37,609 bases of DNA, taken from positions 1 to 37,609 of the IMG/VR virus record IMGVR_UViG_3300037351_000031. One strand, written 5' to 3'. This document shows, piece after piece, positions 1-37,609 of the stretch. Origin of the DNA: a virus. Numbering within the stretch: the first letter of the stretch is position 1; each line of letters opens with the position of its first letter. Both the position numbers and the translations under genes were made by a program. A model generated the notes under the pieces. The model had not been told where the DNA came from. It worked only from the letters and a program-made list of their open reading frames with translations, and did no database searches.

Positions 1-2
1 AG

Positions 3-1286
3 GGGCAACTCCAAGTTCCCAACGTGCCGGGCATGGCCGGTGGCGTGATCTTGCCGCCCGGCGGCCTGGGCGGCGGCCATTGCCGCGGCGTCGTCGTCGC
101 CGGCTCCGGATTGCAACAAAGCATCGTTGCGGCCGGCATCGGACCGCCGTCGGGCACGGCGACGTTCCCAGGCAGCCCGGTCGACTCGGTGGCCGGGTTT
201 TTGCCCAACTTCGTGAACCTGTTTCTCCAACTCCTGCTCAACGACGGGTGGGCCATCGTGAGCTACACCTACCCCGAGGCGGCGGCCCCGATGTTCGGCT
301 ACCCGCTCAACGGGAAGGGCGGCAACGGTTCGTCGAACACCCCGGCACCAAGCCAGGCCCTGTGGCGGGACATCAGCACCGACACCGGGTTCGGGAAACG
401 GTACCTGACCACCACCACGCAGATGTACAAGCACGTCGTCGACTTCTGCAACGGACTGCTCAACCCGGTGGTCGGCGGGGTCGTCAACTACGCCAAGCCG
501 GTACCCATCGTGCCCTGGGGCTTCTCATGGGGCGGTTATCACGCCCTCCAGTTCGCGGCCCAGATGTGGCAGTACATCGTGGGCTACGCCGCCCACTGCC
601 CGGCCACGGTGCTGTCGTGGACCGGCTCCGTCAACAACGACTGGGTCTACAACCCGTCATTCAACGGAACGAACACCAGCGGGCTCGACCTCCACCAGCA
701 CTCGCTCGATGACCTCGGCACCAGTTGGCTCACTGGCGACCTGATCCCGGGCATGGCCACCTACGGGACGTCCGACGACGCCGTCGGGTGGGGCATCCCG
801 GGCGAAGGAACCGCGCCGCTCGAGACCTACGGATCCCACCCCTTCTCGAACCTGGACCTGATGATCGTCAACGCCCTGGCGGCCGGCCAACCCATCATGC
901 GGAACCAGACCAACGACAACCACGTCTACACCTGGTCCGACGCCGGCAGTTTCTACACGACCACCGGCCCGACGGCCCTGTCCTCGTTCACCGGCACGCA
1001 GACCCTGCCGGTCTACAACGACACCGGAGAGAACATGCCCAACCAGATGGTCAGCGGCCAGACGGCCGTCCTGGGCAGTGACGGGGTGTGGCATGAGTTC
1101 ACCTTCGGCGGCACCAGCGGCGGGGTCGAGTTCACCGACGTCACCGTGCTCAGCCCTGGCTCGGCCACCATCAGCCTGGGAGCGCCGGTGTGCGGCACCG
1201 GCAACGGGCTGGCGGGCGGCAACCCGTTCAGCGAGTTCTACTGGTTCAGCACCAACATGGACCCCATCTGCCCGAAGCAGTACTAA
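3..1286 (+). CDS. Alpha/beta-hydrolase-fold protein, 5' end probably outside the window
   Basis: The frame is open to the left edge; a GTG at 24 is the first possible start seen, without a ribosome binding site, so the gene may begin upstream. Residue numbers count from that GTG. A nucleophile elbow GFSWGG places the likely catalytic Ser at 168, and NDNHVYTW places a candidate catalytic His at 300. Hydrophobic strands before the elbow (around GVVVAGSG and WAIVSYTY) fit the alpha/beta-hydrolase core. The last 80 residues are beta-rich and may be a separate binding domain. The elbow differs from the G-Y-S-Q-G type usual in the mycolylarabinogalactan esterase LysB. Its place among tail-fibre genes suggests a virion-associated esterase or lipase acting on the host envelope; that role is inference. 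Confidence 0.7.
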   Translation, partial: GQLQVPNVPGMAGGVILPPGGLGGGHCRGVVVAGSGLQQSIVAAGIGPPSGTATFPGSPVDSVAGFLPNFVNLFLQLLLNDGWAIVSYTYPEAAAPMFGYPLNGKGGNGSSNTPAPSQALWRDISTDTGFGKRYLTTTTQMYKHVVDFCNGLLNPVVGGVVNYAKPVPIVPWGFSWGGYHALQFAAQMWQYIVGYAAHCPATVLSWTGSVNNDWVYNPSFNGTNTSGLDLHQHSLDDLGTSWLTGDLIPGMATYGTSDDAVGWGIPGEGTAPLETYGSHPFSNLDLMIVNALAAGQPIMRNQTNDNHVYTWSDAGSFYTTTGPTALSSFTGTQTLPVYNDTGENMPNQMVSGQTAVLGSDGVWHEFTFGGTSGGVEFTDVTVLSPGSATISLGAPVCGTGNGLAGGNPFSEFYWFSTNMDPICPKQY

Positions 1287-1311
1287 CCGCCACCGCAGCG
1301 GGCACACGGTC

Positions 1312-1317
1312 TACACT
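1312..1317 (+). promoter_or_regulatory. Putative -10 element of a leaderless promoter
   Basis: TACACT fits the actinobacterial -10 consensus TANNNT and ends 7 nt before the GTG at 1325, so transcription would start at or next to the start codon. No Shine-Dalgarno sequence lies upstream of this GTG. The context CGGTCTACACT recurs exactly at 9390-9400, also just before a GTG start. No clear -35 is visible. Confidence 0.5.
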
Positions 1318-1324
1318 CAGCCCC

Positions 1325-1456
1325 GTGGCAGTCCGAGGAGACACGGTCGAGCACGAACCGATGACACTTACCGCCAGCGCGGGTCCCGAGGAGCCGACTC
1401 CGCTGGTGGGCTCGGCCTACCCGGCTGAACTGCTCGACGACGAGTCAGAGGAGTAA
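1325..1456 (+). CDS. Small acidic protein, 43 aa
   Basis: The GTG at 1325 follows a TACACT element by 7 nt and lacks a ribosome binding site, which fits leaderless translation. An in-frame ATG at 1361 is the alternative start (31 aa). The product ends in an acidic tail (LLDDESEE). The stop lies 4 nt before the 152-aa structural gene, and GAGGAGTAA at its end supplies that gene's ribosome binding site, so the two are probably coupled. No family is recognised. It resembles in size and acidity the 49-aa product on the other side of the 152-aa gene. Confidence 0.5.
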   Translation: MAVRGDTVEHEPMTLTASAGPEEPTPLVGSAYPAELLDDESEE

Positions 1457-1460
1457 CTGC

Positions 1461-1919
1461 ATGCGCCGCACCCTTTACGACCCTGAACTCGACCGCATGG
1501 CGTCCATCGCCTACGACCTGCGGGCCGAGATGGCGCTCACCTTCCTGCCCGCCACCATCGCCGCCAACATGCTCGACCAGGTCATCACCACCGGTCTGTT
1601 CATGTCCGTCCACTCGGCCACCCCGGGCAACACCGGAGCCAGTGAACTGGCAGCGGGCACGGCCTACACCGCGGTCAGCGGCGGTCGTCCCCCGATTGAT
1701 TGGGGTTCGATTGCCTCGGGTGTGGTGGACTCCAACGACGTCCAGATCTTCGCCCTGTTGGTCACCCAGGCGGGCGGTATCCCGTACTGGGGCCTGTGGA
1801 CGGCCAATGTCGGCGGCTCTTGGGTGTTCGGTGGCCCGACCACCGGGTTGACCGGCTCCATCCCTTCCGGGGCCAATGTGGTGTTCACCGACAGCGTCGT
1901 CCTCACGCAGGCCGGCTGA
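1461..1919 (+). CDS. Virion structural protein, minor tail type, 152 aa
   Basis: The central segment LFMSVHSATPGNTGASEL matches a pattern common in small tail-associated proteins of actinobacterial and other phages, in which an L-x-L-H-T/S-A-x-P-G-x-T-G-A-x-E stretch is followed by beta strands. The rest is beta-rich with several Gly-Trp turns and little charge. The start ATG follows GAGGAG. It lies between two very small acidic genes and just before the large SGNH tail protein, so a place in the tail tip or fibre attachment is likely. The exact function is not known. Confidence 0.7.
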   Translation: MRRTLYDPELDRMASIAYDLRAEMALTFLPATIAANMLDQVITTGLFMSVHSATPGNTGASELAAGTAYTAVSGGRPPIDWGSIASGVVDSNDVQIFALLVTQAGGIPYWGLWTANVGGSWVFGGPTTGLTGSIPSGANVVFTDSVVLTQAG

Positions 1920-2068
1920 TGGCGAACGATTCCACGGCCCGTCCCGTCCCGGCCTCCGGCATTGCCGGGATATCCGGTGTGGCCCACGGCACGGTGGTCA
2001 TGCCCGAGGAGGTTGCTCGACTGGCGGCTGAGGCCGAAGCGGAGGACTCCGACGACGGGGTGAGCTGA
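1919..2068 (+). CDS. Small acidic protein, 49 aa
   Basis: The ATG overlaps the stop of the preceding gene as TGATG, a typical translational coupling, and the stop ends 1 nt before the next ATG. The N-terminal half is Gly/Ala/Val-rich; the second half is predicted helical and acidic (residues 29-47, ending EDSDDGVS). No family is recognised. Position and size suggest a small tail-tip component or assembly factor, but there is no direct evidence. Confidence 0.6.
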   Translation: MANDSTARPVPASGIAGISGVAHGTVVMPEEVARLAAEAEAEDSDDGVS

Positions 2069-2069
2069 T

Positions 2070-5000
2070 ATGGCGGTCATCCAGCCGGACACGGCTGACG
2101 GCCCCTCCTTTCCGTGCATGGTGGTGCAGGACGGGGTGGACGAGTGGGCGCTGATGGCGTCCGCTCACGGCACCGGGGTGGTGACCGGGTGCCAGGTGAC
2201 CCCAGGGGTGGGCATGTCGGTGAACGTGGCTGCCGGCGTGGTGTTGATCCAGGGCCAGGTGTACCTGTTCGCCGGCGTGTCGAACCTGGCCGTGGGGGCT
2301 GCCAATAGCGGAGACCGCCGGGACTGCGTGGTGTTGCGGATGGCCGGTGGCGTGGTGAGTGCCGTGGAGGTGCCCGGAACCCCGAGTACCTACACGCTGG
2401 GCAACTGGACCACCGCGGTGGATCCCGGCGTGTATCAGGCCCCGCTGAAGCCCTTCGTGAACTGGATCTCGGCCAACAACTCCCCCGGCTTCGTGAACGT
2501 GTCGACCGACTGTCCGCTCCAAGAGGTGGTGGTCGGATCCACGAACGGGCCGAACACGACGACGAGTATCAGTTCCACGACCCCGACCGGCACCCCTGCC
2601 GGCAACCTGGTGGACAAGCGCCCCGTGGTGGCCAACTTCGTGCCGTGGATCCGCCACAACGTGTGGCAGGACGCAACCGAGCGGGGTGGTTCGACCGCGG
2701 CCACCGCTGTCGCCGATGGACAGATCAACGGGACCACCAAGACAGCGATCATCGACGTGGTGGGAGGTGACTCCACCGCCGGCTCGGTCGACGCCACGCT
2801 CGGGGTTACCGACTGGGTTACCGACCTGGCCAACATGGAGAACCGCAAGGCCGGCCTGGTGGACCCTGGCCCCGGTCTGGTGCTGTGCAATGGCCCCGGC
2901 GGGCTGGCGTGGAGCAGTACGTCGACCAGTGGGGCGTTCGGCGTTGTGGCTGCCCGCACGGTGGCCAGTGTGACGCTCGGGGCCACGGCCACGGTGACGG
3001 CCACGTCCTTCCCAGGTGTGGCACCCGGCCAGGTGGTGACCGTGTCCTCGGGCACCGGCACCCTGACAGCGGGCACCTACGTGGTCTCGGTCAGTGGGAC
3101 GAACTGCGTGCTCAACCAAGCCCCCGCGACAACCGGCACGGCCACTCTGTCGTTCGACACGACTCCGATCCAAGGCCCGAGCGTCATTGGTCAGCGGACC
3201 TCGTGGAATCTGGCCACCACGGGCAATGCCATCGGGGACGGGGTGACGAGCACCGGAGGAGCGATCACCGGCGCCTTCAGCACCATTGCCGGGACGAACG
3301 TCCTGTACTCGACGGGAGCGGTGTCGAATATCCGGAACGGCATGCTGATCGTTGGGCCGGGAATCGGGCCCAACACCCGAGTCGAGTTGAACGTGGGCAA
3401 CGGCGTGGTCTACATGACGAGCAACGCCATCGCCACAGTGAGCGCGGTCACCATGACGTTCTCCCTGACCTTCCGGCGGGTGCAGATCTACTACCAGCTC
3501 CAGAACAAGGGCGACAAGGTGACCTTCCAGCCCTACGGTCCGGCCGGTGCCCTCGGCGCTGGGTCGGGTGCCCAGGTGACCGACAACGCCGCCGGCGGTA
3601 TCGGTATGTGGGACTCGGGAGACCTGGGGACGTCCGCTCTACTGGGTGGTGGCGGGATCACGGCCACATGGACCAGTGGAGGCGGTGGAGCGGGAGCCAT
3701 TGTCATCGGCGCCCGGTACTTCAACAGCGCCGGGACGTCCGGGGTGGTGGTCGATAACCTGGCGTGGCCCGGGACTACGGCGGCGACGTGGGCAGCCGAC
3801 ACCACGGGCAGCGGGGCCTACGACACATGGGCGGCGTGGATCCAGAATCTCGTGCAGGCCGGCACCCCGCCCCGCCGGTTCTACTTCATCGCCGGGATCA
3901 ACGACGCGACGGGCAACGCTGCCGGCTACTCGACGTATCAGACGAACCTCCAGAACGTGGCGAACACGGTGAAGGCGATCAGTCCGACCACAGAGGTGGT
4001 CATCGTGGGGCAGTGGTATGGGGACGCCGTTGGGGCGCAAGCTGCCCTAACCACCGTGTCGGGGTGGAACTACGCGACGTTTCCCAGTGGCAGCGGGGGG
4101 CTGGCAGGTGAAGCCATTGCTGGAGCGGGGATCCCGAGCGGCACCACCCTGGTCGGGACTGCCGGATCGGCGGGAGCGCAGACCGTGGCGTCGTGTGTGC
4201 TGAGTAGTTCCGGTCCCAACCCCAACGAGGTCACGACCACCACGAACATTGCCGTCCAGGTGTTCGCCGCGCAGATAGCGCCCGGCATGGTGGTCACCGG
4301 CGGCAGTGGCATACCGGCGAATACGATCGTGACGGCGATCAGCTTTTCGAGTCCGACCTGGACGATCACGCTGAGCAACAACGTCACGGTGAACACGACC
4401 GAGACCTTGACCTTCACCCCGACGATGGAGTTATCGAACAACGCCACGGCCTCGGCCACCGTTCCCGTCACCCTGTACTGGAGCAAGGGCGGGCCAGTGA
4501 ACTGGCAGAACTGGTCCAATGCGGCACAAGCGGCGAGTTACCTGACCGGCTCGACGTTCGTCAATCTGTTCGAGTCGATAGGGGACGTGTCCCCGGTGTC
4601 CGCCGTGACAGGTGTGACGCTGACTGCCGGGTCGGTGAACGCGTCGGTGGCCAGTGGAGGATTCCCCGGCGTGGTGACGGGCCAGGCCATCGGAGGCTCG
4701 GGGACGAACACCCTCGGAGCCATCCCGCTCGGGTGCACGGTGGCCAACGTGTCGGGCAACAACCTCACCCTGTCCGCGCCGGCCAATGGGACCACGACGG
4801 CGTACTCGACCTCGGGGGTCACGAACGTATCGAGTGCCGTGGGCGTGCTGACCTTCGCATCGACCGCTGGGATCACTGTGGGCATGACCGTCACCGGAGC
4901 CAACATCACCGGTTCGGCTCAGATCCTTGCCATGACCGCCACCCAGGTCATCATCCACGGGACCATCGGCACCCTGGTCAGTGGGTCGTTCACCTTCGCG

Positions 5001-6047
5001 GCGAACCTGTTGTTCGGGGCCGACATGGATCAGGTGAGCGGCCAGGGCCTCCACATGGGCGACAAGTTCAACACCCAGTCGGGCCGGGACGGGCACCGCG
5101 ACGTGGCCGAGCACATCAGGCAGAAGCTGCGGTTCAGCCAGCACCAACCGCCGGTGCAGCCGTTCAACTCGTGGATGACCGTGAACGCGCCCGGCGCCAC
5201 CCCGTCGATCAACACGGACGCCACGAGCCTGGTCAGCTTTACCGGAGTTGGGACCGCCATCACGTCCATGTCGAGCGCCCTGACCGGATCCCCGATCACC
5301 GGCCAGATGCTCACGCTGTCGTTCTTGGACAACGGGACGGCCCGAGCCATCACGTGGGGAGCGAGCTTCGTGGGTGGCCCAGGTGTGCCCCTGCCGATCT
5401 CCACGATCAAGAGCCAGACCTGTACGGCCCTGTTCGAGTGGAACGGGTCGGCGTTCGAGTGCCTGTCGGGATGGCAGACTCCGCAGACCTTCACCCCGTC
5501 GGCCGGGGCGGTGACTGTCACCCCGAGCACTTGCACGGTGGCCAACATCTCCGTGGCCGCTACCTGCGCAATCACCTTGTCGACCACCAACGCCTTCGAT
5601 GGCCAGGTGGTGGCGGTCCGGGTAGCGGACGGGGGAACGGCCGAGACTCTTACGTGGGTCAACTGCCAGGCCGGCAACGGGATCGGCCTGCCCGGTGCCA
5701 CCCTGGGCCAGGGGGCCAACACCTATTGCGAGGCGCAGTTCCGCTACAACGGGGTGGCCGCGGCGTGGCAGGTGATCGAGGCATGGTGCGACAACCTGTT
5801 CACCAACGGCGGCACGCTCGGTGCTAGCCCGGTCACGATCACACCCGATGCCACCCACGCCGTGCAGATCATCATTGACATCACCGCATCGAACACGGTT
5901 TCCATCACTGTCGGTGGCAACATAATCTTCCCGAGCACGACGGCGCTCAACAAGGTCTCGATGACGTTCCGAGTCCCCGCCAACCAGGCGGTCGTGGTCA
6001 CCTATAGCTCAACGGCACCGACGTACACGCAGCTGCGAGTCCCGTGA
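2070..6047 (+). CDS. Tail fibre/receptor-binding protein with interrupted SGNH hydrolase domain
   Basis: This 1325-aa protein begins with a domain typical of siphovirus tail-tip proteins (residues 1-200, with GVVTGCQVTPGVGMSVNVAA). An SGNH/GDSL esterase follows: block I is GDSTAG with nucleophile Ser235, block III is AGINDA with Asn611 and Asp612, and the C-terminal block runs from LHMGD (His995) to GRDGHRDVAEHI (His1009). These blocks normally fit within about 200 residues; here they span nearly 800 because beta modules of 50-70 residues, with the pattern G-M-x-V-x-G-x-x-I, are inserted at about 293-360, 391-463, 654-790 and 844-980. Beta domains without catalytic motifs fill 1025-1325. The likely role is binding and de-esterifying host surface glycans. 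It is unclear which His pairs with Ser235. Confidence 0.8.
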   Translation: MAVIQPDTADGPSFPCMVVQDGVDEWALMASAHGTGVVTGCQVTPGVGMSVNVAAGVVLIQGQVYLFAGVSNLAVGAANSGDRRDCVVLRMAGGVVSAVEVPGTPSTYTLGNWTTAVDPGVYQAPLKPFVNWISANNSPGFVNVSTDCPLQEVVVGSTNGPNTTTSISSTTPTGTPAGNLVDKRPVVANFVPWIRHNVWQDATERGGSTAATAVADGQINGTTKTAIIDVVGGDSTAGSVDATLGVTDWVTDLANMENRKAGLVDPGPGLVLCNGPGGLAWSSTSTSGAFGVVAARTVASVTLGATATVTATSFPGVAPGQVVTVSSGTGTLTAGTYVVSVSGTNCVLNQAPATTGTATLSFDTTPIQGPSVIGQRTSWNLATTGNAIGDGVTSTGGAITGAFSTIAGTNVLYSTGAVSNIRNGMLIVGPGIGPNTRVELNVGNGVVYMTSNAIATVSAVTMTFSLTFRRVQIYYQLQNKGDKVTFQPYGPAGALGAGSGAQVTDNAAGGIGMWDSGDLGTSALLGGGGITATWTSGGGGAGAIVIGARYFNSAGTSGVVVDNLAWPGTTAATWAADTTGSGAYDTWAAWIQNLVQAGTPPRRFYFIAGINDATGNAAGYSTYQTNLQNVANTVKAISPTTEVVIVGQWYGDAVGAQAALTTVSGWNYATFPSGSGGLAGEAIAGAGIPSGTTLVGTAGSAGAQTVASCVLSSSGPNPNEVTTTTNIAVQVFAAQIAPGMVVTGGSGIPANTIVTAISFSSPTWTITLSNNVTVNTTETLTFTPTMELSNNATASATVPVTLYWSKGGPVNWQNWSNAAQAASYLTGSTFVNLFESIGDVSPVSAVTGVTLTAGSVNASVASGGFPGVVTGQAIGGSGTNTLGAIPLGCTVANVSGNNLTLSAPANGTTTAYSTSGVTNVSSAVGVLTFASTAGITVGMTVTGANITGSAQILAMTATQVIIHGTIGTLVSGSFTFAANLLFGADMDQVSGQGLHMGDKFNTQSGRDGHRDVAEHIRQKLRFSQHQPPVQPFNSWMTVNAPGATPSINTDATSLVSFTGVGTAITSMSSALTGSPITGQMLTLSFLDNGTARAITWGASFVGGPGVPLPISTIKSQTCTALFEWNGSAFECLSGWQTPQTFTPSAGAVTVTPSTCTVANISVAATCAITLSTTNAFDGQVVAVRVADGGTAETLTWVNCQAGNGIGLPGATLGQGANTYCEAQFRYNGVAAAWQVIEAWCDNLFTNGGTLGASPVTITPDATHAVQIIIDITASNTVSITVGGNIIFPSTTALNKVSMTFRVPANQAVVVTYSSTAPTYTQLRVP

Positions 6048-9000
6048 CCACGATTCTCGGGAGCGTGAGTCCCGGGTACGGCAACGACCCGGCGTCGGTG
6101 ATCGCCGGGATGAACCCTGGCGACGTGTGGGACGGCCAGACCGGCACGTACCCGACGGTCGGCCTCGAGTGTCCGAGTGGAATCACGATCCAGGGATCGC
6201 CCATCCTGGTCAGCACCGGCATCGACGTGAACGGGGTGTGTTCGTCGGCCGGGTCCACGTCGTTGACCTACTCGGGAGGGCTGCCGACCTATACCGAACC
6301 GATCACCGGCACGGTACTCCCCTTGACCGTGGGGATGAACGTGGCGGGCGCCGGGATCAGTACTCCGGGCACGTCGACGGTGACCATCCAGTCGATCATC
6401 GGGAACACCGTGAACCTGGTGGCATCGGGCAGCGCCACCATCGTGGGGCTGACGGGATCCACGTCGTACAACTTCAACACCAATGCCGTGCCGATCATCC
6501 AGGCGGTCAACATCCTCGGTACGCCGTCGACACCCATCACCATCGCCGGGTCGCCCACCCTGGTCGGCACCTGGCCGGTCACTACGTTCTTCGCCACGAT
6601 GGTCGGCCAGGCGGGCATCGGGTTGAAGTCGTGCACGAGCGTGTATATCACCGGCAACGTGACCACATGGAACACATGCGGCGATGGCATCACTCTCGGC
6701 AACTCGGCGGGCAACGGCAACTGCTCCGACATCCAGATCACCGGCAGCCTGACCGTCAACAACGCCGGGCGCTACTGCCTCGGGCTGTGCAATGTTGACG
6801 GCCTCAGCTCCTACAACACATGGCAGAACGTGACATGTAACGGCGGGCTGCACGGCATCCTCAGCGACGAGAACGACGAGGGCGCCGAGACATTGGGCAT
6901 GGGCAGCATCACGATCAACATGACCGGCTACCCGCTCGGCAGCACCGGCCTCAACCTCATCAGTGCGCTCACCGGCCCGGTCGTCATCAACGTGCTGCCG
7001 GGTGGCCTCCAGGGCTCGTGCAACCTCAACGACCCGCTCGACATGTACACCGTCACGATCAATCTGAACGGCCACACCTGGACGATGCCGAGCCACCTGG
7101 GCAGCGTTGCCAACTTCAACATGAGCGGCGGAACGGTGATCGTGAATAACGGCGTCTGTGCCCGTTCGAGCGGGACCGTCAACCTGCCCGTGTGGACCCT
7201 GGTGGGTGCTACCCCGACCCCGAACATCACCGCCATCGAGAACGACATTGCGGACTGCACTGTGTTCAATGGAGTGGACCACACCCTGACGTGCACGCTT
7301 GGCACGGTCACAACCATCGCCGCCACGAGTGGGAGTAGTGGCACGACGATGAACGCGGTATCCACGACCGGTGTCTCCATCGGGATGCAAGCCAATGGCC
7401 ACGGCGTGAACGGTGCGAACGTGATAAATGTCACCCCCACCACCGTGACCATCGACAGCGGAAGCTTCACGACCGGGGACGGCTACACATTCGCGAGTAC
7501 GACCCTGACGGCCACCTCGGGCACGTTCTCGGGGACGGACCTGGACCGGACCGTGCTCAATGCGAACATCCCGAGCGATACGCAGATCGCCAGCATCACG
7601 GACTCCACTCATGCGGTGATGACCAATGCCCCGACGACGGGTGGGACCGGGCAGTCGGTGGTGTTGCCCAGTTCGATAGCGGTCAACAACGCTGCGGTCC
7701 CCTACACGACGGTGGGGGGATCGTTCCCGACCACGGCGGTCGGGTCGATCGTTAGCCTGCCCGTGGCGTCGACGTCGAGCTACGACGAGGTGTTCATCAA
7801 CGGCAAGGGCGTGATCGCTGTCCAGACCACGGGCGGAGGCGTGGCCGTCTTCGAGTACACGTCGTCAGCCGGGGGGACGGCCTTCAGCGGCATGTCGCTT
7901 GTCAGCGGATCGGGGAGCATTGCTGCCGGCGCCATGATCGGGTGCCTGGTGAGTGTGGATACCCACTCGCCCACCGGTACGGCCACGTACACCTACCTCA
8001 GTGCCAGCGGGATCCATCCGGCGAGCAGCTACCTCAACCAGGCCACCCTGGTCTCGGGGTCGGGGAGTCTGAGTGGTAGCGGTGACACGTCCGAAATATC
8101 GGTGGCCGGTGTCGAGGTGGGGGCCACGCTCCAGTTGACCAACTTCACCCCGTTGCAACTGACAGGCGGGGAGTCAGTCGACGGCCTGTCTGAGGTGATC
8201 CTTGGATCGAGCACGGGTTACCTGTCGGGGATCCGGGGGATGGGTGCCCGCGGCCAGTTCGCCCGCGGCTACGGAGTCGGCTCCAGCCTCGTCGCCGGGA
8301 GCGCTGGCGGCACAGCATCACTGACCGGAACCGCGGCAGGTGTGGTCGTCCTACCCGGGAGCGGGGCAGGCAGCGCCGCACTCAGCGGGTCAGCGGTAGG
8401 GGTCGTATCGGCGTCGGGCACAGGTACCGGTTCGGCCTCCCTCGTCGGTAGTGCCTCTGGAGCGGTCGTGGTGGGCGGGGTGGCCAGCGGGTCACTCAGC
8501 CTCACCGGAGTGGCCTCGGCCACCCTGAACGTCCCCTCGGTCGGGACTTCGACGGCGACCCTCACCGGCTCGGCCATCGGAGCGGTCTCAATAGTCGCCA
8601 GCGGGTCCGCCGTTGCTTCCATCACCGGGGCGGCGTCGGGCACTATCTCAGTAGACGGGAGCGGTTCGGGGTCAATCGCGTTGTCTGGGGCGGCCACCGC
8701 GGTCGTCTCAGTCCCCGCCAGCGCCGCTGGGACCCTCGGGCTCACCGGACTGGCCGCGGGGAGCGTGAACGGGACACAGGCCGGTTCAGGGGCTTCTACG
8801 GCCACTCTGAGCGGCACGGCTGTGGCCACGGTCGGCCTAGCCGTGTCAGCCAGCGCCGAAGTAGCCCTCTCGGGGTCCGGTGTCGGTCAGGTGGTGCTCA
8901 ACGAGGCGGCCACCGGGCAACTGGCTCTCACCGGCACAGCGGTGGCCACAGTCACCGGTATCCCGGCCGCCCCCGGCACTGTCACCGCTTCGGACTTCTC

Positions 9001-9061
9001 GGCCAATAGTGTGACGGCCATGGACTTCGCCGCCGACAGTGTGACCGCGGAGGACTCGTGA
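6044..9061 (+). CDS. Beta-helix tail protein, tailspike-like
   Basis: The GTG start overlaps the previous stop (GTGA). Residues 1-420 are a run of short strands rich in Asn, Thr, Ile and Gly (for example VYITGNVTTWNTCGDGITLG), as in right-handed parallel beta-helices of pectate-lyase-like tailspikes. Two beta modules like those in the preceding gene lie near 82-140 and 425-545. A beta-sandwich-like region follows (about 555-720), then eleven imperfect 20-residue Gly/Ser/Ala repeats, and finally three short copies of S-V-T-A-x-D-F. No catalytic residues can be assigned, so polysaccharide cleavage is only possible. It is a probable adsorption protein that acts together with the upstream hydrolases. 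Confidence 0.75.
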   Translation: MTTILGSVSPGYGNDPASVIAGMNPGDVWDGQTGTYPTVGLECPSGITIQGSPILVSTGIDVNGVCSSAGSTSLTYSGGLPTYTEPITGTVLPLTVGMNVAGAGISTPGTSTVTIQSIIGNTVNLVASGSATIVGLTGSTSYNFNTNAVPIIQAVNILGTPSTPITIAGSPTLVGTWPVTTFFATMVGQAGIGLKSCTSVYITGNVTTWNTCGDGITLGNSAGNGNCSDIQITGSLTVNNAGRYCLGLCNVDGLSSYNTWQNVTCNGGLHGILSDENDEGAETLGMGSITINMTGYPLGSTGLNLISALTGPVVINVLPGGLQGSCNLNDPLDMYTVTINLNGHTWTMPSHLGSVANFNMSGGTVIVNNGVCARSSGTVNLPVWTLVGATPTPNITAIENDIADCTVFNGVDHTLTCTLGTVTTIAATSGSSGTTMNAVSTTGVSIGMQANGHGVNGANVINVTPTTVTIDSGSFTTGDGYTFASTTLTATSGTFSGTDLDRTVLNANIPSDTQIASITDSTHAVMTNAPTTGGTGQSVVLPSSIAVNNAAVPYTTVGGSFPTTAVGSIVSLPVASTSSYDEVFINGKGVIAVQTTGGGVAVFEYTSSAGGTAFSGMSLVSGSGSIAAGAMIGCLVSVDTHSPTGTATYTYLSASGIHPASSYLNQATLVSGSGSLSGSGDTSEISVAGVEVGATLQLTNFTPLQLTGGESVDGLSEVILGSSTGYLSGIRGMGARGQFARGYGVGSSLVAGSAGGTASLTGTAAGVVVLPGSGAGSAALSGSAVGVVSASGTGTGSASLVGSASGAVVVGGVASGSLSLTGVASATLNVPSVGTSTATLTGSAIGAVSIVASGSAVASITGAASGTISVDGSGSGSIALSGAATAVVSVPASAAGTLGLTGLAAGSVNGTQAGSGASTATLSGTAVATVGLAVSASAEVALSGSGVGQVVLNEAATGQLALTGTAVATVTGIPAAPGTVTASDFSANSVTAMDFAADSVTAEDS
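8296..8965 (+). repeat. About eleven tandem 20-residue (60-bp) coding repeats
   Basis: The translated unit is roughly G-S-G-x-G-S-A-x-L-x-G-x-A-x-G-x-V-x-V-x, with small residues alternating with Leu/Val. Spacing is 20 codons, with a few units of 19-22. The DNA copies have diverged, so the repeat is old or under purifying selection at protein level. A thin, repetitive beta stalk is the likely structure. Confidence 0.75.
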
Positions 9062-9387
9062 ACTCCTACCTGAACGGCACCCTGGTCACCCTGTCCAACG
9101 GACCGAAGGGGTTCGTGGTCACCGCCACGAGCGACTCCATCAATCCCACGGTGGTGGAGCTGGTCATCTGGGTCAACACCAACGCCGACGAGGCCTACCC
9201 GACCGAGACCTACGTATTCGGCACCGACCCGGGAATCACCAACCCCGCCGAAGGGTTCTTCCAGCGCAACTTCGACACCACGGGCATGGCCGGGTCGGTC
9301 ATCACCTACGAGTGGTCCGGCGACCCTGACGGCACGGTGGGCCCGGTGTGCCAGGCCGTGGTCCGCAATCAGTTCCTAGTGACATGA
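9058..9387 (+). CDS. Small beta-rich protein, 109 aa, probably virion-associated
   Basis: The GTG start overlaps the stop of the beta-helix protein (GTGA). The sequence is beta-rich with alternating hydrophobic residues (FVVTATSDSINPTVVELVIW) and contains no Cys pairs or enzyme motif. No signal peptide or membrane segment is present. It is the last gene of the adsorption block; a new promoter follows directly. A tail-fibre tip or fibre-assembly role is plausible by position only. Confidence 0.55.
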   Translation: MNSYLNGTLVTLSNGPKGFVVTATSDSINPTVVELVIWVNTNADEAYPTETYVFGTDPGITNPAEGFFQRNFDTTGMAGSVITYEWSGDPDGTVGPVCQAVVRNQFLVT

Positions 9388-9394
9388 GCCGGTC

Positions 9395-9400
9395 TACACT
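9395..9400 (+). promoter_or_regulatory. Putative -10 element of a leaderless promoter
   Basis: TACACT ends 6 nt before the GTG at 9407. The surrounding CGGTCTACACT is identical to that at 1307-1317. No Shine-Dalgarno sequence precedes the GTG. This would start transcription of the lysis block independently of the tail genes. Confidence 0.55.
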
Positions 9401-9406
9401 GACGCC

Positions 9407-9730
9407 GTGACCACGACCGACACGGCAGAGTGCTTGCACCGGGATATCTTTCCGGCCGAAGTCCTGGCGCCGGGGCAGCTGGAACACCCCCGGAAAGCCC
9501 GGGTCTTCATCACCAACTCCCGCCTCCTGGTCTGGTCGTCCACGGCCTCGGGGACGCCCGATGTCCTGATAGACGAGGCCATCACCGGCGATGTGCCTCA
9601 GCGGACCCGGGCCACATTGCAGGGCGAGATGCGGGTGGAGACGGCCAAGGGCACGGTGTTCGTGACTCGCGGCGAGGGGTGCGGGTGCAAGGACCGTCTC
9701 CGGAGTATCGACCCGCCGGTGCCGTGGTGA
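9407..9730 (+). CDS. Conserved-looking phage protein with GCGC motif, 107 aa
   Basis: The GTG start lies 6 nt after a TACACT element and has no ribosome binding site, so it is probably leaderless. KARVFITNSRLLVW resembles the strand-turn-strand of GRAM/PH-type folds, but this is weak. The C-terminal EGCGCKDRLRSIDPP, with two Cys near a Pro-rich end, is a pattern I associate with small unassigned actinophage proteins. It is the first gene of the block that leads into the lysin and is coupled to the basic peptide by a GTGA overlap. Function unknown. Confidence 0.6.
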   Translation: MTTTDTAECLHRDIFPAEVLAPGQLEHPRKARVFITNSRLLVWSSTASGTPDVLIDEAITGDVPQRTRATLQGEMRVETAKGTVFVTRGEGCGCKDRLRSIDPPVPW

Positions 9731-9822
9731 GCCGGTCCTCACGGTCGACCCGCTCGAGCGGTGCCAAGGGGTCGAAGCCGGCCAAGGCAGCCAAACCGGT
9801 CAAGGCGAAGAAGACCAGATGA
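9727..9822 (+). CDS. 31-aa strongly basic peptide
   Basis: The GTG start overlaps the previous stop (GTGA) and its own stop overlaps the endolysin start (ATGA), so it is locked into the translation chain. It has 11 Lys/Arg among 31 residues and no acidic residue: Ser/Arg-rich first, then Ala/Lys/Pro-rich (KPAKAAKPVKAKK), like a histone H1 tail. It could be a nucleic-acid-binding or envelope-active peptide, or only a coupling leader for the lysin. Confidence 0.5.
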   Translation: MSRSSRSTRSSGAKGSKPAKAAKPVKAKKTR

Positions 9823-10541
9823 CCTTCTGGCAGGAAGCGCTTCCTTACGCCCAGCAGTGCCATGCGGGTACCGGAGTCCTGACCTCGGTCCTGCTTGCCC
9901 AGGCAGCCGTCGAGACCGGCTACGGGGGATACGACTGGTCGGTTGCGCACAATCCCGGGAACGTCGGTTCGTTCGACGGTCAGCCGGTCAACGAGTTCCC
10001 ATCTCTCGAAGCGGGGACGCTGGCGTGGATCCAGACCTTCAACAACGGCTACTACCAGGCCGTCAAGTCTGCGGTGGGTTGGCAGTCACAGTGCTACGCC
10101 CTCGGCAATTCTCCGTGGGCTTCAGGGCACTACATCGCCAATGGGGTCAAGGGACAGATCCTCGTCGAGATCATCCAGACCAACAACCTCACCCAGTACG
10201 ACGGCCCCCAACCGAGTCCCGCTCCGCCACCTATCCCAGCCGTACCAATCCCGGAGGGAAATATGCAAGTCACCGACCCCGACACCGGGGGGATATGGGT
10301 CCTCGACCCTACAAACGGCGCCGTGTTCGCCGAAGCCGTCGAAGGCTCGGGGATACCGCCCTATCTCGGTGGGTTCAACATCCACCCAGACTGGGGAGTG
10401 AATCTCACCCAGATCCTCGGCATCAGCGCCTTCGGAGCAGCAACAGATCACGGTTACGTAGTGAGCGTGCGAGGGGCCAACGGAATACCAGCGCAGTACG
10501 CGTTCACCCGGAACGGTCAGTACGCAACCCCCACGTCGTAA
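9819..10541 (+). CDS. Endolysin, glucosaminidase/lysozyme-like catalytic domain
   Basis: Residues 1-120 resemble the FlgJ/glucosaminidase superfamily: LLAQAAVETGYGG carries the probable catalytic Glu32, followed by HNPGNVGSF, matching the usual N-N-x-x-G-I/V segment. A Pro-rich linker (about 128-147) leads to a 92-residue C-terminal domain of unknown fold, probably for wall binding. There is no signal peptide, so release would need a holin-type partner; the next gene encodes a membrane protein. A strong ribosome binding site and in-frame ATG lie exactly at the linker end. Start by ATGA overlap with the basic peptide gene. Confidence 0.8.
   Translation: MTFWQEALPYAQQCHAGTGVLTSVLLAQAAVETGYGGYDWSVAHNPGNVGSFDGQPVNEFPSLEAGTLAWIQTFNNGYYQAVKSAVGWQSQCYALGNSPWASGHYIANGVKGQILVEIIQTNNLTQYDGPQPSPAPPPIPAVPIPEGNMQVTDPDTGGIWVLDPTNGAVFAEAVEGSGIPPYLGGFNIHPDWGVNLTQILGISAFGAATDHGYVVSVRGANGIPAQYAFTRNGQYATPTS
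10253..10265 (+). promoter_or_regulatory. Internal ribosome binding site and ATG within the endolysin gene
   Basis: GGAGG at 10253-10257 is followed after 5 nt by an ATG at 10263, in frame with the endolysin (Met149). This is one of the best Shine-Dalgarno matches in the window, better than that of the full-length gene. The ATG falls at the junction of linker and C-terminal domain. Confidence 0.6.
10263..10541 (+). CDS. Putative separately translated C-terminal endolysin subunit, 92 aa
   Basis: This in-frame nested product would consist of the C-terminal domain alone (starting MQVTDPDTGG). Some phage endolysins, such as enterococcal Lys170 and clostridial CD27L and CTP1L, make an extra wall-binding subunit from an internal start and assemble as multimers. 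The site here has the same placement. The domain contains no recognised wall-binding motif, so the binding role is inferred from position. Confidence 0.5.
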   Translation: MQVTDPDTGGIWVLDPTNGAVFAEAVEGSGIPPYLGGFNIHPDWGVNLTQILGISAFGAATDHGYVVSVRGANGIPAQYAFTRNGQYATPTS

Positions 10542-10578
10542 GGGACACTCCCCGCCGTAGGCAGGTGCGGTGGGTACC

Positions 10579-10893
10579 ATGAGTGCCACCATGACCGCCA
10601 CTGTCGTCGCGTTCCGGCTGACCCCTGCCCTTTGGCTTGTACTGGACGTTTTCGCCGTCTTCAGGCTGACTCGCTTGGTCACTCGGGACATCATCACCGA
10701 GAAGCCCCGCCAGTGGGTCAAGCGGAACCTGGGGACAGCGGCGTTTGATTTCTGTGAGTGCCCTTGGTGTACCTCGATTTGGCTGGCCATCGGCGTCGTC
10801 CTGCTGACGGTGTTCGCCCCGCACCAGTGGCAGTACGTGGCCTATGTCCTGGTCTGCTCGGCCGTCGCTGGCGTCCTCGCTGAGCGATCCTGA
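10579..10893 (+). CDS. Small membrane protein, DUF1360-like, possible holin partner
   Basis: Two hydrophobic segments are seen: about residues 9-26 (FRLTPALWLVLDVFAVF) and 63-98, the latter possibly two helices. Between them, FRLTRLVTRD and ECPWCTSIWL match the pattern of DUF1360 family proteins (R-L-x-R-L-x-x-x-D, then C-x-x-C-x-x-x-W). Position directly after the endolysin suggests a lysis role, but the family is not an established holin. No Shine-Dalgarno sequence precedes ATG 10579; ATG 10591 and GTG 10570 are alternatives. Its stop overlaps the portal start (TGATG). Confidence 0.65.
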   Translation: MSATMTATVVAFRLTPALWLVLDVFAVFRLTRLVTRDIITEKPRQWVKRNLGTAAFDFCECPWCTSIWLAIGVVLLTVFAPHQWQYVAYVLVCSAVAGVLAERS

Positions 10894-13496
10894 TGGCGGC
10901 CGAACTCAGCGGTCGTAACCGTCGATTCCTTCAGCGGTTGCAGAGGCAGGAGAAGCCGGTCGCTCATCGGGCGTTGACGGCGGCGGCCATGCCCATCAAC
11001 CTGACCAGCAAGACCGAGGCGCGACGGATGCGGGTATTGCGGCAGGGCTGGCAATCGGACGCTTGTAGCTATATAGACGCAATACCAGAACTTTCCTTCG
11101 CCTATCGGTTTCTTGCTCATGCGTCGAGTCGTATGCAGTATTACCCCGCCATTCTCAACCCGGAAGAACCGGATGGACCACCGATTCGGATTGAGGAATA
11201 CCCCGACATTCCTCCAAGCGTGGTCGAGGCAGCCACTCAAGCGATGGCAACGCTTGGCACCGGTCGTCAGGCCATCACTCCCATGCAACAGGCCATGAGT
11301 TATCACTTCGGTGGTCCCGGCGAATGCTTTTTCGTGGGGCAACGAGATCCTGATACGAACCTTCCGGTCTGGACTATCCGCTCCATCGATGAGTTCATGA
11401 TTTTCGATGACACCTACAAACTGCGCGAGGTCCCGCTCGACCCGCAAGGAACGCTCGGGTGGATACCGCTCGACCCGGCGACCACCTATGCCGCTCGCAT
11501 GTGGATTCCCTGGTACCGATATCAGAAGTTGGCTACCAGTCCGATGCGGGCACTCCTCGATGTGAGCGAAGAATTGCTCTTGCTGAGCCGAGACGTTCGG
11601 TCCACGGCGCGTAGCCGATTGGCCGGCGGCGGCATCCTCAAGATTCCCGAGGGCCTGCGCATGGCTCCCATCAACGAGGACGACGACGACCCCGAATCTG
11701 AAGCGTGGTTCGGTCGGTTCGCTGAGGCGATGATGACGCCTATTTCTGATGACGGGGTGGCCAGCGCCGTGGTTCCCATCGGTATCAGCGGCGATCCCGA
11801 ATCACTGGCCCAACTCGACCACCTGATTATCGACCGACCGTATAGCGCCTTGGCTATTGAGCTGCGGGCCGAGGCCATTGGACGTATAGCGACCGGACTG
11901 GACGTTCCTCGAGAAGTGCTGGAGGGAATGAGCGACCCGAACCATTGGGGCGCGTGGCTCGTCAGCGACGACACCTTTCGGCACCACATCGAACCGCAGG
12001 TCATCACGCAGGTCGACGCCATGTCCGCTGCCTACCTACGGACAAGCATGTTGGCAGCTGGTGTTCAACAGTTCTGGGTCGACCGCGCTTGCATCTGGTA
12101 CGACCCGGTCGACCTGATCTCCAAGCCTGACCCGATGGCCAACGCCGTGTTGCTGCACGATCGTTTTGCCATCAGCAACATGGCGCTACGTGAAGCTGGC
12201 GGGTTCAAGGAAAGCGACCAGCCCGGCGCACTCGAAATCGAGTTCCGGATGCTGCAGAAGACCCGCACGTTCCCCCCCAACATGGTCGAGGCCATCTTCC
12301 ACAAGGTCGACCCCGAACTGGCCTTCCCGCCCATCAACACCAGTGGCACTATCCCCGGCATCGGGCCGCAGGGCGAGATTCCCGCCGTTGCTCCAGAACC
12401 GGCAGCGCCCGCACTTCCGGCCAGCCCACCACCGCCCGCAACTCCCGCTCCGGCACTGCCGCCCGATGCGAGCGCCACTCCACCGATGACCGCGCCGACA
12501 GAAGCCTTCGCCACTCCGCAACCGAACCCGACCCACGTCCGCCTGTCCCGCAAACTCACCGAAATCGACAGCCAGCTCCGGGCCCGTATCCAGGTGGCCG
12601 CCTGCGCCGCCATGACCCGGCTACTGGACAAGGCCGGCGCCAAGCTCCGCACCCGGGCCGCCGACCGGAAGTTCAAGGACAGCGAAGTCAAGACCTTGGT
12701 GGCGGGACAGCCCGACAACCGCCTGGTGGCCTCCACCATCGGCCCGGCCCTGGTGGCTTCCCTCGGCTTCACAACCGCTCCTGAGCTACTGAGTGCGGAC
12801 TGGAGCGAACTGAAGGCCCAGTTCATGGCCTGGACCGAGGCGGCCCAGAAACAGGCGCTCCGGGTGGCCATGCAACTGGCCGGCATCACCACCGAGGACG
12901 AGTCGTACCAGGCGGCCGACCTTGCCTTGTCCTCCAGCGTGGCCCCGGCCTGGGAGGTCATGGAGGCCGCGCTCAACGCCCTGGCCGAGAAGGTGCTCTA
13001 CACGCCGGATGGCGACCTGGACCCAGGGGCGGCGTTCGACCCGAACAGCGTGGTGCCGATGGGGGTCGTGCGGAACGCCCTGACCATTGCCGGGGGGACA
13101 CCGCCGCCGGACAACGTGGTCGACGTGTCCCAGCCAGTCGATGTAGGTACAGACCCGGCGGGAGCCATGGTGTCGGTGAACGTGCCCGGCCAGATTGGGA
13201 ACGGGGACGCCATCTCGACTCTGTTGGACGACTCTGGCATGGTCATGGTGTCGCACACCTGGGAACACCTGTCAGGCACGGACCACCCGTTTGAGCCTCA
13301 TCTCGACCTCGACGGTGTGCAGTTCGTGGACTTCGATGATGACGTGCTGGCAAATCCTGGGGACTGGCCGGAAGTCGCATACCTACACCCCGGAGACCAC
13401 GTCGCGTGCGGATGCGATTACTCCACCGTGTGGGGACCTGCGCCGTCGAGTGACGATTCTGGAGAGGACAGCGGCGATTCGGGAGGCGACGAATGA
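10893..13496 (+). CDS. Portal protein fused to a MuF-like minor head domain
   Basis: Residues 1-490 are the portal: SYIDAIPELSFAYRF near the N-terminus and, near 325-360, IGRIATGLDVPREVLEGM followed by NHWGAW, a signature of actinophage portals. A Pro/Ala-rich linker (about 495-545) joins a helical region and a C-terminal domain ending with SHTWEHLSGTDHPF and LHPGDHVACGCDYS, as in SPP1 gp7/MuF minor head proteins. The portal forms the dodecameric DNA gate at one capsid vertex; MuF proteins enter the head during assembly. At 867 aa it is longer than a lone portal (about 450-500). Codon use shifts from AT-richer in the portal to GC-rich from the linker on. Start overlaps the previous stop. Confidence 0.85.
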   Translation: MAAELSGRNRRFLQRLQRQEKPVAHRALTAAAMPINLTSKTEARRMRVLRQGWQSDACSYIDAIPELSFAYRFLAHASSRMQYYPAILNPEEPDGPPIRIEEYPDIPPSVVEAATQAMATLGTGRQAITPMQQAMSYHFGGPGECFFVGQRDPDTNLPVWTIRSIDEFMIFDDTYKLREVPLDPQGTLGWIPLDPATTYAARMWIPWYRYQKLATSPMRALLDVSEELLLLSRDVRSTARSRLAGGGILKIPEGLRMAPINEDDDDPESEAWFGRFAEAMMTPISDDGVASAVVPIGISGDPESLAQLDHLIIDRPYSALAIELRAEAIGRIATGLDVPREVLEGMSDPNHWGAWLVSDDTFRHHIEPQVITQVDAMSAAYLRTSMLAAGVQQFWVDRACIWYDPVDLISKPDPMANAVLLHDRFAISNMALREAGGFKESDQPGALEIEFRMLQKTRTFPPNMVEAIFHKVDPELAFPPINTSGTIPGIGPQGEIPAVAPEPAAPALPASPPPPATPAPALPPDASATPPMTAPTEAFATPQPNPTHVRLSRKLTEIDSQLRARIQVAACAAMTRLLDKAGAKLRTRAADRKFKDSEVKTLVAGQPDNRLVASTIGPALVASLGFTTAPELLSADWSELKAQFMAWTEAAQKQALRVAMQLAGITTEDESYQAADLALSSSVAPAWEVMEAALNALAEKVLYTPDGDLDPGAAFDPNSVVPMGVVRNALTIAGGTPPPDNVVDVSQPVDVGTDPAGAMVSVNVPGQIGNGDAISTLLDDSGMVMVSHTWEHLSGTDHPFEPHLDLDGVQFVDFDDDVLANPGDWPEVAYLHPGDHVACGCDYSTVWGPAPSSDDSGEDSGDSGGDE

Positions 13497-16400
13497 CTAC
13501 CGCGTTCGACACCGGCAACGAAGGTAATCCCGCAGCACTCATCAAGTGGTTCAACGAAGGCGCGGACGGTGCCATCGACTGGGGGCAGCCAGGCGATTTT
13601 GAGCAGTGCGTAGCCGTCGCCAAGAAGCATCTTGATAATCCTGAGGGCTTCTGTAATGAGCGCCATCAGGATGCTGTCGGCGGCCCACCCGGCAGCGAAG
13701 ACAAGAAGACCGTCCGTGACACCGAACCCCAACTAAGGGAGAATGCCCCCATGTCAGATTTGATGACCCGCGATGCCATCATCGCCAGCTTCAACGCCGA
13801 ACAGGAACCGTTGACGGCGGCCGCGGCTCTGAGAGTGCAGTACGAGATGGTGACGCAAGAGGCTCGGATGTACTTGGGTGCCGAGCCGTACTGGGCGGGT
13901 ATCTCTCAGGCTGACAGGGACAAAGCCGCGTCCAGCGGAGCTGCGATGCCCGACGGGTCGTATCCGGTGCTGACCTGCTCGGGTGAGAACAGCGTCGACT
14001 CGGCTATCCATGCTGTCGGGCGCGGCTCGGGTGGGCACAACGCAATTCGGAAACACATCGCGACCAGGGCAAAGAGTCTTGGCTGCAGTTCTAAAATTCC
14101 CGACACTTGGAACGATGATGGCAGCATCAAATCCGACTCCTCCGCCGAAGCCACCACGGCCAGTACCGCGCTGGCGACTCCTCCTCCGCCTCCACCGGCG
14201 GCTCCGGTGGCCAAGGCTCCGCCAGCACCAGGGGCACCCCCCGAGAAGCCCGCGCCCGATGCCAAGACCCCACCCAAGGCCGGCGAGGGTTCGGTAGCCG
14301 ACGCCGAGGTCGACGCCGGCATGTCCGTCCACGTCGACACAGTGAACAAGGACATCGCCGCGGCCATCGCCCTGCAGAAGACCGACCCGGGCACGGACAG
14401 CGAGGCGGCCGACACCAAGGTCATGACGATTCTGGAGCAGATGCAGGCGCTGGGGAAGCAGCTCGCCGCCGCCCAGGACGCCGATGCCAGCGAGAACCCG
14501 CCGTCGAAGTCTGCGCCAGCTCCGCCCAAGACGCCACCTGCCGCCGACGCCCCACCTGCCAACGGGCCACCTGCTTCTGACCCGCCGCCGGTCATGGCCG
14601 AGGGCGCGGCTGGGGCCAGTTGCGACTGTGGGGCCGTGGGATGCACCAGCCAGCCTGGGTGCCCGGCCTGCGCCGACCATGTCTGCGCCTGCAGCACCAT
14701 GACCGCCGCTGGACCTCCGACGAGCTCGGAGACCCCAGGGAACGCCGTGGGCATCCCCAACGACGCCGACGACAACGGTCCTGGGCCCGGCGACATCGAA
14801 GCCGACGTCATCTGCATGAACCCCGACTGCGGGCACATGGCCGGGGTGCACCAGGACGACGCCGACCTGGGTGGCAACTCTGGGGCCTGCCAGACCCCGG
14901 GCTGCACCTGCCCGGGAATGATCCCCCCAGGTGACCAGGTGAACGGGCCAGACGACGACACGGTGGGTGGTGACGGAAATGGCGGCGGACCGAACAACGC
15001 CGGAGGGGACGACGACACGTCCACTGGGCCACCAAAGATGGCCGCTGACTTCGCTCCAGGGGACCCGCCGCCAATCGGTGGGGACGGACCGACCGCCCCT
15101 CCAGAGGCTCCAGACGCCCCTGAAGTCGAAGGTGCGCCCGCTCCCGCCCTACCCCCACTGGACCCGAACCCGTCCATCACCGTGGGGCCGGCCTTCACCA
15201 TTCCCGTGGCCTGGATTGAGGGTGTGGAGACCGGGGACGGCCGGATGATTCAGCCCGGTGCCCTGACCTGGCGTACGCCCCCGCTGCCCCTCATGGCCAT
15301 GGTCACCAGTTCGCACGACCCGAGCGGCATGTCCCCCAACGACCCTGCCGTCCTGGTCGGGCGCATCGAGCAGATCAGCGTGGAAGGGACAAACGGGACG
15401 GCCAGCGGTCATCTGTTGACCACCAAGCACGGCATGGACTTCGCCCAGGTTCTCGAGCAGATGGGCCGTTACGGGGTGTCCATCGACGTGGGCGACGCCG
15501 AAATCCAGCAGACCGGGGTGCCGGACATCATGCTCCCGCCCGGCGCCAGCCAGTTCGACGCCCCCATCCTCGACGTGCTGGTCAAGGGCGTCGTGATGGC
15601 TATGACCGCCTGCCCGATGGCCGCGTTCCAGGGGGCCTACATGGTCCTGGGTGACGGGTCCAACATCCCCGACGCCAAGGTGCCTCCTGCTCCCGAAGGC
15701 TCGAACATGGCCATCCACTACGTGGACGAGATCCCCTGTGTGCCCTGCGGCGATGACTCGCTGGTGGCCGCGGCCGTCGACAAGCCCTCGCTCCTACGCC
15801 CGCCCGGCGCCTGGTTCGGCAACCCCAACTTCGGCAAGGACGCCGATGGCAAGGAAATCGCCCCTCACCTCGACGACCGGCTGAGCGAGACCATCGACCC
15901 CAAGTCAGGCCGACTGTCGGGCAAGTTCGCCTGCCCCATCACCATCACCGACGACGGCGAGGTCTTCGGCCACATCGCCCAGCACGGCGTGTGCCACCAG
16001 TCCCCGCAGTTCCTCAACAACGGCCAGTGCGTGATGGCCCCTCGGAGCCTGGTCGACTACGCCGCCTTCCACGGCACGGGCAAGGTCATCACCGCCGAAG
16101 GGGAGATGATTGGGGTGGGCCGGATGACGGCCGACACCGGGCACGCCTCGGACTCCCCGGCCGTCGACTTCCGCCGGGCCCTCGCCCATTACGACAACTC
16201 GGGCCTGACCGCGGCCACGGTGCGAGCTGGCGAGGACGAGTTCGGTATCTGGGTCCACGGCTCGCTCCACCCGAGTACCAGTCCCGAGCAGGTCCACACC
16301 ATGCGGGTCAACCCGCCGTCGGGCGACTGGCGACCCTTCGGGGCTGGGCGTGAGCTCTGCCAGGTCCTGTTTGTCAACCACCCCGGGTTCCCGATGGTGG

Positions 16401-16588
16401 TGGCCGACAAGCGGCCCGCTACTGGCGAAATCACCCGACTGGTGGCCGCTGGCGTGCCCTGCTTCTCCCTGCCCGAGCCGGTGGCACTGTCGCTGGAGGA
16501 GCGGGTGGCCATGATGGAGCGGGCCAACAAGCCGCTGCTGGGCCTGGCCAAGGAGCAACTGCGGTCCCGTCGTGCGAAGATTGGCTGA
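13493..16588 (+). CDS. Capsid maturation protease with N-terminal accessory and Cys/His domains
   Basis: The protease lies at about 560-740: TSSHDPSG with His608 and YGVSIDVGD with Ser663 are probable catalytic residues, and IEGVETGDGRMI is the usual strand start of actinophage head proteases. A long C-terminal extension resembles other actinophage versions. N-terminal modules are: DFEQCVAVAKKHLDNPEGFC (27-46) followed by RHQDAVG; a helical SAIHAVGRGSGGHNAIRKHI domain near 166-200, seen in many phage head proteins; Pro-rich linkers; a Cys cluster at 377-402; and a C-x4-C-G-H-x4-H-x12-C-x4-C-x-C motif at 441-473. It probably processes the scaffold part of the capsid protein. ATGA overlap with portal; a strong internal start lies at 13751. 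Confidence 0.8.
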   Translation: MTTAFDTGNEGNPAALIKWFNEGADGAIDWGQPGDFEQCVAVAKKHLDNPEGFCNERHQDAVGGPPGSEDKKTVRDTEPQLRENAPMSDLMTRDAIIASFNAEQEPLTAAAALRVQYEMVTQEARMYLGAEPYWAGISQADRDKAASSGAAMPDGSYPVLTCSGENSVDSAIHAVGRGSGGHNAIRKHIATRAKSLGCSSKIPDTWNDDGSIKSDSSAEATTASTALATPPPPPPAAPVAKAPPAPGAPPEKPAPDAKTPPKAGEGSVADAEVDAGMSVHVDTVNKDIAAAIALQKTDPGTDSEAADTKVMTILEQMQALGKQLAAAQDADASENPPSKSAPAPPKTPPAADAPPANGPPASDPPPVMAEGAAGASCDCGAVGCTSQPGCPACADHVCACSTMTAAGPPTSSETPGNAVGIPNDADDNGPGPGDIEADVICMNPDCGHMAGVHQDDADLGGNSGACQTPGCTCPGMIPPGDQVNGPDDDTVGGDGNGGGPNNAGGDDDTSTGPPKMAADFAPGDPPPIGGDGPTAPPEAPDAPEVEGAPAPALPPLDPNPSITVGPAFTIPVAWIEGVETGDGRMIQPGALTWRTPPLPLMAMVTSSHDPSGMSPNDPAVLVGRIEQISVEGTNGTASGHLLTTKHGMDFAQVLEQMGRYGVSIDVGDAEIQQTGVPDIMLPPGASQFDAPILDVLVKGVVMAMTACPMAAFQGAYMVLGDGSNIPDAKVPPAPEGSNMAIHYVDEIPCVPCGDDSLVAAAVDKPSLLRPPGAWFGNPNFGKDADGKEIAPHLDDRLSETIDPKSGRLSGKFACPITITDDGEVFGHIAQHGVCHQSPQFLNNGQCVMAPRSLVDYAAFHGTGKVITAEGEMIGVGRMTADTGHASDSPAVDFRRALAHYDNSGLTAATVRAGEDEFGIWVHGSLHPSTSPEQVHTMRVNPPSGDWRPFGAGRELCQVLFVNHPGFPMVVADKRPATGEITRLVAAGVPCFSLPEPVALSLEERVAMMERANKPLLGLAKEQLRSRRAKIG
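13735..13753 (+). promoter_or_regulatory. Strong internal ribosome binding site and start in the protease gene
   Basis: AAGGGAGA is followed after 8 nt by an in-frame ATG at 13751. Translation here would give a 945-aa form lacking the first 86 residues, exactly the module containing DFEQC and RHQDAVG. The G-run at 13737-13739 can pair with the C-run at 13746-13750, directly before the ATG. Confidence 0.5.
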
Positions 16589-16656
16589 TGGAACTGGAGG
16601 AGTGGAAGCACCCTGACCGTCGAACCGATGGCACCAGCCAGTTTGTGTTGACGTGA
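16588..16656 (+). CDS. 22-aa peptide, uncertain
   Basis: The ATG overlaps the protease stop (TGATG). The product MELEEWKHPDRRTDGTSQFV plus two residues ends at a TGA. The good overlap and coding-like composition support translation, but 22 residues is near the limit. A perfect 5-bp hairpin (CCGCT/AGCGG, 16658-16670) follows the stop. Confidence 0.35.
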   Translation: MELEEWKHPDRRTDGTSQFVLT

Positions 16657-16669
16657 GCCGCTGACAGCG

Positions 16670-16867
16670 GTGGGACGACGGCGCCGGTTGCCCGTCCCTC
16701 TCTGCGGTTGGTCAACGGCTGGTGAGCCTCCCGACATGCGACCCTGGTGGGTAGGGGCCGAACAACCGCCGTCAGCGCCTCCGATGCCCAAGCGATGCCC
16801 GGTGTGCGGGGGCCGGATGATTGACGACTTCTGCTCGGCGTGCGATGCCGCGGCTAGGGGGTCCTAG
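16670..16867 (+). CDS. Small zinc-ribbon-like protein, up to 65 aa
   Basis: The C-terminal half has CPVCGGRMIDDFCSACDAA, a C-x2-C-x8-C-x2-C arrangement typical of a zinc ribbon. The N-terminal 20 residues are Arg-rich and may not be translated; the ATG at 16736 (43 aa) is an alternative to the GTG at 16670. No good ribosome binding site is seen for either. The stop overlaps the stop of the convergent minus-strand gene by 4 bases, so no terminator fits between them. Function unknown. Confidence 0.5.
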   Translation: MGRRRRLPVPLCGWSTAGEPPDMRPWWVGAEQPPSAPPMPKRCPVCGGRMIDDFCSACDAAARGS

Positions 16868-17256
16868 AAATTGCAGTTGCACCACTGGTGAGCGCCGCAC
16901 TTCGGGCATGGGTAACAGGCAGCGCAGAGACCGAGCATGAACGGGTGCTCAGGGTTGTGATGTCGCCACAGCCGCCATCCCTGGGCCTTGTGGCACTGCC
17001 ACCACCAGTCGGGCTTCCAGAGGAAGTAGGGCCGCATGTGATAGCCGAACTTGAACAGACCCATGCGCTTCAGGTCCCACCGAAGGCGGTAGGGCAGGAC
17101 ATCACGCCACCGCGGGAGTTTGTAGACCGCCGGCCCGCCGCCGCTCCAACTGACCGAGCCACCGCAGCTGGTGATGCCCGAGACGTACAGGAACGAGGCG
17201 ACCCGGCCTGTCAGACTCCACCGTGAGTAGTGCCAGCGGGGCGGGGAGTCAGTCAT
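16864..17256 (-). CDS. Trp- and Cys-rich protein, 130 aa, last gene of the minus-strand cassette
   Basis: The ATG at 17256 was chosen because it overlaps the stop of the terminase-like gene by 8 bases (ATGACTGA). The same frame is open further upstream, but inside the neighbouring gene. The protein is rich in Trp, Arg and Tyr (for example KPDWWWQCHKAQGWRLWRHH) and ends with six Cys in LCAACYPCPKCGAHQWCNC, which probably bind zinc. The basic, aromatic surface suggests nucleic-acid contact. Coupling to the ATPase-like gene suggests a joint function. No family is recognised with certainty. Confidence 0.65.
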   Translation of the reverse strand: MTDSPPRWHYSRWSLTGRVASFLYVSGITSCGGSVSWSGGGPAVYKLPRWRDVLPYRLRWDLKRMGLFKFGYHMRPYFLWKPDWWWQCHKAQGWRLWRHHNPEHPFMLGLCAACYPCPKCGAHQWCNCNF

Positions 17257-17860
17257 CGGGCCTCCCGAGTTTTCTGTTGCGAAGTCGCCGGGCCAGGGTT
17301 CGATACTCCGGTCCATCCTCAATCAGAGCGGCGATCAAGTTGGTGTTGACATCGGCTCCGACCTCAGTCACGGCGATGCGGTCATCGAACCGTGCGGCGC
17401 GGGTTACAGCTCCAGCCCACCGCGCTGGCCCGGCTCTAAGTCCGAATACTGCCTGACTCATTAAGATTTTCCGGTCATTCCATCCGTCGAGATCGTCGTA
17501 GATATCACAGCATCGGGCCATTGACCCTCGAAGACGATCTGATGTTCCTTTGCCAGTCTCAAACAACTGAGCCGTAGAGCCATCGGGCCATTTGATCCAT
17601 CGGTACCTAGCTGTTGAGTTGTAACCACTCTCTATCTCTGGATTGAACGCCAGCAGACGCCTAACCGTGGAATCTTCTGGAGCGAAGATACCCATACGGT
17701 GCGGCTCTTCTCCGTCGAAGCAACGTAGTCCATAGGCGTGAGCGTTCATCCAAGCGATCAGTGCATCAGTTCGCCCGCTTCCCCGATCGCCGACGATGAG
17801 CCATCCTCGCCACTTGTCGTCCGGCGGCGGAATCTGATGCGGCATCGGTTCCCAGGTCAT
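17249..17860 (-). CDS. Terminase-large-subunit-like ATPase domain without nuclease, 203 aa
   Basis: The protein follows the ATPase half of phage TerL along its whole length. WRGWLIVGDRGSGRT (17-31) matches the TerL P-loop, but Arg30 replaces the Lys expected in G-x4-G-K-T. Further on come a strand with APEDSTVRR, a WPDGSTAQLF strand, DRLRG (108-112), and CCDIYDDLDGW (117-127) at the Walker B position, with Asp-Asp in place of Asp-Glu. TNLIAALIEDGPEYRTL matches the segment that ends the TerL ATPase domain. The RNase-H-like nuclease half is absent and no remnant follows. It therefore looks like a stand-alone, probably altered, ATPase paralogue rather than the packaging motor. A good ribosome binding site (AAAGGAT) and ATGA overlap with the 21-aa peptide define the start. 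Confidence 0.7.
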   Translation of the reverse strand: MTWEPMPHQIPPPDDKWRGWLIVGDRGSGRTDALIAWMNAHAYGLRCFDGEEPHRMGIFAPEDSTVRRLLAFNPEIESGYNSTARYRWIKWPDGSTAQLFETGKGTSDRLRGSMARCCDIYDDLDGWNDRKILMSQAVFGLRAGPARWAGAVTRAARFDDRIAVTEVGADVNTNLIAALIEDGPEYRTLARRLRNRKLGRPDD

Positions 17861-17922
17861 GAGTTTTTATCCTTTGGTCGGTTCTCGGTGGGCGGGTTCC
17901 CGTCGGTGAAGCGTTCAAACAT
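17857..17922 (-). CDS. 21-aa leader peptide before the terminase-like gene
   Basis: The ATG at 17922 follows a very strong AAAGGGAG site, better than those of the larger cassette genes. The 21 codons encode a hydrophilic peptide ending in RPKDKNS, and its TGA overlaps the next ATG (ATGA). The downstream ribosome binding site AAAGGAT lies inside this reading frame. It could be a small protein or a translational leader controlling the ATPase-like gene. Confidence 0.5.
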   Translation of the reverse strand: MFERFTDGNPPTENRPKDKNS

Positions 17923-17937
17923 GGGGATTCTCCCTTT
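17923..17937 (-). promoter_or_regulatory. Ribosome binding site with pairing G-run and C-run
   Basis: On the minus strand AAAGGGAGAATCCCC stands immediately before the ATG of the 21-aa peptide. It nearly repeats the sequence before the internal protease start at 13735-13750. The GGG can pair with the CCCC across a short A/T-rich loop. Confidence 0.5.
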
Positions 17938-17942
17938 CTCGG

Positions 17943-18626
17943 TTACAGCCGATCCCACTTCACCACGTCGTACCGGCCGTATCCCATCTTGCGGGCGGCT
18001 CCGATACCTTCACGCTCCCCCGTGGTCCAGATGGTTGCCCATTCCTCCTCGGAGAACTCCCAATCGGTCTCAACCGTGAAGTCGACTTTGGCATCCTCCA
18101 CGTAGTCCGTGTACTGGATGGCGCTGATGGGACCCTTCGGGGTGACCTTGGCGATGAACGATTGATTTGTCCCGGTCGGCTCCGACACACCGAGATAGAG
18201 CCGGTCCTCAACAATGAAGATGTGTTCAGCTAGCCAGGAGAGGATGCCTCGGTTGGCGCTGTGAAGTCCCCATCCGCCCTTCTTCAATCGACCAGACGCC
18301 ACGGCGATGTTGGCAGCCTCTCGAAGCCCAGCCTTAAGTTGGAACCCGCCGATGTAGAGACCGGTCTCGTCTCGGCGGAATCCGATGTGGCCCTTTTCGC
18401 CGCTGAGTTTTTCAATGGCCTCATCAACGGTCAGCCCGTGTTCAGCCATGGCCTCCACGACCTGGTCGCGGATGATGTCATCGGGTGCCTGCGTCTTGCG
18501 CTCCAGATGGCCCTTCAGGACGTTTGGGTCGACGGGTACTCCTCCAGCGATGTTGTGGAAGTGAAGCGTGCCAGCGAACCGATAGGGCCAGTTCTTCTCC
18601 TGATACTTGCTGAATACGGATGTCAT
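17943..18626 (-). CDS. RAMP/Cas7-like phage protein, 227 aa
   Basis: Three features recall the RAMP superfamily (Cas7/Csm3/Csf2 types). A first strand is followed by a Gly loop (WPYRFAGTLHF then AGGVPVDP, 13-34). GLYIGGFQLKAGLREAAN (89-106) is close to the Y-I-P-G-S-S-L-K-G-x-L-R motif. The C-terminus GIGAARKMGYGRY (207-219) has the spacing of the Gly-rich loop G-x-G-x-x-R-x-x-G-x-G. The protein appears to belong to a family seen in actinophages without known function; the RAMP link is inference from motifs. No catalytic His is obvious. The start has AAAGGAAA upstream. It lies between the G-skewed stretch and the peptide/ATPase pair. Confidence 0.65.
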   Translation of the reverse strand: MTSVFSKYQEKNWPYRFAGTLHFHNIAGGVPVDPNVLKGHLERKTQAPDDIIRDQVVEAMAEHGLTVDEAIEKLSGEKGHIGFRRDETGLYIGGFQLKAGLREAANIAVASGRLKKGGWGLHSANRGILSWLAEHIFIVEDRLYLGVSEPTGTNQSFIAKVTPKGPISAIQYTDYVEDAKVDFTVETDWEFSEEEWATIWTTGEREGIGAARKMGYGRYDVVKWDRL

Positions 18627-18650
18627 CGGTGGTGGTTTCCTTTCGGGTAG

Positions 18651-19070
18651 TCAAGTGAGGCGGAATGGGGTGTTTTGGGGGGTGCAGCGTTGGGTTGTCG
18701 GGAGAGGCGCGGTGAGAAGGGACGTGGGGAGACGCGCTGGGCGAGCGGCGAAGCGGTGTCGGATGCGTTGTGTGAGCCGAGCCAGGTGGCGTTGGGTCGT
18801 CGAACGGGATGAGCGGGAACGGGCAGTGCTGCGGGGATCTGAGGAGCGCCGTCGGACGGGGCGTGGAGTCCGGGGCCGGGTTGGGAGACAGAGCGGGGGG
18901 CTGTCGAGGGGAATGGATGGTTTTGTGCCGTGACGGCGCGCGGTGAGGAGCGTTGTCGGATGAATGGGGACGTGCTGAGAAGGCGCGTGCTGAGAAGTGG
19001 CGCGGGGCAATGGGTAGTCGATTGCGGAGACCCGGGTGGAGCAGGGCGTGATGTGGGGCGCTGTCAGTTG
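18651..19070. other. G-skewed stretch without a convincing gene
   Basis: The + strand is strongly G-rich and C-poor: in 18841-18900 I count 35 G against 12 C. Several frames are open on both strands because T/A-containing stop codons are rare, but the products are low-complexity (Pro/His/Ser/Arg on the minus strand, Arg/Gly on the plus). G-runs at 18872-18900 can form a quadruplex on the + strand, which is the template for the cassette. CGTGCTGAGAAG occurs in tandem at 18971 and 18986. A minus-strand frame (18478-19074) starts with an ATGA overlap to the gene before it, but it overlaps the RAMP-like gene by 149 bases and is not accepted here. Confidence 0.5.
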
Positions 19071-19661
19071 TCATGCGGTTCGTCCGGCCGCCTTACGGGT
19101 GATGCTGTCAAGAAGTCGCTCGCATTCCTCTTCGGTCATCACGTCGGCAGTCCGACGCTTGCCGACCTTCTTGGCCAGTGTCCGATGAAACGCTTCTCGC
19201 ATGAGATCCGCTTCGGCACTCGCCCGGTAGGTATCGGCCACGAACCCGTGATCGGCTCCGGTCATATCGGCTAGACGACGCCGGACATTTTCCTCATTGA
19301 CTGCGTGCCAGGTCGCATACAGACCGATTGGGCTGTCTTCTCCGGCTTCCAGGGCTGCCTCAAAGCGAGCGGTTCCGGCCCGACTCATGGCCTTCCCGCG
19401 ACCCGCCCGCATCAGGTCGCCTATCTCCCGAGTCATCAGATGAACGGCCTGATCGGTGAACCACTGTTCAAGGCAACCAGGATGTCGAGCGTTCAACTTC
19501 GCCACGATTCGCTGTGCCGCTTCGGCTGGCGTTACCTCATTTCCAGCCAATTCCTTGTCGATCAGTTCTCGAATGATTTCGCCAGGCATGGGGTCGCTCA
19601 TATCGTAAACGTTAGCGCGTTTCCACTGAGGGTGCTTGATTTCCCAGTTTGGGCAGGTCAC
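19071..19661 (-). CDS. Helical phage protein of unknown function, first gene of the cassette
   Basis: The protein is almost wholly alpha-helical and charged. Its second half, DMTGADHGFVADTYRASAEA and then KKVGKRRTADVMTEEE, follows a pattern common in actinophage proteins: a D-M-T segment, a long helix with A-x-x-x-L repeats, and a closing V-x-T-x-x-D-V-M/L. The function of that family is unknown to me. The start is uncertain: GTG 19661 gives 196 aa and adds a Trp-rich lead; ATG 19601 gives 176 aa and a cleaner N-terminus (MSDPMPGEII), but neither has a strong ribosome binding site. It is divergent from the capsid gene, with 107 bp between. Confidence 0.6.
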   Translation of the reverse strand: MTCPNWEIKHPQWKRANVYDMSDPMPGEIIRELIDKELAGNEVTPAEAAQRIVAKLNARHPGCLEQWFTDQAVHLMTREIGDLMRAGRGKAMSRAGTARFEAALEAGEDSPIGLYATWHAVNEENVRRRLADMTGADHGFVADTYRASAEADLMREAFHRTLAKKVGKRRTADVMTEEECERLLDSITRKAAGRTA

Positions 19662-19715
19662 ACTTCTGCCAGGTGAGTTCTGGCCTTGGAGCCAAGCCCA
19701 CCGATGATTTCAGGT

Positions 19716-19756
19716 CTTAGCGCCTGGTCGCCCTAACAGGTACCCCACGCGCTAAG
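19716..19756 (+). repeat. Inverted repeat covering the capsid ribosome binding site
   Basis: CTTAGCG at 19716-19722 pairs with CGCTAAG at 19750-19756, and CCTG (19723-19726) with CAGG (19737-19740) inside. The right arm includes the first bases of the Shine-Dalgarno sequence TAAGGAG (19753-19759) for the capsid gene ATG at 19769. The structure could mask that site, or mark a regulatory point between the divergent cassette and the capsid operon. Confidence 0.45.
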
Positions 19757-19768
19757 GAGCCGAAATCA

Positions 19769-21664
19769 ATGGACCGCATTCAGGAACTACTGGAGCGTCT
19801 CGCAGACCTCTCCGACGAGGAACTGACCGAGCTGAACGGTCTTCTCGCTGAGGCCTACACGGCCATCGACTCGTCCGACGAGCCGGCCACGGCAGAGCAA
19901 ATCTCCCAGATGAACACCCTCGTCGAGGGTCTGGAGACCGTGGCCGCCGAGAACACCCGGCGCACCGAACTGGCGACCCAGCGGGAGCAGCAGAGGGCCG
20001 AACTGAAGACCCGGGCCGATGCCCTGCTCAACCCACCTGAAGAGGGCGAGACCCCGCCCGAGGATGCCCCGACCGACGAGGCCCCGGCGGAGGACGAGGA
20101 ACTGGACGAGGACGGCAAGCCGAAGAAGAAGGTGACCGCCGAGACCCCCCCGGCCGCTGACGAGACCCCGACCGAGGCTCCGGCAGACAGCCCGCTCATT
20201 CCGGTGAACGCCAGCACGGAACCCCCACGGGGCGACCCCGCTGCCGGTGATGGCATGGTCGAGCGCATGGCGGCCGTGAACGGCCCGGCCAAGCCGAGTC
20301 CGACACAGAATCAGACCGAGACGTTCGGGACCACGCTGGTTGCCGCCGGCGGTCTGCGGGGCATCGGCATCAACACCCCGTTCGAGGACCGCTTGCAACT
20401 CGGTCAGGTCATGGCAGATCAGATCGACGCCTTGGGCCAGCCTCACGGTGAGTATCACCACCCAGCGCTGATTGCCACCGCTCGGTGGGAGTACCCCGAG
20501 GACCGGCGCCTTACCGGCGACGCCAACGCCAACTCGGAGAAATTCAACGCCATCTGCGCCATCGAAGCGCAGCGAGTGGACCCCAAGGACACCACGGCGC
20601 TTGTTGCAACCGGAGGCGTGTGCTTGCCGGTCAATGTGGATTACGCCGTGCCTACGTGGTCGACCGCCGACCGGCCTCTGCGTGACGCGCTTCCGAGTTT
20701 CCAGGCTGACCGAGGTGGTCTCCGTTACGTGGCGCCGCCGGACATCGGCGTCCCCCCGTTGCAGGGCACCGCATCCGGTGCCGGTCTCTCCACCAACACC
20801 TGGACCGAGGCCACCGACGCCAACCCCGCAGGAGCAACCAAGCCCGTGTGGGAAGTGACCTGCGGCACGGAGAACCTGGTCTACGTCAATGCCATCACCA
20901 CGAGGGTCCAGTTCGGCAACATGCAGAGCCGGTTCGCCCCCGAGCAGGTGGCCGCAAACACGCAGCAGGCCATCGCCGTCTCCGCCCGCCAGGCCGAGCT
21001 CGAACTGCTCACCCTCATGTTGAGCGTCAGCTTCTGCAAGGAGGTCAGCATCGGCACCCAGTACCTCGGCGCACTCCGCGATGTCCTGTCGGCCGTCGAT
21101 CTGCTCAAGTCCCAGTACTGCGACTCGCACCGGATTCCCGAGTCGGCCTCGTTCACGGCCATCTTCCCGCAATGGGCCAAGAACATGTTCAAGGCCGACC
21201 TCCTGCGTGAGACCGCCCACGACAACGCCGGCCCCCGAGACGTGCTGGCCGTGACCGACGCCCAGATCGAGGAGCTCTTCAGCGTCCGCGGGGTGAACGT
21301 CATCTGGACTTTGGAGGGTGTCAAGAGTGGCACCTACGGCAACGTGACCGTGGGGGCCAGCCAGCAGTTCTCCGTGTTCACCACGGGCAACACGCCCCAG
21401 TGGCCTGGTCAGGCATCCAGCGCCGCGTTCGAGTTGCTCTGGCTGCTCTACGTGGAGGGGACCTACCAGTTCCTCGACTCCGGTCGGCTCGACCTCGGCG
21501 TGGTGCGGGACAGCATCCTGGACAGCACTAACGATTACGAGACCTTTGTCGAGACCTTCGAGGGAATCGCCGGTCGAGGCATCGACGCCTACGGCGTGGT
21601 CCAGACCCTGCTCCCGAGCGGTGGTTCGGCAGGAACCGTCGCAGTCGGCTCCTACAAGGAGTAG
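19769..21664 (+). CDS. Major capsid protein, HK97 fold, with fused N-terminal scaffold domain
   Basis: Residues 1-165 form a scaffold-like delta domain: a helical start (MDRIQELLERLADLSDEELT) and an acidic, Pro-rich segment (85-155). The capsid domain follows: CLPVNVDYAVPTWSTADRPL, SFQADRGGLRYV, a long helix with QAIAVSARQAELELL, and SASFTAIFPQWAKNMFKADL are typical of actinophage HK97-fold capsid proteins. At 631 aa it is long because of the delta domain, which the upstream protease probably removes. The start follows TAAGGAG. The antisense frame is an open shadow caused by GC-rich codon use. Confidence 0.9.
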   Translation: MDRIQELLERLADLSDEELTELNGLLAEAYTAIDSSDEPATAEQISQMNTLVEGLETVAAENTRRTELATQREQQRAELKTRADALLNPPEEGETPPEDAPTDEAPAEDEELDEDGKPKKKVTAETPPAADETPTEAPADSPLIPVNASTEPPRGDPAAGDGMVERMAAVNGPAKPSPTQNQTETFGTTLVAAGGLRGIGINTPFEDRLQLGQVMADQIDALGQPHGEYHHPALIATARWEYPEDRRLTGDANANSEKFNAICAIEAQRVDPKDTTALVATGGVCLPVNVDYAVPTWSTADRPLRDALPSFQADRGGLRYVAPPDIGVPPLQGTASGAGLSTNTWTEATDANPAGATKPVWEVTCGTENLVYVNAITTRVQFGNMQSRFAPEQVAANTQQAIAVSARQAELELLTLMLSVSFCKEVSIGTQYLGALRDVLSAVDLLKSQYCDSHRIPESASFTAIFPQWAKNMFKADLLRETAHDNAGPRDVLAVTDAQIEELFSVRGVNVIWTLEGVKSGTYGNVTVGASQQFSVFTTGNTPQWPGQASSAAFELLWLLYVEGTYQFLDSGRLDLGVVRDSILDSTNDYETFVETFEGIAGRGIDAYGVVQTLLPSGGSAGTVAVGSYKE

Positions 21665-21674
21665 TCGGTCGTTC

Positions 21675-21767
21675 ATGCGCACTACGTTCCTGGCTCCGGC
21701 CCGTCCCCGCATCGCTGGTGGTGGTGTGCTGGGACGCGGCCGGGCTGGGACTGAGGTGCGCGTCTGA
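21675..21767 (+). CDS. 30-aa basic peptide, uncertain
   Basis: The ATG lies 10 nt after the capsid stop, and AAGGAG overlapping that stop is a possible ribosome binding site, though 12 nt away. The product is Arg/Gly-rich (RPRIAGGGVLGRGRAG) and its TGA overlaps the next start (TGATG). It may be a small protein or a coupling frame between two structural genes. Confidence 0.4.
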   Translation: MRTTFLAPARPRIAGGGVLGRGRAGTEVRV

Positions 21768-23302
21768 TGGCCATGACCCCGCGCCTACTCGCTCCGGTGG
21801 CCGAGCCGCCGCCGCCCAAGCCGCCTCAGTTGAACCTCGTCGCGTCGAGCCTCATGCCCGATGTCGACACCGACACCTTCGGTCCCGACGACGGCCCGTC
21901 TCTTGCCGCGTCCATCGGTCTGCACGCTCGGGTCCCGGTCGGCTCTGACCGCACCCTCTACGACATCCACCCCGGCGAGTCTGCCTACAGCGAGGTCATG
22001 GAGTACCGCAACGGGCTGATTGCCGCGGTCGGGGTCATGTCCGAGATGGAACTCAAGCAGGTCGAGCAGGACGCCGGGGTCACCGTCGATTCGCTGCCCA
22101 AGTCCATCTTCGCGGCCACCTCGTCCGAGGACCGCTGGACCGGCGGTTTCGCCTACGCCCCCGAGAACCAGTACGCCGGCATCCTGGCCGACCCCTGTGG
22201 CCAGGTCATCGACCTGCCCTACCTGTCGCCTCAGAACGGCCTCGCCGCCCCCGCAGGACCCGCTGCCACTCCGTCAATCACCGGTGGTCACCTGACTGCT
22301 GCTGCTTCCCCCTACTCCTACGTGGTGGCCGCCGTCGGCATCACCGGTGGGCAGGGTACGCCGACAGCTGCCTTCACCGGCACCATCGCCAGCGGAATCG
22401 TCGGCTCGAACGCCCTGGCCTGGTCGGCGGTGACCGGTGCGGCCAGCTACAACGTCTACGGCCGGTTCCCCGGTTCGTACCAGCTCATCGCCAATGTGAC
22501 CGGGACCAGCTTCACCGACACCGGTGCGGCTGCTCCCACCCTGGCCGGCCAGTCCGAGAACCTGCCCCAGGTCGGGTTCATCCCCTTCCTCATCCAGGTA
22601 CAGGACACCGCCTCGGCCTTCGGGTGGGAGGTCCGTGACTATGTGGGCCGGGCCATGCGCCTACTGGACAACGCCACCCCGAATGCCCTCGAGCGGGAGT
22701 TGTGGACGGGCACGTTCGCCCAGAACACCGAGACCGGCCCCATGTATCAGTCGGACTTCCCCGGTGGTCTCAACGCCTTCTTCCAGCAGAGCGGGACTAT
22801 CTCCAACGGGGGTTCCGCATTGGCCGCCGTCGACCTCACCCCGGGAAGCTCGGGCGGGGGCGGTACGCCGTGCTCCATCACCCGCGGTATCCAAATCCTC
22901 GAGGACTACCTGGCCAACACCGGCTTCGGTGGCCAGGGGATGCTCCACGTCGCACCGGAGACGAGTCCGAACCTGCTCGGCGCCCGGCGAGTCGGCTCGC
23001 TCCTGCTCTCGGTGATGGACAACATCATCGTGCCCGGCTCTGGCTACCCGACCTCGGGTTCGACTGGGCCCATCGGCAACACCAGCGCCAGCCCTGGTGC
23101 CGGAAATGCCTGGATCTACGCCACCGACCTGGTCTCGGTGCGGCTCGATGACCCCATGTTCTGGCCATCGACCATGGCCGAGGCCACCGACCGCGGCAAC
23201 TTCGCCAGTCCCAACACCGTCCGCATCAGGGCGCAGCGGGCAGGCGCGGCCACGTGGGACCAGAGTCGGCTTGCTGGTTGTCGGGTAGCTCTTTCGACAT
23301 GA
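21767..23302 (+). CDS. Virion structural protein with inserted Ig/FN3-like domain, 511 aa
   Basis: The outer parts (about 1-155 and 270-511) look like a head structural protein: a helix LDNATPNALERELWTG, a GTPCSITRGIQILEDYL helix, GMLHVAPETSP, and WIYATDLVSVRLDDP near the end, features I associate with capsid-type or connector proteins following the major capsid gene in actinophages. Residues about 160-265 are an inserted beta-sandwich domain with ITGGHLTAAASPYSYVVAAV and ASYNVYGRFPGSYQLIANV, the FN3/Ig-like pattern used as surface decoration. The nearly same module occurs in the major tail protein. The exact virion role is not certain. TGATG coupling to the 30-aa frame. Confidence 0.65.
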   Translation: MAMTPRLLAPVAEPPPPKPPQLNLVASSLMPDVDTDTFGPDDGPSLAASIGLHARVPVGSDRTLYDIHPGESAYSEVMEYRNGLIAAVGVMSEMELKQVEQDAGVTVDSLPKSIFAATSSEDRWTGGFAYAPENQYAGILADPCGQVIDLPYLSPQNGLAAPAGPAATPSITGGHLTAAASPYSYVVAAVGITGGQGTPTAAFTGTIASGIVGSNALAWSAVTGAASYNVYGRFPGSYQLIANVTGTSFTDTGAAAPTLAGQSENLPQVGFIPFLIQVQDTASAFGWEVRDYVGRAMRLLDNATPNALERELWTGTFAQNTETGPMYQSDFPGGLNAFFQQSGTISNGGSALAAVDLTPGSSGGGGTPCSITRGIQILEDYLANTGFGGQGMLHVAPETSPNLLGARRVGSLLLSVMDNIIVPGSGYPTSGSTGPIGNTSASPGAGNAWIYATDLVSVRLDDPMFWPSTMAEATDRGNFASPNTVRIRAQRAGAATWDQSRLAGCRVALST

Positions 23303-23337
23303 CCCTTTTCAACATCAACCCTCAACTGGAGGTTTAA
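23299..23337 (+). CDS. 12-codon coupling frame, uncertain
   Basis: ATG 23299 overlaps the preceding stop (ATGA) and the frame encodes MTLFNINPQLEV, ending 3 nt before the tail protein ATG. It contains that gene's ribosome binding site (GGAGG at 23328-23332). It probably serves to carry ribosomes to the next start rather than as a protein. Confidence 0.3.
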   Translation: MTLFNINPQLEV

Positions 23338-23340
23338 CCC

Positions 23341-24567
23341 ATGGCAGCTCCCCAGGACGGCAGAGCACAGGTATTTGCGGTCGTCACCAGAGTGACCACG
23401 CTGGACGTGAACGGGTTCCCCGCCGTGGGGGCCAACGTGTTCACGACCAACTCGCTGCTCAAGTGCAGCTTCGCCCCGGCCGAGGAGACCGGTGTCGACC
23501 TGGTCACCATCAATGCCAACGGTGACCTCTACAGCCACTACAAGCATGGGGACATGCCCAAGTACTACACCGTGCAGATCGAGATCGGGACACCCGACCC
23601 GATCCTCCACCAGATGCTGGCCGGCGGCACCGTCCTCACCGCTTCCGGTACTGCTCTCGGTACCCCCACCGGGACCATCACCGCGGTGGGGCAGATCACC
23701 CTCGGGTCGCTGCCCGCGGCCACCTACGGCTACCGGGTCAGCCAGTTCAACCAGTACGGCGAGTCCACGACCGCGGCCGAAGTGACCGGCACGGTTGCTT
23801 CGGGTACCTCGGGCACCATGGTCGTCTCCGGCATGGTGGCTGCCGCAGGTGCCACCGGCCTGAACGTCTACGGGCGCATCCCCGGCGGTGAGCAGTTGCT
23901 CGGCTCGGTGCCCAACATCGGGAGCCAGGCCACCGGCGCCGCCTCGGGGACCGGCACGGTGACCAGCCTGACGGTGACCGCCCTGACCGACGCCATCCCC
24001 CAGGGGACCACGTTCCAGATCACCGGAGACACCAACACTCCCAAGATCGTGTTCACCACGACCCAGCCTGCCGGGGTGGGGGCTACCGCTCTCAACGTTT
24101 CGGCCAGCCAGTCAATCACCACGACCATCGCCGTTGGTGCCATCGTCCCCTGCTTCGTCGACACCGGCTCTCTGGTCCCCTCGGGCGGTTACCCCACGGT
24201 CGACACCACGGCGGGTCCTGGGGCGGACACAGGGTACGCAGCGGCCGCTCTGGGTGTGGTCGGCAACCCCAACGGCGTCAGCCTCGAGTTCTGGGGCGCC
24301 GCCATCCTGGGTGGGGCCGAGACCCCGAACCTGCCCTACTACCGCTGGGTCATCCCGAAGGTCCAGAACATCACCGAGGGAGGCCGGACCTTCCAGCCCG
24401 CCATCTTGGAGAACGTCTACATGGGCCAAGGGGTGCAGAACCCGAACTGGGGTGCAGGGCCCTTCGGGGACTGGCAGTTCCCTTCGACCCAGGTGTACCA
24501 GTACGCCTCGGCCGGACGCTCCACGCTGCCTGTCGCCGGCTTCGCCCCTGTGCCCGCAACGGCATAG
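23341..24567 (+). CDS. Major tail (tube) protein with inserted Ig-like domain, 408 aa
   Basis: The first 95 residues follow the actinophage tail-tube pattern: VVTRVTTLDVNGFP, then TNSLLKCSFAPAEETG, then a polar strand and the IEIGTPDPILHQMLAGG turn. The closing part (about 300-408, with YYRWVIPKVQNITEGG) completes the tube domain. Between them lie an Ig/FN3-like domain (about 105-200, with YGYRVSQFNQYGES and LNVYGRIPGGEQLL) and a second beta module (about 205-275, with TVTALTDAIPQGT). These would project from the tail surface. Position after capsid genes and before tape measure supports the call. GGAGG lies 8 nt upstream. Confidence 0.75.
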   Translation: MAAPQDGRAQVFAVVTRVTTLDVNGFPAVGANVFTTNSLLKCSFAPAEETGVDLVTINANGDLYSHYKHGDMPKYYTVQIEIGTPDPILHQMLAGGTVLTASGTALGTPTGTITAVGQITLGSLPAATYGYRVSQFNQYGESTTAAEVTGTVASGTSGTMVVSGMVAAAGATGLNVYGRIPGGEQLLGSVPNIGSQATGAASGTGTVTSLTVTALTDAIPQGTTFQITGDTNTPKIVFTTTQPAGVGATALNVSASQSITTTIAVGAIVPCFVDTGSLVPSGGYPTVDTTAGPGADTGYAAAALGVVGNPNGVSLEFWGAAILGGAETPNLPYYRWVIPKVQNITEGGRTFQPAILENVYMGQGVQNPNWGAGPFGDWQFPSTQVYQYASAGRSTLPVAGFAPVPATA

Positions 24568-24572
24568 GCTCA

Positions 24573-24585
24573 GGGGTAGAACCCC
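24573..24585 (+). promoter_or_regulatory. Perfect hairpin masking the connector gene ribosome binding site
   Basis: GGGGT-AGA-ACCCC forms a 5-bp stem with a 3-nt loop and ends directly at the ATG (24586). The G-run is the only Shine-Dalgarno candidate for the gene. No T-run follows, so a transcription terminator is unlikely. Confidence 0.5.
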
Positions 24586-25452
24586 ATGTCCAGCACGTTC
24601 GATACCCCCCGTCTGGGGCCCAACGTTCCGTGGATTTCTGCCTCCACGGTGCTCGTTCAGGAGCCGTTGCAGGACCTGACCGTCTCGGTGGCCCTGGCCA
24701 CGCAGATGGCGGTGGTGGCGTCGAACATCTGCTACCGCCTCAGTCGTCGCATGTTCACCGGACTGGCCGGACCGGTGACCGTGCGACCGCTGGCTCGGCC
24801 CACCGACGTTGACACCCGATTCGGCTATTGGGGCGGCGGTGGCGCTGGCGGGGGTTATCTCAACGGGGGCCAGTTTGCCGGGGCCTACGGGCAGCAGAGC
24901 GGCGGGGTCAACTACTTCGGGTCGTCGAAACCGTCAGAGGTGGAGCTCGGGGGATTCCCGATTGTGCAGATTCTGGCGGTGAAGATTGACGGAGTGGTCA
25001 TACCTCCGAACGAGTACTACGTCCAGAACCGTCGAGTGCTGGTCCGTGCAAGGGCTTCCGCAAGTGCCGAACCGACCGAGCGGTGGGGCTGGCCGATGGC
25101 TCAGAATCTGGCGTTGCCGGACACGCAGGAAAATACGTTCAGTGTTCGATATCTATACGGCGTTGCCCCGCCCGAGGAAGGGGTTCTGGCGGCCACCACG
25201 CTGGCTACGCAGCTCGTCCTGAATGCGATTGGCGAGGACAACTCATTGCCACAACGGGTGACCTCCATCACGCGGCAGGGTGTCAGTGTCGCCGTGGTGG
25301 ACGTGATGGATTTCTTCTCTCGGGGCCTGACTGGAATTTGGGAGGTCGACGCGTTTATAGAGGCGGTCAATCCAACCAAAGCGAAACTACCGGGTCTGGC
25401 TTGGAGCCCAGATGTCGGCCGACCGAGAAGAATGCCCCCCAGTTTCAGTTGA
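24586..25452 (+). CDS. Head-to-tail connector protein (adaptor), 288 aa
   Basis: The N-terminal helical part ATQMAVVASNICYRLSRRMF followed by a strand TVRPLARP is the pattern of HK97 gp6-type adaptor proteins of actinophages, where a helix ending in L-S-G-R-x-F precedes T-V-R-P. A Gly-rich loop (85-110, YWGGGGAGGGYLNGG) is an unusual insertion. The second half has strands around VKIDGVVIPPNEYYV and a helical tail. The protein would dock on the portal ring and receive the tail. Codon use becomes less GC-rich towards the 3' end. Confidence 0.75.
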   Translation: MSSTFDTPRLGPNVPWISASTVLVQEPLQDLTVSVALATQMAVVASNICYRLSRRMFTGLAGPVTVRPLARPTDVDTRFGYWGGGGAGGGYLNGGQFAGAYGQQSGGVNYFGSSKPSEVELGGFPIVQILAVKIDGVVIPPNEYYVQNRRVLVRARASASAEPTERWGWPMAQNLALPDTQENTFSVRYLYGVAPPEEGVLAATTLATQLVLNAIGEDNSLPQRVTSITRQGVSVAVVDVMDFFSRGLTGIWEVDAFIEAVNPTKAKLPGLAWSPDVGRPRRMPPSFS

Positions 25453-25492
25453 CTGCCGTAGCATGACCCCAGACCGATAGGAGACCGACACC

Positions 25493-25975
25493 ATGGACGC
25501 AAGCATCAGCGACGACCCACGCGCTCCGGATAGCGACTTCGACGACCCCGACCTCGTCCGTTGGCGCAAGCTGGGCGCCACTCCCGACGAGGCCAAGCAA
25601 CTCGGCACGGTGGGACTCGACTCGGTCGACGACGGCACGCTCCTTGACCGCCTGACGGCTCTGAGGGCCTCAGATGGACCGGAGGACGACGATGGGGACG
25701 ACAGCGGCTCTCAGGGCACCACAGGGGGCGCTCCTGACGACTCCGAGCCACTGACCCTGCTGGAGCAGCGGGCCAAGGCCGACGCCGGCGAGTGGACCCC
25801 GGCCGAGGCGCTCACCGTCGAAGGCGTCCAGTACCCGGTGTGGGACCTGGCCTTCGCCTGGGTCGGCACCCGCATGGGCGACGAGGTCACCGGCGCTCAC
25901 CTGCTGGCCCCGAACCTGGAGGCCCTGACCGAGTCCATCGCCATCCGGGTGGCTGCCACCAAGTCGCAGGAGTAA
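25493..25975 (+). CDS. Acidic protein of the head-tail region, 160 aa
   Basis: The protein has an acidic N-terminus, a helical part (ATPDEAKQLGTVGLDSVDDG), a low-complexity Asp/Ser/Gly stretch (about 60-82) and a C-terminal helical part with EWTPAEALTVEGVQYPVW. The start follows GATAGGAGA; the 12-mer ACCGATAGGAGA here (25473-25484) is repeated before the tail chaperone gene. It lies between connector and head-closure genes. No specific family is recognised; an assembly or connector role is inferred from context. Confidence 0.6.
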   Translation: MDASISDDPRAPDSDFDDPDLVRWRKLGATPDEAKQLGTVGLDSVDDGTLLDRLTALRASDGPEDDDGDDSGSQGTTGGAPDDSEPLTLLEQRAKADAGEWTPAEALTVEGVQYPVWDLAFAWVGTRMGDEVTGAHLLAPNLEALTESIAIRVAATKSQE

Positions 25976-25981
25976 CCGCTG

Positions 25982-26533
25982 GTGGGGTTCAACCCGGCCA
26001 CCCTGATTCCAGCGCCTCGGTTCAACATCCAGGCTGCCAGCGACGCTCTATTCGGAGCCACGGTGGCCCTCATGGGGTTCTACGGTGCTGTCGACCTCCC
26101 CACGCGCCAGGGTTCGGTGCCCGGCAGTGAGCCGGCCTGGGACGATGAGCAGTTCACCATCAACCACCTGAACATGACCATGGGCCAGCCGGGGATTGAG
26201 CCGAACCAGGCGGTCAACCCGACGCAGCTGCTGTTCTTCTACAACTTCGAGCTGCTCCTGCTCCGCAAGGTGGAGACCATCACCGGCAAAGGGAAGCAGG
26301 GCGGAATCCCCAGTGCCATCAAGCTGACCGCCGACGCTCAGACCATCGAGCAGGACGGGGTGGCGATGCTCCAGGCCGTCGTGGCCATGCACCTCAACGG
26401 ACTCATCGTGCCGGTGGAGGTCCCGTTCAAGTACGCAGCGCCGACTGCGCTCACTCCGGCGGGTGGTCTGTCGGGGAACAGGATGGGGGTTTCGTTCCAG
26501 GCCGGGTTCAGCCCGCAGCCGGGTGATTACTGA
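25982..26533 (+). CDS. Head-tail region structural protein, 183 aa, family uncertain
   Basis: The GTG at 25982 lies 6 nt after the previous stop. The protein mixes beta and helical parts: a polar middle (INHLNMTMGQPGIEPNQAVN), a hydrophobic segment LLFFYNFELLLL and a C-terminal VAMHLNGLIVPVEVPFKY. It is coupled to the next small gene by TGATG. Among the expected parts of a siphovirus neck (adaptor, stopper, gp10-like protein, terminator) one is otherwise missing here, so this may be the stopper or tail terminator. That is inference from order only. Confidence 0.55.
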   Translation: MGFNPATLIPAPRFNIQAASDALFGATVALMGFYGAVDLPTRQGSVPGSEPAWDDEQFTINHLNMTMGQPGIEPNQAVNPTQLLFFYNFELLLLRKVETITGKGKQGGIPSAIKLTADAQTIEQDGVAMLQAVVAMHLNGLIVPVEVPFKYAAPTALTPAGGLSGNRMGVSFQAGFSPQPGDY

Positions 26534-26682
26534 TGGCCGACGACAGTCCGTGGGGTCCGACCATTCACAAACGGACCGTGGCGTCTCTCACAGACTCCCA
26601 GCGCCGCGCCCTGATTCGGGTGTGGTATCCCGATGTCGCTGACCGGCTATTAGAACTAATAGACAGAGGCCCCGATGGCTGA
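26533..26682 (+). CDS. Small protein, 49 aa
   Basis: The ATG overlaps the previous stop (TGATG) and the stop overlaps the next gene by 8 bases. The product is helical after a Trp/Pro start (MADDSPWGPTIHKRTV); the middle SLTDSQRRALIRVWYPDVAD resembles a short helical hairpin. The tight coupling on both sides supports it as a real gene. No function can be assigned. Confidence 0.6.
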   Translation: MADDSPWGPTIHKRTVASLTDSQRRALIRVWYPDVADRLLELIDRGPDG

Positions 26683-27112
26683 CGGCGGAGTCCGATTCAC
26701 CATCGACGGCGCTGCCCTGGCCGAACTACTCCGCGGTCCCGATGGCCCAGTCGTCCAACACCTCATCCGCCGGGCCGACGCCGTCATCGTCAAAGCCCGG
26801 TCGAACATTCGAGGGCACACCGACGGGCCGCTGGCCAACTCGATTGTGAAGCGGCCGGGGATGTCGGAGGCGGGACCGTACTACGAAGTGATTGCGGGGT
26901 TGGGACTGCCGAGACCCTACGCGTTTTGGTATCACTCTGGTAACGCGGAAAGCGGCGGTCGTATCTATCCGAAGAATGGCCAGTTCCTTGTGTTCAAGTC
27001 GACCAAGGGCAAGTACGCCGGTCACATGATATTCGTGAAGTCGGTCAAGGCGTGGCCGGGAAATCCGTTCTTGTCCCGGGCCTTGGATGAGGTCATGGCA
27101 GCGGATGTCTAG
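26675..27112 (+). CDS. HK97 gp10-like neck/tail completion protein, 145 aa
   Basis: The C-terminal half has the family pattern: RIYPKNGQFLVF, a Gly-rich turn with YAGHMIFVKSVKAWPGNPFL and a closing helix SRALDEVM. The N-terminal half is helical (VVQHLIRRADAVIVKARSNI). Length is normal. Proteins of this family lie at the head-tail joint and are usually encoded just before the tail terminator or major tail genes. Here the major tail gene lies upstream, and a minus-strand HNH gene directly follows. The last third is less GC-rich than its neighbours. Confidence 0.75.
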   Translation: MADGGVRFTIDGAALAELLRGPDGPVVQHLIRRADAVIVKARSNIRGHTDGPLANSIVKRPGMSEAGPYYEVIAGLGLPRPYAFWYHSGNAESGGRIYPKNGQFLVFKSTKGKYAGHMIFVKSVKAWPGNPFLSRALDEVMAADV

Positions 27113-27131
27113 TCTGCGCTGCGACGACCAC

Positions 27132-27593
27132 CTAACTCGCCTTCCGCCTCTCCCGCGCCACCTCAATCCGACACTCCCGGCACGCCCACCCGCCAGGCAC
27201 GTAGATGATATTCGGCTTCGTGAACTGGTGGCCCATGACGCAGTGGCTCCGCCCCTCGTTCCACTCCGCCAGGTTGATCGACCCCAGCACGTTCTCCACG
27301 GCCACCTTCGGCCGGACGTGATCCGGGTTCACGCATAGCCGGCGGGTGCAGGCGAAGTGCTTGAGCCGTAGACCCTTCGGTATCGGCTTTCCCCAGGCGA
27401 TCTCCCAGCCCACTCGGTGAGCGTGCGTGTTGTGGCCGTTCCGGTATATCTCGGGGTAGCCGTCGCCGGTCAGATGACCGGTCCATAGCCAGCACGGTCC
27501 GAGGTCGGGGCGCAGATCGGCTATCGGCCCATCGGTATCGACGTTGGCGAAGAACCGTTCCTCGACTGGGATTTTGGGCCTTGCCACAGGCAC
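27132..27593 (-). CDS. HNH endonuclease, free-standing, opposite strand
   Basis: GPCWLWTGHLTGDGYPEI starts the domain, followed by HAHRVGWEIAWGKPIPKGL and the core LKHFACTRRLCVNPDHV (His79, Asn89, His92 when counted from GTG 27593), then HCVMGHQFTKPN and CRECR, whose Cys residues probably bind zinc. This is the HNH type often found as a homing endonuclease in actinophages. Start is uncertain: GTG 27593 and GTG 27587 are both possible and the frame is open further upstream. It sits between the gp10-like gene and the tail chaperones, antisense to the late transcript, as expected of a mobile insertion. Confidence 0.8.
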   Translation of the reverse strand: MPVARPKIPVEERFFANVDTDGPIADLRPDLGPCWLWTGHLTGDGYPEIYRNGHNTHAHRVGWEIAWGKPIPKGLRLKHFACTRRLCVNPDHVRPKVAVENVLGSINLAEWNEGRSHCVMGHQFTKPNIIYVPGGWACRECRIEVARERRKAS

Positions 27594-27666
27594 GAAGTTA
27601 CCGCGCTTACCGACACCGAGCTTGCCCCGTGTTTCCCTGTCACCACACCACCGATAGGAGAGACAC

Positions 27667-28161
27667 ATGGTAACCAACGCAGTCGAATCACTCGGTACCT
27701 TCGGCGAGGTCGAGGACGAGGAAGAGTTGGAGAAGCTCGACGCCCCACCCATTCCCTTCACGTTGGTTGGATACGAACGGGAATCGACCGATGACGGCGT
27801 ACACAAACGCCGGGAGTTCGAGTTCCACGCTCTACCGACTTTCGAGTTCGGCCCGTACTTCGCCACGCTGTCCAAGGTCGATGCCCGCGGCAGTATCCCC
27901 TTGTCAGCGCAGGTACAATTTCTTGCTGATGCGCTCGTCCCCGAGGAGCGAGAGCAATGGGACAAGACGATACGCGGTTCGGAAATCCACTTTGAGGCTT
28001 CCATGCTCGGCGAAATCGTCTCTGCCCTGATCGACCGTTACCGAGCCGAGAACGTCCCTACCCAGTCGCGGTCCGAACGGCGCAGTGGGCCGCGACGTAC
28101 TGGCGCGACGTCCGGGGCCAAGCGCTCCGGAAGGGCATCGACCTCGAGCGAAGTGGCGTAG
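27667..28161 (+). CDS. Tail assembly chaperone, short (gpG-like) form
   Basis: Position immediately before the tape measure gene, an acidic N-terminus (EVEDEEELEKLD), a compact middle (PIPFTLVGYERES, KRREFEFHALPTF) and a helical end fit the G form of siphovirus tail chaperones. The last 35 residues are low-complexity and basic because this part of the DNA mainly encodes the overlapping T frame. Start by GATAGGAGA. The chaperones coat the tape measure protein during tail-tube assembly. Confidence 0.75.
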   Translation: MVTNAVESLGTFGEVEDEEELEKLDAPPIPFTLVGYERESTDDGVHKRREFEFHALPTFEFGPYFATLSKVDARGSIPLSAQVQFLADALVPEEREQWDKTIRGSEIHFEASMLGEIVSALIDRYRAENVPTQSRSERRSGPRRTGATSGAKRSGRASTSSEVA

Positions 28162-28382
28162 ACGACGGTCTCGACATCGTCTACTCCCTGATCATCGACT
28201 CCGTTGTCCGCCCTGATCTCAATCGCTATCAGGCCCAGGCAAAGGTCGGTGAGATTCTTGGCGAACCGTTCGACGCCGAAGAGGCTGCGGAGTTCCACCG
28301 CGACCTCTGGAATCAGAAGAATGTCGCCGCTATGCGCCAGGCCGGTATCGGCACTCCCGATGACCCCCACTTCATGGGTTAG
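27996..28382 (+). CDS. Tail assembly chaperone, T extension read by -1 frameshift
   Basis: This frame has no early start codon and is open from 27996 to TAG 28380-28382, overlapping the end of the G frame by about 165 nt. Its sequence is clearly coding: VAVRTAQWAATYWRDVRG, GLDIVYSLIIDSVV, NRYQAQAKVGEIL, AAEFHRDLWNQKNVAAM. It is in the -1 frame relative to G, as in lambda gpG-T, so the full product would be about 238 aa. I could not find a standard X-XXY-YYZ slippery heptamer in the overlap, so the exact shift site is unknown. Confidence 0.7.
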   Translation, partial: GFHARRNRLCPDRPLPSRERPYPVAVRTAQWAATYWRDVRGQALRKGIDLERSGVDDGLDIVYSLIIDSVVRPDLNRYQAQAKVGEILGEPFDAEEAAEFHRDLWNQKNVAAMRQAGIGTPDDPHFMG

Positions 28383-28385
28383 TCG

Positions 28386-31300
28386 ATGATTGTCGGGACT
28401 GCGACCGTGTTGGTCTTGGCGGACGATTCGGAGTTCGACGCGTCCCTTCAGGCAGGGACGGCAGATGGTTTCTCTGGGCTTTCTTCCGATGCTGAAGTAG
28501 CTGGGGCTGATGCTGGTACCGCTCTTCGCGATGGTGTCCAGCCCGGTCTCATGGGGATGTCCGAAGACGCTGATAAGGCCGGCCAGGATGCCGGTAACGC
28601 CTTGCGTGATGGCGCCGCCCCTGGTCTTGCTGGCCTGTCGACCGATGCAGGCATCGCTGGTCAGGACGCGGGTCAGGCTTTGCGTGACGGGGCAAAAGAC
28701 GGAGCTGCTGGTCTTTCAACCGATCTTGGTGTCGCTGGTCAGGACGCGGGGATGGCGCTACGGAATGAAGCTGCCCCTGGTTTCGCCGGTCTTTCGGAGG
28801 ATGCCGATCAGGCAGGAAAAGACGCTGGGCAGGCTTTGCAGGACTCGGCTGGTGTTGGCTTCAGTGGGCTGGCCAGAGATGCCGACAAAGCTGGCGATGA
28901 CGCGGCCATGGCCATACGCGATGGTGCCGCACCGGGTCTGGCTGGGTTGGAGTCTGATATCGGGATAGCAGGAGTGGCCGGGGGCAACGCGTTGCGCCAA
29001 GGCGTCGCCCCCGGCCTGAAACAACTTACGACCGATGCTGGTACTGCAGGTGAGACAGCAGGCAACGCGTTGCGCCAAGGCGCTGTCAACGTGATGCAAG
29101 GGAATGCCACCAGCGTGTCCGGTCTCGGATTCAAAGAATCGCTTCTCGGCGCCACACAACCGGCTTTTACGTCCCTTCAGCAGACCGCTGGGTTGGCAGG
29201 TGAGACCGCTGGGTCAGCGTTGAGCGAAGGGGCGTACAACGAAGCCAAAGGCCTCTCCACCGATATCGCAGCGGTGGCGACCACTACGGGTCAGACGCTT
29301 AGTGGCACGCTCGGCACGGCAGGGGGTGATGCCGGACAGGCTCTGCGTTCTGGAGTTGCTCCCGAACTGACCAGTTTTGGTACTGATATGGGAGCAGCCG
29401 GAGCGGCTAGTGGGACAGCACTGAAGACGGCGCTGGCCCCCGAACTGTCGGGCCTCTCCACCGACATTGGGGCGGCCGCCACTGCTGCTGGTGGAGTTCT
29501 GGAGGCCGATCTTGGCGATGCTGGCCAGGTAGCAGGGACAGCCTTACGGGATGGGATCGGACCTGCAGTTAGTCAAATCAATACCGATCTACAAGGGGTT
29601 GGAGTAGCAGCGGGATCATCCTTGCGGACCGGAGTTCAGGTCGGATCGGCTGGCTTGGTCACAGATCTTGAGCAGACTGGCAAGGACACCACCACAGTCC
29701 TGAAGGACGCCGGAGTCTCAGGTGGACAGGCGCTGTCTAATGGGCTTGCCGCGGCCGCATCCACGGCGGAGAACACCGTAGGGGATGTGCTCGGGAACGT
29801 CCCTGTTCAAGTTACCGACAAGATGGGCGAGGCTGGCAAGGATGGCGGTCAAGCACTCAGTGATGGACTTGGTATCGGGGCAGCTGGTGCATATCAAGAC
29901 ATCCAAGGACGGTGGCACGACGCCAGCGGCCAGTTAATTGCTTCCACCACGACCACTGGCGAGGATGCTGGCGAAGGTCTGCGTACCGGACTCAAAACCA
30001 GTTTTGATTACGCAGCCACCGATGCGTCATATGCCGGGTCCGAACTTGGCCAGAAGTACAGCGACGGTGTTGGTAAAGGGATCGGTGGTCTCTCTTCGTT
30101 GCTAGGTGCCGTTGGTCTCGACTTCGGTGCGTTCGGGAGCGCTGCCGACAAGGCCTCTTCCAGCGTTGAGAAAGTGGGTGGAGAGAGTGAAAAGACCGGA
30201 GGGTTTCTCAACGAACTCGGCAAGGGAATCGTTGTCGGGGGCGTCGTTGGGTTCGCAGCCTTTTCAGCAGCGGCGCTCAAGATGGGGGTCGACTTCCAGA
30301 GTTCGACCGCCGCCATGGCTGCCAAGGAGAACATCCCAGTTCAAGCGGCCACCAACATCGGGAACGCTTTTCTTCACAGTGGTAGCGACATCGTGTTCTC
30401 GGCTCAACAACAGGTCGCGGCGTTCACCGAAGTGGCGGGCCAGATGTCCCAGGTTGCGGGTCACGCTCTCACGACATCACAGACCGTCTCGTTTATGGGC
30501 AAGTCGATGGACCTGGCAGAGGAGAGCGGGACATCGTTGTCGGGTGCGACCACCGCTCTCAGCCAGACCATGCAAGCGTTCCAGATCCCGCTCAAAGGGG
30601 CGACCAGCCTGTCAACGGATCTGTTTAATGCCAGTCGCCTGACAGGTACCGGGGTCGATGCCCTGAGCCAGACGATGGATCGACTGAAGGCGAAGTTGGG
30701 TGATACCGCTCCGTCCGTCTCCGGGTTCTCCTCGTTGCTGGTCGACCTGGCCAATCACAGTGTGACGGGAGGCCGTGGTCTCACCGTTATCAACAGCGCA
30801 CTCACCACTCTTCTTAAGCCATCGGCTGATGCCACTACGGCACAGGACAATCTTAAAAAGGCGCTCGATGGTCTGGCTCCAAGCGAGGTCGGCGCTACCA
30901 ACGGCTCAGCAGCGTTGGCGGCAGCGCAGACCAACCTCGGGTCGGCCACGGCCGCGTTGCCCCCTCAATTGCAATCATTGGCGGCTGCATATACAGCGGG
31001 CACCGTCACTACCAAGCAAGTCTCAGACGCCACCAAGGACTTGACGGTTGCCCAAGCCGCATCATGGAAACAGTTCACGACATCAGCAGATGCCGTCACT
31101 TCAGCGAAACAAGCGGCTGAATCCCTGGCACCTAGTCTTCAGAAACTGGCTCAGGAGTACCAGGCCGGCACTGTCACATCGGCTCAAGTGACAGCGCAAA
31201 CCAAAGGGCTCACCGTGGCGCAACTGGCTGCGTGGAAGGCGTTTACCGATGCTGACGGTGCTGTTTCCAAGGCCAATGACAGTGTCAGCCAGCTTGGGTT

Positions 31301-34300
31301 CTCTGTCGATAATGCTCAAGGCAAGTTCATTGGCATGGGCAATGTCATCGGAAAGCTGCATGATCAGATTCAAGGGGAGACCCAGGCTCAGGCCCAGGCC
31401 ACGTTGACCACTGATGTCGGGGCCGCCGCCAGTAAGGCTCTTCTGTCTACGGTCGAGGCTGGTCCTGCTGCCTACGAGAAGGCATCGAAAGCGGTTACGG
31501 ATGCTGCTGCTGCCCATCATGCGCTAATCGTCCAACAACAGACATTGGGGCATGAATTCGATGCCATCAAGGTGTCGGCGACCAATATGGCAACCAGCTT
31601 CGGAGTCGATCTGTTGCCGGTGGTGCGTGATGCCGTTGGGGACTTTGCTCACTTCATCGGGTTTCTCGAGTCCCACAAACCGCTGCTTGATGCCTTTGCC
31701 ATCACTATCGGCACGGTCATGGCCGCGGCTGTCGCTGTGTTCGCTGTCAACACCGGGACCAAGATGGTCGAGGCCACCAGCAAGGCCATCACCTCACTCG
31801 GCAAGCTGACTGGCATCTTCAGTTCGTCGGCTGGTGCCAGTGACGAACTCACGGCCACCATGACCGAACAGAACGCCACCTTGTCCGAATCAAGCACCTA
31901 CTTCGATGAGGTGAGCGCCTCGGCCAAGCTGGCTGCCGAAAGCCAGGCCACACTCGACGAGTCGCTTACCTCGTCTGCTGCCACCGCCGACCTACTCGCT
32001 GGGAATCTCGACGTACTGGCGGCCAGTGAGGATGCGCTCGGCACTGCTGGTGAACTGGCTGGGGACGAAATCGCCGCTGGGGTGGAGGTCGCCGACGGGG
32101 CACTTGACGCGACTGGTATCGGTGAGATTCTCACCATCATCGGCTTGGCCCTGTTGGCCTTGATCACCATCGGAGAGGAGGTGAAGGACCACTGGCGCGG
32201 TATCGCCACCGGACTCGAGGACGCCTGGCACGGAATCGAGGCGGCTGGTGTCGAGGTGTGGCATCTGCTCGACGACGCATGGCACGCCATCGACTCCGTG
32301 GCCCATGAGGTATTTGACCATCTCGGCGAGATATTGAAGGACGCTGGTGAGGCCATGTTGGTGGCCCTGGTCCCCATGGTCGGGATTCCCCTACTGCTGG
32401 CCACCCACTGGCATCAGGTCGAGTCCGACGCTAAGGCCATCTGGGGCGATGTCGTTTCGTTCATCGAGTCCATCCCGCAGAAGATTCTCAGCGTGTTTGT
32501 CGGAGCCGCCACGTTGCTGGACAAGGTCGGCAGCGACATAATCCACGGGCTGTGGAACGGACTCATCGAAGAGGGCGCCATCATCCTCACCGTCGGAACC
32601 ACCGTCGAGCACTGGTTCCTCAGCGCCATGGCCGACGCGCCCACCTGGCTCATCCACATCGGCTCGGACATCCTGCACGGGCTGTGGAACGGACTACTTG
32701 CCGAAGCCTCGCTAATCATCTCGATCGGCTCCACCGTCGAGCACTGGGTTCTCGGTGCCATGACAGCAGCCGGTACCTGGCTACTCGACATCGGCAAGGA
32801 CGTGGTCGAGGGACTGGTCAAGGGAATCGAGGATGGGGCCAAGGACGCTGAGGACGCCATCAAGAGCGTCGGTCACGATGTAGTCAGCGCGGCCAAGGAC
32901 GTTCTCGGAGTGTTCTCCCCGTCGGTCATCTTCCACCAGATGGGTGCCGACACCATGAAGGGGCTGGCCAACGGAATCAAGGAGAATGCAGCGCTGGCCA
33001 CCGCTGAAGTCAAGGCGCTGAAACTGTCCGACGAGTTGGTCCCCGAGCTCGACAAAATCGACGCCGCCGGGGCCAAGATGGGCACCGACCTGGCCAAGGC
33101 CGGACAGGGGATGGTGGAACTGGCCGAGGCTGGCAAGGTTGCCGCCACCGGGGTCGCTCCCGTGGTCGATGTCATCCAGAAAATCGCGCAGGCACTCAAG
33201 TCGGCTGGTGACATTCGGCTCCCAGCCGGTCTGTCCAGCGACCTCAAGTCCCTCGCCACCTTGGCGACCTCGCTCAATCCCGGACCCATTACCGCGGCGA
33301 TTGCCGCCATCAAGGCTGGGTTCGCCTCCCTATCGGATAGCGGAGGGCTCAAGGCTGGGGTCAACGCTGACGATGCTGCCATCAAATCACTGACATCGGA
33401 ATTGAAGGATGCCGAGCCAGTGCTGCGGGCATTCGGCACCACAGTCTCTGGTGCCACCAAGGCATTCGGTACCGGGGCCAGCGATGTCGAGAAGCTGGCC
33501 AGCTCGCTGGGCAAGGCCGACTCGGACTCGAAGACCCTGTCGTCAGAACTGGACAAGATCGGAGCCTCGCTGAAATCCATGACTGCTTCGGTTACCTCCG
33601 CGGCCAAGGCAGTCGGAACCGATCTGGTCAACGCGCTCAAGTTGGACGAGACCGCGGCCAAAGCGGTCGCGCCGGCCTTCGCTGCTGTGTCCACTCAGGT
33701 CGAGGCTGGGTCGGCCAAGGTCAAGGCCACGGTCACCGATTGGAAGGACTTCGGCAAGACCATCGACACCGTGCTCACTTCCATCCACACCTTGACCACC
33801 GATGTCGCCAGAATCGCCACCTCGCTGACTACGGCAGGCAACGGAGCCAAAGTTCTGGACACCGATCTCTCCCATCTCGCCACCAGCGCCAAGACGGTGG
33901 CGACCGCCCTGTTGTCACTGACGACTGGAGTCACCGCTGCTGAGAAGCCGCTCCAGACCATGGGGACCGTCCTGCGGTCCGAGGAGACATCGCTGTCGGC
34001 CTTCTCGTCCTCCCTGAAGGAGACCCGCACAGCGGTGACTGGGCTGTCATCGGTACTCACCACCGTCGACAGCGGATTCGCCAAGTGGGACACGGCGATG
34101 AAGCAGACCGTGACCGACGCCCACTCCATCGTGAACCAGGCCAACGCCATGGAGACTGGGCTGGCCAATCTCACAATGGTGTTGCAGTCGACCGGTACGG
34201 CGGCCCAGTCCACGTTCACGTCCATCAAGTCCAAGGGGCTCGACGTGTTGCAGGCGGGCCTCGCCGCCTTCAGTAGTTACTGGCAGGTCTCGTGGGTCAA

Positions 34301-35279
34301 CAACCAGACGCTGTTCGCCAACTTCTGGTCGGCGACGCTGCCCATCTTCCAGCAAATCAAGACACAGGGAATCGACTTTCTGCACACCAACCTCGACCAG
34401 TTCCGGTCCATCTGGCAGAACGACTGGCAGGCGATACAAACCCAACTCCAGACCAGTTGGTCCCAGATGCAAGGTGACTTCAACAACATCAAGACTCAGG
34501 GCCTCGACGTGGTGAAGACCGACATGGATTCGTTCAAGTCGACCTGGTCCACCGACTGGCAGGACGTGTCCTCGGCCGTGAGCGGGGTATGGGGGTCGCT
34601 CAGCCCGACCTTCTCAAGCATCAATACCGCAGTGTTGGGACTCGATGGTGCCATCGGCCAGCTCAAGGGGGACTGGTCGTCGGCGTGGAGTTCCATGGCT
34701 GGCGATGTCACGGCCGCCTTCGGCTCCAACCCGTCGAACACCCTGTACGGGACGGGTCAGGACCTGATGCAGGGACTCATCAACGGGGTCAACTCCAAGA
34801 GCGGGTCGCTGAGCGGTGCGGTGACGACAGCGGTGAGCGGAGCGGTATCCGCGGCGAAGACCGCCGCCGGGACACATAGCCCGAGCACCATCACCCACGG
34901 CATCGGTCAGAACCTGATGGAAGGGCTGGCCAACGGCATCCTCGACAACGCCGACCTGGCCACCGTGGCCATGACCAAGGTGGCAACGGCTGTTGCTGGC
35001 GTTCCCATCCACGCCCCGGTCGTCACCGGTCCCTCGCCAGCCATCGCCGCCCTGTCCGCTCTCGGGGCACAAGCGACTTCCCCGGCCGTCGCCGCAAGTG
35101 CTTCCGGCGGCGACACGGTCATCACGGTGGCCGAGGGAGCGGTCCAGATCAACCTCCACGGTGCCGTCAGCCCCGCTGTGGCCAGCGCTGCGCAGGCTGG
35201 GGCCGTACAGGGCATCGCACAGCTCACAGCGGCTCTCAGGGCCGGTACGAACCCGTCTAGGAGGGTCCCTGCCTCATGA
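28386..35279 (+). CDS. Tape measure protein, 2297 aa
   Basis: Length, position and layout identify the tape measure. After a short lead, 26-residue repeats fill about 31-440. The conserved tape-measure core follows at about 615-800 (GIVVGGVVGFAAFSAAALKM, then ATNIGNAFLHSG). Hydrophobic stretches occur near 1102-1124 (FAITIGTVMAAAVAVFAV) and 1245-1340. Two copies of a G-x-D-x-x-x-G-L-x-N-G module with FSPS or HSPS lie near 1380-1530 and 2110-2200, and Trp-spaced helical repeats near 1945-2090. At about 0.15 nm per residue the tail would be about 345 nm. Codon use is AT-richer in the first half and GC-rich from about 31650. Confidence 0.9.
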   Translation: MIVGTATVLVLADDSEFDASLQAGTADGFSGLSSDAEVAGADAGTALRDGVQPGLMGMSEDADKAGQDAGNALRDGAAPGLAGLSTDAGIAGQDAGQALRDGAKDGAAGLSTDLGVAGQDAGMALRNEAAPGFAGLSEDADQAGKDAGQALQDSAGVGFSGLARDADKAGDDAAMAIRDGAAPGLAGLESDIGIAGVAGGNALRQGVAPGLKQLTTDAGTAGETAGNALRQGAVNVMQGNATSVSGLGFKESLLGATQPAFTSLQQTAGLAGETAGSALSEGAYNEAKGLSTDIAAVATTTGQTLSGTLGTAGGDAGQALRSGVAPELTSFGTDMGAAGAASGTALKTALAPELSGLSTDIGAAATAAGGVLEADLGDAGQVAGTALRDGIGPAVSQINTDLQGVGVAAGSSLRTGVQVGSAGLVTDLEQTGKDTTTVLKDAGVSGGQALSNGLAAAASTAENTVGDVLGNVPVQVTDKMGEAGKDGGQALSDGLGIGAAGAYQDIQGRWHDASGQLIASTTTTGEDAGEGLRTGLKTSFDYAATDASYAGSELGQKYSDGVGKGIGGLSSLLGAVGLDFGAFGSAADKASSSVEKVGGESEKTGGFLNELGKGIVVGGVVGFAAFSAAALKMGVDFQSSTAAMAAKENIPVQAATNIGNAFLHSGSDIVFSAQQQVAAFTEVAGQMSQVAGHALTTSQTVSFMGKSMDLAEESGTSLSGATTALSQTMQAFQIPLKGATSLSTDLFNASRLTGTGVDALSQTMDRLKAKLGDTAPSVSGFSSLLVDLANHSVTGGRGLTVINSALTTLLKPSADATTAQDNLKKALDGLAPSEVGATNGSAALAAAQTNLGSATAALPPQLQSLAAAYTAGTVTTKQVSDATKDLTVAQAASWKQFTTSADAVTSAKQAAESLAPSLQKLAQEYQAGTVTSAQVTAQTKGLTVAQLAAWKAFTDADGAVSKANDSVSQLGFSVDNAQGKFIGMGNVIGKLHDQIQGETQAQAQATLTTDVGAAASKALLSTVEAGPAAYEKASKAVTDAAAAHHALIVQQQTLGHEFDAIKVSATNMATSFGVDLLPVVRDAVGDFAHFIGFLESHKPLLDAFAITIGTVMAAAVAVFAVNTGTKMVEATSKAITSLGKLTGIFSSSAGASDELTATMTEQNATLSESSTYFDEVSASAKLAAESQATLDESLTSSAATADLLAGNLDVLAASEDALGTAGELAGDEIAAGVEVADGALDATGIGEILTIIGLALLALITIGEEVKDHWRGIATGLEDAWHGIEAAGVEVWHLLDDAWHAIDSVAHEVFDHLGEILKDAGEAMLVALVPMVGIPLLLATHWHQVESDAKAIWGDVVSFIESIPQKILSVFVGAATLLDKVGSDIIHGLWNGLIEEGAIILTVGTTVEHWFLSAMADAPTWLIHIGSDILHGLWNGLLAEASLIISIGSTVEHWVLGAMTAAGTWLLDIGKDVVEGLVKGIEDGAKDAEDAIKSVGHDVVSAAKDVLGVFSPSVIFHQMGADTMKGLANGIKENAALATAEVKALKLSDELVPELDKIDAAGAKMGTDLAKAGQGMVELAEAGKVAATGVAPVVDVIQKIAQALKSAGDIRLPAGLSSDLKSLATLATSLNPGPITAAIAAIKAGFASLSDSGGLKAGVNADDAAIKSLTSELKDAEPVLRAFGTTVSGATKAFGTGASDVEKLASSLGKADSDSKTLSSELDKIGASLKSMTASVTSAAKAVGTDLVNALKLDETAAKAVAPAFAAVSTQVEAGSAKVKATVTDWKDFGKTIDTVLTSIHTLTTDVARIATSLTTAGNGAKVLDTDLSHLATSAKTVATALLSLTTGVTAAEKPLQTMGTVLRSEETSLSAFSSSLKETRTAVTGLSSVLTTVDSGFAKWDTAMKQTVTDAHSIVNQANAMETGLANLTMVLQSTGTAAQSTFTSIKSKGLDVLQAGLAAFSSYWQVSWVNNQTLFANFWSATLPIFQQIKTQGIDFLHTNLDQFRSIWQNDWQAIQTQLQTSWSQMQGDFNNIKTQGLDVVKTDMDSFKSTWSTDWQDVSSAVSGVWGSLSPTFSSINTAVLGLDGAIGQLKGDWSSAWSSMAGDVTAAFGSNPSNTLYGTGQDLMQGLINGVNSKSGSLSGAVTTAVSGAVSAAKTAAGTHSPSTITHGIGQNLMEGLANGILDNADLATVAMTKVATAVAGVPIHAPVVTGPSPAIAALSALGAQATSPAVAASASGGDTVITVAEGAVQINLHGAVSPAVASAAQAGAVQGIAQLTAALRAGTNPSRRVPAS
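28476..29099 (+). repeat. Eight contiguous 78-bp repeats in the tape measure gene
   Basis: The 26-residue unit is about G-L-S-T-D-A-G-I-A-G-Q-D-A-G-Q-A-L-R-D-G-A-A-P-G-L-A. GCTGGTCAGGACGCGGG occurs at 28656 and 28734, and a 22-bp segment is identical at 28983-29004 and 29061-29082, both exactly 78 bp apart. More divergent units continue to about 29700. The identity in DNA suggests recent duplication of units. Confidence 0.8.
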
Positions 35280-37609
35280 CCGTCTCCGTCAGCGCCACCG
35301 CCCAGTTCCAATCGCCTGTCGGCACGGCCCCGTTCAGCGCGGCCAGTGTGACCCCGAGTGGAGTGGCTGTCGGCGACACCATCGTTGTCTCGTTCAAGTT
35401 CACCACCATCGCCGCGACCGTGTCCCCGGCCAACGTGGTCAGCCAGACCTATGCCTCCAGCGGTCAGCCGGCCGGGTTCGCCTTCACCCAGCTCGGCCCC
35501 GACACCGGGGCCTTCGGGTCCGGCTTCTACCCCTACCTGCTGGCCACCAAGCAGGCGACGGCGGCCGACATCGGCCAGACGTTCGACTTCCAGTTCAACG
35601 GGGGCGGGAGCCTCGGCATCCTCGGCATCACCGCCGTGGCCGTGTGCTTGCGGAGCTCCATCGGCGGGTACTACTGCAATCCGGTCGCCGCGCTCTACGA
35701 CCAGAACTGGTTCGGGTCCACGCCGTATTCGGGGACGACCAACTGCGGTCTGGCTTTCGTGGGGGGTGGGCCGTACTACGGCGCATGGACCGGTGCCCCG
35801 GTCGACAGCCACTACACATGGACGAGCGAAATTGTCCAGACCCCGATCGCCGGGACCGACAACATCGTCCAGTCGGCGGCGTTCCTCTCGCAGACTCAGA
35901 CGTTCAACGATTACCCCGACTGGCCGGGCACCACGTCGAGCGGGAATGTGCCCACCGGATTCAACGTCCCGTTCGGCTACTCGTGGACGGCGGGCTGGTA
36001 CGCGGAGACGCCGGGCAACCCCGCGGTGGCCACGCTGGTGTCGCCCGCGGCGGGCGGCTACGTCGACGCCACGCAGAGCTTCCCCTACGAGGCCACGTAC
36101 AACTCGGTCAACGGGCAGGCGGCCAATGCCTATCTGCTCCGGATGAAGGCCAGCGGCGGCGGGTACTTCTACTGGACCGGCACTGCATGGTCGAGTTCGA
36201 TCCCGGGCACTTGGCCGACCTGCTCGGTGGCACCGGGTGGTCTGCTCACCGTCGCCCCGACACACGGACTCACCAACGGCCCGGTCAACTCCGGGGCCTA
36301 CCAGTTCTCCATCGCCTTCCAAGAGGCCGGCGGCAACCTGCAGGGCACGTTCGCCACCGACCAGGTGTTCAACACCAACCCGGCCCCGGTGGTGACCGGC
36401 GTGAGCGCTCCGACTGGGACGCAGAACATCCCCAACCCGACGGTGACCTGGACGGTGACGTTCACCGGGGCGACGCAGGCCGGCTACGAGATCTTCATCT
36501 ACACCGCCGCCCAATGGGGTGCCGGCGGGTTCGTCCCCGGCGTCGGCCCGAACGCATGGTCCTCGGGGTTCGTGCCGTCGACGTCGGATTCGATCGCCAC
36601 GACGGCCATGCTCACCACCGGCAACAATTACCGGGCTTACGTGCAGGTGACCGACAGCCGCGGCGAGATGTCGGCGATGGGTGCCTCGACTACCTACACC
36701 ACGTTCAACGTGCTCATCGAGAACCCGGCCGCGCCGACCCTCAACGTGGTCGCCAACAATGACCCCTCCACCGGGTGCCCCCAGGTCCTCATCGCAGTGA
36801 CGGGCAACGACAACCTGCTCGGCAACAACACCGCCGGGTTCAATACGACGATCGGTACCTGGACGGCGACCAACGCCACACTCACCCTGGACGGCACGCA
36901 CACGCTGGAGGGGTCCTACGCCCTGGCCATCCAGCCGGTGGCCACTGGGGCGGTGACGCTCACCACCGGGCTTTACGAGTTCACCGGACCGGCTGTTGCC
37001 ACGATGCTGTCGATGTTCCGCAACTCATTGGTCGGCACCATTCCCGTGACCATGAGCGTCCTTTGGTACAACTCCGTGGGCTCGCCCGTGGGGGTCCCGC
37101 AATCACTCTCCCCGCTCTCGGTCTCGGATACCGCGTTCACCCCGTTCGCATTGGTGGCCACGCCCGTGCCTGTAGGAGCGACCCAGTTCGCCATTCAACT
37201 GACGTTCACCGCCTCTTCCCTTGCCGTCAACTTTTGGGTCGATGAGGCCGGCGCCTACGAGTCCTCCACCGTCCCGGCGTGGAGCGCGGGCGGTTTCGTC
37301 GGGCACTCGGCACTCCTGCTCCAGTCCTCGCCCGACGGCGTCAACTGGAACGGCGTCAACGGGCTGACCGACGCCGCCCTGCCGTCGCCGAGTCAGTACC
37401 TCACGGCGATTGACCGGACGGCATCGCCAAACCTTCCGACGTACTACCGGGCCGCGGTCATCGGGACTCCGACCGCGGGGGGAACGTTCCAGTCGGCATG
37501 GACAAACGGCGGTCCGGTCACGCCCAACCCGAATGCCCAGTGGTGGTTGCAGATCCCGGGTCAGCCGGCGGGCGCGGTCGGGTTCAACCTGTCGACCGAC
37601 GCGCAGCCC
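35276..37609 (+). CDS. Minor tail protein with Ig-like and carbohydrate-binding-like domains, runs off the window
   Basis: ATG 35276 overlaps the tape measure stop (ATGA) and the frame stays open for 778 codons to the window edge. The N-terminal domain is beta-rich (MTVSVSATAQFQSPVGTAPF, VGDTIVVSFKF). An Ig/FN3-like domain lies near 370-475 (SAPTGTQNIPNPTVTWTVTF). A galactose-binding or CBM-like beta-sandwich spans about 490-665: it begins near GFNTTIGTWTATNATLTLDG, passes YALAIQPVATGAV, and ends AVNFWVDEAGAYESS. Position after the tape measure and these domains suggest a distal-tail or tip protein that touches host surface glycans. The 3' end is not in the window. Confidence 0.75.
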   Translation, partial: MTVSVSATAQFQSPVGTAPFSAASVTPSGVAVGDTIVVSFKFTTIAATVSPANVVSQTYASSGQPAGFAFTQLGPDTGAFGSGFYPYLLATKQATAADIGQTFDFQFNGGGSLGILGITAVAVCLRSSIGGYYCNPVAALYDQNWFGSTPYSGTTNCGLAFVGGGPYYGAWTGAPVDSHYTWTSEIVQTPIAGTDNIVQSAAFLSQTQTFNDYPDWPGTTSSGNVPTGFNVPFGYSWTAGWYAETPGNPAVATLVSPAAGGYVDATQSFPYEATYNSVNGQAANAYLLRMKASGGGYFYWTGTAWSSSIPGTWPTCSVAPGGLLTVAPTHGLTNGPVNSGAYQFSIAFQEAGGNLQGTFATDQVFNTNPAPVVTGVSAPTGTQNIPNPTVTWTVTFTGATQAGYEIFIYTAAQWGAGGFVPGVGPNAWSSGFVPSTSDSIATTAMLTTGNNYRAYVQVTDSRGEMSAMGASTTYTTFNVLIENPAAPTLNVVANNDPSTGCPQVLIAVTGNDNLLGNNTAGFNTTIGTWTATNATLTLDGTHTLEGSYALAIQPVATGAVTLTTGLYEFTGPAVATMLSMFRNSLVGTIPVTMSVLWYNSVGSPVGVPQSLSPLSVSDTAFTPFALVATPVPVGATQFAIQLTFTASSLAVNFWVDEAGAYESSTVPAWSAGGFVGHSALLLQSSPDGVNWNGVNGLTDAALPSPSQYLTAIDRTASPNLPTYYRAAVIGTPTAGGTFQSAWTNGGPVTPNPNAQWWLQIPGQPAGAVGFNLSTDAQP

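Follow-up and report, generated by a model that had tools for sequence, protein, structure and literature searches.

The minus-strand locus between the protease and capsid genes of this viral genome (IMG/VR record IMGVR_UViG_3300037351_000031; the window is the whole stretch analysed, 37,609 nucleotides) is, judging from sequence and predicted-fold comparisons, very probably an RNA-guided system of the VIPR type that travels as exchangeable accessory cargo. VIPR (Viral Interference Programmable Repeat) is a phage RNA-guided DNA-silencing system, reported from a few clades in a 2026 preprint (PMC13142463). The locus resembles a compact, ancestral cousin of CRISPR, built from a RAMP protein, one helper gene and a short-guide array. 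Because the guides of related loci match bacterial anti-phage defence genes, the locus of this actinobacterial virus is probably a programmable gene-silencing weapon. The relevant features of the window are as follows.

10893: portal (PHROGs)
13493-16588: protease fusion (PHROGs)
16864..17256, minus strand: Zn gene, encoding a 130-aa Cys-rich (Zn-ribbon-like) protein, 97% identical in the near-identical phage L003
17249..17860, minus strand: 203-aa protein resembling the TerL N-terminal ATPase domain, without nuclease (tblastn)
17857..17922, minus strand: 21-aa leader ORF, ATGA-coupled to the ATPase gene, outside the conserved unit
17943..18626, minus strand: vipr-like RAMP protein, 227 aa, with a C-terminal glycine-rich loop, GIGAARKMGYG
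18650..19066, minus strand: candidate array of vrRNAs (guides) in about 8 tracts, each with 7-12 pentanucleotides, separated by YGAC
19071..19601, minus strand: g1, candidate vap (vipr accessory protein), 176 aa (196 aa from the GTG at 19661)
19602..19768, minus strand: upstream/promoter region of the cassette, near-identical to L003 up to the g1 ATG
19769-21664: major capsid (PHROGs)

The insert opposes the late operon, and its ORF coordinates and the PHROGs assignments of its neighbours both agree with the placement given in the initial annotation. The frame coupling described there is also read directly in the sequence, as the ATGA overlap of leader and ATPase and an 8-bp overlap of the ATPase and Zn genes (17249-17256). 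The cassette is indeed less GC-rich than its surroundings, at 0.603 versus 0.674 for the protease and 0.661 for the capsid gene. GC3 values are 0.61 for g1, 0.73 for the RAMP gene, 0.57 for the ATPase gene and 0.83 for the Zn gene, compared with 0.81-0.84 in the protease and capsid genes; the Zn gene is thus neighbour-like in composition, and the ATPase gene is unlike its neighbours. The upstream region contains copies of GCGCTAA and yielded no match to a sigma-70-type promoter. No protein of the window's cassette is named by Pfam or PHROGs.

The earlier RAMP-like label for 17943-18626 is borne out by structure prediction. The AlphaFold2 model (pLDDT 84.2) aligns with Csm3 at a VIA-align Z of 11.7, and an earlier model matched type VII Cas7 with a Foldseek E of 4e-7. 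Within the C-terminal loop, G207, G209, R212 and G217 are invariant among 70 homologues. Close relatives in viral contigs were not detected by single-sequence search, and a profile was needed to find them. Similarity in sequence to a characterised Vipr is weak. The SUSP1 Vipr protein and the window RAMP family give a collinear but weak alignment (hhalign E 0.0065 and 0.011). A weak match to PDB chain 36pp_D (E 0.75) was lost when a larger profile was used.

The RAMP gene has a regular partner. In a profile search, a g1 homologue adjoins it in 66 of 86 loci, and 9 of the 20 loci where the pairing was not seen end at a contig edge. Some members of the g1 family match PHROG 4604, a family of unknown function. 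The start of g1 is most likely the ATG at 19601, since the segment 19602-19661 belongs to upstream DNA common to L003, a phage that has no g1. Judged by gene order, the conserved core of the locus is the pair formed by g1 and the RAMP gene, with the guide array between them.

The non-coding stretch that separates the two genes, which had been noted previously only as skewed, is the key part of the locus as the candidate guide-RNA array. YGAC motifs start at 19066, 19020, 18958, 18906, 18854, 18802, 18761, 18700 and 18653, and the pentanucleotides between them have the consensus NNYNC. When unbroken runs are anchored on YGAC, 50 in-phase units with C at position 5 are counted, far from chance (shuffle mean 5, maximum 19, with 0 of 2000 shuffles reaching the observed count). 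The anchored statistic is needed for this distinction: since every YGAC resets the phase, the simple Fourier power of C at period 5 fails to tell the array from shuffled sequence (309 of 2000 shuffles as high). The phase is lost part-way in three of the eight tracts. Only short YGAC separators lie between tracts, folding z-scores range from -0.28 to 0.62, and a search of the window array found no structured 3' tail and no Rfam match of note.

Arrays of the same design are found among the relatives, where 75 of 86 loci have C-rich pentanucleotide repeats, with the consensus NNnYC, next to the RAMP gene. Anchored runs occur at 2.16 per kb near RAMP genes and at 0.043 per kb far from them, and those near RAMP genes lie overwhelmingly on the same strand (804, versus 46 on the opposite strand). 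Positions 1-2 of the unit are hypervariable, with an entropy of 1.98-1.99 bits, and 94% of units have C at position 5 (n=3677). All guides differ from one another (961/961), and no guide 20-mer is common to loci whose Vipr proteins are 92-95% identical. Recurrent guides vary chiefly at positions 3-4 (25/132) and less at positions 1-2 (5/132). The strongest period-5 signal within L085 was rejected as an array, as it proved to be a tandem-repeat coding stretch.

Guides were decoded by the VIPR rule, in which dinucleotides are read with a 1-nt skip, and the SUSP1 Vipr locus was read as a positive control. Seven guides were decoded against large databases, and two, both recurrent guides of relatives, gave targets with exact matches to genes under this 2+1 rule. 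The first, X1, is carried by three loci (L053, L054 and L060). At a 1-nt skip it matches 88 of 201 genomes at about 98 sites, versus 8 for the reversed control; in a set of 41 genomes, skip 1 gives 17 sites, and skips 0 and 2 give none. All eight of the sites fetched lie in frame on HELGHLV[ML]H, with the skip falling on wobble positions. The proteins concerned combine an HTH with Peptidase_M78 in 5/5 scanned and match the PADLOC RmrA model in 2/2 scanned, and the predicted target of X1 is the HELGHLVxH motif of HTH-ImmA/RmrA proteins. The second guide, X2 (L051 and L053), has 7 sites in 61 genomes and none in the control. Four of six fetched sites are in frame on [VI]ERGHNI of PprDinG, again with the skip at wobble positions, and these PprDinG sites lie in complete pPIWI_RE islands; the predicted target is VERGHNI of the pPIWI_RE defence helicase. 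A short recurrent guide, X4, gave three local matches that were judged unconvincing.

The window's own guides have no convincing target in the viral contigs or actinobacterial genomes searched. In exact scans of viral contigs, W4 has no match; four matches of W3 (in AT-richer, unrelated viruses, one of them a duplicate site) and a single match of W2 (in an enterobacterial-looking phage of GC 0.55) were judged to be chance. The same judgement applies in actinobacterial genomes to one match of W5 and three of W4 at 2 mismatches, and to four of W7 at 3 mismatches; W3 has none there at <=2 mismatches. An all-against-all comparison of 249 guides with 1.9 Mb of fetched phage DNA showed no excess over shuffled guides at skips 0-3; a database of this size is too small.

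The ATPase had been annotated as terminase-like without a nuclease, and its tblastn matches, which fall on the N-termini of TerL proteins (E 3e-10 to 1e-3), agree; over residues 3-145 it is 33% identical to the TerL of Streptomyces phage mu1/6 (E 2e-9). A terminase large subunit consists of an ATPase and a C-terminal nuclease, and the 203 residues here correspond to the N-terminal ATPase part, with the nuclease missing. No relatives of the ATPase were found in viral contigs, and the RAMP loci searched contain no linked homologue of it or of the Zn gene, save for full-length TerL in two loci (L068 and L069). L003 retains the promoter region and the Zn gene and lacks g1, the RAMP gene and the ATPase gene, and the boundary falls at the ribosome-binding site of the Zn gene. 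On this pattern, the Zn gene is the putative resident of the site and the ATPase gene is putative cargo, both outside the conserved unit. Among capsid relatives, the protease-capsid gap ranges from 94 to 4762 bp with unrelated contents, as expected of a cargo site, and the junction can be regarded as a cargo slot.

The initial annotation proposed one accessory system made of four genes. A cassette that opposes the late operon and holds a RAMP protein is confirmed; its unity is not, because linkage across phages is limited to g1 and the RAMP gene, and the Zn gene of L003 occurs without the other three. This bears on a rival reading, in which the four genes jointly control capsid assembly or packaging and the TerL-like ATPase regulates the packaging motor or serves as its decoy. 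The insertion site, the ATPase itself and the coupled 3' frames fit such a role. The unlinked ATPase and Zn genes elsewhere, a near-identical phage that does without g1, the RAMP gene and the ATPase, and the variable, unrelated contents of the gap make it very improbable, and nothing in the analysis supports it. Conflict between phages, as first guessed, was a good guess. A little less improbable is that the protein is a solitary Cas7 mimic sabotaging host CRISPR-Cas, the C-rich stretch being a decoy or a spacer of no significance. Cas mimics are known from phages, and a Cas7/Csm3-like predicted fold in a phage protein with no cas genes nearby would suit one, but neither a hypervariable same-strand array in most related loci nor guides with in-frame targets under the 1-nt-skip rule would be expected of a decoy. 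Least probable of all is a phage-captured CRISPR-Cas remnant or relative, such as a type III or VII backbone with a degenerate array. It would account for Csm3 and type VII Cas7 being the nearest matches to the predicted fold, but there is one RAMP gene only, PADLOC matched no cassette protein, no CRISPR-like direct or identical repeats occur within 16500-20000, and the guides are 5-nt periodic and skip-read, not contiguous spacers.

If the locus is a VIPR-type system, the promoter region that L003 also has would drive a single transcript, yielding g1, the RAMP protein and some eight guide RNAs. Every guide, a run of pentanucleotides, would be coated by several RAMP subunits; in every pentanucleotide, hypervariable positions 1-2 would pair with double-stranded DNA, the remaining three bases would be held by protein, and one target base would be skipped. 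The bound complex would then block transcription at the matching gene, belonging either to a competing element or to a host anti-phage defence. For RNA processing, RNP assembly, DNA binding and silencing, this scheme draws by analogy on the preprint (PMC13142463).

It is possible, though somewhat short of an even chance, that VIPR in this actinophage clade serves counter-defence, with guides chosen against conserved anti-phage motifs and the window array acting alike from a swap-in slot in the virion operon. Since the skipped base falls on the codon wobble, one guide would then suffice to silence an entire family of defence systems; the targets would be the pPIWI_RE helicase and the RosmerTA-type HTH-ImmA antitoxin. 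Wobble-phase skips on conserved motifs make concrete the idea of guide resistance to synonymous escape, and the use of RNA-guided silencing by phages against host immunity likewise becomes concrete and directly testable. The findings, reached independently from raw sequence, point to a VIPR-type system of soil actinophages whose repeats use a different alphabet and whose arrays are large, with distinct guides in the hundreds; natural guides of this kind can be decoded without any experiment.

Over about 150-170 residues, the RAMP protein has the RRM-like RAMP fold and the G-rich C-terminal loop in common with the Csm3 and type VII Cas7 backbone subunits of class 1 CRISPR effectors, at a Z of up to 11.7, but sequence identity is only about 10-17%, and the locus has one RAMP gene, with no CRISPR array and no partner cas genes. 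The closer counterpart is VIPR: what had been supposed to be an undescribed kind of system has already been reported (PMC13142463). Both have a single small phage-encoded RAMP protein with a G-loop, no cas1/cas2 and no CRISPR repeats, an adjacent small accessory gene (g1 here; the names given in VIPR are vap1-6), and same-strand intergenic tandem pentanucleotide arrays with a hypervariable dinucleotide and long repeat runs per guide. The guides of relatives are likewise decoded with a 1-nt skip that falls on the wobble position of codons. The published repeat of the phage SUSP1 type is GGY/NN (YNNGG), whereas the repeats here are C-rich, reading NNYNC in the window and NNnYC in its relatives. 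The SUSP1 clade has an invariable structured 3' tail; the guides here run head to tail, parted by GAC/YGAC, with no such tail. The locus also differs in its position inside the late operon, with the protease gene on one side and the capsid gene on the other, and in that two decoded guides of its relatives match anti-phage defence genes. The preprint gives other types "a related consensus" and staggered arrays, with seven types in total (PMC13142463), and the locus described here may be one of these seven.

The minus-strand insert that the initial annotation had placed between protease and capsid genes, with ATGA and 8-bp overlaps among its genes, was confirmed in the sequence. Anatomically the locus corresponds to VIPR, in which a phage RAMP protein (Vipr) is accompanied by an accessory vap gene and by vrRNAs of 9-16 YNNGG repeats (PMC13142463). 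The window record (37.6 kb) is of actinophage origin: a homology search matched its capsid protein, at about 35%, to proteins of actinophages, among them those of Gordonia and Mycobacterium. It is probably a fragment; the scanned proteins of positions 1-37609 included no recognisable terminase large subunit of full length.

Features of the insert and its neighbours
13493-16588, protease fusion, the PHROGs-based neighbour of the insert
17256-16864, minus strand, Cys-rich Zn gene, 130 aa
17860-17249, minus strand, ATPase gene, 203 aa
Between ATPase and RAMP genes, minus strand, leader ORF, 21 aa
18626-17943, minus strand, RAMP gene (vipr-like), 227 aa
Between RAMP gene and g1, minus-strand insert, gap of 444 bp
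19601-19071 (from 19661 if started at GTG), minus strand, g1 (candidate vap)
19769-21664, major capsid gene, the other neighbour

The lower GC content first ascribed to the whole cassette holds for g1, the RAMP gene and the ATPase gene, which fall below protease and capsid in both GC and GC3 (the ATPase has the lowest GC3 within the cassette), but not for the Zn gene, whose GC3 equals that of the neighbours. Immediately before the capsid gene, positions 19612-19768 contain an inverted repeat, GATTTC..CTTAGCGC / GCGCTAAG..GAAATC. A third GCGCTAA lies in the cassette promoter region, and three of the four window copies of this 7-mer fall within 19612-19768; the region is possibly a regulatory site shared by divergent transcripts.

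Neither g1 nor the RAMP protein belongs to a named family in Pfam or PHROGs, and some g1 homologues match PHROG 4604, of unknown function. The RAMP assignment is supported by the predicted structure (AlphaFold2 pLDDT 77.5 with 10 sequences and 84.2 with 70), for which Foldseek matched type VII Cas7 and Csm3 in the PDB with E from 4e-7, and VIA-align gave Z 11.7 against Csm3 across 153-160 residues. A viral structure library returned three significant matches, one labelled as a Cas system-associated RAMP superfamily protein, and a C-terminal G-x-G-A-x-R...G loop is nearly invariant among homologues. The nuclease-free terminase-like ATPase was likewise borne out, the 203-aa protein resembling the ATPase half of TerL; its Walker A motif, GDRGSGRT, has Arg at the usual Lys position, and the protein may be inactive.

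A single-sequence search with the RAMP protein found no relatives in viral contigs and one elsewhere, in Microcystis phage Mae-JY09. Profiles built from that relative yielded 12 and then 80 kept viral-contig loci (99 found), and also matched one Actinomadura and one Streptacidiphilus genome; the copy in Actinomadura sp. KC216 has one in-frame TGA inside the RAMP gene region match. By profile search, 66 of 86 loci have a g1 homologue next to the RAMP gene, and 9 of the remaining 20 end at a contig edge. No link to the RAMP gene was detected for the ATPase or Zn gene in these 86 loci, and the proposal of a single four-gene system is thus reduced to g1 and the RAMP gene.

The near-identical phage L003 has a capsid protein 98% identical to that of the window, the same upstream region and a 97% identical Zn gene. 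Between these two, L003 has just some 150 bp, where a short minus-strand ORF (about 47 codons; 6200-6370) replaces g1, the array, the RAMP gene and the ATPase gene; sequence comparison places the switch points at the g1 start codon and the Zn gene ribosome-binding site. In the 29 loci that include both protease and capsid genes, 94 to 4762 bp separate the two, and the genes filling this gap are unrelated and lie on either strand. Together these comparisons identify the site as a cargo slot and the cassette as exchangeable cargo, so the four genes need not form one system; the Zn gene is a resident of the site, and the ATPase and leader are extra cargo. Different insertions occupy the same slot in related loci L019 (7236-7853), L023 (2887-7650) and L016 (4964-7992), and inspection by eye suggests that these insertions in other phages of the group include an HNH-endonuclease-like gene and genes resembling those of structural proteins.

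Between g1 and the RAMP gene (18650-19066, minus strand), the sequence consists of pentanucleotide tracts (candidate guides) whose phase is reset after every YGAC motif, as in CGAC AACGC TCCTC ACCGC GCGCC GTCAC GGCAC AAAAC CATCC ATTCC CCT CGAC. Counted as unbroken post-anchor runs, 50 units have C at position 5, versus a mean of 5 and a maximum of 19 in shuffles. Among the relatives, the density of anchored runs with at least six units is 2.16 per kb beside the RAMP gene on the same strand versus 0.043 per kb farther off, with 804 on the RAMP strand versus 46 opposite, and at least two are present in 75 of 86 loci. In loci L100 (57 guides by one count) and L111 the arrays are very large, occupying some 2 kb of the region upstream of the RAMP gene. 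Anchor spacings in relatives peak at 28, 33, 38, 43 and 48 (5n+3), as if GAC were inserted into a continuous repeat; in the window the last unit is four bases long, so that 47, 52 and 62 (5n+2) are frequent distances.

Among 3677 units, positions 1 and 2 are almost unbiased (entropy 1.99 and 1.98 bits), the bias at positions 3-4 varies by clade, and position 5 is C in 94%. The arrays are hypervariable: all 961 guides differ, and no 20-mer is common to loci with 92-95% identical proteins. Eleven partly non-independent pairs of guides recur across phages with at least 20 of 24 positions matching (none in shuffles). By hand count from the listing, these pairs differ at 25/132 of positions 3-4 versus 5/132 of positions 1-2, which marks positions 1-2 as informative with no knowledge of targets required. 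In the VIPR code, the NN pairs with DNA and one nucleotide is skipped, mostly at the codon wobble base (PMC13142463).

Decoded with a 1-nt skip, the recurrent guide X1 (loci L053, L054 and L060; TGNANNACNANNTGNCCNAGNTCNTG) has sites in 88 of 201 genomes from the order to which the Actinomadura host belongs; the total is about 98, versus 8 for the reversed control. In 41 genomes, 0-nt and 2-nt skips gave no match and the 1-nt version 17 sites. All eight fetched sites encode HELGHLV[ML]H in frame, with the guide in antisense orientation. HTH + Peptidase_M78 proteins (5/5 scanned) carry this sequence as their HExxH motif, and both targeted proteins scanned match PADLOC RmrA. ImmA-type RmrA is the antitoxin of the RosmerTA defence system (PMC10440598), although ImmA proteins have regulatory roles in prophages and conjugative elements as well (PMC12637031). 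For a second recurrent guide, X2 (L051 and L053), a scan of 61 genomes gave 7 sites (control, none), encoding ERGHNI in frame within PprDinG in four of six fetched (PADLOC E 1e-146 to 1e-162). The pPIWI_RE defence island has PprDinG as its helicase (PMC3702460), and PprRE, PprDinG and PprPIWI genes were present in all three target regions examined. For both guides the skipped bases are codon wobble positions. Those guides of the window itself that were scanned had no target above chance in viral contigs or actinobacterial genomes. Because defence genes also travel on mobile elements, counter-defence and inter-phage warfare both stand; the relatives' natural targets point to counter-defence as a role that may add to, or replace, the warfare of the preprint.

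The window locus is read as having VIPR anatomy, with a code deduced from the guides of its relatives. By extension from the preprint, RAMP subunits would coat every guide, the guide-RAMP complex would bind double-stranded DNA, and the bound complex would stop transcription. Sequence and profile comparisons gave no strong link between the window RAMP protein and characterised Vipr. In the SUSP1 locus, used as a control, YNNGG runs lie on the vipr gene strand. The window repeat is C-rich and may represent one of the preprint's seven VIPR types, in contrast to the YNNGG repeat of the SUSP1 vrRNA.
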